Virus record (IMG/VR): IMGVR_UViG_3300033144_003902 | Location: 1 to 40,961 of that record | DNA: 40,961 nucleotides | DNA from: a virus | Strand: one strand, 5' to 3' | Shown: piece by piece, positions 1 through 40,961 of the stretch | How the letters are laid out: each line of letters begins with the position of its first letter | Position numbering within the stretch: the stretch's first letter is position 1 | Notes under the pieces: generated by a model | What the model was told of the DNA's origin: nothing | The model's database searches: none | The model's input: only the letters and a program-made list of their open reading frames with translations | Translations under genes and position numbers: made by a program

Positions 1-972
1 GAGACGTTCTGCGTGGCCGACGCGAAGAAGGCCGGGCTCTGGGACCCCCAGAAGGGCGGGCCCTGGAAGTCCTACCCCAAGAGGATGCTCTACTACCGGG
101 CGCTGGGATTCGCAGCGCGCGACCTCTTCTCGGACGTGCTGCAGGGGCTCCACCTCGCGGAGGAGCTGGACGCCGACGGGCCCCCCGCCGTGATGACGCG
201 CGCCCAGATCGCCGCGCCGAACGAGCCGGCCAAGGAGGAGGCGCCGCCCGCGCCCGTAGAGGCCAGCGGCAAGAGCCTATTCGAGGACGCCGCAGGGCCA
301 GTCCTTGACGTTGAGCCGGACGCGCCGGACGCCCTCACAGGGATGGCGGAAGGCGAGCCTCAAGGGGTGCCGTCCGACGAAGCCTCGGGCGGGGACGAGG
401 AGGGACCCGGAGAGACCGAGCCCCCGATCACAACCTCGACCCCGACCGAGGAGGCCCTCGGGCCGCAGGATGCGAAGACCACCTCGAAAACGGGCGAGGA
501 GGCCCCGGAACCCGTCGACCGTGGCCCAGCGCCCCTAAAAGCCTTTGTGAAGGGCAAGGGGCGCACCCTCCGCGGCCTGAAGGAGGCTCTCGACCACATC
601 GAGATGTCAGTGTCGCCGGAAACCATCAAGCGGAAGTGGTCCAAGGAGGAGCGCCTCGCGGCTTGGGACTACGCGACCAAGTACGTCGAGTGGTTCGACC
701 AGCGCAACGGCGCGGTGGACTCCAGCGCGGAGGATTGCGAGCAGGCCGCCAAGGCCCTGGTGGAGCGCCCCGAGTGCGTGCCCGTGCCATTCGAGCCCGC
801 GTACGCGCACTTCGTCGCCGAGGAGCAGGACCTGGTCGACGACGACGAGGGCGTCGACTGGGGCGATCTCTGCTGCAAGGCCATCGGCAACGAGGGGGTC
901 GTCTGCTCGCTCCCGAAGGGCCACGACGAGGGCGACGGGGAAGACGTGCCGGGGACGGACTGCGAGCCCTGA
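1..972 (+). CDS. RecT-family single-strand annealing recombinase, C-terminal part (cut by window edge)
   Basis: The frame is open from base 1, so the 5' end lies outside the window. The first visible stretch (ETFCVADAKKAGLW, then GPWKSYPKRMLYYRALGFAARD) matches the conserved C-terminal block of phage RecT-like annealing proteins, which pair complementary single strands during phage recombination and replication. After this block (about residues 1-60) comes a long acidic Pro/Glu/Ala-rich linker (about 60-175). A second, unrelated-looking C-terminal region (about 175-320) follows, ending in a Cys/His cluster: CC, then C-x-LPKGH, then a last Cys. Such tails often bind metal or partner proteins; that role is inferred. 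It overlaps the next gene by one base (TGATG). The family call rests on the short conserved block alone, because the fold's N-terminal part is not in view. Confidence 0.68.
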   Translation, partial: ETFCVADAKKAGLWDPQKGGPWKSYPKRMLYYRALGFAARDLFSDVLQGLHLAEELDADGPPAVMTRAQIAAPNEPAKEEAPPAPVEASGKSLFEDAAGPVLDVEPDAPDALTGMAEGEPQGVPSDEASGGDEEGPGETEPPITTSTPTEEALGPQDAKTTSKTGEEAPEPVDRGPAPLKAFVKGKGRTLRGLKEALDHIEMSVSPETIKRKWSKEERLAAWDYATKYVEWFDQRNGAVDSSAEDCEQAAKALVERPECVPVPFEPAYAHFVAEEQDLVDDDEGVDWGDLCCKAIGNEGVVCSLPKGHDEGDGEDVPGTDCEP

Positions 973-1394
973 TGCCCAAGCACGCCGCCAACACCAAGGT
1001 CCCCGTCGGCCAGTCGCGCAACGAGATCGACAAGCTGTTGCGCGGCTGGTGCTGCGACGGGGTCCGGTGGACCGACCGCTACAACAAGGGTGAGACGGTT
1101 CTCGAATTCGAGTGGGTGCCGGAAGGCTCGGAGTTCCCGATGCTCTGCCGCTTCAGGGTGGAACTGGGCGACCCAGACGACGCCAAGGAAGCCCAGGAGT
1201 GGCGCAGGATGCACCGGGTATTGCGTGTGTTCCTGATGGGGGTGTTCGAAGCCGTGGATGCCGGCCTGATCTCTCTCGAAGAGGCCGTCCTGCCGTGGGT
1301 CGTCACGGAGTCGGGCATGACGGTTAGCGAGGGACTGTTGCCGAAGTTGCTGGAGATACCCACCGGGAACGTCATCACGCTTATCGAAGGTTGA
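972..1394 (+). CDS. Conserved phage protein downstream of recT, 140 aa
   Basis: Starts at the ATG that shares a base with the preceding TGA. The protein opens with a short basic segment, then RNEIDKLLRGWCCDGVRW, a two-strand region (VLEFEWV, LCRFRVEL), a basic helix (EWRRMHRVLRVFLMGVFEAVDAG) and a C-terminal part with VLPWVVTESGMTVSE. I recognise this layout as a widespread phage protein family of unknown function usually found near recombination genes; that is from memory of the family, not a search. No catalytic motif is visible. It is the last plus-strand gene before the convergent late operon and probably shares a transcript with the RecT gene. Confidence 0.8.
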   Translation: MPKHAANTKVPVGQSRNEIDKLLRGWCCDGVRWTDRYNKGETVLEFEWVPEGSEFPMLCRFRVELGDPDDAKEAQEWRRMHRVLRVFLMGVFEAVDAGLISLEEAVLPWVVTESGMTVSEGLLPKLLEIPTGNVITLIEG

Positions 1395-1405
1395 TGCGGG
1401 GGTGG

Positions 1406-1442
1406 CCGGGGGAGCGCCCGAGTGACGGCGGCGCTCCTCCGG
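1406..1442. terminator. Hairpin between convergent operons, probable bidirectional terminator
   Basis: CCGGGGGAGCGCC (1406-1418) pairs with GGCGCTCCTCCGG (1430-1442) across an 11-base loop, giving a 13-bp stem with a single G-T wobble. It lies 12 bases after the stop at 1394 and 3 bases beyond the endolysin stop at 1445, so both converging transcripts meet it. There is no clear T-tract on either side, so it may work with Rho or as a 3' stabiliser. Confidence 0.65.
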
Positions 1443-1444
1443 TC

Positions 1445-2065
1445 CTAGTTCCGCATTCGCTTGGAGATGAAAGCAGGCTTGTCGTCGTCGCCCATGTATC
1501 GCTCCAGCGAGTCGATGCGGTGATTCCAGGGACCACGGAAGGGGTGATCCTCTGGGTCGGTGCCACTGGCCCGCGACTGAGCATCAGCGATCCCGTCGTA
1601 GTCGACCCTGCGCGCGGCGAGGTAGTCGCTGACGAGAGCGCCCTCGGGTCGGCTCAGGATTGCCTCGGCAAGCGCGGCGCGAGAATCGGGGCCGAACCCG
1701 CCACCGCGCCGGCCAACATCAACGGGCGTCTTGAGGATCCGCTGGAGGGACCGGAGGCCGTGGACTTGGCCGTTCGTAAAGCCGTCGTAGACGGCCTGTC
1801 GTAGCCGCGGGTGAGTCGGCGGAACGATGGCGGCAACGGGGTCCCAGAACTTGTCCCGGTAGCGCTCGCGCGCACCCTCGCGGTCCATGCCGACCAGGTC
1901 GTCGTAGGTGAGGTCGTCGTTGACCGCTTCGGCGTGGCCCCAGCGAGTCCACCCGCCCTTGTCGCGAGGGTCGTTGTGGAGGCCGCCGCTAGAACTCCAC
2001 CCGCTCTCGTAGGCCGTCGTGAAGGCTTCGATCTCTTCGAACACAGGGTCGCGAGCAGGGGTCAC
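1445..2065 (-). CDS. Endolysin, glycoside hydrolase family 108 type with peptidoglycan-binding C-terminus
   Basis: A 206-residue lysozyme-like enzyme expected to cut the glycan strand of peptidoglycan at lysis. The N-terminal pattern TTAYESGW (Glu20), then NDPRDKGGWTRWGH matches the GH108 signature in which HEGG(Y) is followed by NDPADPGGxTNxGI; Glu20 is the likely catalytic acid. The C-terminal half (AVYDGFTNGQ..LQRIL..DVG..FGPDSRAAL) matches the PG_binding_3 region found with GH108. The start is GTG at 2065: AAGGAG lies 8 bases upstream, and the GTGA overlaps the lipoprotein stop. No signal peptide is seen, so access to the wall needs a holin. The His before the catalytic Glu in the family pattern is Tyr here. 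It is the last gene of the late operon. Confidence 0.85.
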   Translation of the reverse strand: MTPARDPVFEEIEAFTTAYESGWSSSGGLHNDPRDKGGWTRWGHAEAVNDDLTYDDLVGMDREGARERYRDKFWDPVAAIVPPTHPRLRQAVYDGFTNGQVHGLRSLQRILKTPVDVGRRGGGFGPDSRAALAEAILSRPEGALVSDYLAARRVDYDGIADAQSRASGTDPEDHPFRGPWNHRIDSLERYMGDDDKPAFISKRMRN

Positions 2066-2325
2066 GGGCTCAGCTCCTTCGTTGCCGCCACGCAGTAGGC
2101 GCCAGCACCGGTAAAGCGCAGCCCGAAGTCGTAGAGCCGCTGATCGGCAACGGGATCTCCACTTCGGAGTGCGCTCAGGATCTCCCCGAGCATCGTCGCG
2201 TCGTCGGGAGTCGGGCATTCGGTCTCCGGGGGCGGGAAGCTATTTATCCTTGGGCCGCCGCAACCAGCCGTCAAGAAAAGAGCCGCGCATCCGACGGCGA
2301 GTAGCCTTGAGGCGTTCACGCGCAT
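2062..2325 (-). CDS. Outer-membrane spanin-like lipoprotein (Rz1-type)
   Basis: An 87-residue lipoprotein. The N-terminus has basic residues, a hydrophobic stretch LLAVGCAALF and a lipobox LTAGC with Cys22 as the lipidated residue. The mature part begins GGPRINSFPPP and contains several prolines, as Rz1 proteins do. Its first 86 coding bases lie inside the 3' end of the membrane protein gene at 2240-2491 in another frame, the classic nested Rz/Rz1 layout. AGGAGG is 9 bases before the ATG at 2325 and only 3 before the ATG at 2331, so 2325 is preferred. Expected role: with the inner-membrane partner it fuses the two membranes after the wall is cut, which implies a Gram-negative host. It could be an unrelated lysis lipoprotein. 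Confidence 0.65.
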   Translation of the reverse strand: MRVNASRLLAVGCAALFLTAGCGGPRINSFPPPETECPTPDDATMLGEILSALRSGDPVADQRLYDFGLRFTGAGAYCVAATKELSP

Positions 2326-2491
2326 CGGCATTGTCCTCCTGGGCCTGGACCAGCTCCTCGAGGTCGTCCTTCGCGACGGCCCCGGAAGCGAGGATCCGGT
2401 AACAGAAATAGAGAACGACGAGGATGAGACCAACGAGCCCCCCCCACATGATGAACGGTGAGAGGACGTCCGCGATCTCCTTCCCGATCAC
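2240..2491 (-). CDS. Inner-membrane spanin-like protein (Rz-type)
   Basis: An 83-residue protein with one transmembrane segment at about residues 12-31 (FIMWGGLVGLILVVLYFCY), followed by a highly charged helical part (DDLEELVQAQEDNADARERLKATRRR) that looks like a coiled coil. This is the topology of an i-spanin: N-terminus in, periplasmic coiled coil. The start is GTG at 2491, whose GTGA overlaps the stop of the holin candidate; no strong ribosome site is seen, so it is probably translated by coupling. The lipoprotein gene starts inside its 3' end. It is short for an i-spanin, and the call depends mainly on topology and gene order. Confidence 0.6.
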   Translation of the reverse strand: MIGKEIADVLSPFIMWGGLVGLILVVLYFCYRILASGAVAKDDLEELVQAQEDNADARERLKATRRRMRGSFLDGWLRRPKDK

Positions 2492-2649
2492 AGGCCGCCG
2501 TCGGCCGCCTTGAGGAAGCCGGCGCCTGCGACTGCCGCCAGGAGCGCGCTGAAGTCCGGCGCTTCGCCTGCGAGGAAGCTGCCGACTGCGGTGGCGACAG
2601 CCCCGATGATGAGCAGGATCCCGCTGATCGTGGTCACTTTGTTCTTCAT
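2488..2649 (-). CDS. Small membrane protein, holin candidate
   Basis: A 53-residue protein. ATG at 2649 is preceded by GGAGG with a 5-base spacer. Residues 6-28 (TTISGILLIIGAVATAVGSF) form a clear transmembrane helix. A second hydrophobic stretch (FSALLAAVAGAGFL, about 34-47) could span or lie on the membrane. The short polar linker and the position directly before the spanin-like pair and endolysin suggest a holin that makes the membrane lesion and times lysis. There is no sequence signature for a specific holin family, so the role is inferred from topology and context. The gene follows the only sizeable gap in this part of the operon (2650-2759), which can fold strongly. Confidence 0.6.
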   Translation of the reverse strand: MKNKVTTISGILLIIGAVATAVGSFLAGEAPDFSALLAAVAGAGFLKAADGGL

Positions 2650-2686
2650 AGGTTCCTCCGTGGCGCAAAGCATAGCGCCTCGAAAC

Positions 2687-2758
2687 CGGCCCCCCAGGGT
2701 ATGACGGCGGCTAGAGCCCCAACGGACCATCCGAGGGGACAGTAGCCCTGGAGGGCCG
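2687..2758 (-). promoter_or_regulatory. Long inverted repeat in the leader of the holin candidate
   Basis: In the 110-base gap before the holin candidate, CGGCCCCCCAGGG (2687-2699) can pair with CCCTGGAGGGCCG (2746-2758); on the transcribed strand this is a 13-bp stem with one G-U wobble. The enclosed loop holds further complementary blocks (CCCC/GGGG and GGCTA/TAGCC). A structured leader here could end part of the upstream transcripts, protect the lysis mRNA 5' end, or delay holin translation. No function is proven. Confidence 0.4.
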
Positions 2759-2759
2759 A

Positions 2760-3044
2760 TTAAGGGTCGGGCTCCGCTGGCGGGGCCGCACTGACGGCGG
2801 GCAGCAGAACGATTGCGCAGTCCCCTGGGTCTACGAGCTTGCCTGCTAGGCACCACTCAGCCTTCAGCCGCGCCTCGGCCGCGTCCACCGTGTCTTGTCG
2901 CACATGGATCGCAGCCAGCGCTTCGACGGCCTCGACGAGCGTGACCTGCTCGGCGCTGTCGCTCTGGGCCTGGGCGTAGAAGCTGAACACGAAGTACAGC
3001 GCGGCCAGGGCGCCCGCAATCGTCCCTATGCGTGCCCAGGTCAC
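2760..3044 (-). CDS. Small single-pass membrane protein, lysis-region
   Basis: A 94-residue protein that starts at GTG 3044, overlapping the previous stop as GTGA. Residues 4-25 (ARIGTIAGALAALYFVFSFY) form a transmembrane helix. The rest is acidic and helical (AEQVTLVEAVEALAAI..DTVDAAEARLKAEW), with two cysteines (CLAGK and DCAIV) and a Pro/Ala-rich end. It resembles neither a known holin family nor a standard spanin. An accessory lysis protein, antiholin or periplasmic membrane protein are all possible. It is followed by the structured gap before the holin candidate. Confidence 0.65.
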   Translation of the reverse strand: MTWARIGTIAGALAALYFVFSFYAQAQSDSAEQVTLVEAVEALAAIHVRQDTVDAAEARLKAEWCLAGKLVDPGDCAIVLLPAVSAAPPAEPDP

Positions 3045-3358
3045 TGGCGACCGTCGCTGGTATAGGTTTCAGGGGCATGTCCTTCGAGCCGGTCGATCTG
3101 AAGCTGGAGCCGCTGCGTCTCGATCCCCAGCGCTGAGACAGCTTCAGTCAATCGCGTCGAGACGAACCCGAAATTCTGCTCCAAGAGCGAGACTCGATGG
3201 CCCAGCTTTATCCCGTCCTCCCGCGTGAACCGGCCCCCCGCCTCGCGGAACGTGCGGCCCTCGATGGCCTCGTAGGCAGTCCATGAAACCAGCAGGGTCA
3301 AGAGGATCAGCAGCACCTTCGACGCCCACCCGTTCATGTGAACCGCGGCTTCCATCAT
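3041..3358 (-). CDS. Small membrane protein with coiled coil
   Basis: A 105-residue protein starting at ATG 3358 (ATGA overlap with the upstream stop; GGGCGAGG in front). One transmembrane helix lies at about residues 14-31 (KVLLILLTLLVSWTAY). Then comes a GGRFTREDG motif and a coiled-coil tail (LGHRVSLLEQNFGFVSTRLTEAV and TQRLQLQIDRLEG). Small phage proteins with RFT.xD..L followed by a coiled coil recur near lysis and tail genes; their function is unknown. Topology (short N-terminus, single span, long coiled coil) would also suit an i-spanin, so it competes with the gene at 2240-2491 for that role. Confidence 0.65.
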   Translation of the reverse strand: MMEAAVHMNGWASKVLLILLTLLVSWTAYEAIEGRTFREAGGRFTREDGIKLGHRVSLLEQNFGFVSTRLTEAVSALGIETQRLQLQIDRLEGHAPETYTSDGRQ

Positions 3359-3705
3359 GCCTCGCCCTGGTAGCGACGGACGTGAAAGTTCAGCTCTGCG
3401 AACAGCTTCTTCGCGCCGCCCGCGTCCGCGGTGATCTCGATTGTCCCTCGCATGTTGAGCGCCAGGCCGGCGTAGTCATCGGCCACGTTGGCGTCCCACT
3501 GGCCCACCGTCCCCGTCACGTAGGAGAACACGAGCCCGCCGCCCAGCACCACTCCGTCCTTGTCCTTGAGGACGCCCGTCACCGTGGCCCCGCCCACTAT
3601 CGGCGTCGGAGGGTCCGTCGAGTTGTCGTGGAGCGGCCGGTCCATCCCCAGGCTGACGATGGTGTCGGCCCCCAGGTACAGAATAATCTCGTTCGGGCTC
3701 GACAT
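3355..3705 (-). CDS. Small beta-rich structural protein, function unknown
   Basis: A 116-residue protein with a strong ribosome site (GGAGGAA, 5 bases before ATG 3705). It reads as alternating beta strands: EIILYLGADTIVSLGM, ATVTGVLKDKDGVVLGGGLVFSYV, GTIEITADAGG, LFAELNFHVRRY. There is no signal peptide or membrane span. The pattern fits a small Ig-like or jelly-roll appendage or tail-decoration protein, and it sits between the LamG-like tail protein and the lysis genes. No family was recognised. Confidence 0.65.
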   Translation of the reverse strand: MSSPNEIILYLGADTIVSLGMDRPLHDNSTDPPTPIVGGATVTGVLKDKDGVVLGGGLVFSYVTGTVGQWDANVADDYAGLALNMRGTIEITADAGGAKKLFAELNFHVRRYQGEA

Positions 3706-3706
3706 T

Positions 3707-4801
3707 TCAATTCCTCCGACAGGTTGAGACGTCCGCAGTCACCGCGGGCCGGGAGGCGACGTCACCCCCCACGGCGGGCCCCGCCTGGACGTCGGCCTCG
3801 ACGGCCACGCGGCTTGAAACGTCGGCCGCAACGGCGACGCGGCTCGCGATGCCAGCCTCGACGGCCGGCCGCGAAGTAATCCCAGCAGTGATGCAGCCCT
3901 CGGGCTCAGTGAACAGTCGCTCGGCCTTCAGAAACCACCACGGGTCATCGAACCAGCCGAGTATCAGATCCTCGCTTGCGCGGACGTCGTCGCCGATCAG
4001 CACCGCCACTTGGGCGATGATTCCATCCCAGGCTAAGCCGTCCTTGTTCGTTGCGTCAGCGCCCAGCACCGCCTCAATCTGGGTGATGTCGCCGGAAGCA
4101 ACCACGTCGTCGGTGGCTATCCTGTGGCCGTTTACCCAAGTGTCCACGAGATAAGAATTGAGGGGGTCGTGCTTCGAGTGAAACTGGAAAGCCAACAGCA
4201 TCCAGCCATCGTCGCGCAGGTAGCTCCCGATGGCGTGCGTCGTCGTCCCCGGAAGTGTCCCCGTGCGAATGATCGCAATTTCCTCGGCGATGGGGTTGTA
4301 GGCGAACGAGATCGACTGCCCACCGGCCAGGGTGAAGAAGTGCCGATGCCAGTCGTTCGTGGCAAAGTTCTTGACCACAGCGAACACCGTGTACCCGTGC
4401 TCGTCGCCGCCAGGCGGGCCGTAGAAGGAATGCTGGAGCCTTGAGCTGGAGTACGAGAATCCGGCGCCAGCGGTGGCAGCCGTCGTCTGCACAAAGCGCA
4501 GCGCAGCGCCCCACGGCGAGGTGTCGTAGTAGCCCCAGTTTCCCAAGAGGATCGAAAGGGGTTGCGTCACGTACCACGCCGAGAGCGCGCCGTCGGCGTG
4601 GTCGATGAGGACTGGAGACAACCCGGCCGAAACCCCTGCTCCTTGCGCCCCCCCCCACGGCTGCGGTCCGTTCGGGAACAGCGCGACGATTCCATACTGC
4701 CCGTGCCACTCGTCGGCGCCGTAGCGTTGCAGCCCAAGCGCGCCCGACTCGTTCGGGACGTAGTCGTAGGCGTGCTCGACGGCGACAGTGCGATGCGACA
4801 C
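3707..4801 (-). CDS. LamG/concanavalin-like virion protein with C-terminal decapeptide repeats
   Basis: A 364-residue protein; GTG at 4801 shares a base with the preceding TAG (TAGTG). Residues 1-110 form a leading region with Trp/Gly-rich loops. About residues 110-290 match the beta-sandwich pattern of LamG-like phage domains: YTVFAVVKNF, SISFAYN, EIAIIRTG, WMLLAFQF, VDTWVNGH, then IIAQVAVL and LILGWFDDPWWFLK near the end. Such domains bind sugars or decorate tails. The last ~60 residues are a tandem array of degenerate 10-residue units (SRPAVEAGIA, SRVAVAADVS and so on), ending in Cys-Arg-Arg-Asn. It probably acts outside the cell as part of the tail or capsid surface and may bind host glycans; binding is inferred. 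Confidence 0.7.
   Translation of the reverse strand: MSHRTVAVEHAYDYVPNESGALGLQRYGADEWHGQYGIVALFPNGPQPWGGAQGAGVSAGLSPVLIDHADGALSAWYVTQPLSILLGNWGYYDTSPWGAALRFVQTTAATAGAGFSYSSSRLQHSFYGPPGGDEHGYTVFAVVKNFATNDWHRHFFTLAGGQSISFAYNPIAEEIAIIRTGTLPGTTTHAIGSYLRDDGWMLLAFQFHSKHDPLNSYLVDTWVNGHRIATDDVVASGDITQIEAVLGADATNKDGLAWDGIIAQVAVLIGDDVRASEDLILGWFDDPWWFLKAERLFTEPEGCITAGITSRPAVEAGIASRVAVAADVSSRVAVEADVQAGPAVGGDVASRPAVTADVSTCRRN
3721..3895 (-). repeat. In-gene tandem 30-bp repeats (decapeptide array)
   Basis: On the minus strand the 3' end of the LamG-like gene holds about five degenerate 30-base units. They encode [I/V]-[T/A/S]-S-R-[P/V]-A-V-x-A-[D/G]. One unit (VQAGPAVGGD) has lost the SR core. Copies differ at several bases, mostly where the residue also changes, so the array is not freshly duplicated. 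Confidence 0.75.
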
Positions 4802-5157
4802 TAGAGGCTGACCCCGTCCTTGCGGTACGTGACGTTGGCGCGCACCACGTCGGTCGGCGAGACGTCGACATTCAGGATCCGCAGCTTCACGAAAGCCGGC
4901 CCGGTCATCAGGACGGTGGCCTCGAGCTGCGTCGACTCGTAGCGCTTGGTAACGAGAGGGCGGCTGCCGAAGTTGCCGTCTTCTAGGGCGGCGTAGATTT
5001 CCAGGCCCCACGGCTCGGTCGGCGAGACGTCGGTGCGCTGTACGCGAAACTGGATCGTCTCGCGCGGACTCAGCGCGACCCCGGCCGCCATGTAGTCGCC
5101 AGCGCCCGCAGAACTTTCGAGCAGAACCTCGGGCGCAGTCTCGTCAATCCATCCCAT
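4801..5157 (-). CDS. Tail-region structural protein, function unknown
   Basis: A 118-residue protein starting at ATG 5157. It is beta-rich and lacks membrane spans: PEVLLESSAG, GVALSPRETIQFRVQRT, WGLEIYAAL, TQLEATVLMT, FVKLRILN, VVRANVTYRKD. The phrase TDVSPTEPW recurs as VDVSPTDV about 55 residues later, which hints at an internal two-fold repeat of an Ig-like strand pair. It lies between tail-fibre-type genes and is coupled to the LamG-like gene by a one-base overlap. Likely a virion surface or fibre-accessory protein. Confidence 0.65.
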   Translation of the reverse strand: MGWIDETAPEVLLESSAGAGDYMAAGVALSPRETIQFRVQRTDVSPTEPWGLEIYAALEDGNFGSRPLVTKRYESTQLEATVLMTGPAFVKLRILNVDVSPTDVVRANVTYRKDGVSL

Positions 5158-5160
5158 GAT

Positions 5161-5514
5161 CTACCCCACGTTGACCCAGCGAACATTCGCGACTTGATCG
5201 GCCCACTTGGCGATGCGCGCGTCTTCCTTCGCCTTCCAGTCCCGCCACTTTTGCTCGTACCGCTCGCGGAGGTGGGCGTTCGACTCCCCTGGTGCTCGCG
5301 TGACGGGCTTGGGTTGCCAGCTCACCCTGCCGCCGTCGATAGCCGCGAAGATGCCCGGCGTGTCCACCGACAGGAAGTCGGACGCGATCTCGGGGAGCTT
5401 GTCCGACGTCTCGCGGAGCGCCTGCGCCACGCCGCCGATGACGATTGGGGCCGGGTTGTAGAGGGCAAAGAAAATCACCTGCTCCCGGTCGATTACGAGT
5501 ATCTCTTTTGCCAT
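5161..5514 (-). CDS. Small tail-region protein with charged helical C-terminus
   Basis: A 117-residue protein with GGAGG 4 bases before ATG 5514. The N-terminal half is hydrophobic and mixed (ILVIDREQVIFFALYN, PIVIGGVAQAL). The C-terminal part is a strongly charged helix with many Trp and Lys (HLRERYEQKWRDWKAKEDARIAKW). Its first 22 coding bases overlap the end of the upstream gene. No known family was recognised. Position suggests a tail-fibre chaperone or small tail component; either is speculation. Confidence 0.6.
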   Translation of the reverse strand: MAKEILVIDREQVIFFALYNPAPIVIGGVAQALRETSDKLPEIASDFLSVDTPGIFAAIDGGRVSWQPKPVTRAPGESNAHLRERYEQKWRDWKAKEDARIAKWADQVANVRWVNVG

Positions 5515-5927
5515 TTCGCCTCCGTCACGTCAAGCGCCACCAGGGCTTGGCTCACCATGTTGGCGGGGTGGGACGTCGCGCCAAGCGCCAGCTCCAAGTT
5601 GCTGGGGTGCATGGCCACGAGGACCCTGCGCCCGAGCTCCGTGATGAGCGCCTCGGGCAATGGCCGCGCCTGGCCGGTCTTCTCGTAGAGCGCCTGGTGC
5701 AGCTCGCGGAAGAAGCGACGCACCGCGAGCACTCCGCGGATCGCGCGACTCGCCTCTTCGGGCGGCAGGAACATATACAGGTAGAAGAACCGCCACTCGT
5801 CGCTGACGTCAAACTCGCCATCCCAGCCCGACCGGCACGAGGGCACCTCGGCCAGCATATCGACCGCGTCGCACAGCTCGAAATGATCCGTGAGTATGAG
5901 CCCGAAGTCCAGGCGGGTGTCGCTCAT
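5493..5927 (-). CDS. Tail-fibre-adjacent hypothetical protein, 144 aa
   Basis: Starts at ATG 5927, sharing the A with the TGA of the long tail-fibre gene (TGATG). The product is helical and acidic with several Trp and Tyr (WDGEFDVSDEWRFFYLYMFLPPEE), then RAIRGVLAVRRFFRELHQALYEK and a Leu/Ala-rich end. There is no signal peptide or membrane span. Because it is tightly coupled to the fibre gene and is small and helical, a fibre-assembly chaperone is a reasonable guess, but no motif supports it. Confidence 0.6.
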   Translation of the reverse strand: MSDTRLDFGLILTDHFELCDAVDMLAEVPSCRSGWDGEFDVSDEWRFFYLYMFLPPEEASRAIRGVLAVRRFFRELHQALYEKTGQARPLPEALITELGRRVLVAMHPSNLELALGATSHPANMVSQALVALDVTEAKWQKRYS

Positions 5928-7501
5928 CAGAAGATCCTCGCGAGGGCCTTGGCGTGGATCGCGAAGCGCTTGTCGTTCGTAGGGTTGTCGCTGATGTAGA
6001 TCATGCAGCGCTGCTCCGAGGTCGCCAGGGTAACGGCGGTTCGCGTGGTCCCGCCGTCCAGCTCCCACCAGAACAGCCCGCCAGGAGTAACCGTGCCGGG
6101 GCTGTAGTGAGTAATGGCCGGAATCTTGAACATGCGCTGCGGAAAATCCCAGCCCGTGCCCGTGTCGTTGGCCCCGCCCGCACCGGAGAACGCCCAGAGC
6201 GCGCCCTCGAAAACCAGGGCATAGTTGGCCGGGGTGACGCCGTCTGCGAACGTCGTGGTGCAGAAGCGCTCGCACTCAGCCCTGACCTCTGCCATGGACT
6301 TCGGGACGAACACCTCAAGGTCCCCGCCAAGCGAGTACGGGGATCCACGGAGCACCACGTTCGAGATATAGACCTCGTCGGCGATGGAGATCGTGTCATC
6401 GTCCGACCAGATCATCAGCCCCCAATTAGAGCTGGCGACAAAGTGCCCGTTCACGTTGACTCTGTAGTTTGCCCACGTACCTGCCACGAGATCCAGCTCG
6501 CCGCCTGCGCCAATGTGGAACGTGTAGCTGCCGGCCAGTACGGGGTTCGCCCCCGCCGCAGGCCACGTCAAGATCGGGTCGGGAGTACCAGTCGCGTCGT
6601 CCAGCGCGCCGTCCCAATGCACGACCCCGACCCTGAGCTTGACGGGAGACGTCTTGCCCGACAGCAACTTCGCCGAGAACGAATAATGAACGCGGCGCTG
6701 GTGCAGATACGAGCACACGTCGCGCGGCGCGAGCGTGAACAGCGCCCACTTCTTGTCGGCAGTCACCTGAGTGACCTTGATGGCAGACCTGCTGACGTCA
6801 GGGATCTCGGTGGAGTTCGTCGTCAAGGCGACGTCCACGCAACCATCCTGCTCGACCAGGAGCTTCCACTGGTCCGCGCAGTAGGTTTGGTCGACCGGGG
6901 CCGCGAACGACTCCCCTTCTTGCCATAGCTCAAAGTCGGGGTTCGCGATCACGTTGCGGGTATCGACTATCGCGCTCGCATGGACGCCGTCGAGCAAGTC
7001 GGCGTCGAGAGTGTTGGCAGGCCCCTCTGCCTTGAAGGCCGCCGTGCCGAAGTCGTCCCAGATCGGGACCTTCCCCGCCGACGTGCCGGTGTCGAGCAGA
7101 GCCACGGTCCCCAGGGCTTCTCGCGTGACAAGAAACTCGATGACGTTGGCACCGGCCATGACCGTGGGGGAGTCGGCCGTCAGAGTGATGATCGTGTGCG
7201 CCCCGAACACGACGCTCTCGACGGTGGCGATTATGATTGAAATCCCGTCCCCGACGCGGACGACTGTTCCGGCCGGGAACGCGGACTCGTAGTTCACGCT
7301 TGCGATCTGCACCTTGTCGTCGGCGTTCTTGGTGACGACATCCCCGAGCTGGACGAGCTGGATCCACGGGAAGCTCTGCCAGCCGCGCTTCAGCTTGGCC
7401 ATAAGCTCGCGCTGGACGTTGTTGACCACGTCCGACTGCCACCCTTCCGGCGCGTCGGAGTTGGCGCTGTCTACTGCCTCGAGGTCTGCGATCTCGGCCA
7501 T
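5927..7501 (-). CDS. Tail fibre protein with LDADLLDG motif and carbohydrate-binding-like region
   Basis: A 524-residue fibre. GAGGAG sits 6 bases before ATG 7501. Residues 10-40 (APEGWQSDVVNNVQRELMAKLKR) match the N-terminal module seen in many phage tail proteins and in the next gene upstream. It probably anchors the fibre to the tail. At about residue 163 comes TLDADLLDGVHASA, a motif typical of the end of fibre shafts. It is followed by NVIANPDFELWQEGESF and YCADQW, the usual start of a galactose-binding-like or receptor-binding beta-sandwich. The C-terminal third is Gly/Trp/Thr-rich and probably forms the tip. The role, adsorption to the host surface, follows from these family features; the receptor is unknown. 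Confidence 0.8.
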   Translation of the reverse strand: MAEIADLEAVDSANSDAPEGWQSDVVNNVQRELMAKLKRGWQSFPWIQLVQLGDVVTKNADDKVQIASVNYESAFPAGTVVRVGDGISIIIATVESVVFGAHTIITLTADSPTVMAGANVIEFLVTREALGTVALLDTGTSAGKVPIWDDFGTAAFKAEGPANTLDADLLDGVHASAIVDTRNVIANPDFELWQEGESFAAPVDQTYCADQWKLLVEQDGCVDVALTTNSTEIPDVSRSAIKVTQVTADKKWALFTLAPRDVCSYLHQRRVHYSFSAKLLSGKTSPVKLRVGVVHWDGALDDATGTPDPILTWPAAGANPVLAGSYTFHIGAGGELDLVAGTWANYRVNVNGHFVASSNWGLMIWSDDDTISIADEVYISNVVLRGSPYSLGGDLEVFVPKSMAEVRAECERFCTTTFADGVTPANYALVFEGALWAFSGAGGANDTGTGWDFPQRMFKIPAITHYSPGTVTPGGLFWWELDGGTTRTAVTLATSEQRCMIYISDNPTNDKRFAIHAKALARIF

Positions 7502-7504
7502 GAC

Positions 7505-8641
7505 CTACTCCTCGCCCCACAGCTCTTCGATAATGAGAATCGACTTCCTCCTCGCTTCGGCGGTGTCTACGATTTTCACTTTTCGCGTCGAGCCGTTGCC
7601 GTCGTTCTTGATAACCACCGTGAGTACGTCGCCTACCAGCGGAGTGATGAGGACCGGACCGAGTATGTAGTAGCCCTCGCTGGTCCCGCCCGGAGTGCCG
7701 GTTGCGCTGCTGTCCCTGGCGACCTCGAAATCCGTCTCGTCTCCCGTAGCGCCCATGTGGGCCGCGACCCAGTCGATGTGTATTACCTGTTGCATTTGCA
7801 GCCTGACCCAAAGGCGGAACGCCTTGATTCCGTCGAAGACGGCTCCACCGGGATTCATCCCGGCAGGCCAGTCCGTCGGCTCCCAGAATGAGTTGCTCCC
7901 GGAATTGGTGTTCTCCGTCGCGATGTATTTTTGCATCAGGTACGGGGAGTCGAGCAATGCCACGGAGCCAAGGAACGGCTCTACGAGAACCGGGTAGACG
8001 TCCTCTGCCATCGGCAGTTTTCCTGCGGTCAATCCCACGTCCTTGAGCGAGGCGCTGCCCAGGTCGCTGTTCTGCGGCAGCTCGTCGGTGGCACCGCCGA
8101 AGTCCTTGGTGGCCGCGGTCCCCAGCGGGAGGGCTTGCCCCAGCATCGTCGTGATGTCCTCGGCCAGAGGGATCGTCGCGCCCGCCGTGCCGAGCGAGAT
8201 GAACGCTGGGCGCTTCAGCGCGATGGCTGAATACTCGACCTTCACGGTGTTGGCCGACACGATCCCGGCGTCGAGTTCAACAGTGACGTCGTTGTTTCCA
8301 CCGCTATAACCCGACACCGTGATCCAGCCGAAGACCTCGCCGGCCACGTCGTCGGTGAACTTCACGCGCCGTTCCGCAAGTAGCTGCCCCGTGACGTCGC
8401 GGGGGCCAGCGATGCGCAGCTCGGTATCGCTCAGCCTGGTGAACACCCACGACTCGTCGGTGCCAGCGAAGGGCTCCACCCATGACGGGTCGTCCCAGAA
8501 GAGCTTGACGGCTGCCATGAAGGCGCGAATGAAGTTGTTGACCTGGTCGGAGGTCCAGCCTTCCTGCGGCCAGTCGGGAGGAACCCCCACTCCGTTGCCA
8601 GCGGCAGTCCTCGCGTACTCTTCCAGTGTCTTATCTGCCAT
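7505..8641 (-). CDS. Tail fibre or tail spike-base protein sharing the VNN N-terminal module
   Basis: A 378-residue protein whose ATG at 8641 lies inside the last codons of the giant gene (11-base overlap), with GGAG 7 bases upstream. Residues 20-50 (PPDWPQEGWTSDQVNNFIRAFMAAVKLFW) carry the same anchor-type module as the neighbouring 524-residue fibre. A beta-rich region follows (ELRIAGPRDV..VKFTDDV..GWITVSGYSGG), then Ala/Gly/Leu-rich repeats such as SLGTAGATIPLAED, PLGTAATKDFGG and SLKDVGLTAGKLPMAED. These look like triple-helical or beta-helical shaft repeats. The C-terminus (VRLQMQQVIHIDW to LTPLVGDVLTVVIKNDG) may be the tip. Probably an adsorption protein, or an adaptor between tail and the longer fibre. 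Confidence 0.75.
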   Translation of the reverse strand: MADKTLEEYARTAAGNGVGVPPDWPQEGWTSDQVNNFIRAFMAAVKLFWDDPSWVEPFAGTDESWVFTRLSDTELRIAGPRDVTGQLLAERRVKFTDDVAGEVFGWITVSGYSGGNNDVTVELDAGIVSANTVKVEYSAIALKRPAFISLGTAGATIPLAEDITTMLGQALPLGTAATKDFGGATDELPQNSDLGSASLKDVGLTAGKLPMAEDVYPVLVEPFLGSVALLDSPYLMQKYIATENTNSGSNSFWEPTDWPAGMNPGGAVFDGIKAFRLWVRLQMQQVIHIDWVAAHMGATGDETDFEVARDSSATGTPGGTSEGYYILGPVLITPLVGDVLTVVIKNDGNGSTRKVKIVDTAEARRKSILIIEELWGEE

Positions 8642-11600
8642 TCTCGCGCTCCTGCTGGGCTCTCACCTTCGGCTCGATTGACCTCACGCCGCGTTCGTAG
8701 AGTCGCTCGCGCTCGCGAAGCAGCTTCTCCTTCTCGTCCCGACCGCGCTCGGCAGACCATCCCTTCTTCTGCATCGTCTGTCGAAACTTCCTGATCTCCG
8801 CGTCCACTTTCCCGATCCGCTTGCTGGTGTTGCTCAGTCTCTTCCTGTGGCGGAAGACGACACCTTCCACGGTGTCGTCGTGCTCGCGCAACCCCTCGCG
8901 GTCTCGGTTCTCTGTCATGATGCCGCGGTCGACACGCGCCTTGTTGAGCCACTCCATATACTGGAACCAGTCACGCTGGTACTGCGTATTGATCCCCCGC
9001 GTGGGCTTGACGCGCCGCAGACCGGCTCGCTCACCAGGTCGCTTGGCCGGCACGTCGAAGAAAATGTCGTCCAGCGTGCCCAGGACGATGCCGGGGATCG
9101 TCGCCATGAACGACTGCATCACCGACTCCATCATGGCGGGGCTCTTCATCCAGTCGACTATCGGAGCGTCCTTCATTGCCTCGCCGTACGCCCGCATGGT
9201 CTCCGAGGTGGACGCCTTCGTCTGGTGCCGCGGTGAGGCCGCGCTCATTCTGTGTCCCAGCACCGGCCGGCCAGTGAATGGGTCTTTGTCCGCAAGGATC
9301 TTGAACGCCGCGTTGAACAGCGGCGGGATACCGATCCCGAAGTTGGTGGAGATCGAGAACAGCAGTGCCATGCCGTGGCTGAATGCGACGGGGTCCTCCG
9401 ACTCCAGCATGTTCTCCAGCCAGAGATCGCCGACGGCAGTGAACATGCCGATGTCGTACGGCCTGGGCATTCGGAACATCTCGTACTCGACTTCGCCGAC
9501 GCCGGTTCTGCCGACGGGAACGTAGAAGTAGTTGTAGAGCATCTTCTTTTGATGGTCCGTGTTCCGGTACTCCTCAATGCCCATGTTGTGGGCCGTGTTC
9601 CACATCGAGAAGCCCATCATCCCTATGATCTTGGCGACCGTCCTGGTCTTCATCGACTCGTCGGCCACACTCATCCTGAAGGCTTCGGCCAGGTCGTCGC
9701 GGCCTGCCAGCGCAGCCGCCCTGCTGAGACCCTGCCCAGGGCCCAGCGCTCGATAGAACCGGTCCCACGATGCGACTTGGGCACGGAGGAACGGAATGGC
9801 GATCATGAGCCCATGCGCCACGCCCGAGTAGCCTTGCTGCGAGAAGTCTACGGACGCCTCGCGGTAATACTTCCCCAGCTCGAATCCTTCCTTCCCGGCC
9901 CTCTCGGCCCTGATCGCCTCGCCCAGCCGCGGCCCCATCTCGGTGACGGCGACGGCCCTGTCGAGTGCGCGGAGTATGGATCCAGGCTCCGGTGTCATCC
10001 CGGCCAGCCTGTCGCCAGCGCTCACCCCCTTGTTGTGCCGCTGCGCGTACTTGGTGATCGCGCGACCACGTCGGTAGTCGATCCCCCTGGGCACCTTGGA
10101 CGACTTCCACGTCAGGAAGTTGGCCGTCTTCGACACGATGCTGCCCTCGCGGATAGCGCCACCGGTCCCAAACGCCATGACCCCGCGGCGCGGACTCAGC
10201 GACTGGTCAGACACGAGGCCGCCACCACCCAGGTTCGACACTGCCCGCTCGGCGATCTCTGAACGGAGGCCCGGAGTAACAAACTTCATCGCCTCGTAGT
10301 AGCCCTTGATCGTCGTCGTGAGCCAGTCCTTGGACTGCCGGGAAAGGGTGAAGTTCGTTATCGGGTCGCGAGCGAGCTGGCCGACGAGGAAGTCTGGACC
10401 ACGAGTGACCGACGTCTGCAGGATCCGCCGCTGCGCGTTGAAGAACTTCGCCAAGTTCCCGAGTTCCGGCTTGCGGAAGTGCTGCAGGGCCTCGACCAGC
10501 AATTTGTCGTGGACCTCGAAATACCGCGGTCTGACCTTCCCGTCGGGCGACTTCATGAACACGGCCATGACGTTGTTGTCGATCAGCGGACGTCCGCCAG
10601 CGAACATCGTAATCGCTTCCGGTAGCCACTCCTCGCGCATAAAGCTCTCGGGGATCTCTATCCCCGCCCGTTCGGCGTCCTCCTTAACGGCCTTCATGAT
10701 CGCTTTGCGGACGTCCTCGACGCGAGCCTCGTAGTTCTCGGAGCCTGGCTTGATCTCGCCGCCGAACAGGCCGCCGCCCTTCGTCTTCAGATCCCTGTCC
10801 TCCGCGACCAGCAGTTGCCTGGCCACCTTCACCTTGACGTGATTCTCGATGGCGGCGTGGATCATCCTCGCAGGCGTCTCGTAGAGCCTCGTAAGGGGGT
10901 CCTTGAACTGCCGGCCGCCACCCGTGAGCCTACGGATCGGGTTGCTGGCACTGATGGGCGTGTTCGGGGTGGTGCCAGACGCACCGCGCGAGCCCTGGCC
11001 TGGCGGCCCTTCCATGATGCGAGAGAAGCTGATGGCGTAGTCGGCGTAGGGCCACATGAGCCGCTGCTCGCGACTGATGAGCCCGAGGTCCTGCGCGAAG
11101 TCCGCGATGTGCTCGTTGAATTTGACCAGCGCCTTGTAGCCATCTTCGAAGTGCTGGTACTCCTCCTTCAGCGCCATCCCCTGCCGCATGGCTTCCTTCG
11201 ATATGCCAACGGTGGCGCCGCCGATCTTGCGGTCCAGGATTTGCCTAGCCACGTCCTTGACGGCGTCCATGCTGGCATCTTCACCGAGCTTCTCGCGGGC
11301 CGTCATGATCGCGTCGGCGTGCATCTGCTGGTACTGGTCCTCGCTCACCTCTCGGCCGCTAGGCCGGTCGCGTCGCGACGCCGCGCTGCCCACGGAGATC
11401 GGCCTCTCGGCGTTGGGCTCCTCGCCCCACGCGATCTTGTCCGGGTCGATCTGGTAGAGCTTGAGCACTCGCTCGACGGCCTCCTGGCGGGTCTCTCCGA
11501 ACTGCACTGCGGCGCGAGTGCCATTCATCAGGCGGGCGTACTTCGGTATGACCTCGGGGTCCCTTGCCACCGCTTCGGCATTCAGGAACTCCACGACGTC

Positions 11601-14600
11601 GATAGTCTCGATGCGCTCGGCGCTGGCGAGGGACCACGCCCTGCGTGCCTGGACGTACGAGAGAAACTTCGACAGCGTCGGCAGGCTCGGGCGTGTGTGG
11701 AGTGCAGCGGCGAGGATGCTCCTCAGAGACTCGCCTTCGAACACGATCCCCTTGCCAGTGAAGACCGGATGCCCCCTGTCGGTGATCTGCTCTGCCATCC
11801 ACGGGATTCCGCGAGACGCCCTGGCCATGAAGAACGGCCCGTCGTCCGAGAGGTAGCCGCGAGTGGACATTTCGAGCTTGGCAATGCCATGGAAGGCGTC
11901 CACGTACTTCGCGCGGAAGTTGTCGAGGCTGCCGTTGTAGGCCGCCCATATCGGGGCGTGCGTGGCGCCGGTCTGCGCGAGTATCGACGCCTCGCCCGTC
12001 TGCTCGAAGTAGTCGTGGGCGTCCCGCTCGACCTCCTTCCACATCTTCCGCTCGGCCTTCGGGCGCTGGCTGATCCATTCATCGAACGTGCGTGAGAAAT
12101 TCGGCGCCTTCTCGCGCACGTACGCCTGATTGCTGAAGTAGAGACGGACGGCTTCCGAGAACCCTTCCTCTGGCATGGACTGCCGGTAGCTGAGGTCGAT
12201 CATCTCCCTGATGTGGGCCGGCAGGCTGGGGTCCCTGAACGACTCCGGACCCAGCGACTCTATGCCGAACGCCCTGCCTAGCTCCGGGTGGTGGTCGAGG
12301 AGTTGGTGCCCCATCTCGTGGAAACCCACCTGGAAGTCCCACCAGTCCCGAACCTTCGTCCAGCCCGTCCCCTTCTGGTAGAAGCCAAGCATCTCTGCCG
12401 AGAACTGCGCGGCCTTCGCATTCATCCGACCGAAGTTCATGGTCCAGCCGCGGAACTTGAACGGCTTGAATATCACCTGGGCCCGCGTAATGACGCGAGG
12501 CGGGAGGTCGGCTGACACGCGGGTGCGCGTCTCTAGGTCGCGGAAGCCGGTGTAGTTTTGACCAGGGCGCTCGCCCTCGGCGTCCTCGGGGTCCTTGTCC
12601 CTCTCGACCCGCGCGCTCTTCTCGGCGTTTTCGGCGGCCTCGATCTTGCGCCGGACCTCGCCCAGGTCGTCAGTCTCGGCGCCGATCTCGTTGAACCGGT
12701 TGCGCCTTTCATTGCGCGAGGGCTCTGGCGTGATCGGTCGCTCGGACGCCTCGACACCGCTCCGGTCCCATTTCCAGCGCCCCTTCCCGGCCTGTTTGAT
12801 GACACCGGCCTCGGCCATGTCGGCGAGGGCTTCGCGTACCTGCTCTCGCTCTGCTGGCGTGGCGCGCTTCCCCTTCACGATCCCCATCTTGCGACCGAGC
12901 CCAGTGATCGTGAACCCCTTCGACCCGAAGCTCTGCGCAGCGGACGCTGCGCTCCACTCGTCGGTCTTCACGTCTTCGCGCTGCACCGGCCCCGCCTTCG
13001 GGCGGTCCCCCAGGTCCGGTCGGACGTCAGCAGAGAGGAACGCCTGATTGAACGCGCGCCCCATGTCGTCCCGCATATCGCCGCCGAAGAGGTCTTGGAC
13101 GCCAGACTCGTGCTCCTCCAGAATGTCCACTGCCCGCTTCCACTTGTGCCGGGCCAGCTTCAAAGGGTCGCCACCGGCCTGGTGCGGCGCGAGCGTCCTG
13201 TGGATGGCCCCCAGGCGCGCGTCGAGCACCGAAGGGGCGGTCTCTGGCATGTCGATGCCAGGCATGGAGGGCTCGCGCAGGAACATATTCAGGTCGGTGT
13301 CCTCGGGCCTCTCGCTCTGCCTGCGCATGATCTCGCTCTTCAATACCTGCTGCACCATGTCGCCGAAGAAGTTTGGGGACTTGCGCATCCCGCGGAGTAT
13401 CGACGGGGCCATTATGGCGACGCGGTTATACAGGTCGGGCAGCTCGGCGATCTCATCGACCAGGTGGTCGTCGCCAACCACTCTGTCGATGATGGCGTTG
13501 CGGAGAGCCTCGATGCCGTACGGCTTCAACCTGCCGTCTGTCTCGAAAAACACGTCGACAGAGTCGTCGGGGATGATCTTCCGGAGGGCCTCCCGCATGG
13601 CCTTCGATCCCATTACGGCCTGCTCGAGCTGGGTCCTGCCCCCCGTTGTGGTTGCGGGCTCCTGGTCGATCTTGTCGGCGATGTCCAGCAGGGCCTGCTC
13701 GAATTCCTGGGTGAACCTCGCGGAAAGTTCGCGCCCCACTTCCCGGTTGGTCATGTCGCGCCCGCCGCCGCCACGGTTCAGCGCGGACGAAAGGGCGCTC
13801 GCTTCCTTTGTCGACTGCGGGCGCTGATTGCGCAGGAGCTGGACGGGGACCGGCCGCGCCATGTGGTCGATCTCTACGGGGTCGATGCCGTACGCCTCTG
13901 CCCAGCGCTGCGCGCTCTCTTGGAGCTGCGCCTCGGTGCGGAGCTGGTTGTACTGGTCGCGACGATTCCCGCCCATGTTGAAGAACCACCAGTCGTTCGC
14001 GCCCGTCGCCTCGCGCAAGGCGAGGACGATAGAGGGGCCCTGGTTGGGGTTCCCGCTCGCCCGGTACGACTCGTTCTCCTGGTAGTTCTCCGGCTGGGCA
14101 CGCTTGATGGTGACTTCCAGCGAGCCCTCGTTGTAGCCGCTGCGAGTCTGCATCCACGGCGGGTAGGACTCGTTGGCCTCGATGTGCCGCCCGCCCTGGG
14201 TGGTCCAGGGGCCGCCGACCTCGACGTTGTGCGAGCTGGTGAGCAGCTCCTGCTCTACGAACCCCAGCTCAGTCTCGTACTTGACCCCGTCGTGGGTAAT
14301 GACGTTGCGCTTCCCGAGGGAGACCCAGCCCTCCGTGGCGTCGTTGACCGGCAGGGCGCTCTCGTCGCCCTTGGTCTGCTTTGGTCCCCAGAAGAACGCT
14401 CGGCCGCCGTGGCCGAAGCCGTTCAGGGCCAGCATGGTCCTGTGAAGCTCCTTCTCCAGCTCGTGCAACCGCTGCTCGGCGGCGACGTAGTCCACGTCCG
14501 TGATGTTCGGGGAGGCGCGCTTGATGTCCTCGATGACTTGCCACGGCTCGCGCTCGCCAGCGGCGGCCTTCCTGGCCTGTTCGGCGCCCTCGCCAGCCAA

Positions 14601-17309
14601 CTCCCTGGCCGCGCGGTCCCAGGAGTCCTCGAATTGATACCGCTCGGCCTCGGCACGGTCGCCAGCCCAATCTCCGCGCCCCTTTTCGACCACCACCCAC
14701 CCAGGCTCGCCGCGAACCTTGACGACCTTGGCGTCGGGAGTGAAGCCCTGGGCACCCTTCTTCAGCTTCGTGAGCGCCGCCTGGGCCGCGTTGCGCGTCT
14801 TGAATGGCTTGTCCTTCGCAGTCTTGTGGACAGTGCGGTCCAGCAGGACCGGCGCGCTGGGATCGACATCGGGAGGCGGCGCGGGCTCCGGGTCTCCCCG
14901 CGTAGCCTGGTCGGCCTCGGCCTGGTGCTCGTTCATCCTCTGCGTGATGGCCTCGGCGTGAGCTGCACCGTCCGGGTGAGCCTTCAGCACGTCGAGCGCC
15001 TGCAGGAGTTCGCGGGGACCGGAGGCGCCGATCCAGTCGCGAGGGAACGCAGCGACATGGGCCGCCTGCCTCTTCGCGTCCTTTGGGTAGCTCCTCGCCC
15101 ACTCGCCCACACTGGACCAGGCGAGCTTCGTCCCCGGCGTCTTCCGCGTAGTGCCGGGCAGGTCCGCCTCGGAATCCGGGCCCTCGACCTTTGTCCGCGT
15201 GGCCCCTTCCTCGCGTAGCTCGCGCGCTATGTCGCGCGCCTGCTCGGCGGTGGCGGCCTCCCTGTAGATCGGATGTTTCTTCCCCTTCTGGTGTCCGGTG
15301 ACGATGTAGGTGCTGTCGGAGCGCTCGTCTGCCTTTTCTGCCTTCGCTGCGTTTTCTGCTTGGAGCTTATGCCAGCGCACCGCGAGCTTGTCGATCTCGG
15401 GCCACGAGAGGTTCTTGTCCATCACGCCCGGCACGTTCTGGAGGAACTCGTCAATAGAGCGCCTCGTGGCGCCGCGCATCCCGCCCTTCTGTGTCTCGTT
15501 GATCCACGTCTCCAGGTGCTCGCGCTGCTGCGCGTCGAGAACGTCGTCCTTGGGCGGCGGGTCATGGAACTTGTCCAGCCCCTCGGCCTTCTCTCGTTCG
15601 ATCTGCTTGGCGACGGCGGCGTCGTTCGCTGCCTGGATCTCGGCTTCGGTGCGGGGCTTCCCTTCCGGCCGCGCGTCGGGAGGGGGATCCTCGGGCTTCT
15701 CGCGGACCCAGCGGCCAGTCTGCGGCCTGTCGGGGTCGTACTCAAAGCGATCCCACCGCCCCCAGCCCTCGCCGCCAGCTCGTAGCCGTCGCCGCTCCTT
15801 CGGCGGGGGCGGGCGCATCTGCTTCATCTTCCTGGCGATCTCGCTGCGAGCGGCCTCCTGTAGGTCCAGGAGCTTCGTGAATTCCTTGAACTTGCGAGAC
15901 TGCTCGCCCGTGTGGGAGCCGTGCCAGCCGAAGTAGCCGCCGATGATGAGTTCGGCAATCGCCTTGTCCAGGGTCACTTCGCCGCGCATCATCGCCGCCC
16001 AGACCGGGCCGCCGAACATGGCAGCGCCAGCACCAGTGCCCAGCGTCCGCGGGAGCGCGGCAGAGAGTCGGAGCCCGAGCTGGAGCACGCCACCATGAAC
16101 AGCGCCCGCCCACTCGTCCTCGCTGGCGCCCTTGGCGCGCAGCCCTTCGAAGACGGCCAGGGTCGTGTGGCCGGCGCCCTTGATCTTGGTCGCAGACAGG
16201 AGGCGACCGGTGCCCTTGAGGGGCCCAGCAATGGTCAGCACGGCGCTCTCGACACCCTGGACCAAGGAGAGCATCGGCCGCATCCACTTGGGCGCGTTGG
16301 CGATGGCCTCCGCGTTGTCCTCGCCGTAGGTCGCGCCCACGTCCTCCATGTAGCGGGCGGCGGCGTCCATGCCGTCGTTGATGATCTCGACGTCCGAGCG
16401 CGGATCCGGCGCCCCTGCACGCTGGCCAGGGCGGTGCAGGGCAGTCGCGCTCGCGATGGTGGAGAGGAGGTGAGTGTCGTCCAGGCCCGTGAGCTCGACG
16501 GCCTCGTGGAACGCCTTGCGGACAGGCCATGTCAGCGTTTCGAGGCTCTGTGAGAGCGTGGGGCGCTGGAACGGATCGCCCATGTCCGCGTAGGCGACAG
16601 GCTTCCCGCGGCCACCCATGGAGGTGGCCACGCGGGGCTGAATGGTCTCCCACTCGTCCGGATCGGTGGGCGGGTCGGCCACCTCTTCGCTGTTGAAGGC
16701 CGATAGCAGACCCTGCGCTTCCCTGATGGTCGTGGCGGCAACGTCCACCGCAGGACCACCGAAAAACTTCTTGGTCGATTCCGTAGCAACAGCGTTCCGG
16801 GCACCGATCTCTGTCAGGAGGTTGCGGCGCCAACCGGCGACCCTTGACGCCGAGGGGATACCAAACGGCTCATCGCTGAGGTCTACGATCTTGGCGGGGT
16901 GGTAGTCGCCAACGGCCTGCGGGGAGCTGCCGATGAAGTCGCTCGGCTTCTCGTACTGGTCGATCCAGGCCCCTACCGTCTCGTCGTCGAACTTCTCGAA
17001 GGTCCCTGTGAATTGCTTGCGCAGCAGGCCGATCTGGACGTCGCGCCCAGCCCCCTGGAAGCCGGGGTGGTTGACGACCTGGTGGACCTCATGGAGGTCC
17101 GGGGGCTCGCCGCCCTCCGTGGGGTTCTCGTAGTAGCGGCGAGGAATGGCTGGGACGAACGGGCGTTTGGGCCCGCCGCCACCACCGATCTCGGGGCGAA
17201 CCCAGCCGCGGTCACTGTCTCCGCGGTTCCCAGGCGTCGAGAAGGCGTCGGGCTCGGGCGTCTCCGTGAAGAACCCAACCGCGGGGAGCGGCCGACGGCG
17301 GGGAGCCAC
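8631..17309 (-). CDS. Giant polyvalent internal virion protein (DdrB/ParB-like, winged-helix, HEMGH metallopeptidase, LPD-type C-terminus)
   Basis: A single open frame of 2892 residues from GTG 17309 (GAGG 9 bases upstream, 2 bases after the preceding stop). Visible parts, in order: basic Pro/Gly-rich N-terminus; two hydrophobic segments at about 350-460; charged linkers with KGKKHP and TAEQARDIARELREEG at about 700; a degenerate DdrB/ParB-like domain at about 1020-1390 (LTSSHN, NESYPPWMQTR, FFETDGRLKPYGIEALRNAI); a winged-helix-like segment at 1450-1512; a zinc metallopeptidase motif HEMGH at 1664-1668 with candidate third ligands Glu1715 or Glu1719 (PEEGFSEAVRLYF); and a long C-terminal region (about 2130-2700) with patterns of phage large-polyvalent-protein-associated domains. 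It lies between internal virion and fibre genes. By the polyvalent-protein model it is packaged and ejected with the DNA to act early in the cell; that is inference. Confidence 0.8.
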   Translation of the reverse strand: MAPRRRPLPAVGFFTETPEPDAFSTPGNRGDSDRGWVRPEIGGGGGPKRPFVPAIPRRYYENPTEGGEPPDLHEVHQVVNHPGFQGAGRDVQIGLLRKQFTGTFEKFDDETVGAWIDQYEKPSDFIGSSPQAVGDYHPAKIVDLSDEPFGIPSASRVAGWRRNLLTEIGARNAVATESTKKFFGGPAVDVAATTIREAQGLLSAFNSEEVADPPTDPDEWETIQPRVATSMGGRGKPVAYADMGDPFQRPTLSQSLETLTWPVRKAFHEAVELTGLDDTHLLSTIASATALHRPGQRAGAPDPRSDVEIINDGMDAAARYMEDVGATYGEDNAEAIANAPKWMRPMLSLVQGVESAVLTIAGPLKGTGRLLSATKIKGAGHTTLAVFEGLRAKGASEDEWAGAVHGGVLQLGLRLSAALPRTLGTGAGAAMFGGPVWAAMMRGEVTLDKAIAELIIGGYFGWHGSHTGEQSRKFKEFTKLLDLQEAARSEIARKMKQMRPPPPKERRRLRAGGEGWGRWDRFEYDPDRPQTGRWVREKPEDPPPDARPEGKPRTEAEIQAANDAAVAKQIEREKAEGLDKFHDPPPKDDVLDAQQREHLETWINETQKGGMRGATRRSIDEFLQNVPGVMDKNLSWPEIDKLAVRWHKLQAENAAKAEKADERSDSTYIVTGHQKGKKHPIYREAATAEQARDIARELREEGATRTKVEGPDSEADLPGTTRKTPGTKLAWSSVGEWARSYPKDAKRQAAHVAAFPRDWIGASGPRELLQALDVLKAHPDGAAHAEAITQRMNEHQAEADQATRGDPEPAPPPDVDPSAPVLLDRTVHKTAKDKPFKTRNAAQAALTKLKKGAQGFTPDAKVVKVRGEPGWVVVEKGRGDWAGDRAEAERYQFEDSWDRAARELAGEGAEQARKAAAGEREPWQVIEDIKRASPNITDVDYVAAEQRLHELEKELHRTMLALNGFGHGGRAFFWGPKQTKGDESALPVNDATEGWVSLGKRNVITHDGVKYETELGFVEQELLTSSHNVEVGGPWTTQGGRHIEANESYPPWMQTRSGYNEGSLEVTIKRAQPENYQENESYRASGNPNQGPSIVLALREATGANDWWFFNMGGNRRDQYNQLRTEAQLQESAQRWAEAYGIDPVEIDHMARPVPVQLLRNQRPQSTKEASALSSALNRGGGGRDMTNREVGRELSARFTQEFEQALLDIADKIDQEPATTTGGRTQLEQAVMGSKAMREALRKIIPDDSVDVFFETDGRLKPYGIEALRNAIIDRVVGDDHLVDEIAELPDLYNRVAIMAPSILRGMRKSPNFFGDMVQQVLKSEIMRRQSERPEDTDLNMFLREPSMPGIDMPETAPSVLDARLGAIHRTLAPHQAGGDPLKLARHKWKRAVDILEEHESGVQDLFGGDMRDDMGRAFNQAFLSADVRPDLGDRPKAGPVQREDVKTDEWSAASAAQSFGSKGFTITGLGRKMGIVKGKRATPAEREQVREALADMAEAGVIKQAGKGRWKWDRSGVEASERPITPEPSRNERRNRFNEIGAETDDLGEVRRKIEAAENAEKSARVERDKDPEDAEGERPGQNYTGFRDLETRTRVSADLPPRVITRAQVIFKPFKFRGWTMNFGRMNAKAAQFSAEMLGFYQKGTGWTKVRDWWDFQVGFHEMGHQLLDHHPELGRAFGIESLGPESFRDPSLPAHIREMIDLSYRQSMPEEGFSEAVRLYFSNQAYVREKAPNFSRTFDEWISQRPKAERKMWKEVERDAHDYFEQTGEASILAQTGATHAPIWAAYNGSLDNFRAKYVDAFHGIAKLEMSTRGYLSDDGPFFMARASRGIPWMAEQITDRGHPVFTGKGIVFEGESLRSILAAALHTRPSLPTLSKFLSYVQARRAWSLASAERIETIDVVEFLNAEAVARDPEVIPKYARLMNGTRAAVQFGETRQEAVERVLKLYQIDPDKIAWGEEPNAERPISVGSAASRRDRPSGREVSEDQYQQMHADAIMTAREKLGEDASMDAVKDVARQILDRKIGGATVGISKEAMRQGMALKEEYQHFEDGYKALVKFNEHIADFAQDLGLISREQRLMWPYADYAISFSRIMEGPPGQGSRGASGTTPNTPISASNPIRRLTGGGRQFKDPLTRLYETPARMIHAAIENHVKVKVARQLLVAEDRDLKTKGGGLFGGEIKPGSENYEARVEDVRKAIMKAVKEDAERAGIEIPESFMREEWLPEAITMFAGGRPLIDNNVMAVFMKSPDGKVRPRYFEVHDKLLVEALQHFRKPELGNLAKFFNAQRRILQTSVTRGPDFLVGQLARDPITNFTLSRQSKDWLTTTIKGYYEAMKFVTPGLRSEIAERAVSNLGGGGLVSDQSLSPRRGVMAFGTGGAIREGSIVSKTANFLTWKSSKVPRGIDYRRGRAITKYAQRHNKGVSAGDRLAGMTPEPGSILRALDRAVAVTEMGPRLGEAIRAERAGKEGFELGKYYREASVDFSQQGYSGVAHGLMIAIPFLRAQVASWDRFYRALGPGQGLSRAAALAGRDDLAEAFRMSVADESMKTRTVAKIIGMMGFSMWNTAHNMGIEEYRNTDHQKKMLYNYFYVPVGRTGVGEVEYEMFRMPRPYDIGMFTAVGDLWLENMLESEDPVAFSHGMALLFSISTNFGIGIPPLFNAAFKILADKDPFTGRPVLGHRMSAASPRHQTKASTSETMRAYGEAMKDAPIVDWMKSPAMMESVMQSFMATIPGIVLGTLDDIFFDVPAKRPGERAGLRRVKPTRGINTQYQRDWFQYMEWLNKARVDRGIMTENRDREGLREHDDTVEGVVFRHRKRLSNTSKRIGKVDAEIRKFRQTMQKKGWSAERGRDEKEKLLRERERLYERGVRSIEPKVRAQQERENGR

Positions 17310-17311
17310 CG

Positions 17312-18406
17312 TCAGTACCTCGGGCTACCGGCGCGAGCTGCGCGACCCCTGCCGACGCTGTGGTCCTGGATTGAGCGCTGTAGCGCCTCGATCTGCGCCT
17401 CCAGCCCGGTGCTCCCAGTGCCCGTGGCCATCGGGTCGCTGCCGACGGGTGGGGCGCCGCTATCGCCGCGGTCGCCGTCCATGGCATCGCCGCCAGCGAG
17501 CATCCCCAGGATCCCGGCAGCCGCAGGCAGGTAGTCGCCCTCGGTCTCGTCTGTCTTGCGAGACCGGGCCTGCGAGAGCATGTCGCTCTTCCACTTCGGC
17601 AGATCGCCCCACTCGTTGCCTTCCTGCCATTCAGCCCTGTCTTCCTCCGACAAGTTGCTGATGAAGTCACGCGCGGACTGGATCTCTGAATTCGTGTACT
17701 GGCTGCTCGCGGGGAGTTGCGTGGGGCGCTGCGGCATCTGGCGCGGGTAGGCTTCTCCCCAAGGATCCTTCGCCCCGGTCTTGCTGTGGACCATGTAGTC
17801 CTGGACATCGCCGCCGCCGATGTTCCGCGGCACTCGCGACCAGGTGCCCGCGTACCCCGAGGTGGTGTTCCAGGGAGCGTCCGTGGCGGCGTAGCCAGCC
17901 TCCGGATCGTAGCGGCGAGCCATGAGCGCCTGGTGCTGGTGAGAGCCCGGCACCGCTTCCTTGAGCATGTCGTCCAGGTAGTTTTCGTACTTCTTCTGGT
18001 CCCGCCAGTCCTCGCCGTAGGTGAGCGCCCCGTAGAGCGCGCCCACCGGGCCGCCGCTGGCGCCGCCAGCGAGCATCCCCATCAGGCCGAGATTGAGACT
18101 GGATCGCTCCTGCTGCGCCTCCGTCAATCGTGGCTGGTACGGAGGCGGCGTAGCTCCGGGCATGACGCGCGGGTGGGGGTTGTTGACCAGGTTGTCCACG
18201 CGGGAGCGGAAAGCCTGGTGCTGCGCGTCGGGCCTGAGCTGCTGGCCGCCGCGCTGGTTCGCACCCGCCGCGACCCCGGCGAAGTCTAGATTCGGGGCCA
18301 CGTACCCACCAGCCATGTTGCGCGGGTCCGGGCCCGTGGGAGCGCCTCGAGATTGGGTGTCGACCCCGAACTCTTCGTCCATTCGAGCCATCAGCCCGAG
18401 CTTCAT
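17312..18406 (-). CDS. Internal virion protein candidate, 364 aa
   Basis: Start chosen at ATG 18406, which overlaps the upstream stop as ATGA and has GAGG 8 bases before it; an ATG two codons earlier is too close. The protein is Gly/Pro/Gln-rich and polar, with one Gly/Ala/Met-rich hydrophobic patch (LGLMGMLAGGASGGPVGALYGALTYG, about 105-130) and another near the C-terminus (YLPAAAGILGMLAGG). The middle is rich in Tyr, Trp and Asp (NYLDDMLKEAVPGSHQHQALMARRYDPEAG). This composition and the slot before the giant protein match ejection proteins of short-tailed phages (the T7 gp14-16 position). No named domain was recognised. Confidence 0.65.
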   Translation of the reverse strand: MKLGLMARMDEEFGVDTQSRGAPTGPDPRNMAGGYVAPNLDFAGVAAGANQRGGQQLRPDAQHQAFRSRVDNLVNNPHPRVMPGATPPPYQPRLTEAQQERSSLNLGLMGMLAGGASGGPVGALYGALTYGEDWRDQKKYENYLDDMLKEAVPGSHQHQALMARRYDPEAGYAATDAPWNTTSGYAGTWSRVPRNIGGGDVQDYMVHSKTGAKDPWGEAYPRQMPQRPTQLPASSQYTNSEIQSARDFISNLSEEDRAEWQEGNEWGDLPKWKSDMLSQARSRKTDETEGDYLPAAAGILGMLAGGDAMDGDRGDSGAPPVGSDPMATGTGSTGLEAQIEALQRSIQDHSVGRGRAARAGSPRY

Positions 18407-19116
18407 TGCCATCGCCTCGTTGACGAGCCGCCCGTGCGCTGTCGACTGCGCAGGCCCCGTAGCCACGGGTTGTTGCCAAGCTCCGGCCCGCCGCGGGCTA
18501 CTCCTGTCGGCATGGGAGCACGCGCCGTGAGCTGAGGCTGCTCCCGTGCGCGCACAGCTTCGCCGCCCACGTTCTGCTGGAAGTCCTTGAGCTGCTTGTA
18601 GCTGTCGTACGCATTCTTGGCTTGCACGCGCCACCCTGGCGGCGGCGGCGCACCAGCCTGTCCGGCCCCCAGGTTGACCTTGGTCGGAGACATGCGAGAT
18701 GGCGGCATGGTAGTGGGGCCTCGCGCCGCTACCTGGCCCGGCATGGCGGCAGCGGCCGGCCTGGGCGCCATCGACATGGGAGTAGCGGCCGACATCGCGG
18801 GACCTGTCGGCTGCGGCAGGACGGGCGAACTCGCAACAGCGGGCGCACCAGCAGACACCGCACCCTTCGCCGCACTTTTCGCAGCGATGGGCGCAGCAGC
18901 TTTCGTGCCCATCGACATCAGGCCCTTAGCAGCACCGCCGACCGCGCCACCGACAGCGCTCGCGGCTCCACCGATAGCCCCGCCAACAGCGCTGGCAGCT
19001 CCAGCAACGGCCCCACCAACGGCGCCGGCCGCACTAGCGACAGAGCCCAGGGCGCTGAGTAGCCAAAACCAGCAGATCAGGTACTCCGGGGACGAGGCGA
19101 TCTCGATCAGCGCCAT
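18403..19116 (-). CDS. Glycine-zipper internal virion protein, putative membrane-inserting ejection protein
   Basis: A 237-residue protein. ATG 19116 overlaps the upstream gene by 10 bases and follows GGGGG. Residues 12-20 (YLICWFWLL) are very hydrophobic. Residues 21-65 are an almost pure Ala/Gly/Val/Ser array (SAVGGAVGGAASAVGGAIGG type units) with a 4- and 8-residue Gly spacing, a strong glycine-zipper signature. The rest is Pro/Ala/Met-rich and disordered, ending in a basic tail. Glycine zippers pack into oligomeric membrane helices, so a channel component for DNA ejection across the cell envelope is plausible. That role rests on composition and gene order only. Confidence 0.68.
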   Translation of the reverse strand: MALIEIASSPEYLICWFWLLSALGSVASAAGAVGGAVAGAASAVGGAIGGAASAVGGAVGGAAKGLMSMGTKAAAPIAAKSAAKGAVSAGAPAVASSPVLPQPTGPAMSAATPMSMAPRPAAAAMPGQVAARGPTTMPPSRMSPTKVNLGAGQAGAPPPPGWRVQAKNAYDSYKQLKDFQQNVGGEAVRAREQPQLTARAPMPTGVARGGPELGNNPWLRGLRSRQRTGGSSTRRWQ

Positions 19117-20090
19117 TTCGCCCCCATCTCGCGCGCCCAACCGAAGAGCGGCTCGGTGGCCTTGCGGACGTCGTCATTCTCTCGGATGAGCTTGGCGAGC
19201 ACCTGGCCGTGCTTCTTGTACCAGGCGAGGAACGCGCGACCGAGCGGCGACTGCGCGGGCCAGAGGATGTTGATCCAGATCGCAGCGTCCCACCATTCCG
19301 TGGTGTACCAGCCGTAGTGCTCCGCGGCGGCCCAACACGACATGATCCCGACGTTGAGGGAGCTGTTCTCCGCACTCGACTGGCTCGACATGACAGGGCT
19401 GGTCCCGAGCGCCTGGCTGTAGAGCGAGATCCGCTCCCACGGTTCGTTCTGCTCGAATTCAAATCGCGCGACGAGGTCGTCCAGGAGCTGCTGCGAATAG
19501 ACGTCGGACTGCTGGCCCACCTCGCCCATCGGGCGCAGGTAGTCGTAGTCGGCCATGGCCAAGCCCGGCGCGGCCTGGGCGGCGGCGTCCTGGGCTCCGC
19601 GCTCCTGCTGGTAGTCGTCGAAGTAGAACTGCTTCCCGAGCTTGCCCAGCTCCTGGGAGAGAACCCTCTTCCCCTGCAAGTCCTCGTCCTGGTGGGCGTA
19701 CGAACCGAACCGGCCGCTGCCGCCGAAGCGCGAGTCGATCCCAGGGATCATCGAGCGCTTGTAGGAGCGCGTGATGTCGTCAGAGGCAGCATTGAACGCC
19801 TCTTCGCGGTGGGGGTTGTTGTTCAGGTACTTGCCGCCGACGAGATCGGCGTTGTGCTGCTGCGCGCCGCCGATCAGCGAGGACCCTTCGCCTGCCATCT
19901 GCGCGACCTGGCTGCGGTAGTCGCCAGTCCACTCACTCTCGCCAGCGACCGTGGAGTCTGGGTAGTAGTCCAGCTCTTCGTTGGATTGAGCCTGCGCCCG
20001 CTTATAGATGTCCTTGAGGTATTCCTGTTGACCCTTCCAAGGATCAGAGGTGCTCTGACTGGACCCGCTGCTACTTCCACCGCTACCCAT
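19107..20090 (-). CDS. Internal virion / tail-associated protein, 327 aa
   Basis: Start chosen at ATG 20090 (GAGAGG, 6 bases upstream) rather than the TTG two codons earlier. It begins with a Ser/Gly-rich stretch and DPWKGQQEYLKDIYKRAQAQ, then YPDSTVAGES. The middle is Gln/Ala-rich and helical (GKRVLSQELGKLGKQFYFDDYQQERGAQDAAAQAA, then RFEFEQNEPWERISLYSQAL). This matches a recurring phage family in which QPY(L)K..F.QA, PG.TVA and W..L..Y..L occur in order. The C-terminal ~80 residues (CWAAAEHYGWYTTEWWDAAIW to KKHGQVLAKLIREND) recur in internal proteins of short-tailed phages. Expected in the capsid lumen or tail, used in DNA ejection. Confidence 0.7.
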   Translation of the reverse strand: MGSGGSSSGSSQSTSDPWKGQQEYLKDIYKRAQAQSNEELDYYPDSTVAGESEWTGDYRSQVAQMAGEGSSLIGGAQQHNADLVGGKYLNNNPHREEAFNAASDDITRSYKRSMIPGIDSRFGGSGRFGSYAHQDEDLQGKRVLSQELGKLGKQFYFDDYQQERGAQDAAAQAAPGLAMADYDYLRPMGEVGQQSDVYSQQLLDDLVARFEFEQNEPWERISLYSQALGTSPVMSSQSSAENSSLNVGIMSCWAAAEHYGWYTTEWWDAAIWINILWPAQSPLGRAFLAWYKKHGQVLAKLIRENDDVRKATEPLFGWAREMGAKWR

Positions 20091-20532
20091 CGCCAACCTC
20101 TCGTTTCATCGTGACTCGCACGAGATCGAAGTGCCCTTTCAGGTAATCCGCCACGTACGGCGGACCATCAACGTGAATCTGTGAGCAGCCCTCGATTCTC
20201 GCGTGGCGTTCGATGTAACCAAGGTTCGCGACGAACGCTTGCCAGTCGCCGCTCCCGGCCCATACACGCAAGACCTTGGCGCGAGGATAGCTGACGATTT
20301 CAGTAACGCAGGCGCCCACCGCTTCGCCGCAACGCATTGCGACCCACACGATGACCTTGCCGTTCTCGGCCAGTTCCAGGATCGACTCAAAGTCGTTCGT
20401 GCCGTGAGAGCAGGTGATTACGCTGCCCAGCAACGGCTCCAGCAACTGCGCCGCCTTGCGCACGCCGTTAGGCGGAAGCGCGACGATGATCTCATGTGGT
20501 GCTCTAGCCGTGGAAGGCGATGCAGAACTCAC
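20083..20532 (-). CDS. GNAT-like protein in the virion operon
   Basis: A 149-residue protein. GTG 20532 has GAGG 6 bases upstream and lies in the overlap with the preceding gene. The pattern WVAMRCGEAVGACVTEIV, PRAKVLRVWAGSG, YIERHARIEGCSQIHVDG and GHFDLVRVTMKREV follows a phage GNAT-fold acyltransferase family (strand, VGA strand, helix with the acyl-CoA loop, IE.xAR..GC). The usual R/Q-x-x-G-x-G/A CoA loop is not clearly present, so catalytic activity is uncertain. Genes like this recur beside tail-hub and internal protein genes in podovirus-type genomes. The target is unknown. Confidence 0.65.
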   Translation of the reverse strand: MSSASPSTARAPHEIIVALPPNGVRKAAQLLEPLLGSVITCSHGTNDFESILELAENGKVIVWVAMRCGEAVGACVTEIVSYPRAKVLRVWAGSGDWQAFVANLGYIERHARIEGCSQIHVDGPPYVADYLKGHFDLVRVTMKREVGDG

Positions 20533-20842
20533 GGTCTACCTCGGAGCTGCTGTCGTGGTGGATGGTGAAGGCGCCGAGCGACGCCTCGACCCACAGGCCA
20601 GTGGCCAGCGAGGCCGACGCAGAGCACGCTGTCATGAAAGCCTTCGACGTGCCCCCTATGCGGGCGTCCGACACGGTCGTCGTCGTGGCGTCGGGGGTCA
20701 GCGTTACCTCGAGCAGGTTGTTGGACTGCCCGACCAGGAGGCCACGCACGGCCAGGGCGACCACGAACAGGTGCTCGTTGCTGCCCTTCTCGTCGCTTGT
20801 GACCCATCGCTTCGGGACCTCCGGGTACTGGCGAACGCTCAT
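20504..20842 (-). CDS. Conserved small tail-hub-associated structural protein
   Basis: A 112-residue protein; ATG 20842 overlaps the tail-hub stop as ATGA. The core reads LFVVALAVRGLLVGQSNNLLEVTLTPDATTTTVSDARIGGTSKAFMTACSASASLAT and ends TIHHDSSSEVDREFCIAFHG. The block N..LEVTLTP.ATTTT..D.RIG followed by H..(N/D)S..DR.F......G is a pattern I know from a small phage structural family placed next to tail-hub genes. Mostly beta; probably a trimeric or hexameric accessory to the tail knob. Function unproven. Confidence 0.7.
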   Translation of the reverse strand: MSVRQYPEVPKRWVTSDEKGSNEHLFVVALAVRGLLVGQSNNLLEVTLTPDATTTTVSDARIGGTSKAFMTACSASASLATGLWVEASLGAFTIHHDSSSEVDREFCIAFHG

Positions 20843-22386
20843 CTGGACCCCGCGTCCCTAACGCTGACGTCGAGGCCGATGGCGTTATCGAAGTCGCTGC
20901 CGGCCAGCTCTAGCCGGTACTTATGAAACCGGCCGCGGTGGCGAGCCGAGAAATGCCCGATGGAGCTAAGCGGGATCTTTTTGCCGAACACCGCGGCCTT
21001 CGACGGGGTTTCGAGCGTCGCGATCCGAATGGTGCTGCGGGCGTCGCCAACAGTCATGGGGCGAACGCCGTTCACCAGCGCGACCCTGCCGGGGACGTGG
21101 TTCTGGAGCCCGGTCTCGATAGTGACGTCCTTCGCCGCTCCGCTGAAGGCTCCGAACTGCGCCGACTGGTTCCACCCGCCGAGAGCGTACTCGCCCGCGC
21201 TGCCACCGACGTCGTCCATGTCGAACGCGGGGTTGTCCATCGGCACCGACGGGGAGTCCATGGTCGGCACGACCCTGACGAGGTATCTGCCGAGACAGTC
21301 CATGGCCTCGTCGCCGTGAGTGAATCGGTCCAGGGCGTGGTCGTAGATCAGCAGCTTGTTTGGATCGCCAGCAGCGTTGTGCCCGGCCCCCGCGTACGAG
21401 CAGAAGATCCTGGTCGAGTCCGGGTCGGCGACGACGCGAGCCCGGTAGGCGAAGCTCATGTCGATGTCCGCTGCGAACCACGAGTCCACCCGTTCCTTGC
21501 CAGCGGGCCGGGTGTCCATGAGGTCGAAGATCCGCCACCCTGCCTCGCTGTAGAAGAGGATCTGTCGACCGAAGGCCGCCGCCGCGCCGGGGATGACGCA
21601 GCCGTACTCGTGCTCCACCTTGGTGATCTCGAAAATATCCGAGCCGCCCCGATAGTCCATCCGGTGAATCGCGTTCTCGCGGAAGACCGCCCCCACCTCG
21701 GCGCCGCCGACCAGGGCCATGACCCATCCACCATCGCCTTCAAGTGCCTGCCGGTCGCTCTGCACTGCGGCCCGGTCGTCGGACAGGGGGTTCGGCCAGA
21801 AGAGCGGGTTGCCGATGCCGCCCCACGCCAGCCCGTTCGGAACGGCCCCCTGCAGCCCGTCGTAGTAGTTCCCCAGGATCAGGAACTGGCCCACGACGCC
21901 CATGTGCCGACAGCGTGGCACGTAGGGGCTCGCGGGAGTGCTGGCGTTGGCTACCGCGTCAAAGTCGGCAGAGATTCCCAGGTCGAAGTATTGGAGCGGG
22001 TCGTGCCAGTTGGTCGCGTAGACGACGTTCCCGAAGAGTTCGAATTCCCACCGCTGGCTGCCGGCATTGTTGACCGTGTAGGGGCCCGTAGCCCAATTCA
22101 CCGGCTCGGCGTCTTTCCCTGCGCCCCAGCGATACAGGGACCCTTCGCCAGGCGTCGCGGTCGAGGCTGTGCCCGCGAACACGTTGGAGTTTCGGCTCTT
22201 GTCACGGACGGAGATTGTCCCACGCACCTCCTGGTTGGCCACCGCGCTGTAGTCGGAGTCGCTGGTCCATCCGGGGAGCGGCCCGAAGCCGCCAGCAATG
22301 GGAACCGTGTTGAGGGCCTTCTCTACCCCAGGGTTCAGGATGGTAGACAGGTCGGGGCGCCAGTCCTTGAAGACGATCCGCGGCAA
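20839..22386 (-). CDS. Tail hub / packaged-DNA stabilisation protein (P22 gp10-like)
   Basis: A 515-residue protein. The start is TTG 22386, set by AGGAGG 5 bases upstream. It begins FKDWRPDLSTILNPGVEKALNTVPIAGGFGPLPGW, the typical opening of gp10-like hub proteins. It then repeats beta-propeller-like phrases: FGNVVYATNW, CRHMGVVGQFLILGNYYDG, WVMALVGGAEVGAVFRENAIHRMDY, ILFYSEAGWRIFDL, RARVVADPDSTRIFCSYAG, NKLLIYDHALDRFTHGDE. In P22 the homologous protein closes the portal channel and holds the tail machine. It follows the adaptor gene directly, as expected for a short tail. The fold call is from pattern recognition. Confidence 0.75.
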   Translation of the reverse strand: MPRIVFKDWRPDLSTILNPGVEKALNTVPIAGGFGPLPGWTSDSDYSAVANQEVRGTISVRDKSRNSNVFAGTASTATPGEGSLYRWGAGKDAEPVNWATGPYTVNNAGSQRWEFELFGNVVYATNWHDPLQYFDLGISADFDAVANASTPASPYVPRCRHMGVVGQFLILGNYYDGLQGAVPNGLAWGGIGNPLFWPNPLSDDRAAVQSDRQALEGDGGWVMALVGGAEVGAVFRENAIHRMDYRGGSDIFEITKVEHEYGCVIPGAAAAFGRQILFYSEAGWRIFDLMDTRPAGKERVDSWFAADIDMSFAYRARVVADPDSTRIFCSYAGAGHNAAGDPNKLLIYDHALDRFTHGDEAMDCLGRYLVRVVPTMDSPSVPMDNPAFDMDDVGGSAGEYALGGWNQSAQFGAFSGAAKDVTIETGLQNHVPGRVALVNGVRPMTVGDARSTIRIATLETPSKAAVFGKKIPLSSIGHFSARHRGRFHKYRLELAGSDFDNAIGLDVSVRDAGSR

Positions 22387-22395
22387 TGCGCCCTC

Positions 22396-23049
22396 CTAGA
22401 ATGCACGCTTGGGCGACGGGTCGCGCGAGTAGTCTGTGGTCACGCGCAGGTTCCCACCGCCAGTCCTGGCCCTCCATTCGAGCTTCTTCAGAGGCCCCAG
22501 CGCCTCGGCGAACTGAGCCTTGTAGACCATGGCTCCCTGGAGGTCCTCTCGGTAGAGCTTGCCCAACTCGCACGCACGCCACAGCAGACAGTCGATGCCG
22601 TTCGTGATGAGCCAGTTGCTCGCGGTCGTGTCGTCCAACGGCTCGATCAGCCGGTGATACCAGATTGAGTAGTCGAGGTCTTTCGGCGGCGTCGGGGTCA
22701 CGATTATATTGGTCCCGAGATGCCTGGCGACCTTCGGATACTCGCCGTCCAACAGAGCGCGCTTGATCCTCGTGTACTCCCGCGCGCTGCTGATCGTCAC
22801 GTCTTCTGGGCCTTGAGGGGTGTCGAATGAAATCCACTCCACCCAGAGGCAGTCGGCGGGCGGCGTGATCGTGAAGGTGGTCGCTAGAAGCGTGCCTGTC
22901 GCCTCGATCTCCGTGAACCGCCACCCCAGCTCACGAGACACGAATATCTCGGCGAGGCGTATGAAGTCCGGAATCTGGCCCTTCAGATCCGGCGCAACCA
23001 GCCAGTTGTCTACCTGCTCAACGAGATCGTCGATGTTCCGTAGGGGCAT
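22396..23049 (-). CDS. Head-tail adaptor protein (SU10 adaptor type)
   Basis: A 217-residue protein starting at ATG 23049, sharing the A with the previous TAA (TAATG). The N-terminal motif NWLVAPDLKGQIPDFIRLAEIFVSREL matches the W..R.DL...IPDFI.LAE..I.R.L signature of the SU10-type phage adaptor family. It continues with TFTITPPADCLWVEWISF, the usual 'LP.DFLE' strand, and SAREYTRIKRALLDGEYPKVARHLGTNIIVTPTPP. The C-terminal helical part (LLWRACELGKLYREDLQGAMVYKAQFAEALGPLKK) fits the portal-contacting helices. It forms the ring between portal and tail hub. Confidence 0.82.
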   Translation of the reverse strand: MPLRNIDDLVEQVDNWLVAPDLKGQIPDFIRLAEIFVSRELGWRFTEIEATGTLLATTFTITPPADCLWVEWISFDTPQGPEDVTISSAREYTRIKRALLDGEYPKVARHLGTNIIVTPTPPKDLDYSIWYHRLIEPLDDTTASNWLITNGIDCLLWRACELGKLYREDLQGAMVYKAQFAEALGPLKKLEWRARTGGGNLRVTTDYSRDPSPKRAF

Positions 23050-23498
23050 TACGCGCTCACCACCACGATGCCAGAGTTCTTGCTTTGGGTCACAGTGCGG
23101 CCAAAGGTCGTCGGATGCCCGCGCACCGGACGGTCGCTAACTCGCCCTGGGGCCGTGCGCAGGTAGAGGTACTCGGGGTCGTCCAGCTTCGCGGCGACGG
23201 CGGGCCAGTGGTCCTTGTTGTTCACGTTGATGCCTTCTTCGAAAAGCCACTTCTCTACCAGCACGAGGGGGATCGACGCGAGGCGCTTCCAGTCGCCATC
23301 CGGCGAGTAGCCCTTGTTCCCCGTCTCGGCCTCGGCCATGAGGCGCTTGTTGTTGTTGAGGATCGGCTCCACGTCCTGGACGTGGTGGTCGAATACTTCG
23401 CCGGTCGATGCCTGCTCGACCATGTGCTCGAAGATTCCACCAGGGGAGTCGTGGGACGCCCTGGCCATCCCATGGCGCTGGCGCGTGGACAGCCCCAT
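23049..23498 (-). CDS. Conserved connector-region protein, function unknown
   Basis: A 149-residue protein with ATG 23498 two bases after the upstream stop. It is rich in His and charged residues: SHDSPGGIFEHMVEQ, VFDHHVQDVEPILNNNKRLMAE, DWKRLASIPLVLVEKWLFEEGINVNNKDHWPAVAAKLDDPEYLYLRTAPGRV. The patterns (D/H)V.DVEPIL..NK.L, R.A.IPL...E.WL.EEGIN and LDDPEYL.LRT.PGR recur together in podovirus genomes between capsid and adaptor genes. No enzyme motif is clear. A head-completion or connector role is inferred from position. Confidence 0.72.
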   Translation of the reverse strand: MGLSTRQRHGMARASHDSPGGIFEHMVEQASTGEVFDHHVQDVEPILNNNKRLMAEAETGNKGYSPDGDWKRLASIPLVLVEKWLFEEGINVNNKDHWPAVAAKLDDPEYLYLRTAPGRVSDRPVRGHPTTFGRTVTQSKNSGIVVVSA

Positions 23499-23500
23499 GG

Positions 23501-23857
23501 CTACGGCGTTCCGGCTGCTGCTGCGGCCCCGCCTTCGTTCTCCAGCGGGTAGATGGAGAAAATCACGTCGGTGATGCCTTCGCGCTCGTAGGCGTAGTGG
23601 GTGTTCCCGTCGACTCGGAATACGACGCACGAGTGAGCCGGCACGAGGAATGACGTGCCGGTTCCGGGCGCCCTGTCGGCCGTCATCCCGATGACGTCAC
23701 CAAAGTTGATCCAGACACCGAACGCGACGGACGTAGTCACCGCAACGTACTTCGGCCGCTCGCCAGCGGCATTGACAGGAATTACCGAGGCGGCGCTGGC
23801 GTCGGCGGCGGTTCGACTGTGTCCAAGGCCGATCCCGAGCGATAGTGCTCCGCGCAT
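23501..23857 (-). CDS. Small head-region structural protein
   Basis: A 118-residue protein; ATG 23857 overlaps the previous TGA (TGATG). Beta-rich: YVAVTTSVAFGVWINFGDVIGM, TSFLVPAHSCVVFRVDGNTHYAYE, ITDVIFSIYPLENEGG, ending in an Ala-rich tail. This is the layout of small capsid-surface or connector proteins carried next to the capsid gene (one beta-sandwich, no membrane span). No family was recognised with certainty. Confidence 0.65.
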   Translation of the reverse strand: MRGALSLGIGLGHSRTAADASAASVIPVNAAGERPKYVAVTTSVAFGVWINFGDVIGMTADRAPGTGTSFLVPAHSCVVFRVDGNTHYAYEREGITDVIFSIYPLENEGGAAAAAGTP

Positions 23858-24978
23858 CAGATTTCCCTCAAGGCAATTTGGCAGTACAGCTCGCCGTTGG
23901 TGCCAGCGACGTCGCTGTCCAGGCCGATGACGTCGCCCGCTTCCATGTCGAGAGAGCTGGCGCTGATTTCTTCGCCGTCGAGCTGGAACTCTGTCGGCGG
24001 CAGGGGGTCGCCCGCAGAGGCGAGTGGCGCCTCAAACGTGACGGCTGCGGGAGTCGAGCCCTGCAGCACGTCTGTCCCGTTCTTCTCCACTGTGACGGTG
24101 GACAGCGCTCCGGTCTGCGCCTCCGAGAAGGCACCACCAACCGCCACCACGCGCGACCTGCGCAGCGCGATGGCGTACGCGATAGCGCTGGCATCACCGA
24201 CGCCCGCGAAGTACGCCAGGGAGTTCTGCTCGTTGTTCGGACGCTCTGGGCCTCGCTTGAAGACGACCGTCCACCAAATTTCGCCAGCCGTACCGTTCCC
24301 GTCCGACAGCAGCGTGAGCACCTCGTCCTTCTCGAAATGCAGTTTTTCGATCTCGCCAGGGCCGAATTCGTAAAAGACCCCGTCCTTGGCCGTATCCAAG
24401 TCCGCTGCTCCCACCTGGACCGTGACCCCGGTGGTGGCCCCATTGCGATAGAGCGTCAGGAGCGGGATGCCGTCCGCTGCCGTGTAGGCAACCCCGGCAA
24501 TACCCGCGACGTGGCCCGCGCCAAGAAACCCGGTGTGCGCGGACTCACTGCCCGCGCCAACGTCGGCGCTGTAGGCCGCCTGCATCACTTCGCTGGCATC
24601 GCCGCCGCCCTCGAATTCCATCCAGAAGCGCCGCTCGCCGCCCGTGGCGGAAGCGTTGGTGACGCGCAGCTCGCAAACGTCGCCAGCCGCGAATTCCAGG
24701 TCAAGTTTCTCGCCGTCGCTCGCGAGCCAAATGTCGCCATCACCAGCTGAGCCAGCCGCGATTGCGGTGGCAACGACGGCAGTAGAGGTGCCGTTCTTGT
24801 AGATCGTGAACTGGACGTTGTCGGCCTGGGCGCCGATCTGGACGCTGCCGATCCTGGCGAGGACCCCCGCGCGAGGCACCGTGACAGCGGCCCAATCGAC
24901 GTTGATCGTGTCGGCCGCGCCGATGTAGGCGTGGAGCTGAAACCTGTTGAGCGGGGCTACGTCTTCGACCAGCGGCAC
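23857..24978 (-). CDS. Beta-rich head or decoration protein with repeated modules, 373 aa
   Basis: GTG 24978 is chosen because GAGGAGG lies 5 bases upstream and the frame before it is non-coding hairpin sequence. The protein contains at least three similar beta-sandwich modules, each with a strand like RIGSVQIGAQADNVQFTIYKNGT, TLYRNGATTGVTVQVG or TVTVEKNGTDVLQGS. Each module is followed by a phrase such as GEKLDLEFAAGDVCELRV, EIEKLHFEKDEVLTLLS or LDMEAGDVIGLDS. The xKNGT / xxF.AGD.I.L pairing is typical of phage surface fibre or decoration domains. It directly follows the capsid gene, which supports capsid decoration; a head fibre is the alternative. Confidence 0.65.
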   Translation of the reverse strand: MPLVEDVAPLNRFQLHAYIGAADTINVDWAAVTVPRAGVLARIGSVQIGAQADNVQFTIYKNGTSTAVVATAIAAGSAGDGDIWLASDGEKLDLEFAAGDVCELRVTNASATGGERRFWMEFEGGGDASEVMQAAYSADVGAGSESAHTGFLGAGHVAGIAGVAYTAADGIPLLTLYRNGATTGVTVQVGAADLDTAKDGVFYEFGPGEIEKLHFEKDEVLTLLSDGNGTAGEIWWTVVFKRGPERPNNEQNSLAYFAGVGDASAIAYAIALRRSRVVAVGGAFSEAQTGALSTVTVEKNGTDVLQGSTPAAVTFEAPLASAGDPLPPTEFQLDGEEISASSLDMEAGDVIGLDSDVAGTNGELYCQIALREI

Positions 24979-25001
24979 CGCGGCCTCCTCGGCGGGGAAA
25001 C

Positions 25002-25024
25002 GGGAGGGGGCATGGCCCCCTCCC
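25002..25024 (-). terminator. Perfect 10-bp hairpin after the capsid gene
   Basis: GGGAGGGGGC (25002-25011) and GCCCCCTCCC (25015-25024) form a perfect 10-bp stem with a 3-base loop, between the capsid stop (25037) and the next start (24978). No T-tract follows, so it may be a partial terminator, an RNase barrier that keeps the capsid message abundant, or both. Confidence 0.6.
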
Positions 25025-25036
25025 CACCCCACCCCG

Positions 25037-26002
25037 TTACGAGTCGTTGACGTCGAAGATCGCCCCGGAGCCCTTCTCCTGGCAGGCTTCCAGGCTGTAC
25101 TCGACGTACAGAGCACGCTTGGTCGAGTCGCCCGTCTCTGCGAGCTTCTTCTGGAAGAACGCGCGCAGGTAGCAGACCTTCCAGAGGCTCAGGTCGAGGA
25201 CGAACACCGTCCGCTCCTGCTGGAAGCGGTTCGGCACGATCCGAACGTCGCCGAAGTCCGAAGCGTAGACGTCGATGGCCGCCGTCAGCTTCTTGTCCTC
25301 GGATGCGTCCGTGCGAGTGGCGTTCCCCGTGAATCCGGAGATCACCTGTTTGTTGAACGGCCCGCACATGACGAAGCTGGGCTCGCCGCCGACTGCCCAA
25401 GAGTCCCGCAGGACGCTCTTCAGCATCGACTCCTTCAGCGCGCGGTCGCCAGCCTCCGACCGAGCCGACCACACGCCACCAGCGGAGAAAGTCCCGTTGG
25501 TGGAGCCCGAGCCCTGGCTCGTGTTCGTCTGGATGTTCGTCTCGAGCGGGCCGAGCTTCCGGGCCGTCGGGGTCCCCGACTCGCCGTCTCCGGGGTCTGA
25601 AGCCCGGTTGCGAGTGAGGACCGCCTCCATGTCGCGCTTCAGCTCCTTGGCCTTCTTCGCGATCTGGTAGCCAGTCTCCTTGCCGCGGCCGGCGGTGTTG
25701 ACCGAATCCGACGTGCCGGAAACGATCACCGTCTTGGAGCTGATCTGGCTGATGTTCTGCAGCTTGATCGTCGCGGTGAAGCTGGGGGACGGAGCATCGT
25801 CGCCTTCGATCTGCGCGTTGTTTTCGTCCGCGGCGTCGAGGTCGTCCGTCTGCCATTCATGGAGCGTGGCGGTGCATGTACCCCGCTTGGCGTTCGTCAT
25901 GAACGGGGTCTGGATCGGAGAGATGTCATGGATCACATTCGCGAGGTCCTCGCGAATACCTATTTGGTCGTACGTCTCCACGGTTCCGGTGGGGATCGCC
26001 AT
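25037..26002 (-). CDS. Major capsid protein, SU10 / DUF5309 type
   Basis: A 321-residue protein; ATG 26002 shares its A with the scaffold TAA, with GGAGG about 10 bases upstream. The N-terminal block ETYDQIGIREDLANVIHDISPIQTPFMTNAKRG followed by ATLHEWQTDDL is the hallmark of the SU10-like capsid family (DUF5309), an HK97-fold shell protein. Later patterns also fit: KTVIVSGTSDSVN, ELKRDMEAVLTRN, SWAVGGEPSFVMCGPFNKQVISGF, DVYASDFGDVRIVPNRFQQERTVFVLDLSLWKVCYLRAF. It forms the icosahedral shell. The following intergenic hairpin probably helps keep its transcript level high. Confidence 0.9.
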   Translation of the reverse strand: MAIPTGTVETYDQIGIREDLANVIHDISPIQTPFMTNAKRGTCTATLHEWQTDDLDAADENNAQIEGDDAPSPSFTATIKLQNISQISSKTVIVSGTSDSVNTAGRGKETGYQIAKKAKELKRDMEAVLTRNRASDPGDGESGTPTARKLGPLETNIQTNTSQGSGSTNGTFSAGGVWSARSEAGDRALKESMLKSVLRDSWAVGGEPSFVMCGPFNKQVISGFTGNATRTDASEDKKLTAAIDVYASDFGDVRIVPNRFQQERTVFVLDLSLWKVCYLRAFFQKKLAETGDSTKRALYVEYSLEACQEKGSGAIFDVNDS

Positions 26003-27192
26003 TACAGTAAACCCTCCAGCGCCACGGCGGCGTCTTCGACCGACCCTGTGCGCTTGAGCCTGGCTTTCGCTGAGGCCCTTCTCTTTGCCGCCGCCGAACG
26101 AGGCTCCGCGCGAGCGGCGCCCCCTACACTCCTGCTGAGCGCGACCTTCTGCTTCGCGCCTCGAATTCGCTCCAAAGCCTTCGGCCTCGCGCCCTTGGCC
26201 TTGTGTCCGTGCATCGCATCCCAGATGACCATTACGTGTCGATGGTCGATGATGAGGTCGATCTCGCTATCCTCGAATCCGCGCACGTCCTTCAAGTAGG
26301 TCTTCATTTCGGACATTGCAGAGGTGGCGCGTTCCTGGTTCCGCCACGCAGGCATGACGCGCTGCAGCTTCACCATTTCGGCGGACGCCTGAGACTTCAG
26401 CCGAGAGTTGGTGTCCTCGTCCCTGGCGTCGGCATGGTTGCCGAGCTGGTCAAGCGCTTGGCGAATCTTCTCGTCGCGCGCCAGCCAGTTCTCCTTGCGA
26501 CGGAGAAACTCGTCCGGATCGAGGTCCCGGCGCATCGTGTCCCAATCCGGCTGCGCGCCCTGGACCTCCTTTATCAGTACCTGCACCAGGCCGGTGGCCC
26601 GATTCAGCTCTGCGTCGAGAGACGTCATGCGATCTGAGTGACTGGAGTCGAGTTCCAATCGGCGCGCGTCGAACTGCTCTGCCGCGGCAGTGGCGGCGGG
26701 CTGGTTCGCGTACTCGGTCAGCACAGTGGCGAGCGGGACGGCCACGCCGTCGGGGCCTTCGACCGTGACGTTGGCCGCGAGCTGGTCGACGTCGACTTCG
26801 AATTGCCCGGCCAGCTCGGCAAGCGTGAGAGGATCCCCCTCGCCCGGCTGCTCGTCTGGCGAAGGGGCTTCCCCCTCTATCCCCTCTGCGCTGACTACTT
26901 CCTCGTCGCCCTCTTCGACAACGGGCTCTTCGCCCTCGGCGGCGGCATCGACCGGCTCTTCGCCCTCCAGCTCTTCGTCGAGATCGGCGTCGGTAACGGG
27001 CTCTACTGCCGCCGCGGCATTCTTCGCGGCCTTCGGCCTGGGAGGCGTGGCCACGATGCGGCCTTGGCCGTCCCTGATCGGTGCGAGAGGAGCCTCTACC
27101 TCGCCGCCTGCGTCATCGAACCCTACTATGGCGTCGATTCGCGCAATCGGGTCACTGGGAAGCTCAACCTGCCCTGTCGGTATCCCCGCCAC
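26002..27192 (-). CDS. Scaffolding protein candidate
   Basis: A 396-residue protein from GTG 27192 (AAGG 9 bases upstream; 29-base overlap with the previous gene). The N-terminal third is very acidic (ELEGEEPVDAAAEGEEPVVE). The middle is helical and charged (FDARRLELDSSHSDRMTSLDAELNRATGLV). The C-terminal part has PDWDTMRRDLDPDEFLRRKENWLARDEKI, a phrase typical of scaffold-like proteins of SU10/podovirus capsids. It ends in a basic, Ala-rich tail (KRRASAKARLKRTGSVEDAAVAL) that may bind the capsid protein. The gene lies immediately before the capsid gene, the usual scaffold position. There is no protease motif. Confidence 0.72.
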   Translation of the reverse strand: MAGIPTGQVELPSDPIARIDAIVGFDDAGGEVEAPLAPIRDGQGRIVATPPRPKAAKNAAAAVEPVTDADLDEELEGEEPVDAAAEGEEPVVEEGDEEVVSAEGIEGEAPSPDEQPGEGDPLTLAELAGQFEVDVDQLAANVTVEGPDGVAVPLATVLTEYANQPAATAAAEQFDARRLELDSSHSDRMTSLDAELNRATGLVQVLIKEVQGAQPDWDTMRRDLDPDEFLRRKENWLARDEKIRQALDQLGNHADARDEDTNSRLKSQASAEMVKLQRVMPAWRNQERATSAMSEMKTYLKDVRGFEDSEIDLIIDHRHVMVIWDAMHGHKAKGARPKALERIRGAKQKVALSRSVGGAARAEPRSAAAKRRASAKARLKRTGSVEDAAVALEGLL

Positions 27193-27490
27193 CGGCCAGT
27201 ACCTTGGCCGCCATCACCTCCGCGACTTTCCCTGATTCCACTGTTCTTTGCAACCATAGTTGGAATGTTTGGCCGGCGTGCCACTCGTGCCAGATCCGCT
27301 CGCGCACCGAAGTCTCGTCCGGAGCGGTGCGACACCAGTTGCGAAAACAGCCCTCGCCATGTGCCGCGAGGGCCTTCTGGATCAGGGGATTGTCCAACAG
27401 GGTCTGGGCCTTATGTGCGTTGGCCTTCGACCTGTCGACGCGCTCAGCGATGGCCTCTTCCTGCTCCTGCAGCGATCCGGGCCCGTTCAC
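27164..27490 (-). CDS. Small conserved phage protein upstream of scaffold
   Basis: A 108-residue protein; GTG 27490 overlaps the previous stop (GTGA). It is helical and contains LLDNPLIQKALAAHGEGCFRNWCRTAPDETSVRERIWHEWHAGQTFQLWLQRTVESGK. The pattern W......D...R..IW...HA...F...L...V.SGK occurs in small phage proteins placed between portal and capsid genes. Function is unknown; a packaging or assembly accessory is likely from position. Its last 29 bases overlap the scaffold start. Confidence 0.68.
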   Translation of the reverse strand: MNGPGSLQEQEEAIAERVDRSKANAHKAQTLLDNPLIQKALAAHGEGCFRNWCRTAPDETSVRERIWHEWHAGQTFQLWLQRTVESGKVAEVMAAKVLAGGGDTDRAG

Positions 27491-27837
27491 TGCTCGTCGT
27501 CGTCCTCGACCCCGTCTTCGAAGAGGTCGGTGACGTCGTCCTCGACCTGGTCGGAGTCCTCGGTGAGGATTTCGTCCAACTCGTCGGCGTCATCGAGCGC
27601 CGGGTGGACTGCCTCGGGCTCGTCGGCGTCCTCGGCCTGCGTGACCGGCGTGGCCTCTTCGTAGGCGTGCAGCAGCCGCTTGATGTCGGACGTCAGGTAG
27701 CTGCCCTGCTTCTCGAGGCAGGCCCTTATCCCGGAGATCAACTCCTCGGCACGGCCGATCTGGGCCGCCAGGGCAGCCTTCTCCTCGGCGCACTTCTTCA
27801 GCTTGTTGTCGAGAGTTTCCACCGTTTCGTCTGTCAT
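27487..27837 (-). CDS. Acidic coiled-coil protein downstream of portal
   Basis: A 116-residue protein; ATG 27837 overlaps the portal stop (ATGA). The N-terminal half is a coiled coil (ETLDNKLKKCAEEKAALAAQIGRAEELISGIRACLEK). The C-terminal half is extremely acidic (DEILTEDSDQVEDDVTDLFEDGVEDDDEQ). It could bind the portal or the basic scaffold tail during assembly, or mimic DNA; none of these is shown. It contains no membrane span. Confidence 0.68.
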   Translation of the reverse strand: MTDETVETLDNKLKKCAEEKAALAAQIGRAEELISGIRACLEKQGSYLTSDIKRLLHAYEEATPVTQAEDADEPEAVHPALDDADELDEILTEDSDQVEDDVTDLFEDGVEDDDEQ

Positions 27838-29975
27838 GCCGCCTTCTCCTCGCCTGAATCGTCGTCTTGGGCCTTGGCCTCTGCTGTCTCCAGTGCCATG
27901 TCTGCCTTCTCGATGTCGGCCCGGATCTTCATCTCTGCGATGCGCTCTTGCGACGCCAGCTTGTCACGGTCCAGGGCGGCCTGCAACTCAAGTGCGTACC
28001 TCTTGATCTCGCCGTCCTGCTGAATCCGTGCGGCGTCCAGTTGAATTTTCTGGCCCTCAAGGTCGTGGCGCCGCTGGTCGCTGACCTCGTCCTGTTTGAT
28101 CTTCTCCATTTCGGGGTTGGGCGCGGGCTCCGGGTCCTGGCCCTTGGGGTCCTTGAAGAAGAAACCTTCGGCCTTGAAGCCGAGCGCGAGCTGGAGTTCG
28201 TGGGCGGCGTTGTAGAACTGGTCGGGGCTCACCACCAGGCCACCCAACCCGGCAGCCTGGGCGCCTTTCTGCGCTTCCATGATCGCGGTGAGGGACTGTA
28301 CGCGCTGCTGGGTCTGCCCCATGCCGAGACCGACCTCGATGTCGAGGTCCCACTCGGGGTCCCACGCTTCTGAGTCGATGGGGGTCCAGCTCCCGCGGAG
28401 CTTCACCACCTGGTCCTTAACGGGGTGCTCGATCATCAGCCGCAATAGGATCCTAAACAGCCGCTTGAACCCGCCCTCCGCGAAGACCCTGGCGATCAGC
28501 TCGATACGCTGATTGGCGGCCTCCATGATGGCGCCGATACCGAAGGCCGTCTTATTGAGGGTGCTCGCGTCGGTCCCCTGGTTGTACCTGGTGATGCCGG
28601 TGCGCTGCTCCTTAACGCCCTCCAGGTACTCCATCATCGCGAACGCGCTGGGCGGGAGCTGCGGAGTGTCGAGCTGTCGAACCATGCCCGGCTGCTGGAC
28701 GCGAACGATCCCGCCAGGCAGAGAGGACAAGAGGTCGTCTATTTCGACTTCGCCCTCCACTACCTCATAGCGGCCGTTGTTCTGCAGGTAGACGTTGTCG
28801 AGCATTTGCCGAAGGAGAGTGGACCGGATGAACTGGAGATCCTTCACCTGGTCGGCCGGGCAGTTGCCAGTCCACTTGTGAGGGTTCGGAATCGGGGTGA
28901 TGTCCGCGAAGGGACTGTGGCTCGCGTACTCGTTGATGAGGATCGTCTGAGAGGAGTCGCCAGCCGACAGGACGTGGCGCAACTCGGTGAAGCCGTCGCC
29001 ATCGTAGTCGACTCGCATCCAGCAGTCGTTGACCCACACTTCGCGCGCCACTGCGTCGGCCCGGTCGCCGGTCATCGACGGATACGAGTCGTCGTCACCC
29101 CAGCGCTCACTTCGGCCAGCATCGAATTCGATGTAGTCGTCTGACGGCACGGCCAGGGCGACCTCTTCGTCAATTCCCAGGGCGATCAGGTCGGAAACGC
29201 GCATCCGGACCCGGTGGCAAGCGAACCCGGTTTCGTCGTTGAGGAACACCTCGCGCCGGCCGATCAGGAATTCTTCGGGAGGGATGGCCAGGACCCGTAG
29301 CCGCTTCCGAGTCACGGTCCTACGAATCTGCACATCGAACGTATCGGCCTGCAGTATCTGGCCGGTCTCTGGGTCCTCGATGGGGATCGAGTTGCCCGTG
29401 GGCTCGATGGTCTCTTCCATCATCTCGGTGTCTTGGTCGTCAAGGATCGTCGCGAGTTCGACCTCTGTGACCCCGGAGAGTTCCACGAATTCTGGCGTGG
29501 TCCGCTCCTCGTAGTACGCCTTCGCCGTGCTGTTCTTCTCCAGGAGCGCCGTCTTCATCCAGTCGTACGTGACGCGGAACCCGTCCTCTTGCTGGAGGAA
29601 CACCTCGTTCATGTAGTCGCTGGCCTGTTTGGCCTTCTCTACGTCGTCGGCGCTGCTGGGCTTGAAGCGGACCACCTGGTCGCCGCCCAGGAACATGCGG
29701 ACGAGGGACGGCATGATCCATTCAATCGTGTCTTGAATGTCGGTGAGCTGCGCCTGCGAGCGGCCTACCTGCTCGTTCCCGAACGGGCGACCGTGGTACA
29801 TCGAGAGGTTCTCTCGGCGCTGGTCCGACAGCTCGGTGCCGGTGTTGCTGATTGAATCCCAAATCTCGGTGTGGATGAGATTGGCGAGAGTGTCGTCGTC
29901 AAGGGGGACGATCTCGTGCGACCAGTTGGCGTCGCGGACTCCGGTCTCTACGGGGCTAGGCGCGATCTCTGCCAC
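27834..29975 (-). CDS. Portal protein, P22/SU10 type
   Basis: A 713-residue protein from GTG 29975. The N-terminus has RRENLSMYHGRPFGNEQVGRSQAQLTDIQDTIEWIMPSLVRMFLGG, then VRFKP...DVEKAKQASDYMNEVF, the classic opening of P22-like and SU10 portals. The core contains FLIGRREVFLNDETGFACHRVRM, DGFTELRHVLSAGD, INEYASHSPFADITPIPNPHKWTGNCPADQVKDLQ and YNQGTDASTLNKTAFGIGAIMEAANQRIELIARVFAEGG. The last ~110 residues form a long charged coiled coil (crown or barrel). It builds the 12-fold DNA channel at one vertex and contacts terminase and adaptor. Confidence 0.92.
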   Translation of the reverse strand: MAEIAPSPVETGVRDANWSHEIVPLDDDTLANLIHTEIWDSISNTGTELSDQRRENLSMYHGRPFGNEQVGRSQAQLTDIQDTIEWIMPSLVRMFLGGDQVVRFKPSSADDVEKAKQASDYMNEVFLQQEDGFRVTYDWMKTALLEKNSTAKAYYEERTTPEFVELSGVTEVELATILDDQDTEMMEETIEPTGNSIPIEDPETGQILQADTFDVQIRRTVTRKRLRVLAIPPEEFLIGRREVFLNDETGFACHRVRMRVSDLIALGIDEEVALAVPSDDYIEFDAGRSERWGDDDSYPSMTGDRADAVAREVWVNDCWMRVDYDGDGFTELRHVLSAGDSSQTILINEYASHSPFADITPIPNPHKWTGNCPADQVKDLQFIRSTLLRQMLDNVYLQNNGRYEVVEGEVEIDDLLSSLPGGIVRVQQPGMVRQLDTPQLPPSAFAMMEYLEGVKEQRTGITRYNQGTDASTLNKTAFGIGAIMEAANQRIELIARVFAEGGFKRLFRILLRLMIEHPVKDQVVKLRGSWTPIDSEAWDPEWDLDIEVGLGMGQTQQRVQSLTAIMEAQKGAQAAGLGGLVVSPDQFYNAAHELQLALGFKAEGFFFKDPKGQDPEPAPNPEMEKIKQDEVSDQRRHDLEGQKIQLDAARIQQDGEIKRYALELQAALDRDKLASQERIAEMKIRADIEKADMALETAEAKAQDDDSGEEKAA

Positions 29976-29981
29976 ATGAGC

Positions 29982-30131
29982 CTACATGCCTGGGAGTTTC
30001 GGCTTTGCCGGGACGATGAGCTTTTCGAAGGGCGCGTCCTCGATGCGCTCCTCGATGTCAGCGAGTCGCGCCTTCAGAGCGGCTATCTCCTGCTCGTGCT
30101 CCCGTAGTTTGACCGCCGTCGCCTGGTCCAT
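29982..30131 (-). CDS. Tiny coiled-coil protein between terminase and portal
   Basis: A 49-residue protein; ATG 30131 lies two bases after the terminase stop. It is a single helix (VKLREHEQEIAALKARLADIEERIEDAPFEKLI) with heptad hydrophobics, ending KPKLPGM. It might bridge terminase and portal or be a translational link between the two genes; no function is known. There is no strong ribosome site. Confidence 0.62.
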   Translation of the reverse strand: MDQATAVKLREHEQEIAALKARLADIEERIEDAPFEKLIVPAKPKLPGM

Positions 30132-30133
30132 GT

Positions 30134-31459
30134 CTACACGATTGGCAAGGTGGGCGCGAGTCGCTCGCGCTGCGGCTGCGGCGCGCGGATCCCCTGCGCG
30201 ATGGTCCGGAGTGCGTCTGCGCCATGCGAAGCCCACGTCTTAGCGGGCGTGTCGAGGTACAGCTTGTTGCCGTCCGGATCCACGATCCCCGCGTCCTTCT
30301 TCAGGTATTCGCGGAGGGCTTGGAGCCCGAGCTCGGTCTTCTCCTCGTCGAAGTAGCTTCTCGGGATCATCGCCCGAACAGCGTTGATTCCGCTCATGAT
30401 TGAGAGCTTCGGTATCACCTTGATTCGCCCCAGCCCCATCTTCCGCGCCTGCGCCGTGCGGGTCAGCCCGGAGCCGAATTCGTGGTGGTCGGTGTCGTGT
30501 GGCATCAGGTGACTGCCGTAGACGTAGGGCTTCTCCATGACCATCTTCACGTAATGCTCCAGGCCCTTGCCCATGGCCTGGTAGTAGTCGATGAACCGGT
30601 AACTGCCGCTCTTGTGCGCCTGGGCAAACCAGATCGCCGTGGCGTCGGCGTACCCGAGGTCCCAGCCAGTCCAGACGGGCATCTCCGGGACCCACGGAAC
30701 GTCGCAAATGCGCCCGTCCTCTGCGGCCTTCACGACGTAGTCGCCGTACCAGGCGCCCTCGAGCGGGGCGTCGAATGAGCACCAATACTCCTGCTGCACC
30801 ATCGCCTCGTTCATGCCCGAGGCTCGATCCTCTTCGATGGCATCCATGGGGACGGCCTTGGTGTCGTCCACGGTGAGCACCTGGGCGAACCACCGGGGAT
30901 TCTTCTGGGCCATCTCCAGCATCGTCCAGCCGTGATTTCGCCCGCGAGGCGTGTAAATGAAGGCGGCCCAGCCGCCGTTCTCCGCGAGGATCGGGCGCAC
31001 CAGGTCCCACACGGAGGGGTTCATGAGCGAATACTCCGAGAAGATCACGCCCACGGGATTGGCCCCCACGAGTCGGTCGGGGTCGTCGGCGCCGACCACC
31101 TGGTACTTGGAGCCGTTGGCGAACCAAATCGTCATCTCGTCGTCGCGTTTTCGCTTGATGAGCTGGTTCGGGATGGCCTGGTCATGGAGTGGGAGGTGGT
31201 CCAGGAACGCGCGGCCCTTGCGCGTCGCGCCCAGCCAGACGGCGTTGCGGCCCTGGCGATACGTCGGGAAGACGTGCCAGTAGAGCCCCCTGCGCTTGAA
31301 TGCCTGCTTCGCCAGCCAGTTCAGCGAGAAGAGGTCCTTGCCGGCGCGGCGGTGCCAGACGAGCACGGCGCGCTTGGCGCCGCCCTCAAGGGCTCGCCAC
31401 GCCTTGGCCTGGTAGCTACGAGGCTCCCAGTTGTACGGGATGGTGACGGTCTGCCCCAC
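30134..31459 (-). CDS. Terminase large subunit
   Basis: A 441-residue packaging motor from GTG 31459. ATPase part: Walker A-like HRRAGKD at residues 36-42, Walker B VGVIFSEY at 136-143 (acidic Glu142), coupling motif YTPRG at 169-173. The nuclease part has GWDLGYADATAIWF (Asp267), a second acidic cluster HDTDHHEFGSG (Asp322, Asp324) and the C-terminal SHGADALRT (Asp about 421), as in RNase H-like terminase nucleases. It pumps DNA through the portal using ATP and cuts concatemers. The variant P-loop RRAGKD and overall layout resemble terminases of Epsilon15/BPP-1-like podoviruses. No strong ribosome site precedes it; a stem-loop lies just upstream. Confidence 0.93.
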   Translation of the reverse strand: MGQTVTIPYNWEPRSYQAKAWRALEGGAKRAVLVWHRRAGKDLFSLNWLAKQAFKRRGLYWHVFPTYRQGRNAVWLGATRKGRAFLDHLPLHDQAIPNQLIKRKRDDEMTIWFANGSKYQVVGADDPDRLVGANPVGVIFSEYSLMNPSVWDLVRPILAENGGWAAFIYTPRGRNHGWTMLEMAQKNPRWFAQVLTVDDTKAVPMDAIEEDRASGMNEAMVQQEYWCSFDAPLEGAWYGDYVVKAAEDGRICDVPWVPEMPVWTGWDLGYADATAIWFAQAHKSGSYRFIDYYQAMGKGLEHYVKMVMEKPYVYGSHLMPHDTDHHEFGSGLTRTAQARKMGLGRIKVIPKLSIMSGINAVRAMIPRSYFDEEKTELGLQALREYLKKDAGIVDPDGNKLYLDTPAKTWASHGADALRTIAQGIRAPQPQRERLAPTLPIV

Positions 31460-31472
31460 GCGGAGAGACTAT

Positions 31473-31506
31473 GGGGACCCCGAGTCGCAAGCAACCCGAG
31501 GTCCCC
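31473..31506 (-). promoter_or_regulatory. Stem-loop upstream of the large terminase gene
   Basis: GGGGACCCCGAG (31473-31484) pairs with CCCGAGGTCCCC (31495-31506) through a 10-base loop; on the transcribed strand it is a 12-bp stem with two G-U wobbles. It fills the gap between the small structural gene and the large terminase and ends 14 bases before the terminase GTG. It could attenuate terminase transcription or protect an mRNA end. Confidence 0.5.
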
Positions 31507-31549
31507 CTGTCTGCGAGCGCGCAACGCTCGGATGAATCCCGCTAGCGGA

Positions 31550-31915
31550 TCAGGTCCCGCCGTCCTGGTGCGCCCCGATGACGAGCGTCACGCCGATGTC
31601 GCCAGCCGTGGCCCCGCCATCCGTCTCGATCTCGATGGCCTGGGCAGCCGAGAATTGCGCGAGCGCGGTAGGAGTGATGGTGTCAATGTCGCCGATGGCA
31701 GAAGTTGCCGTGTCGATGGTCGCGCCACCGCCCGTGACGGCGGTCCCGCCGATCTTCATGGCGAGTACGACGTCGGCAACGGTCAGGGCGACGTTTGTGG
31801 TCACGAACGCCTTGAGAATTCGCCCTCGCCTGCCGATGTGAACGTACCGCTGCGAGGCGCCACCGGTCGCGGGGACTGCGACGTGGATGAGTTGAAAGGC
31901 TCCTGCTCCGAGCAT
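31550..31915 (-). CDS. Small beta-rich structural protein between the terminase genes
   Basis: A 121-residue protein; AGGAGA lies 6 bases before ATG 31915. It reads GAGAFQLIHVAVPATGGASQRYVHIGRRGRILKAFVTTNVALTVADVVLAMKIGGTAVTGGGATIDT, with Ala/Thr/Gly/Val-rich strands to the end (AIEIETDGGATAGDIGVTLVIGAH). This composition is typical of phage decoration or capsid-surface proteins. A capsid decoration gene between terminase genes is unusual, but it is common in this composition class. Function inferred. Confidence 0.68.
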   Translation of the reverse strand: MLGAGAFQLIHVAVPATGGASQRYVHIGRRGRILKAFVTTNVALTVADVVLAMKIGGTAVTGGGATIDTATSAIGDIDTITPTALAQFSAAQAIEIETDGGATAGDIGVTLVIGAHQDGGT

Positions 31916-31980
31916 GGTGATTCTCCTCTAGCCGTCACGCGCTCCCAGCAGTGTTGCGCGCTACGGGCACCTACGCCAGT

Positions 31981-32454
31981 TCAGAACTCCTCGTCCAGCT
32001 CAAGGTCGTCCAGGTCAATGACCAGCGGACTGGAGTCAAACTCCGCTTCCAGGGTCTCGTCGTCCAGCTCTACCACCGGCAGGGTTACGGCCGGTTCGCT
32101 GGTGCCAATGGTGAAATTCGCCAGGACCACGGTCAGGTTCCCCTGCGCAGCGCCTTCCCTCTGGGTCGCCGGGCGGCCTTCGGCCTGGTGGAGGACCTCG
32201 CGGGCGGCGGACACGCGAGCGCCCTCTGGCGCTTTCCCGTCCTTGGCGATGCCGATGAGCTGTTTCACCATAGACGGCGCGGCCTTCTGGGCCTTCTTCT
32301 TCGCCCTCGATACACCGGCGTCCTCGAGCTGGTTCTCGAGTTGCGCGTCGGTGGCCAGGGCGATAGCAGCGTCCGTGTCGAGGGTGGCTACCCCCTTGGC
32401 CCCGGCGAACACGGCTCCGCTCTTGTGGCCCATGGGGTCAGCGTAGCGCCCCAT
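31981..32454 (-). CDS. Terminase small subunit candidate
   Basis: A 157-residue protein from ATG 32454 (an in-frame ATG at 32433 is a possible second start). The core APSMVKQLIGIAKDGKAPEGARVSAAREVLHQAEGRPATQ matches the LL.IA.DG.A..ARV.AA..LLD...G.P pattern of small-terminase-like phage proteins. Upstream is a helical charged part (DAAIALATDAQLENQLEDAGVSRAKKKAQK). The C-terminus is acidic (LDDETLEAEFDSSPLVIDLDDLELDEEF) and could engage the large subunit. It is the first gene of the late operon. A DNA-binding HTH is not obvious, so the call is mostly from the motif and position. Confidence 0.65.
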   Translation of the reverse strand: MGRYADPMGHKSGAVFAGAKGVATLDTDAAIALATDAQLENQLEDAGVSRAKKKAQKAAPSMVKQLIGIAKDGKAPEGARVSAAREVLHQAEGRPATQREGAAQGNLTVVLANFTIGTSEPAVTLPVVELDDETLEAEFDSSPLVIDLDDLELDEEF

Positions 32455-32638
32455 ACCACATCGGGAGCGATCCGCGTATGGCGAGAAATGGGTAATCAGG
32501 TTTTTTTCTGACCTGGTTCCCCACCCAATGCAGTGACAAAAATACGCGCAGGGGGCGCAGGAGCGTACGCAAGCGTTTACACGCTCGGTATTCCCAAAAA
32601 AGAATGTCAGTGAATTCGGCTAGTTACAGAACGACGAA
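32455..32638 (-). promoter_or_regulatory. Noncoding leader of the late operon
   Basis: No gene is seen here. The region is AT-richer than its surroundings and contains repeated elements. On the plus strand, AATCAGGT and ACCTGGTT flank a T-rich loop (about 32495-32517). AGCGT and ACGCT flank TTAC near 32572, next to a GCGTACGC palindrome. It must hold the late promoter for the leftward operon, but I cannot place a convincing -35/-10 pair, so a phage- or activator-dependent promoter is likely. Confidence 0.5.
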
Positions 32639-32668
32639 GGCCCCAGGAGAGTCCAGGCTCCTGGGGCC
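32639..32668 (-). terminator. Strong terminator hairpin of the accessory operon
   Basis: GGCCCCAGGAG (32639-32649) and CTCCTGGGGCC (32658-32668) form a perfect 11-bp stem with an 8-base loop, about 100 bases downstream of the Acb2-like gene stop. In the leftward direction it is followed by a moderately T-rich tail (CTTCGTCGTTCTG). It probably stops accessory-operon transcription before the late promoter. Confidence 0.75.
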
Positions 32669-32766
32669 GAGGGGTGAGATAGGCTCAAATTCAGCCCAAC
32701 CTCTCGTCGTCCCTTCGCATCCACCTGCCCGGCTTCACGCGATGGGTGTCCTTCGACGTCGGCAGC

Positions 32767-33303
32767 TTAGCTCGGCTCCTCGGCTGGCCGCAACTCGTTG
32801 CCCTCCGCAGGCATGGGCCTGGGCTCGTTCCGGGCGATGCTGGCATTCGCCCACATGATCGACTCTTCCAGCTTGGTGAGGGCCAGCGACCTTTCGCGCG
32901 AGTCGGGGCAGCTCCACTCCATCCGTTCGGCCAGGACGAGACCTTGGGTGCGGAGCCCCAAGTAGCGGTCCTGCTGGTCGCCGTGGGGCGCGTGGTACGT
33001 GAACCGGTTGACCAGGTCGTTGACCGGGTTGACCCTCCTGATGCCAGCTACGGGGGTCAGCGAGTACCCCTCTTCGAACGCTTCTGCGGGCGAGAACGAG
33101 GCGTAGCCGTCCTTGTAGACGACGTAGTAGCCGCCAGCCTGCGGGTCGTGCTTCTCGACCCAATCGAGGTCTACGACAATCGGAGCGAATGGCGGCGTGA
33201 CGTGCAGCTCCACAACTCCGGGCTCGCGCTGGGCGACCTCCACGATCTTCAGGGCGCTGACTGTCTTGTGGCACTCGTAGCTGGGCATTCTCGAATCGGG
33301 CAT
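32767..33303 (-). CDS. Two-part protein with C-terminal Acb2/Tad1-type hairpin domain (anti-CBASS/anti-Thoeris candidate)
   Basis: A 178-residue protein; AGGAG is 5 bases before ATG 33303. Residues 1-90 form a domain found at the front of phage proteins (MPSYECHKTVSALKI, then KHDPQAGGYYVVYKDGYASFSPAEAFEEGY). Residues 98-160 read FTYHAPHGDQ, RYLGLRTQGLVLAERMEWSCPDSRERSLALTKLEE and SIMWANASIARNE. This matches the Acb2/Tad1 hairpin family, whose members bind cyclic di-/trinucleotides (Acb2) or cyclic ADP-ribose isomers (Tad1) and so block CBASS or Thoeris signalling. That domain is known in phages; activity here is inferred from sequence. It is the last gene of the accessory operon and is followed by a strong terminator. 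Confidence 0.82.
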   Translation of the reverse strand: MPDSRMPSYECHKTVSALKIVEVAQREPGVVELHVTPPFAPIVVDLDWVEKHDPQAGGYYVVYKDGYASFSPAEAFEEGYSLTPVAGIRRVNPVNDLVNRFTYHAPHGDQQDRYLGLRTQGLVLAERMEWSCPDSRERSLALTKLEESIMWANASIARNEPRPMPAEGNELRPAEEPS

Positions 33304-33315
33304 TGGCTCTCCTTG

Positions 33316-33630
33316 TTAGTTCAGTCGGTGGGCTTCGTCTTCTTCCGTCTTTGATGCGACCCACTCTGCCGTCTCGGCGAGGAAGTCGAGCTGCATGTCT
33401 GCGTTGACGTTCGTCATGAACTTCGCCGACGGCGCAGGCTCGGGCCCGCCAGCCGCGATGGCGTCCAGTTGCTCCTGGGACAGCTCCCATATCTTCGCCA
33501 GGAAGAACCAGCCGACAGTGACACCGCCGCCCGAGGTCTTCATGATCTGGGCGATCTGCGCCGCGGCCTCGTTGATGATGTCCTCGATGCGCTCGTGCGC
33601 GGGGCGTATCAGGTTCCCGTCTTCGGCCAC
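33316..33630 (-). CDS. Accessory protein of unknown function, 104 aa
   Basis: GTG 33630 follows the RyR gene stop by one base. The product is mostly helical: RIEDIINEAAAQIAQIMKTSGG, WFFLAKIWELSQEQLDAIAAGG, FMTNVNADMQLDFLAETAEWVASKTEEDEAHRL. No membrane span or known motif. It lies between the RyR-domain protein and the Acb2-like protein, so a shared role in host interaction is possible. It might be a partner or regulator of either. Confidence 0.65.
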   Translation of the reverse strand: MAEDGNLIRPAHERIEDIINEAAAQIAQIMKTSGGGVTVGWFFLAKIWELSQEQLDAIAAGGPEPAPSAKFMTNVNADMQLDFLAETAEWVASKTEEDEAHRLN

Positions 33631-33631
33631 C

Positions 33632-33976
33632 TCAGAGTCCCTGTATCGCCAGCACCACTGCGCGGAACAGCGCGTCCTTCTTCTGTTGCTCTGCGGGCAG
33701 CTCGGCGAACGGCACTATGCACGGGTGAGTCTTTGCCTCGGCGTCCTTCTCTTCGCCGTAAGTCCACCCGCCCTTCAGCTTGAAGTACATCCATGATTCG
33801 TGACTCGCAGACGCGGGGGCGCCGGGGTCGTTCAACACGAACTGGACGCCCTCTACCGCGCTCTCCCGCTGCCACTCGGCCGACTCGCTCCAGGGGCGCT
33901 GGCTGTGGTCGCCAAGCCCCTCGCAGTACGCGCGGTTAGCCTCGTGACACACCTTGGCGATGGCTTCGTTTTCCAT
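33632..33976 (-). CDS. RyR-domain protein
   Basis: A 114-residue protein made almost entirely of one RyR-type domain. AAGGAGG is 5 bases before ATG 33976. Diagnostic phrases in order: IAKVCHEANRAYCEGLGDHSQRPW, WQRESAVEGVQFVLNDPGA, SHESWM, GGWTYGEEKD, KTHPCIVPFAELPAEQQKKDALFRAVV. This matches prokaryotic and phage RyR domains (PF02026 family, named after ryanodine receptors), which have been proposed to bind nucleotide-derived ligands in conflict systems. Ligand binding is inferred. Its neighbour two genes downstream is Acb2-like, so both may sense or neutralise host signal nucleotides. Confidence 0.85.
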   Translation of the reverse strand: MENEAIAKVCHEANRAYCEGLGDHSQRPWSESAEWQRESAVEGVQFVLNDPGAPASASHESWMYFKLKGGWTYGEEKDAEAKTHPCIVPFAELPAEQQKKDALFRAVVLAIQGL

Positions 33977-34199
33977 GCGATCCTCCTTGTCGGGCCTTCT
34001 TGCGGAGACGGCAGCGGCGCCGCCGTTCTCCAGGGTGAACCTTCGACCAGTTGCGCTGGCGCGGCTTCCGTGCGTGGGGCCGCAGCGGGACCCACGCTAG
34101 TCCCTGGGCTTTCGGCAGGTAGACCCAGACCATCCACTGCACCCACTGGCCGCTGCCGCGACCGCGCCACTTCAAATCGGTTTCAGCGACAGCGGTCAT
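33936..34199 (-). CDS. Small very basic protein overlapping the RyR gene
   Basis: An 87-residue frame from ATG 34199 (GGGAG, 6 bases upstream) that overlaps both neighbours (17 and 41 bases). The N-terminal half is Trp/Val-rich (LKWRGRGSGQWVQWMVWVYLPKAQGLAWVPL). The C-terminal half is extremely basic (RKPRQRNWSKVHPGERRRRCRLRKKARQGG). A DNA- or RNA-binding role is possible. The ribosome site favours a real gene; the long overlap with the RyR gene and the odd composition lower confidence. Confidence 0.5.
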   Translation of the reverse strand: MTAVAETDLKWRGRGSGQWVQWMVWVYLPKAQGLAWVPLRPHARKPRQRNWSKVHPGERRRRCRLRKKARQGGSHGKRSHRQGVSRG

Positions 34200-34596
34200 C
34201 GGAGTCTCCCTTGTTTTCGATAGCGGCGTCGGCGCGCTCGTAGAACCCCTTCAGCCGCTCCTCGGTCGTCTTGTACTGCGGCAGAGCCTTGTTCGGCGGC
34301 GCCAGCGGCTTCGCGAATTCGGGCGTGGACATGGCACCTCGCTGGGGGTCTGGGCCCCTGCAGCCGAAGAGGTAAGCCATGAGGTCCCGCTCGTAGTTCC
34401 GCAGGAAGCGCGTGACGTCCACGCTGATGCTGCCGAAGTCAACGGAAGCGACCGACGACGGCGGCAGCTCGTCGAAGTAGACGATGGGGGTAGACCACGG
34501 GTCGCGCGGGCGCGGACACCGGCCATCGGGGTGGTAAACCTGGTTCGTCAGCGTCGTGCAAATCCCGCAGGGTCGCCACGGTCTCGGGAGGCTCAT
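34183..34596 (-). CDS. Accessory protein with N-terminal Cys motif, 137 aa
   Basis: ATG 34596 overlaps the previous stop (ATGA) and is preceded by GGAG. The N-terminus PRPWRPCGICTTLTNQVYHPDGRCPRPRDPW holds three cysteines (C-x2-C-x14-C), possibly a small metal site. Then comes IVYFDELPPSSVASVDFGSISVDVTRFLRNYERDLMAYLFGC and a polar helical tail (KTTEERLKGFYERADAAIENKG). No family was recognised. Confidence 0.6.
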   Translation of the reverse strand: MSLPRPWRPCGICTTLTNQVYHPDGRCPRPRDPWSTPIVYFDELPPSSVASVDFGSISVDVTRFLRNYERDLMAYLFGCRGPDPQRGAMSTPEFAKPLAPPNKALPQYKTTEERLKGFYERADAAIENKGDSDDRCR

Positions 34597-34958
34597 GCTC
34601 GCTCCTCCATGCGCCGCTCGTTCTCGGCGCGGTTTGCCTCAAGATCCTGGCACCACCCGCGCAGATAGAGCCGGCGCTTCCAGAGAGTCACCCAGCAGGA
34701 TCCCCGCCCGCGCCCACAGTCGAAGTGCGGGGCCTGCTCGTAGCCGAGCCGCTCCCAGATCAACGCCGCGAACCAACGATACCGGAGGGGCTTGAACGTC
34801 ACGAACCACTCGCGGTGGTCGCGGTTCCACAGCCACCTACGCATGATCTTGCGGTCCTGGGGCAGCCTCCAGGGCGTGATCCGGCCCGCCACCGGATGGC
34901 GCGGGAAGTCGATGATCTCGTCGCTGCCTTCCAGAATGTTGCGGATCCAGCGCGCCAT
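34593..34958 (-). CDS. Accessory protein rich in Trp and Arg, 121 aa
   Basis: The start is fixed near ATG 34958, since an in-frame TAG lies just before it. The sequence is Trp/Arg-rich and basic: IRNILEGSDEIIDFPRHPVAGRITPWRLPQDRKIMRRWLWNRDHREWFVTFKPLRYRWFAALIWERLGYEQAPHFDCGRGRG. The composition resembles small phage proteins that bind nucleic acid or inhibit host factors, but there is no diagnostic motif. It overlaps the downstream gene by 4 bases. Confidence 0.62.
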   Translation of the reverse strand: MARWIRNILEGSDEIIDFPRHPVAGRITPWRLPQDRKIMRRWLWNRDHREWFVTFKPLRYRWFAALIWERLGYEQAPHFDCGRGRGSCWVTLWKRRLYLRGWCQDLEANRAENERRMEERA

Positions 34959-35169
34959 CAGCTATGGATCCCCCCGTGAGTCCTTCGACCACCGCCGCCA
35001 CCATACAACGCGCGACCGCGCACGGGACCTCGTGCCCCGTGAGCCGCCTCTCGAGCGTAAGCTCGAGCTGGAACGTGACCAGGCACGTCGCCGCCTCGGG
35101 AGTAGGATCCCCATAGAGGCGAGGCGACGGGCCGCAAGGCCGCGCCGCCAGCGCGTTTTTTTCGACCAC
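34837..35169 (-). CDS. Doubtful small ORF filling the gap upstream of 34958
   Basis: A 110-residue frame from GTG 35169, proposed because otherwise 34959-35208 would be empty. The first ~70 residues look protein-like (TPEAATCLVTFQLELTLERRL then VPCAVARCMVAAVVEGL). The last 122 bases lie on top of the next gene and read like shadow sequence. A run of seven A occurs right after the start. It could be a real short gene with a frameshift or sequencing problem near its 3' end, or spurious. Confidence 0.35.
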   Translation of the reverse strand: MVEKNALAARPCGPSPRLYGDPTPEAATCLVTFQLELTLERRLTGHEVPCAVARCMVAAVVEGLTGGSIADGALDPQHSGRQRRDHRLPAPSGGGPDHALEAAPGPQDHA

Positions 35170-35208
35170 CCACCTGGAATCCTTGGGAGAGTCTCACCTC
35201 CGCGCCGC

Positions 35209-35874
35209 TCAGGTGTCCCACGGCGCCCCCGTCGGACGCACCGTCGAGCACCTCTCGCGGACCACCGTGAGCCACTCCTGCCAGGTAATCTGCCGGTCGT
35301 ACCAGCCCATCGGCGTGGTCACGTCCCAACGCACCATCTCGAAACCCGGACACAAGAGCTGCGCCACCCCAAGCCAATGCCTCGGCTGCCGCAGCACCGG
35401 ACCACCCGGTTCCGCCACCGGAACCACGTCGCCGGGCCCCTCACGCCGCATCCCGCCGGCAGCCAGCAGCTCGTCGGCTTCGGCCTGAGCTGCGGCCTCG
35501 TCCTCCGCGTCGTCGTCGTCAGCGTCGTCGGCCAGACCCACCGCAATCCGTAGCCGCGTGATCGGCGTCTCCAACGCGGAAGTGTCCCCGGCCACCATCG
35601 CCGCGTCCCAAGCCGCCACCATCGCCGCAGCCGCAGCCCGCACCCCGAAATACGAGGGTCCGACGCCGTCGGCGACCACCACCGGGGAGGCGCGCTCTGC
35701 CGGGTCCGACGCCTCCTCCGAGCCTGCGCCGACGGCGGAATTCTCTCGATGGTCGAACAGCTCGAATGCGTGCAGAGAGCACTCTGCATGGAAGGTTACG
35801 AAGTGCGGGGCCTCGTGACCGTGGACCGAAATGTCGATCCGACCCGTCCGAGTCGTCCGAAGCGTCACCCTCAT
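35209..35874 (-). CDS. Accessory protein with acidic central region, 221 aa
   Basis: ATG 35874 overlaps the previous stop (ATGA). The N-terminal strands (MRVTLRTTRTGRIDISVHGHEAPHFVTFHAECSLHAFELFD) resemble a small beta-sheet domain. An Ala-rich helix follows (SYFGVRAAAAAMVAAWDAAMVAGD), then a strongly acidic stretch (DDADDDDAEDEAAAQAEADELL). The C-terminus is Trp-rich (RHWLGVAQLLCPGFEMVRWDVTTPMGWYDRQITWQEWL). It is not a recognised family. The acidic middle could mimic DNA; speculative. Confidence 0.62.
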   Translation of the reverse strand: MRVTLRTTRTGRIDISVHGHEAPHFVTFHAECSLHAFELFDHRENSAVGAGSEEASDPAERASPVVVADGVGPSYFGVRAAAAAMVAAWDAAMVAGDTSALETPITRLRIAVGLADDADDDDAEDEAAAQAEADELLAAGGMRREGPGDVVPVAEPGGPVLRQPRHWLGVAQLLCPGFEMVRWDVTTPMGWYDRQITWQEWLTVVRERCSTVRPTGAPWDT

Positions 35875-36077
35875 TCGGGATCCACCGGCTTCGTGTACCC
35901 CTGGTTCTCCAGCCGACGACCGTCCGCGTACGACTGCGCCGACGCTGCCTGCGCCTCGAAGAGGTCGCCTTGCTGCGCGTAGAGGCGGGCCCTCGCCTCC
36001 AACGTCAAGCAGACCGTGTTCACCAACCGCTCGGCCATCGCCAGCACCGCCTTGTCCATCGCGTCCAACTCGTCCAT
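35871..36077 (-). CDS. Small helical protein, first gene of the accessory operon
   Basis: ATG 36077 is chosen because GAGGAG lies 8 bases upstream; the upstream GTG at 36131 has no ribosome site. The 68-residue product is helical: MDELDAMDKAVLAMAERLVNTVCLTLEARARLYAQQGDLFEAQAASAQSYADGRRLENQGY. No membrane span. It is the first gene after the divergent control region and could be regulated by the RHH or XRE protein encoded on the other side. Confidence 0.68.
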   Translation of the reverse strand: MDELDAMDKAVLAMAERLVNTVCLTLEARARLYAQQGDLFEAQAASAQSYADGRRLENQGYTKPVDPE

Positions 36078-36493
36078 GGGGATGTCTCCTCGGAAATCCA
36101 ACCAGCCGGGAAATTCCGCTGGTCGGGTCACGGTAGCGCAACGAGTTGCGGGTCGAAACGTAGAGAGCGTTCATGTGCTGGTCCCATTAGATATAGAGCC
36201 TCCGACGGGTCCCATCCGGCGACGCCCTACCCCGCTTTTCCTGCGCCGAAGGGTCCCCCCTCCCCCTCCCCCTCCCTTCGCTGCCGCTGTCGCTGTCGCT
36301 TCTCGCTGATTCCGACAGCGAGACCACGCCGAGCCGCGATCTCGGCCACGATCCGGAGCTCGACGTCGACCAGCTCGCCCACCTGGTCGTGGTCGCCGGC
36401 TCGATCCGGCGCACACTTCGAAGGGAAGCGACACGAGGCACGCCACCCGCTGCGCCTGGTGCTCGGGCTCGGGTGCTGCCCTACTCTGGCGCC
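36078..36493. promoter_or_regulatory. Divergent intergenic control region
   Basis: 416 bases between the leftward accessory operon and the rightward regulator operon. It contains the direct repeats and AT-rich spot at 36180-36215, a pyrimidine-rich block (36245-36290, runs of CCCCCT) and no convincing gene. A 51-codon minus-strand frame (36227-36382) has no ribosome site and a low-complexity end. Confidence 0.55.
36180..36215 (-). promoter_or_regulatory. Direct repeats flanking a TATA-like promoter spot (operator candidate)
   Basis: GGTCCCAT occurs at 36180-36187 and again at 36208-36215 in the same orientation, 28 bases apart. Between them lies the only AT-rich patch of the region (ATTAGATATAGA, 36186-36197), which reads TATATC/TCTAAT on the minus strand and could be a -10 for the accessory operon, about 100 bases before its first start codon. 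Repeats around a -10 are a usual repressor-site layout; no -35 is clear. Confidence 0.45.
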
Positions 36494-36496
36494 ATG
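36482..36496 (+). promoter_or_regulatory. Possible leaderless promoter of the regulator operon
   Basis: TACTCT (36482-36487) lies exactly 6 bases before ATG 36494, fitting TAnnnT -10 elements whose transcript starts at or next to the start codon. No ribosome site precedes the ATG, which supports a leaderless message. The -35 box is not clear. Confidence 0.35.
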
Positions 36497-36766
36497 CCTC
36501 GCCGGTCTCGACCTCGCCCCCACACTGTCCGCGTTCACCTCACTGCCGGGGAGCTTGCCGACCTCGCTCATGTCGCTGAAGCGTGGGGGGTTCCGGTCGC
36601 TGGCGCTGCTCGCCTGGTCGTCTCGGATGCCATTGCACGCTGGCGCCGACGTGGCGCAGAGCATGGCCCGCTGGGCCTGGTCGCGGCTGCCAGTGCGGCG
36701 GTGCTGCTCGTGGGGCTCTCTGACTCCGAGCGTCGAGAGCTGGGGCGGGCTCGCGGTGGTCGTTGA
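36494..36766 (+). CDS. Ribbon-helix-helix-like regulator with hydrophobic C-terminus
   Basis: A 90-residue protein from ATG 36494. The N-terminal part PRRSRPRPHTVRVHLTAGELADLAHVAEAWGVPVAGAARLVVSDAIARW fits an RHH fold: a basic arm, a short DNA-reading strand (TVRVHLT), helix, turn, helix. These are usually dimeric DNA-binding repressors. After it comes a hydrophobic segment (LGLVAAASAAVLLVGL) and a basic tail, unusual for an RHH protein. It is the first gene of the rightward operon, so autoregulation of the divergent region is likely. Overlaps the XRE gene by 11 bases. Confidence 0.65.
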   Translation: MPRRSRPRPHTVRVHLTAGELADLAHVAEAWGVPVAGAARLVVSDAIARWRRRGAEHGPLGLVAAASAAVLLVGLSDSERRELGRARGGR

Positions 36767-37094
36767 CGGTGCGGGCGGTGGCTGCCGCTTGGCAGAGCTG
36801 CGGCGGGCCTACGGCCTGAGCCGGGCGCAGGTTGCTGCGGCCTCGGGGGTGGGTCTCGGCCTGGTCGGCGAGCTGGAGCGCGGGCGCCTGGTCTCGGTGG
36901 CGGTGGGCAAGCTCGTGCGGGTGGCCTGGGCGCTGGGGCTGCCGGTCTCGGAGGTCTGGCCCGCGTTCGCCGCCGACGCCCCCCGGCCTGGCCTGGTCCA
37001 CGCTGCGCAAGCCATTGCGGTGGAACGCGCGGAGGCACTCTCCGAGCTGCGCGAGCTGCGCCGCCCGAAGCGACAGCGACGCCGCCACCCATAA
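36756..37094 (+). CDS. XRE-family helix-turn-helix regulator
   Basis: A 112-residue protein from GTG 36756 (GGGGCGGG upstream). Residues 11-70 form a clear HTH_3-type domain: RLAELRRAYGLSRAQVAAASGVGLGLVGELERGRLVSVAVGKLVRVAWALGLPVSEVWPAF, with the usual five helices. The C-terminus is a charged helix (RAEALSELRELRRPKRQRRRHP). It likely binds operators of the divergent region as a Cro/CI-like switch; no oligomerisation or cleavage domain is present. Together with the RHH gene it forms a two-gene regulator block. Confidence 0.78.
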   Translation: MVVDGAGGGCRLAELRRAYGLSRAQVAAASGVGLGLVGELERGRLVSVAVGKLVRVAWALGLPVSEVWPAFAADAPRPGLVHAAQAIAVERAEALSELRELRRPKRQRRRHP

Positions 37095-37235
37095 CGCGTA
37101 AACCCCTGTCGCAATGGCTCGAGATCGCTGCTCACCGTTACAGGTTGCGGGCGGGGCTACCGATGCTAAGACCTGAGAGGCGCCGCAGTTTCGCGGCGCT
37201 ACAGGGGGGGCACTCGCCCCCGAAAGGTGAATCAA
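37095..37235 (+). promoter_or_regulatory. Leader with promoter candidate and two hairpins
   Basis: TTGCGG (37145-37150) and TAAGAC (37167-37172) are 16 bases apart and could be a -35/-10 pair. Downstream are GCGCCGC/GCGGCGC (37180-37199, 7-bp stem) and GGGGGC/GCCCCC (37206-37221, 6-bp stem). Then comes AAAGGTGA, 6 bases before ATG 37236. The stems lie in the expected 5' UTR of the next gene. Confidence 0.5.
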
Positions 37236-37685
37236 ATGTCCCGACGCCATTGGACCGAACACTACCGCGAGATCCGCGACGACCTCACCGCCAGTAATTG
37301 GCTGCGGCACTCACTGTCGCAGTTGATGGATCGCGACCCGGTCGACTGCCTCGCAGACTCAGAGACCCTCATGCAATGGGCGCACGTTCGCGCCGACGAG
37401 GCGAGCGGGTACGGAGACGGATACGTCGACCTCGTTGACGGGTTCACGCCGGTCTCGGATTCGCGCGGCCTGGCCACCGACGCAGCGCTGCGCAACGTGC
37501 GCGCCGACGCTGCGGCTCTCGACGCTATCGCCGACGCGGTGGCGGGTTGCTGTCCCGACGGCGCTGCCGCTCTGACCGACGTTCGCGAGCTGGTCAGTAG
37601 CGTGGGCCGGGACGTCCTCACCGCGCGACGGCCTGAGCCCGACCACGGCGCAGCGCTGGCGCTGGTTCGCGAGCTGCGGCGGTGA
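37236..37685 (+). CDS. Conserved phage early protein, 149 aa
   Basis: ATG 37236 is set by AAAGGTGA six bases before it; the GTG three codons earlier lies within the ribosome site. The N-terminus MSRRHWTEHYREIRDDLTASNWLRHSLSQLMDRDPVDCLADSETL matches a phage family pattern (W.ERYREVRDDLTASNWLR..L....RDPVDA..DAE.L). The rest is Ala/Asp/Arg-rich helices. Function unknown; in other phages it is found among early or replication genes. It follows a structured leader, so it probably has its own promoter. Confidence 0.72.
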   Translation: MSRRHWTEHYREIRDDLTASNWLRHSLSQLMDRDPVDCLADSETLMQWAHVRADEASGYGDGYVDLVDGFTPVSDSRGLATDAALRNVRADAAALDAIADAVAGCCPDGAAALTDVRELVSSVGRDVLTARRPEPDHGAALALVRELRR

Positions 37686-37957
37686 TCGTCTCGGTGAGCC
37701 TGGTCGAGCGGCGACCTGGTCGCTGGCAGTTCGTGACGGTCGGCGACTACTCGTTGCCGCACTTGATCGAGGTGCTCGACGTCAACTCCCCGCGCCTGGA
37801 TCTGGCAGTGGTCTCGCCCGACATGGGCGCCGGGACCGACTGGCAGCGCGAGTCGGCTGGCCTGGTCGAGTCGGTGCGGCTGTCGGCTGACTTCATCATC
37901 GCCGAGCGGCGCCGGAAGATGGCCGGGCGCGCGGAGGTTCCCTCCGATGTCGCGTGA
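37682..37957 (+). CDS. Small early protein, 91 aa
   Basis: GTG 37682 overlaps the previous stop (GTGA). N-terminal strands (MIVSVSLVERRPGRWQFVTVGDYSLPHLIEVLDV) look like a small alpha/beta fold. The C-terminal helix is basic (SVRLSADFIIAERRRKMAGRAEV). No motif. Operon position suggests an early host-takeover or DNA-metabolism role; not recognised. Confidence 0.62.
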   Translation: MIVSVSLVERRPGRWQFVTVGDYSLPHLIEVLDVNSPRLDLAVVSPDMGAGTDWQRESAGLVESVRLSADFIIAERRRKMAGRAEVPSDVA

Positions 37958-38177
37958 TGACTCGCGCGAGTTCGCGGCCTTCCTCGCCGAGCTGCGGCGG
38001 GGTCGCTCGGGCGACCTGCACGCCTCGCGGTGCGACGTGGTCCACCGCGCCAATCGCGAGGTTGCGGCCATGCGGGCACGCCTCGCGGTACTTCAGGCGG
38101 CGCAAGATGAGGCAGAGCGGCGCGCGCCGTCGCTGTTCGGCCTGGTCGACGAGGGGGGCGACGTTCGCGGGGCCTGA
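37947..38177 (+). CDS. Small helical early protein, 76 aa
   Basis: ATG 37947 overlaps the preceding gene by 11 bases; GGAGG lies 9 bases upstream. Entirely helical and charged (DDSREFAAFLAELRRGR, VVHRANREVAAMRARLAVLQAAQDEAERRA), with a Cys in ASRCDVVHRAN. Probably a coiled-coil homodimer or a partner protein. No family recognised. Confidence 0.6.
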   Translation: MSRDDSREFAAFLAELRRGRSGDLHASRCDVVHRANREVAAMRARLAVLQAAQDEAERRAPSLFGLVDEGGDVRGA

Positions 38178-38187
38178 GCGGTTAGCG

Positions 38188-38219
38188 CTCCCCGTCCGGG
38201 TTGAGGTCCGGGCGGGGAG
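38188..38219 (+). terminator. 12-bp hairpin after gene 38177
   Basis: CTCCCCGTCCGG (38188-38199) pairs with CCGGGCGGGGAG (38208-38219) with a single wobble and an 8-base loop. No T-tract follows. It may end or stabilise the upstream message. Confidence 0.45.
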
Positions 38220-38241
38220 ACCTAACGACGCAGGAGCGGTT

Positions 38242-38334
38242 ATGGGTGAGGGACGTCCGGCAGGTTGCCGGGCCACCTCGGGGGGGCGGCGACAACGGGA
38301 CCCGCCGCCCCCCCACTTTCAGCGGTCCCGGTGA
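38242..38334 (+). CDS. Possible 30-residue Arg/Pro-rich leader peptide
   Basis: ATG 38242 has AGGAG 5 bases upstream. The frame encodes 30 residues (MGEGRPAGCR, then R/P/G-rich) and ends 10 bases before the next gene, whose start also has a good ribosome site. A perfect hairpin lies inside it. It could couple translation of the small frame to folding of the leader; it may also be chance. Confidence 0.3.
   Translation: MGEGRPAGCRATSGGRRQRDPPPPHFQRSR
38280..38314 (+). promoter_or_regulatory. Perfect 12-bp stem before the Cys-rich gene
   Basis: GGGGGGGCGGCG (38280-38291) and CGCCGCCCCCCC (38303-38314) form a perfect 12-bp stem with an 11-base loop, 30 bases before ATG 38345. Followed by ACTTTC rather than a long T-tract. 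Candidate terminator or attenuator of the downstream genes. Confidence 0.5.
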
Positions 38335-38344
38335 GGTAGCGACG

Positions 38345-38602
38345 ATGGCACTATGCGAAGACTTTCCCTGCTGTGGGCATGGCCCGCCGCCGATGGGGGA
38401 CGGGGGCGGCTGCCCCTCGGTCGACCCCGATGGTTCACTCCGATGGAACTGCGCGAGCTGCGGCACCCAGCTACCGAAGGGCGCCACGTCCGCGATTTGT
38501 GGCGGCTGTCGGCGCCGCGTGATCGAGTGCGCCGAGATGGACTGTCCAGGCTGCCGCAGTTGCTGCGGCGACGATGACGAGAGCGTGGGGGGTGGCTGGT
38601 GA
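38345..38602 (+). CDS. Cys-rich zinc-binding protein, 85 aa
   Basis: GTGAGG lies 8 bases before ATG 38345. The product has 13 cysteines: CEDFPCCGH near the start (a signature of small phage and bacterial Cys/His proteins), then C-x2-C at 36/39 and 52/55 (zinc ribbon) and a C-x2-C-x2-CC cluster at 67-74. It likely binds one or two zinc ions and a nucleic acid or protein. Function is unknown. GTGA overlap with the next gene. Confidence 0.72.
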   Translation: MALCEDFPCCGHGPPPMGDGGGCPSVDPDGSLRWNCASCGTQLPKGATSAICGGCRRRVIECAEMDCPGCRSCCGDDDESVGGGW

Positions 38603-38844
38603 AAACTGACTTTTCAGTGGGGGACGTGGTCACGATGCGGTGCAGTTGGTTGCGGAGCGTCGGCGCCTACTTCGACTCGCCGCAGCACCACGAGGGCGAC
38701 GTGGTCGAGGTTCGCGAGCTGTCGACGTCCACGCGGCTGGCGGTGGTCAAGTGGCGCGCGGAATGGGAGGACGAGGGCGGCCCGAAGCCGATTCTAATGG
38801 CCAATCTGGTCCTGTGGTCCGAGCGCCATTTGGAGCCCGCATGA
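38599..38844 (+). CDS. Small SH3-like early protein, 81 aa
   Basis: GTG 38599 overlaps the Cys-rich gene stop (GTGA). The pattern FSVGDVVTMRCSWLRSVGAYFDSPQHHEGDVVEVRELSTSTRLAVVKWRAEWED...LMANLVLW fits a small beta-barrel (KOW/SH3-like, 'GDVV..G.VVEV......VKW...NL'). Such domains are found in small phage proteins that touch nucleic acid. No enzyme motif. Confidence 0.65.
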   Translation: MKTDFSVGDVVTMRCSWLRSVGAYFDSPQHHEGDVVEVRELSTSTRLAVVKWRAEWEDEGGPKPILMANLVLWSERHLEPA

Positions 38845-39041
38845 ACGCGATTAGGGGGGTTCTCGATTTCGCTTCGGCGCTGATGATCGTCTGCGCCATC
38901 GCTGCGGCGCTTCTGGTCGGAGCTGCGGCGCCGTTCCCCGGCGCTGAGCGGGCGCTGTCAATGTGCGGGGCGGCGGTGGTCGCGGCGCTGATTCTGCGGC
39001 TAGTGGGCGGCGCCCTCGGGCGTCCTGGTCCGCGCTTCTAG
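38841..39041 (+). CDS. Small two-span membrane protein
   Basis: A 66-residue protein, ATG 38841 overlapping the previous stop (ATGA). Two transmembrane helices: SALMIVCAIAAALLVGAAA and MCGAAVVAALILRLVGGAL, joined by a short loop (PFPGAERAL). Early-operon location argues against a lysis holin; superinfection exclusion or host-membrane modulation are alternatives. Not recognised. Confidence 0.65.
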   Translation: MNAIRGVLDFASALMIVCAIAAALLVGAAAPFPGAERALSMCGAAVVAALILRLVGGALGRPGPRF

Positions 39042-39766
39042 TGGGCGCCACGTTGCCGATATTGGCCACGGCGGTGCTCACGAGCGCGAACGCGAAGCTA
39101 ACGACCGAGCCCGAGCTACGGCAGGTCTCAGCGACCTACAAGGCGACAACGGGGTGCGGCGGGTGCCCCTTGCTGCACGCGGGGTGCTACGCCGAACGCG
39201 GAAACGTGGGGATACACGGGCGGCGCCTCACGCGGGCGGCGGTGGCGTCGAAGGCGACCAGCTACGACGTAACCGCCGCCGAGGCGAACGCGATTAGGGC
39301 GCTGCCCACCGATGGGCGCCCGCTGCGGCTCGGGGTTGTCGGTGAGACGGCCTCGACCCGCGAGGCGCGCGAGCTGGCCAGCGCGGTGGGCGAGCTGCGC
39401 GCCCGAGGCGGCGGTCCCGCCTGGGGCTACAGCCACCACTGGCGCACGATTCGCCGCGATTCGTGGGGCACGATTTCCCAGCTCGCGAGCTGCGAGCGAC
39501 CCAAGGAAGCGGCGACGGCCCACCGCCGAGGCTACGCCGCCGCGCTCGTCGTGGGCGAGTGGAGCGAGGCGCAGGCGCTGCGGCCTCTCGACCTGGTCGC
39601 GCGTCCATGCCCCGAGGAAACCGGCAGGGGCCTCGATTGTCACTCGTGCCGCCTGTGCTTCGACGCGGAGGCGCTGCACGCGCGCCGCGAGGTGATTGTT
39701 TTCCGCGCTCGCGAGGGGACCCGCCGACAATCGGTGGCGACCCTGCGAGCGCTCAACGAGGGGTAG
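39041..39766 (+). CDS. DUF7227-like Cys-rich phage protein
   Basis: A 241-residue protein; GTG 39041 shares a base with the previous TAG. After a hydrophobic start come the strand NAKLTTEPELRQVSATYKAT and the cluster CGGCPLLHAGCYAERGNVGIHGRRL (C39-x2-C42-x6-C49). This is the signature of a phage family (DUF7227-like) in which CP..C.L..AGCYA..G.V..H.RR recurs. The C-terminal half has RLGVVGETAS, GYSHHWRTI and CPEETGRGLDCHSCRLCF (C190, C200, C203, C206). It resembles the architecture of phage Gp37/Gp68-type radical-SAM-like proteins, but a full radical-SAM CxxxCxxC triad is not evident. Metal binding is likely; the reaction is unknown. Confidence 0.75.
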   Translation: MGATLPILATAVLTSANAKLTTEPELRQVSATYKATTGCGGCPLLHAGCYAERGNVGIHGRRLTRAAVASKATSYDVTAAEANAIRALPTDGRPLRLGVVGETASTREARELASAVGELRARGGGPAWGYSHHWRTIRRDSWGTISQLASCERPKEAATAHRRGYAAALVVGEWSEAQALRPLDLVARPCPEETGRGLDCHSCRLCFDAEALHARREVIVFRAREGTRRQSVATLRALNEG

Positions 39767-39768
39767 CA

Positions 39769-40101
39769 ATGTCCAGTAGAAACGATTCAGTAGAAGATCG
39801 AATATGGGAGCAGGCCGCGACGTCCGCGGGCCATGAGCGGAGTCGACTGCGAAGCGAGCTGTTCAAAGCGCTGGCGCCGCTCTTTGAAGTGACGAACCCC
39901 AGCTCAATCGGGCACGTCCCCGACAAGAAAATCCTCGCAGCGTGCGCGCTGGTCGTGTGCGGCGACAATCCGCAGAGCGACTACTACGACAACGACGTAG
40001 ACGACCTGAACAGCAAACGGCACAGCTTCTACGCCGACAAGCTGCGAACCGCCGTCCTCGAAACCGCGAAGCAGACGCTTGCCGACCTCGGGCGGTCCTA
40101 G
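39769..40101 (+). CDS. Early protein of unknown function, 110 aa
   Basis: ATG 39769, GAGGGG 5 bases upstream. Mixed helical, moderately acidic: SVEDRIWEQAATSAGHERSRLRSELFKALAPLFEV, DKKILAACALVVCGDNPQSDYYDNDVDDLNSKRHSFYADKLRTAVLETAKQTLADL. The middle 'ALVVCGDNPQSDYYDNDVDD' could bind metal or phosphate, but this is not a known motif. Clear real gene from ribosome site and spacing. Confidence 0.65.
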   Translation: MSSRNDSVEDRIWEQAATSAGHERSRLRSELFKALAPLFEVTNPSSIGHVPDKKILAACALVVCGDNPQSDYYDNDVDDLNSKRHSFYADKLRTAVLETAKQTLADLGRS

Positions 40102-40103
40102 CT

Positions 40104-40340
40104 ATGGCGAAAAAGAAAGCAGCCCCCGGCAAGGGGAAGCGGAACCGACTCACCGATCTACGGTGCGCATGGAAACACGCGACTGAAAGCGAGCGCACCC
40201 GATTTCTCGGGGAGGTCATCTCGACTCTCGAAACCGACATCAAAAACATCGCGGAGGGCATGGACGCAATCCTCGACCCCGCCGACGCGGGCTCGCTGGC
40301 GAATGCGCTTGTGGTCGAGCTGTCGAGCCTCGCGCCATGA
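40104..40340 (+). CDS. Small basic early protein, 78 aa
   Basis: ATG 40104, two bases after the previous stop. N-terminus very basic (AKKKAAPGKGKRNRLTDLRCAWKHATESERTRF), C-terminal acidic helix (LGEVISTLETDIKNIAEGMDAILDPADAG). The split charge suggests a nucleic-acid-binding protein with a dimerising helix. Not recognised. ATGA overlap with the zinc-ribbon gene. Confidence 0.65.
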   Translation: MAKKKAAPGKGKRNRLTDLRCAWKHATESERTRFLGEVISTLETDIKNIAEGMDAILDPADAGSLANALVVELSSLAP

Positions 40341-40465
40341 GGGTGGACGTTCTCTGTGGGTGCGGCTGGGGTCGGCTCGCGGTCCCCGAGGAAACCGTCC
40401 CCGAGCGCTGCCCGATCTGCGGCAGCGTTCTGCGGCAGGACGACGGGGGCGAGGATGGGGAGTAA
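40337..40465 (+). CDS. 42-residue zinc-ribbon protein
   Basis: A complete small gene: ATG 40337 overlaps the previous stop (ATGA) and ends at TAA 40465. It encodes C7-G-C9 and CPICG (C25, C28) separated by about 15 residues, a compact zinc ribbon, with an acidic tail (QDDGGEDGE). Such micro-proteins often bind host RNA polymerase or other factors; that is inference. Confidence 0.72.
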   Translation: MRVDVLCGCGWGRLAVPEETVPERCPICGSVLRQDDGGEDGE

Positions 40466-40712
40466 GTCAGCGGTCTGGGGCGGGGGGCGGGGGCTGTCGA
40501 TGCGGAGGGCCTTCGAATTTCTGACGTGGGCCGTCGCTCGCCGGTTCCCGTTCACCGCGGCCCAGGTCGCCCATAGCTTTCACGTCTCCCGCAGGACCGC
40601 CTATAGGACCATCGCCGAGGCCGAGGCGGCGGGCCTGCTAGAGGTGGTCCACGTCGGGCCGAGGGGCGGCCCCTCGACGTGGGCCAGCCGGATACGGTTG
40701 GTGATCGGGTGA
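40455..40712 (+). CDS. Helix-turn-helix DNA-binding protein upstream of the integrase
   Basis: ATG 40455 overlaps the zinc-ribbon gene by 11 bases; an in-frame ATG at 40500 is an alternative. The core FEFLTWAVARRFPFTAAQVAHSFHVSRRTAYRTIAEAEAAGLLEVVHVGPRGG has the helix-turn-helix with wing pattern (helix, TAAQVA..FHVSRRTAYR, LLEV, wing). It could be an excisionase or a small transcription regulator, placed as expected just before the integrase. Confidence 0.72.
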   Translation: MGSKSAVWGGGRGLSMRRAFEFLTWAVARRFPFTAAQVAHSFHVSRRTAYRTIAEAEAAGLLEVVHVGPRGGPSTWASRIRLVIG

Positions 40713-40961
40713 AGGGGCGCAAGCTGCCGCCGTCGCCGCTGGGGCCAGGCCAGGCTCAGCGGCTACTGGCGGCCTGCGGCGGCGGGTGGGCGGGCGAAAG
40801 GAACAGAGCGATTCTCGCGGTGCTGTGGCGCGGCGGGCTCCGCTCCAAGGAATGCGTCGACCTCGAGGTCCAGGACCTGGTCGAGCTCGAAAGCGGCGGA
40901 ATGAAAGTAACAGTCCGGGAGCCGAAGGGAGCGCACCGCGAGCGCCACCCGACGCCACCGA
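40709..40961 (+). CDS. Tyrosine recombinase (integrase), N-terminal part, cut by window end
   Basis: GTG 40709 overlaps the previous stop (GTGA). The visible 84 residues begin directly at the catalytic domain: LGPGQAQRLLAAC, ERNRAILAVLWRGGLRSKECVDLEVQDLV, MKVTVREPKGAHRERH. The Arg of GLRSKE is the first catalytic Arg, and KGAHRER holds the catalytic Lys region. The usual N-terminal core-binding domain before it is absent, so this is a catalytic-domain-first integrase, unless the start lies elsewhere. It indicates a temperate phage or prophage. The rest of the gene and any att site lie beyond the window. Confidence 0.85.
   Translation, partial: MKGRKLPPSPLGPGQAQRLLAACGGGWAGERNRAILAVLWRGGLRSKECVDLEVQDLVELESGGMKVTVREPKGAHRERHPTPP

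Follow-up and report, generated by a model that had tools for sequence, protein, structure and literature searches.

Hairpin sponges and the OB-folds of Dec proteins are both already known. In the literature that we examined, the sponges Acb2, Tad1, Tad2 and Acb4 are treated as stand-alone proteins. Such sponges act as oligomers (PMC12043709). For Dec, the published element order is an OB-fold of b0-b1-b2-b3-aOB-b4-b5-a2, the OB domain of which binds the capsid (PMC6449081). Here we describe a phage gene in which a Dec-type OB-fold module stands ahead of an Acb2/Tad1-type helical hairpin. A partial literature search found no description of this combination, nor of the sharing of one module across Acb2/hairpin, Tad2 and Tad5 domains. 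The gene was found in a window of 40,961 bp, the whole stretch of DNA that was analysed, whose source is a podovirus-like phage with genes for an SU10-type portal, a scaffold and a major head protein.

Architecture and setting of the fusion gene

The gene spans 32767..33303 on the minus strand and encodes a protein of 178 aa, whose division into a Dec-type OB-fold module and an Acb2/Tad1 hairpin is based on the open reading frame, Pfam and a structural model. The initial annotation had placed an open reading frame at exactly these positions, which is borne out, and its strand is the minus strand. The frame is intact, running from an ATG at 33303 to a stop codon at 32769-32767, and is preceded by the sequence AAGGAG, a probable ribosome-binding site (33309..33314, minus strand). 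Both motifs that had been quoted for the protein, KHDPQAGGYYVVYKDGYASFSPAEAFEEGY and CPDSRERSLALTKLEESIMWANASIAR, are found in it. All on the minus strand, the coding sequence comprises the N-terminal Dec-type OB-fold domain (residues 7-82; 33058..33285), identified through PHROG 11049/872 and through profile and fold matches to PDB 6e3c; a linker (residues 83-95; 33019..33057) that is modelled with low confidence; the Acb2/Tad1-type helical hairpin (residues 96-160; 32824..33018), identified by PF24729; and a C-terminal tail (residues 161-178; 32770..32823). PADLOC and NCBIfam searches gave zero matches.

A second contig, L076, encodes the same two-domain fusion as a protein of 171 aa that is 59% identical to the window protein. 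The two proteins have ELRPA in common in the tail, and the linker is unconserved between them. Purifying selection is seen on both domains, the dN/dS ratio being 0.42 in the N-domain and 0.41 in the hairpin. In both the window and L076, the fusion gene is followed by a series of a TerS-like gene, a gene of ~120 aa and TerL. Because L076 has the same two domains ahead of this same gene series, the fusion cannot be put down to the loss of a stop codon. A split form also occurs, on contig L198, where the N-domain and the hairpin are encoded by separate overlapping genes.

A candidate terminator stands between the fusion gene and the terminase genes downstream of it, and the head genes are located at 25037-29975. 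This candidate transcription-unit end is an 11-bp G+C-rich RNA stem-loop of -25 kcal/mol between the fusion and terminase genes (32639..32668, minus strand), and a further terminator-like site is present at 32559-32545. The strong stem-loop and the second site after the fusion gene suggest that the anti-signalling genes close one transcription unit while the terminase genes open another. The ~120-aa protein encoded between the TerS-like gene and TerL (31550-31915, minus strand) is rich in Gly, Ala and Thr, is kept in L076 and may be a real decoration or head-fibre protein. A very large open reading frame of 2892 aa (8631-17309, minus strand) probably encodes a giant virion protein.

The Dec-type OB module and its partners

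The N-terminal part had been described as a phage domain distinct from the hairpin and with no assigned job. It is indeed a separate domain, and it can now be classified, by both profile and fold, as a Dec-type OB-fold. When modelled alone with AlphaFold, it adopts a confident b0-b1-b2-b3-a-b4-b5-a topology (pLDDT 86) that agrees with the full-length model, with strands at residues 8-10, 14-27, 30-35 and 42-45, a helix at 46-52, strands at 59-63 and 68-71, and a helix at 73-79. Phage L Dec (PDB 6e3c) was the only significant match both in a profile search of solved structures (E=1.1e-4) and in a fold search with the AlphaFold model of the domain (E=1.2e-4, TM 0.70). The OB-fold with its b0 and a2 additions and the sequence relation to phage L Dec are thus both present. 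The domain matches PHROG 11049/872, families without function, and has no significant Pfam match. An identity with the beta-domain of Tad1 was rejected, as profile and fold searches both give Dec, not Tad1. The 'AVQW' domain of LASTA, considered as another relative, received no sequence support in what was a weak test with a single sequence.

Kinship to Dec raises the possibility of a capsid-tethered sponge, in which the OB module binds the phage capsid protein and displays the hairpin, perhaps since capsid proteins trigger Thoeris or CBASS. The only characterised relative of the module, and the sole one solved, is phage L Dec, whose OB domain binds capsids (PMC6449081), and in PdC23 a stand-alone relative directly follows a major capsid gene. 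However, the window protein has kept none of the five residues at which capsid contact was tested by mutation in Dec (K30, Y31, Y49, Y71 and E73 correspond to A24, Q25, V43, D65 and Y67), in a comparison taken from the profile alignment and subject to the caveat that contacts may differ with another capsid. In addition, Y63, D65, Y67 and S69 are strongly conserved in the N-module family and absent from Dec. The kinship with Dec is therefore a matter of fold and common descent and carries no implication of capsid binding. Genomic context also argues against a tether: the fusion genes of JessA, the lastaviruses and P1-like phages are located in early or accessory regions, a survey of the neighbours of stand-alone N genes found no enriched functional theme, the neighbours being mixed and not capsid genes, and the candidate terminator splits the fusion gene of the window from the terminase/head operon. 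We consider a capsid tether decidedly unlikely.

Across phages, the module mostly exists by itself. Partner-neutral scans of viral contigs returned 106 non-redundant loci, in 102 of which the module has no recognised partner in the same open reading frame, whereas it is fused to a recognised domain in just 4; fusion is therefore its minority architecture. Altogether, 30 fusion clusters were seen, counted as N-domain clusters at about 70% identity, with the majority of fusion clusters and partner counts coming from scans whose query included a partner. Searches with the N-domain only, which are unbiased toward any partner, already gave fusions to Acb2, Tad2, Tad5 and crAss001_48. The module precedes Acb2 in the Caulobacter phages JessA and RapA, Tad2 in the P1-like Ro157c2YLVW, RCS47 and SJ46 as well as in SopranoGao, and crAss001_48 in LASTA and ZX1, while in Vibrio MAR10 it follows Tad5 and stands ahead of a weak MazG match. 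In numerous contigs, Tad2 and crAss001_48 carry a related but shorter module of about 48 aa. Since the N-domain recurrently partners several different anti-signalling domains, the fusion in the window is not a one-off.

That the module stays constant while its partners are exchanged is indicated most clearly by three Klebsiella lastaviruses (L060, L064 and L067). Their genes share 93-100% identity over the initial 240-300 nt and past this stretch continue into unrelated sequence, which encodes Tad2, crAss001_48, or a third domain followed by crAss001_48. The site is at the same locus, adjoins regulators and appears to be one of payload swapping. The sharing of the module among unrelated alarm-blocking domains points to a common, swappable building block of phage counter-defence.

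Several further architectures were observed. In the Vibrio mardecaviruses L065, L348 and L349, a 394-aa protein annotated only as a MazG-like pyrophosphatase contains the Dec-type module together with Tad5 and a region that matches MazG weakly. The crAss001_48 domain (PF21825) recurs as a fusion partner of the N-module or of Tad2 (L019, L035, L067, L289, L322-L327, L183, L272) and is a candidate unrecognised anti-signalling domain; profile comparison and a PDB search gave no support for kinship with the Acb2 hairpin. A gp49/Sf6 gp66-like domain, identified by eye, is in frame with the N-module or N-Tad2 in L183, L339 and L340, and some of these cases may be neighbouring genes read together. 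In L002, L014, L061, L068, L182, L231 and L319, the N-module is followed by C-termini of 60-130 aa with no recognised family, which are possible partners. Occurring on Acb2, the hairpin, Tad2 and Tad5, the common module provides a sequence handle by which more counter-defence proteins could be found through their partner, with crAss001_48, the gp49-like domain and several of the unnamed C-termini as candidates.

Could the OB module be a mere assembly or stability part that aids a hairpin hexamer? Sponges do act as oligomers (PMC12043709), and the hairpin of Tad1 is likewise preceded by a beta-domain. Yet the hairpin occurs without the OB module in many phages (at least 537 relatives in one scan), the same module is also carried by the tetramer-type Tad2, the module mostly exists alone, and the linker is flexible and unconserved. 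An assembly role is therefore unlikely in our estimation.

The hairpin and a neighbouring RyR-domain gene

The C-terminal part had been attributed to the Acb2/Tad1 hairpin family, with a profile search against that family proposed as a check. This search gave a significant, full-length match: PF24729 (Acb2_Tad1_hairpin) aligns to residues 102-158 over model positions 1-58 of 58, with E=1.2e-14 and 54.7 bits against a score cut-off of 27 bits. Judged from sequence, the match is far beyond chance, and the family assignment is further supported by a profile match to 'Acb2 homolog 43'. In that comparison, a profile of 46 hairpins was searched against solved structures and matched 'Acb2 homolog 43' (PDB 9ptq) with E=1.3e-8 over most of the hairpin, Tad1 with E=2.6e-4 over the second helix alone, and T4 Acb2 weakly (E=0.26). 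In the AlphaFold model, the hairpin consists of two long antiparallel helices, residues 108-131 and 136-159, at a pLDDT of about 95. Acb2 and Tad1 were absent among the matches listed by Foldseek for the full model, a search in which short helical hairpins rarely reach significance.

R136, T143, E146 and W151 are invariant in the alignment of the 46 hairpins. T143 aligns with T68 of T4 Acb2 and the R-x6-T pattern is kept, in an ungapped pairing of 44-61 to 65-82 with a one-residue chain offset inferred from the position of Y8. The substitution T68M in T4 Acb2 has been reported to lower binding (PMC12657230). F82 of T4 Acb2 stacks on dinucleotides (PMC12657218); in the alignment no counterpart was found in the window hairpin, where the position falls at about A157, and the Acb2 Y8 segment was not recognisable. 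The pocket for dinucleotides may therefore be lacking or altered. These observations, and the abundance of small hairpin proteins among phages, speak for an alternative in which the hairpin is no sponge but a structural helical element whose ligand binding has been lost. Against such a reading stand the four invariant residues, a solved homologous hairpin of this type that is deposited as an Acb2 homolog, the membership of several partner domains of the OB module in known or named anti-signalling families, and a RyDEP-type gene nearby. A purely structural hairpin thus seems to us improbable.

This nearby gene, one gene upstream of the fusion gene, encodes an RyR-domain protein of the RyDEP family (114 aa; 33632..33976, minus strand; PF02026 E=2.1e-11; PDB 35tm). 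Its H, W, H and D residues occur at the exact spacing of 0/+3/+25/+42 that corresponds to H75, W78, H100 and D117 of RyDEP, which bind and cut 2'- and 3'cADPR, and the majority of tested phage homologues are reported to bind without cutting (PMC13232231). The RyR neighbour is accordingly a second anti-Thoeris candidate. RyR relatives are rare (285 of 50,697 phage records), which makes coincidence unlikely, on an informal judgement, as the explanation for the presence of one beside a sponge-type gene. Between the two genes lies an orphan of 104 aa (33316..33630, minus strand) with zero matches in Pfam, PHROGs and the 50,697 phage records.

Proposed function and comparison with known systems

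Taken together, the analysis suggests that the fusion protein is probably a sponge for cyclic nucleotides or cADPR-type molecules with a flexibly tethered, autonomous OB module, and that the RyR neighbour would add a second signal block. The C-terminal hairpins would assemble into an oligomer, as in Acb2 and Tad1, and sequester the alarm molecules on which CBASS, Thoeris or similar systems rely, which would keep effectors inactive. The RyR neighbour is predicted to act on cADPR signals by binding or cutting them, and the locus would thereby block two signal classes. The least certain part of this mechanism is the role of the OB module, which might act as an autonomous binding module, either widening the range of the sponge through a second ligand or recruiting it to a partner from the phage or the host. 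An autonomous binding role is favoured over assembly or a capsid tether because the module is mostly stand-alone, is attached through a free linker and is common to sponges of differing structure. A broader and more doubtful proposal, possible though short of probable, is that the Dec-type OB is a general swappable carrier of anti-signalling domains that itself binds an immune signal or a trigger and in many phages acts alone too, with crAss001_48 as an unrecognised anti-signalling domain.

Compared with Dec (PDB 6e3c), the N-domain has an identical order of OB-fold elements, but Dec runs on into a trimeric beta-helix spike and its capsid contacts are lost in the window protein. With Acb2 (T4 Vs.4, PaMx33 gp24, PaP2 p26; 9ptq), the protein shares the PF24729 two-helix hairpin, R-x6-T and the equivalence of T143 to T4 T68. 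Acb2, in contrast, consists of the hairpin alone apart from a short N-terminal helix, whereas the window protein has the OB module ahead, and the Y8/F82 dinucleotide residues of Acb2 are unrecognisable in it. Tad1 (cbTad1, PDB 7uav/8kbe) also has a beta-domain ahead of its hairpin, so the domain order is not unusual in itself, and the helix-2 motif SRExxxALTxxEExxMW is present in both proteins; the PDB sequence match of the window protein to Tad1 is confined to helix 2. Tad1 differs in its length of about 125 aa versus 178 aa and in its antiparallel beta-domain, which neither the sequence nor the fold search with the N-domain found. The P1-like N-Tad2 proteins ('DUF2829 domain-containing protein') and SopranoGao gp55 place the same module before a signal-sponge domain, but there the sponge is Tad2 (PF11195) and not a hairpin. 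The nearest named full-length architecture is that of Caulobacter JessA gp16 and RapA gp16, in which the same module precedes a PF24729 hairpin; their hairpins belong to the Acb2 type and begin with GYKP..EK, as in T4 Acb2, and their genes lie in a replication region.
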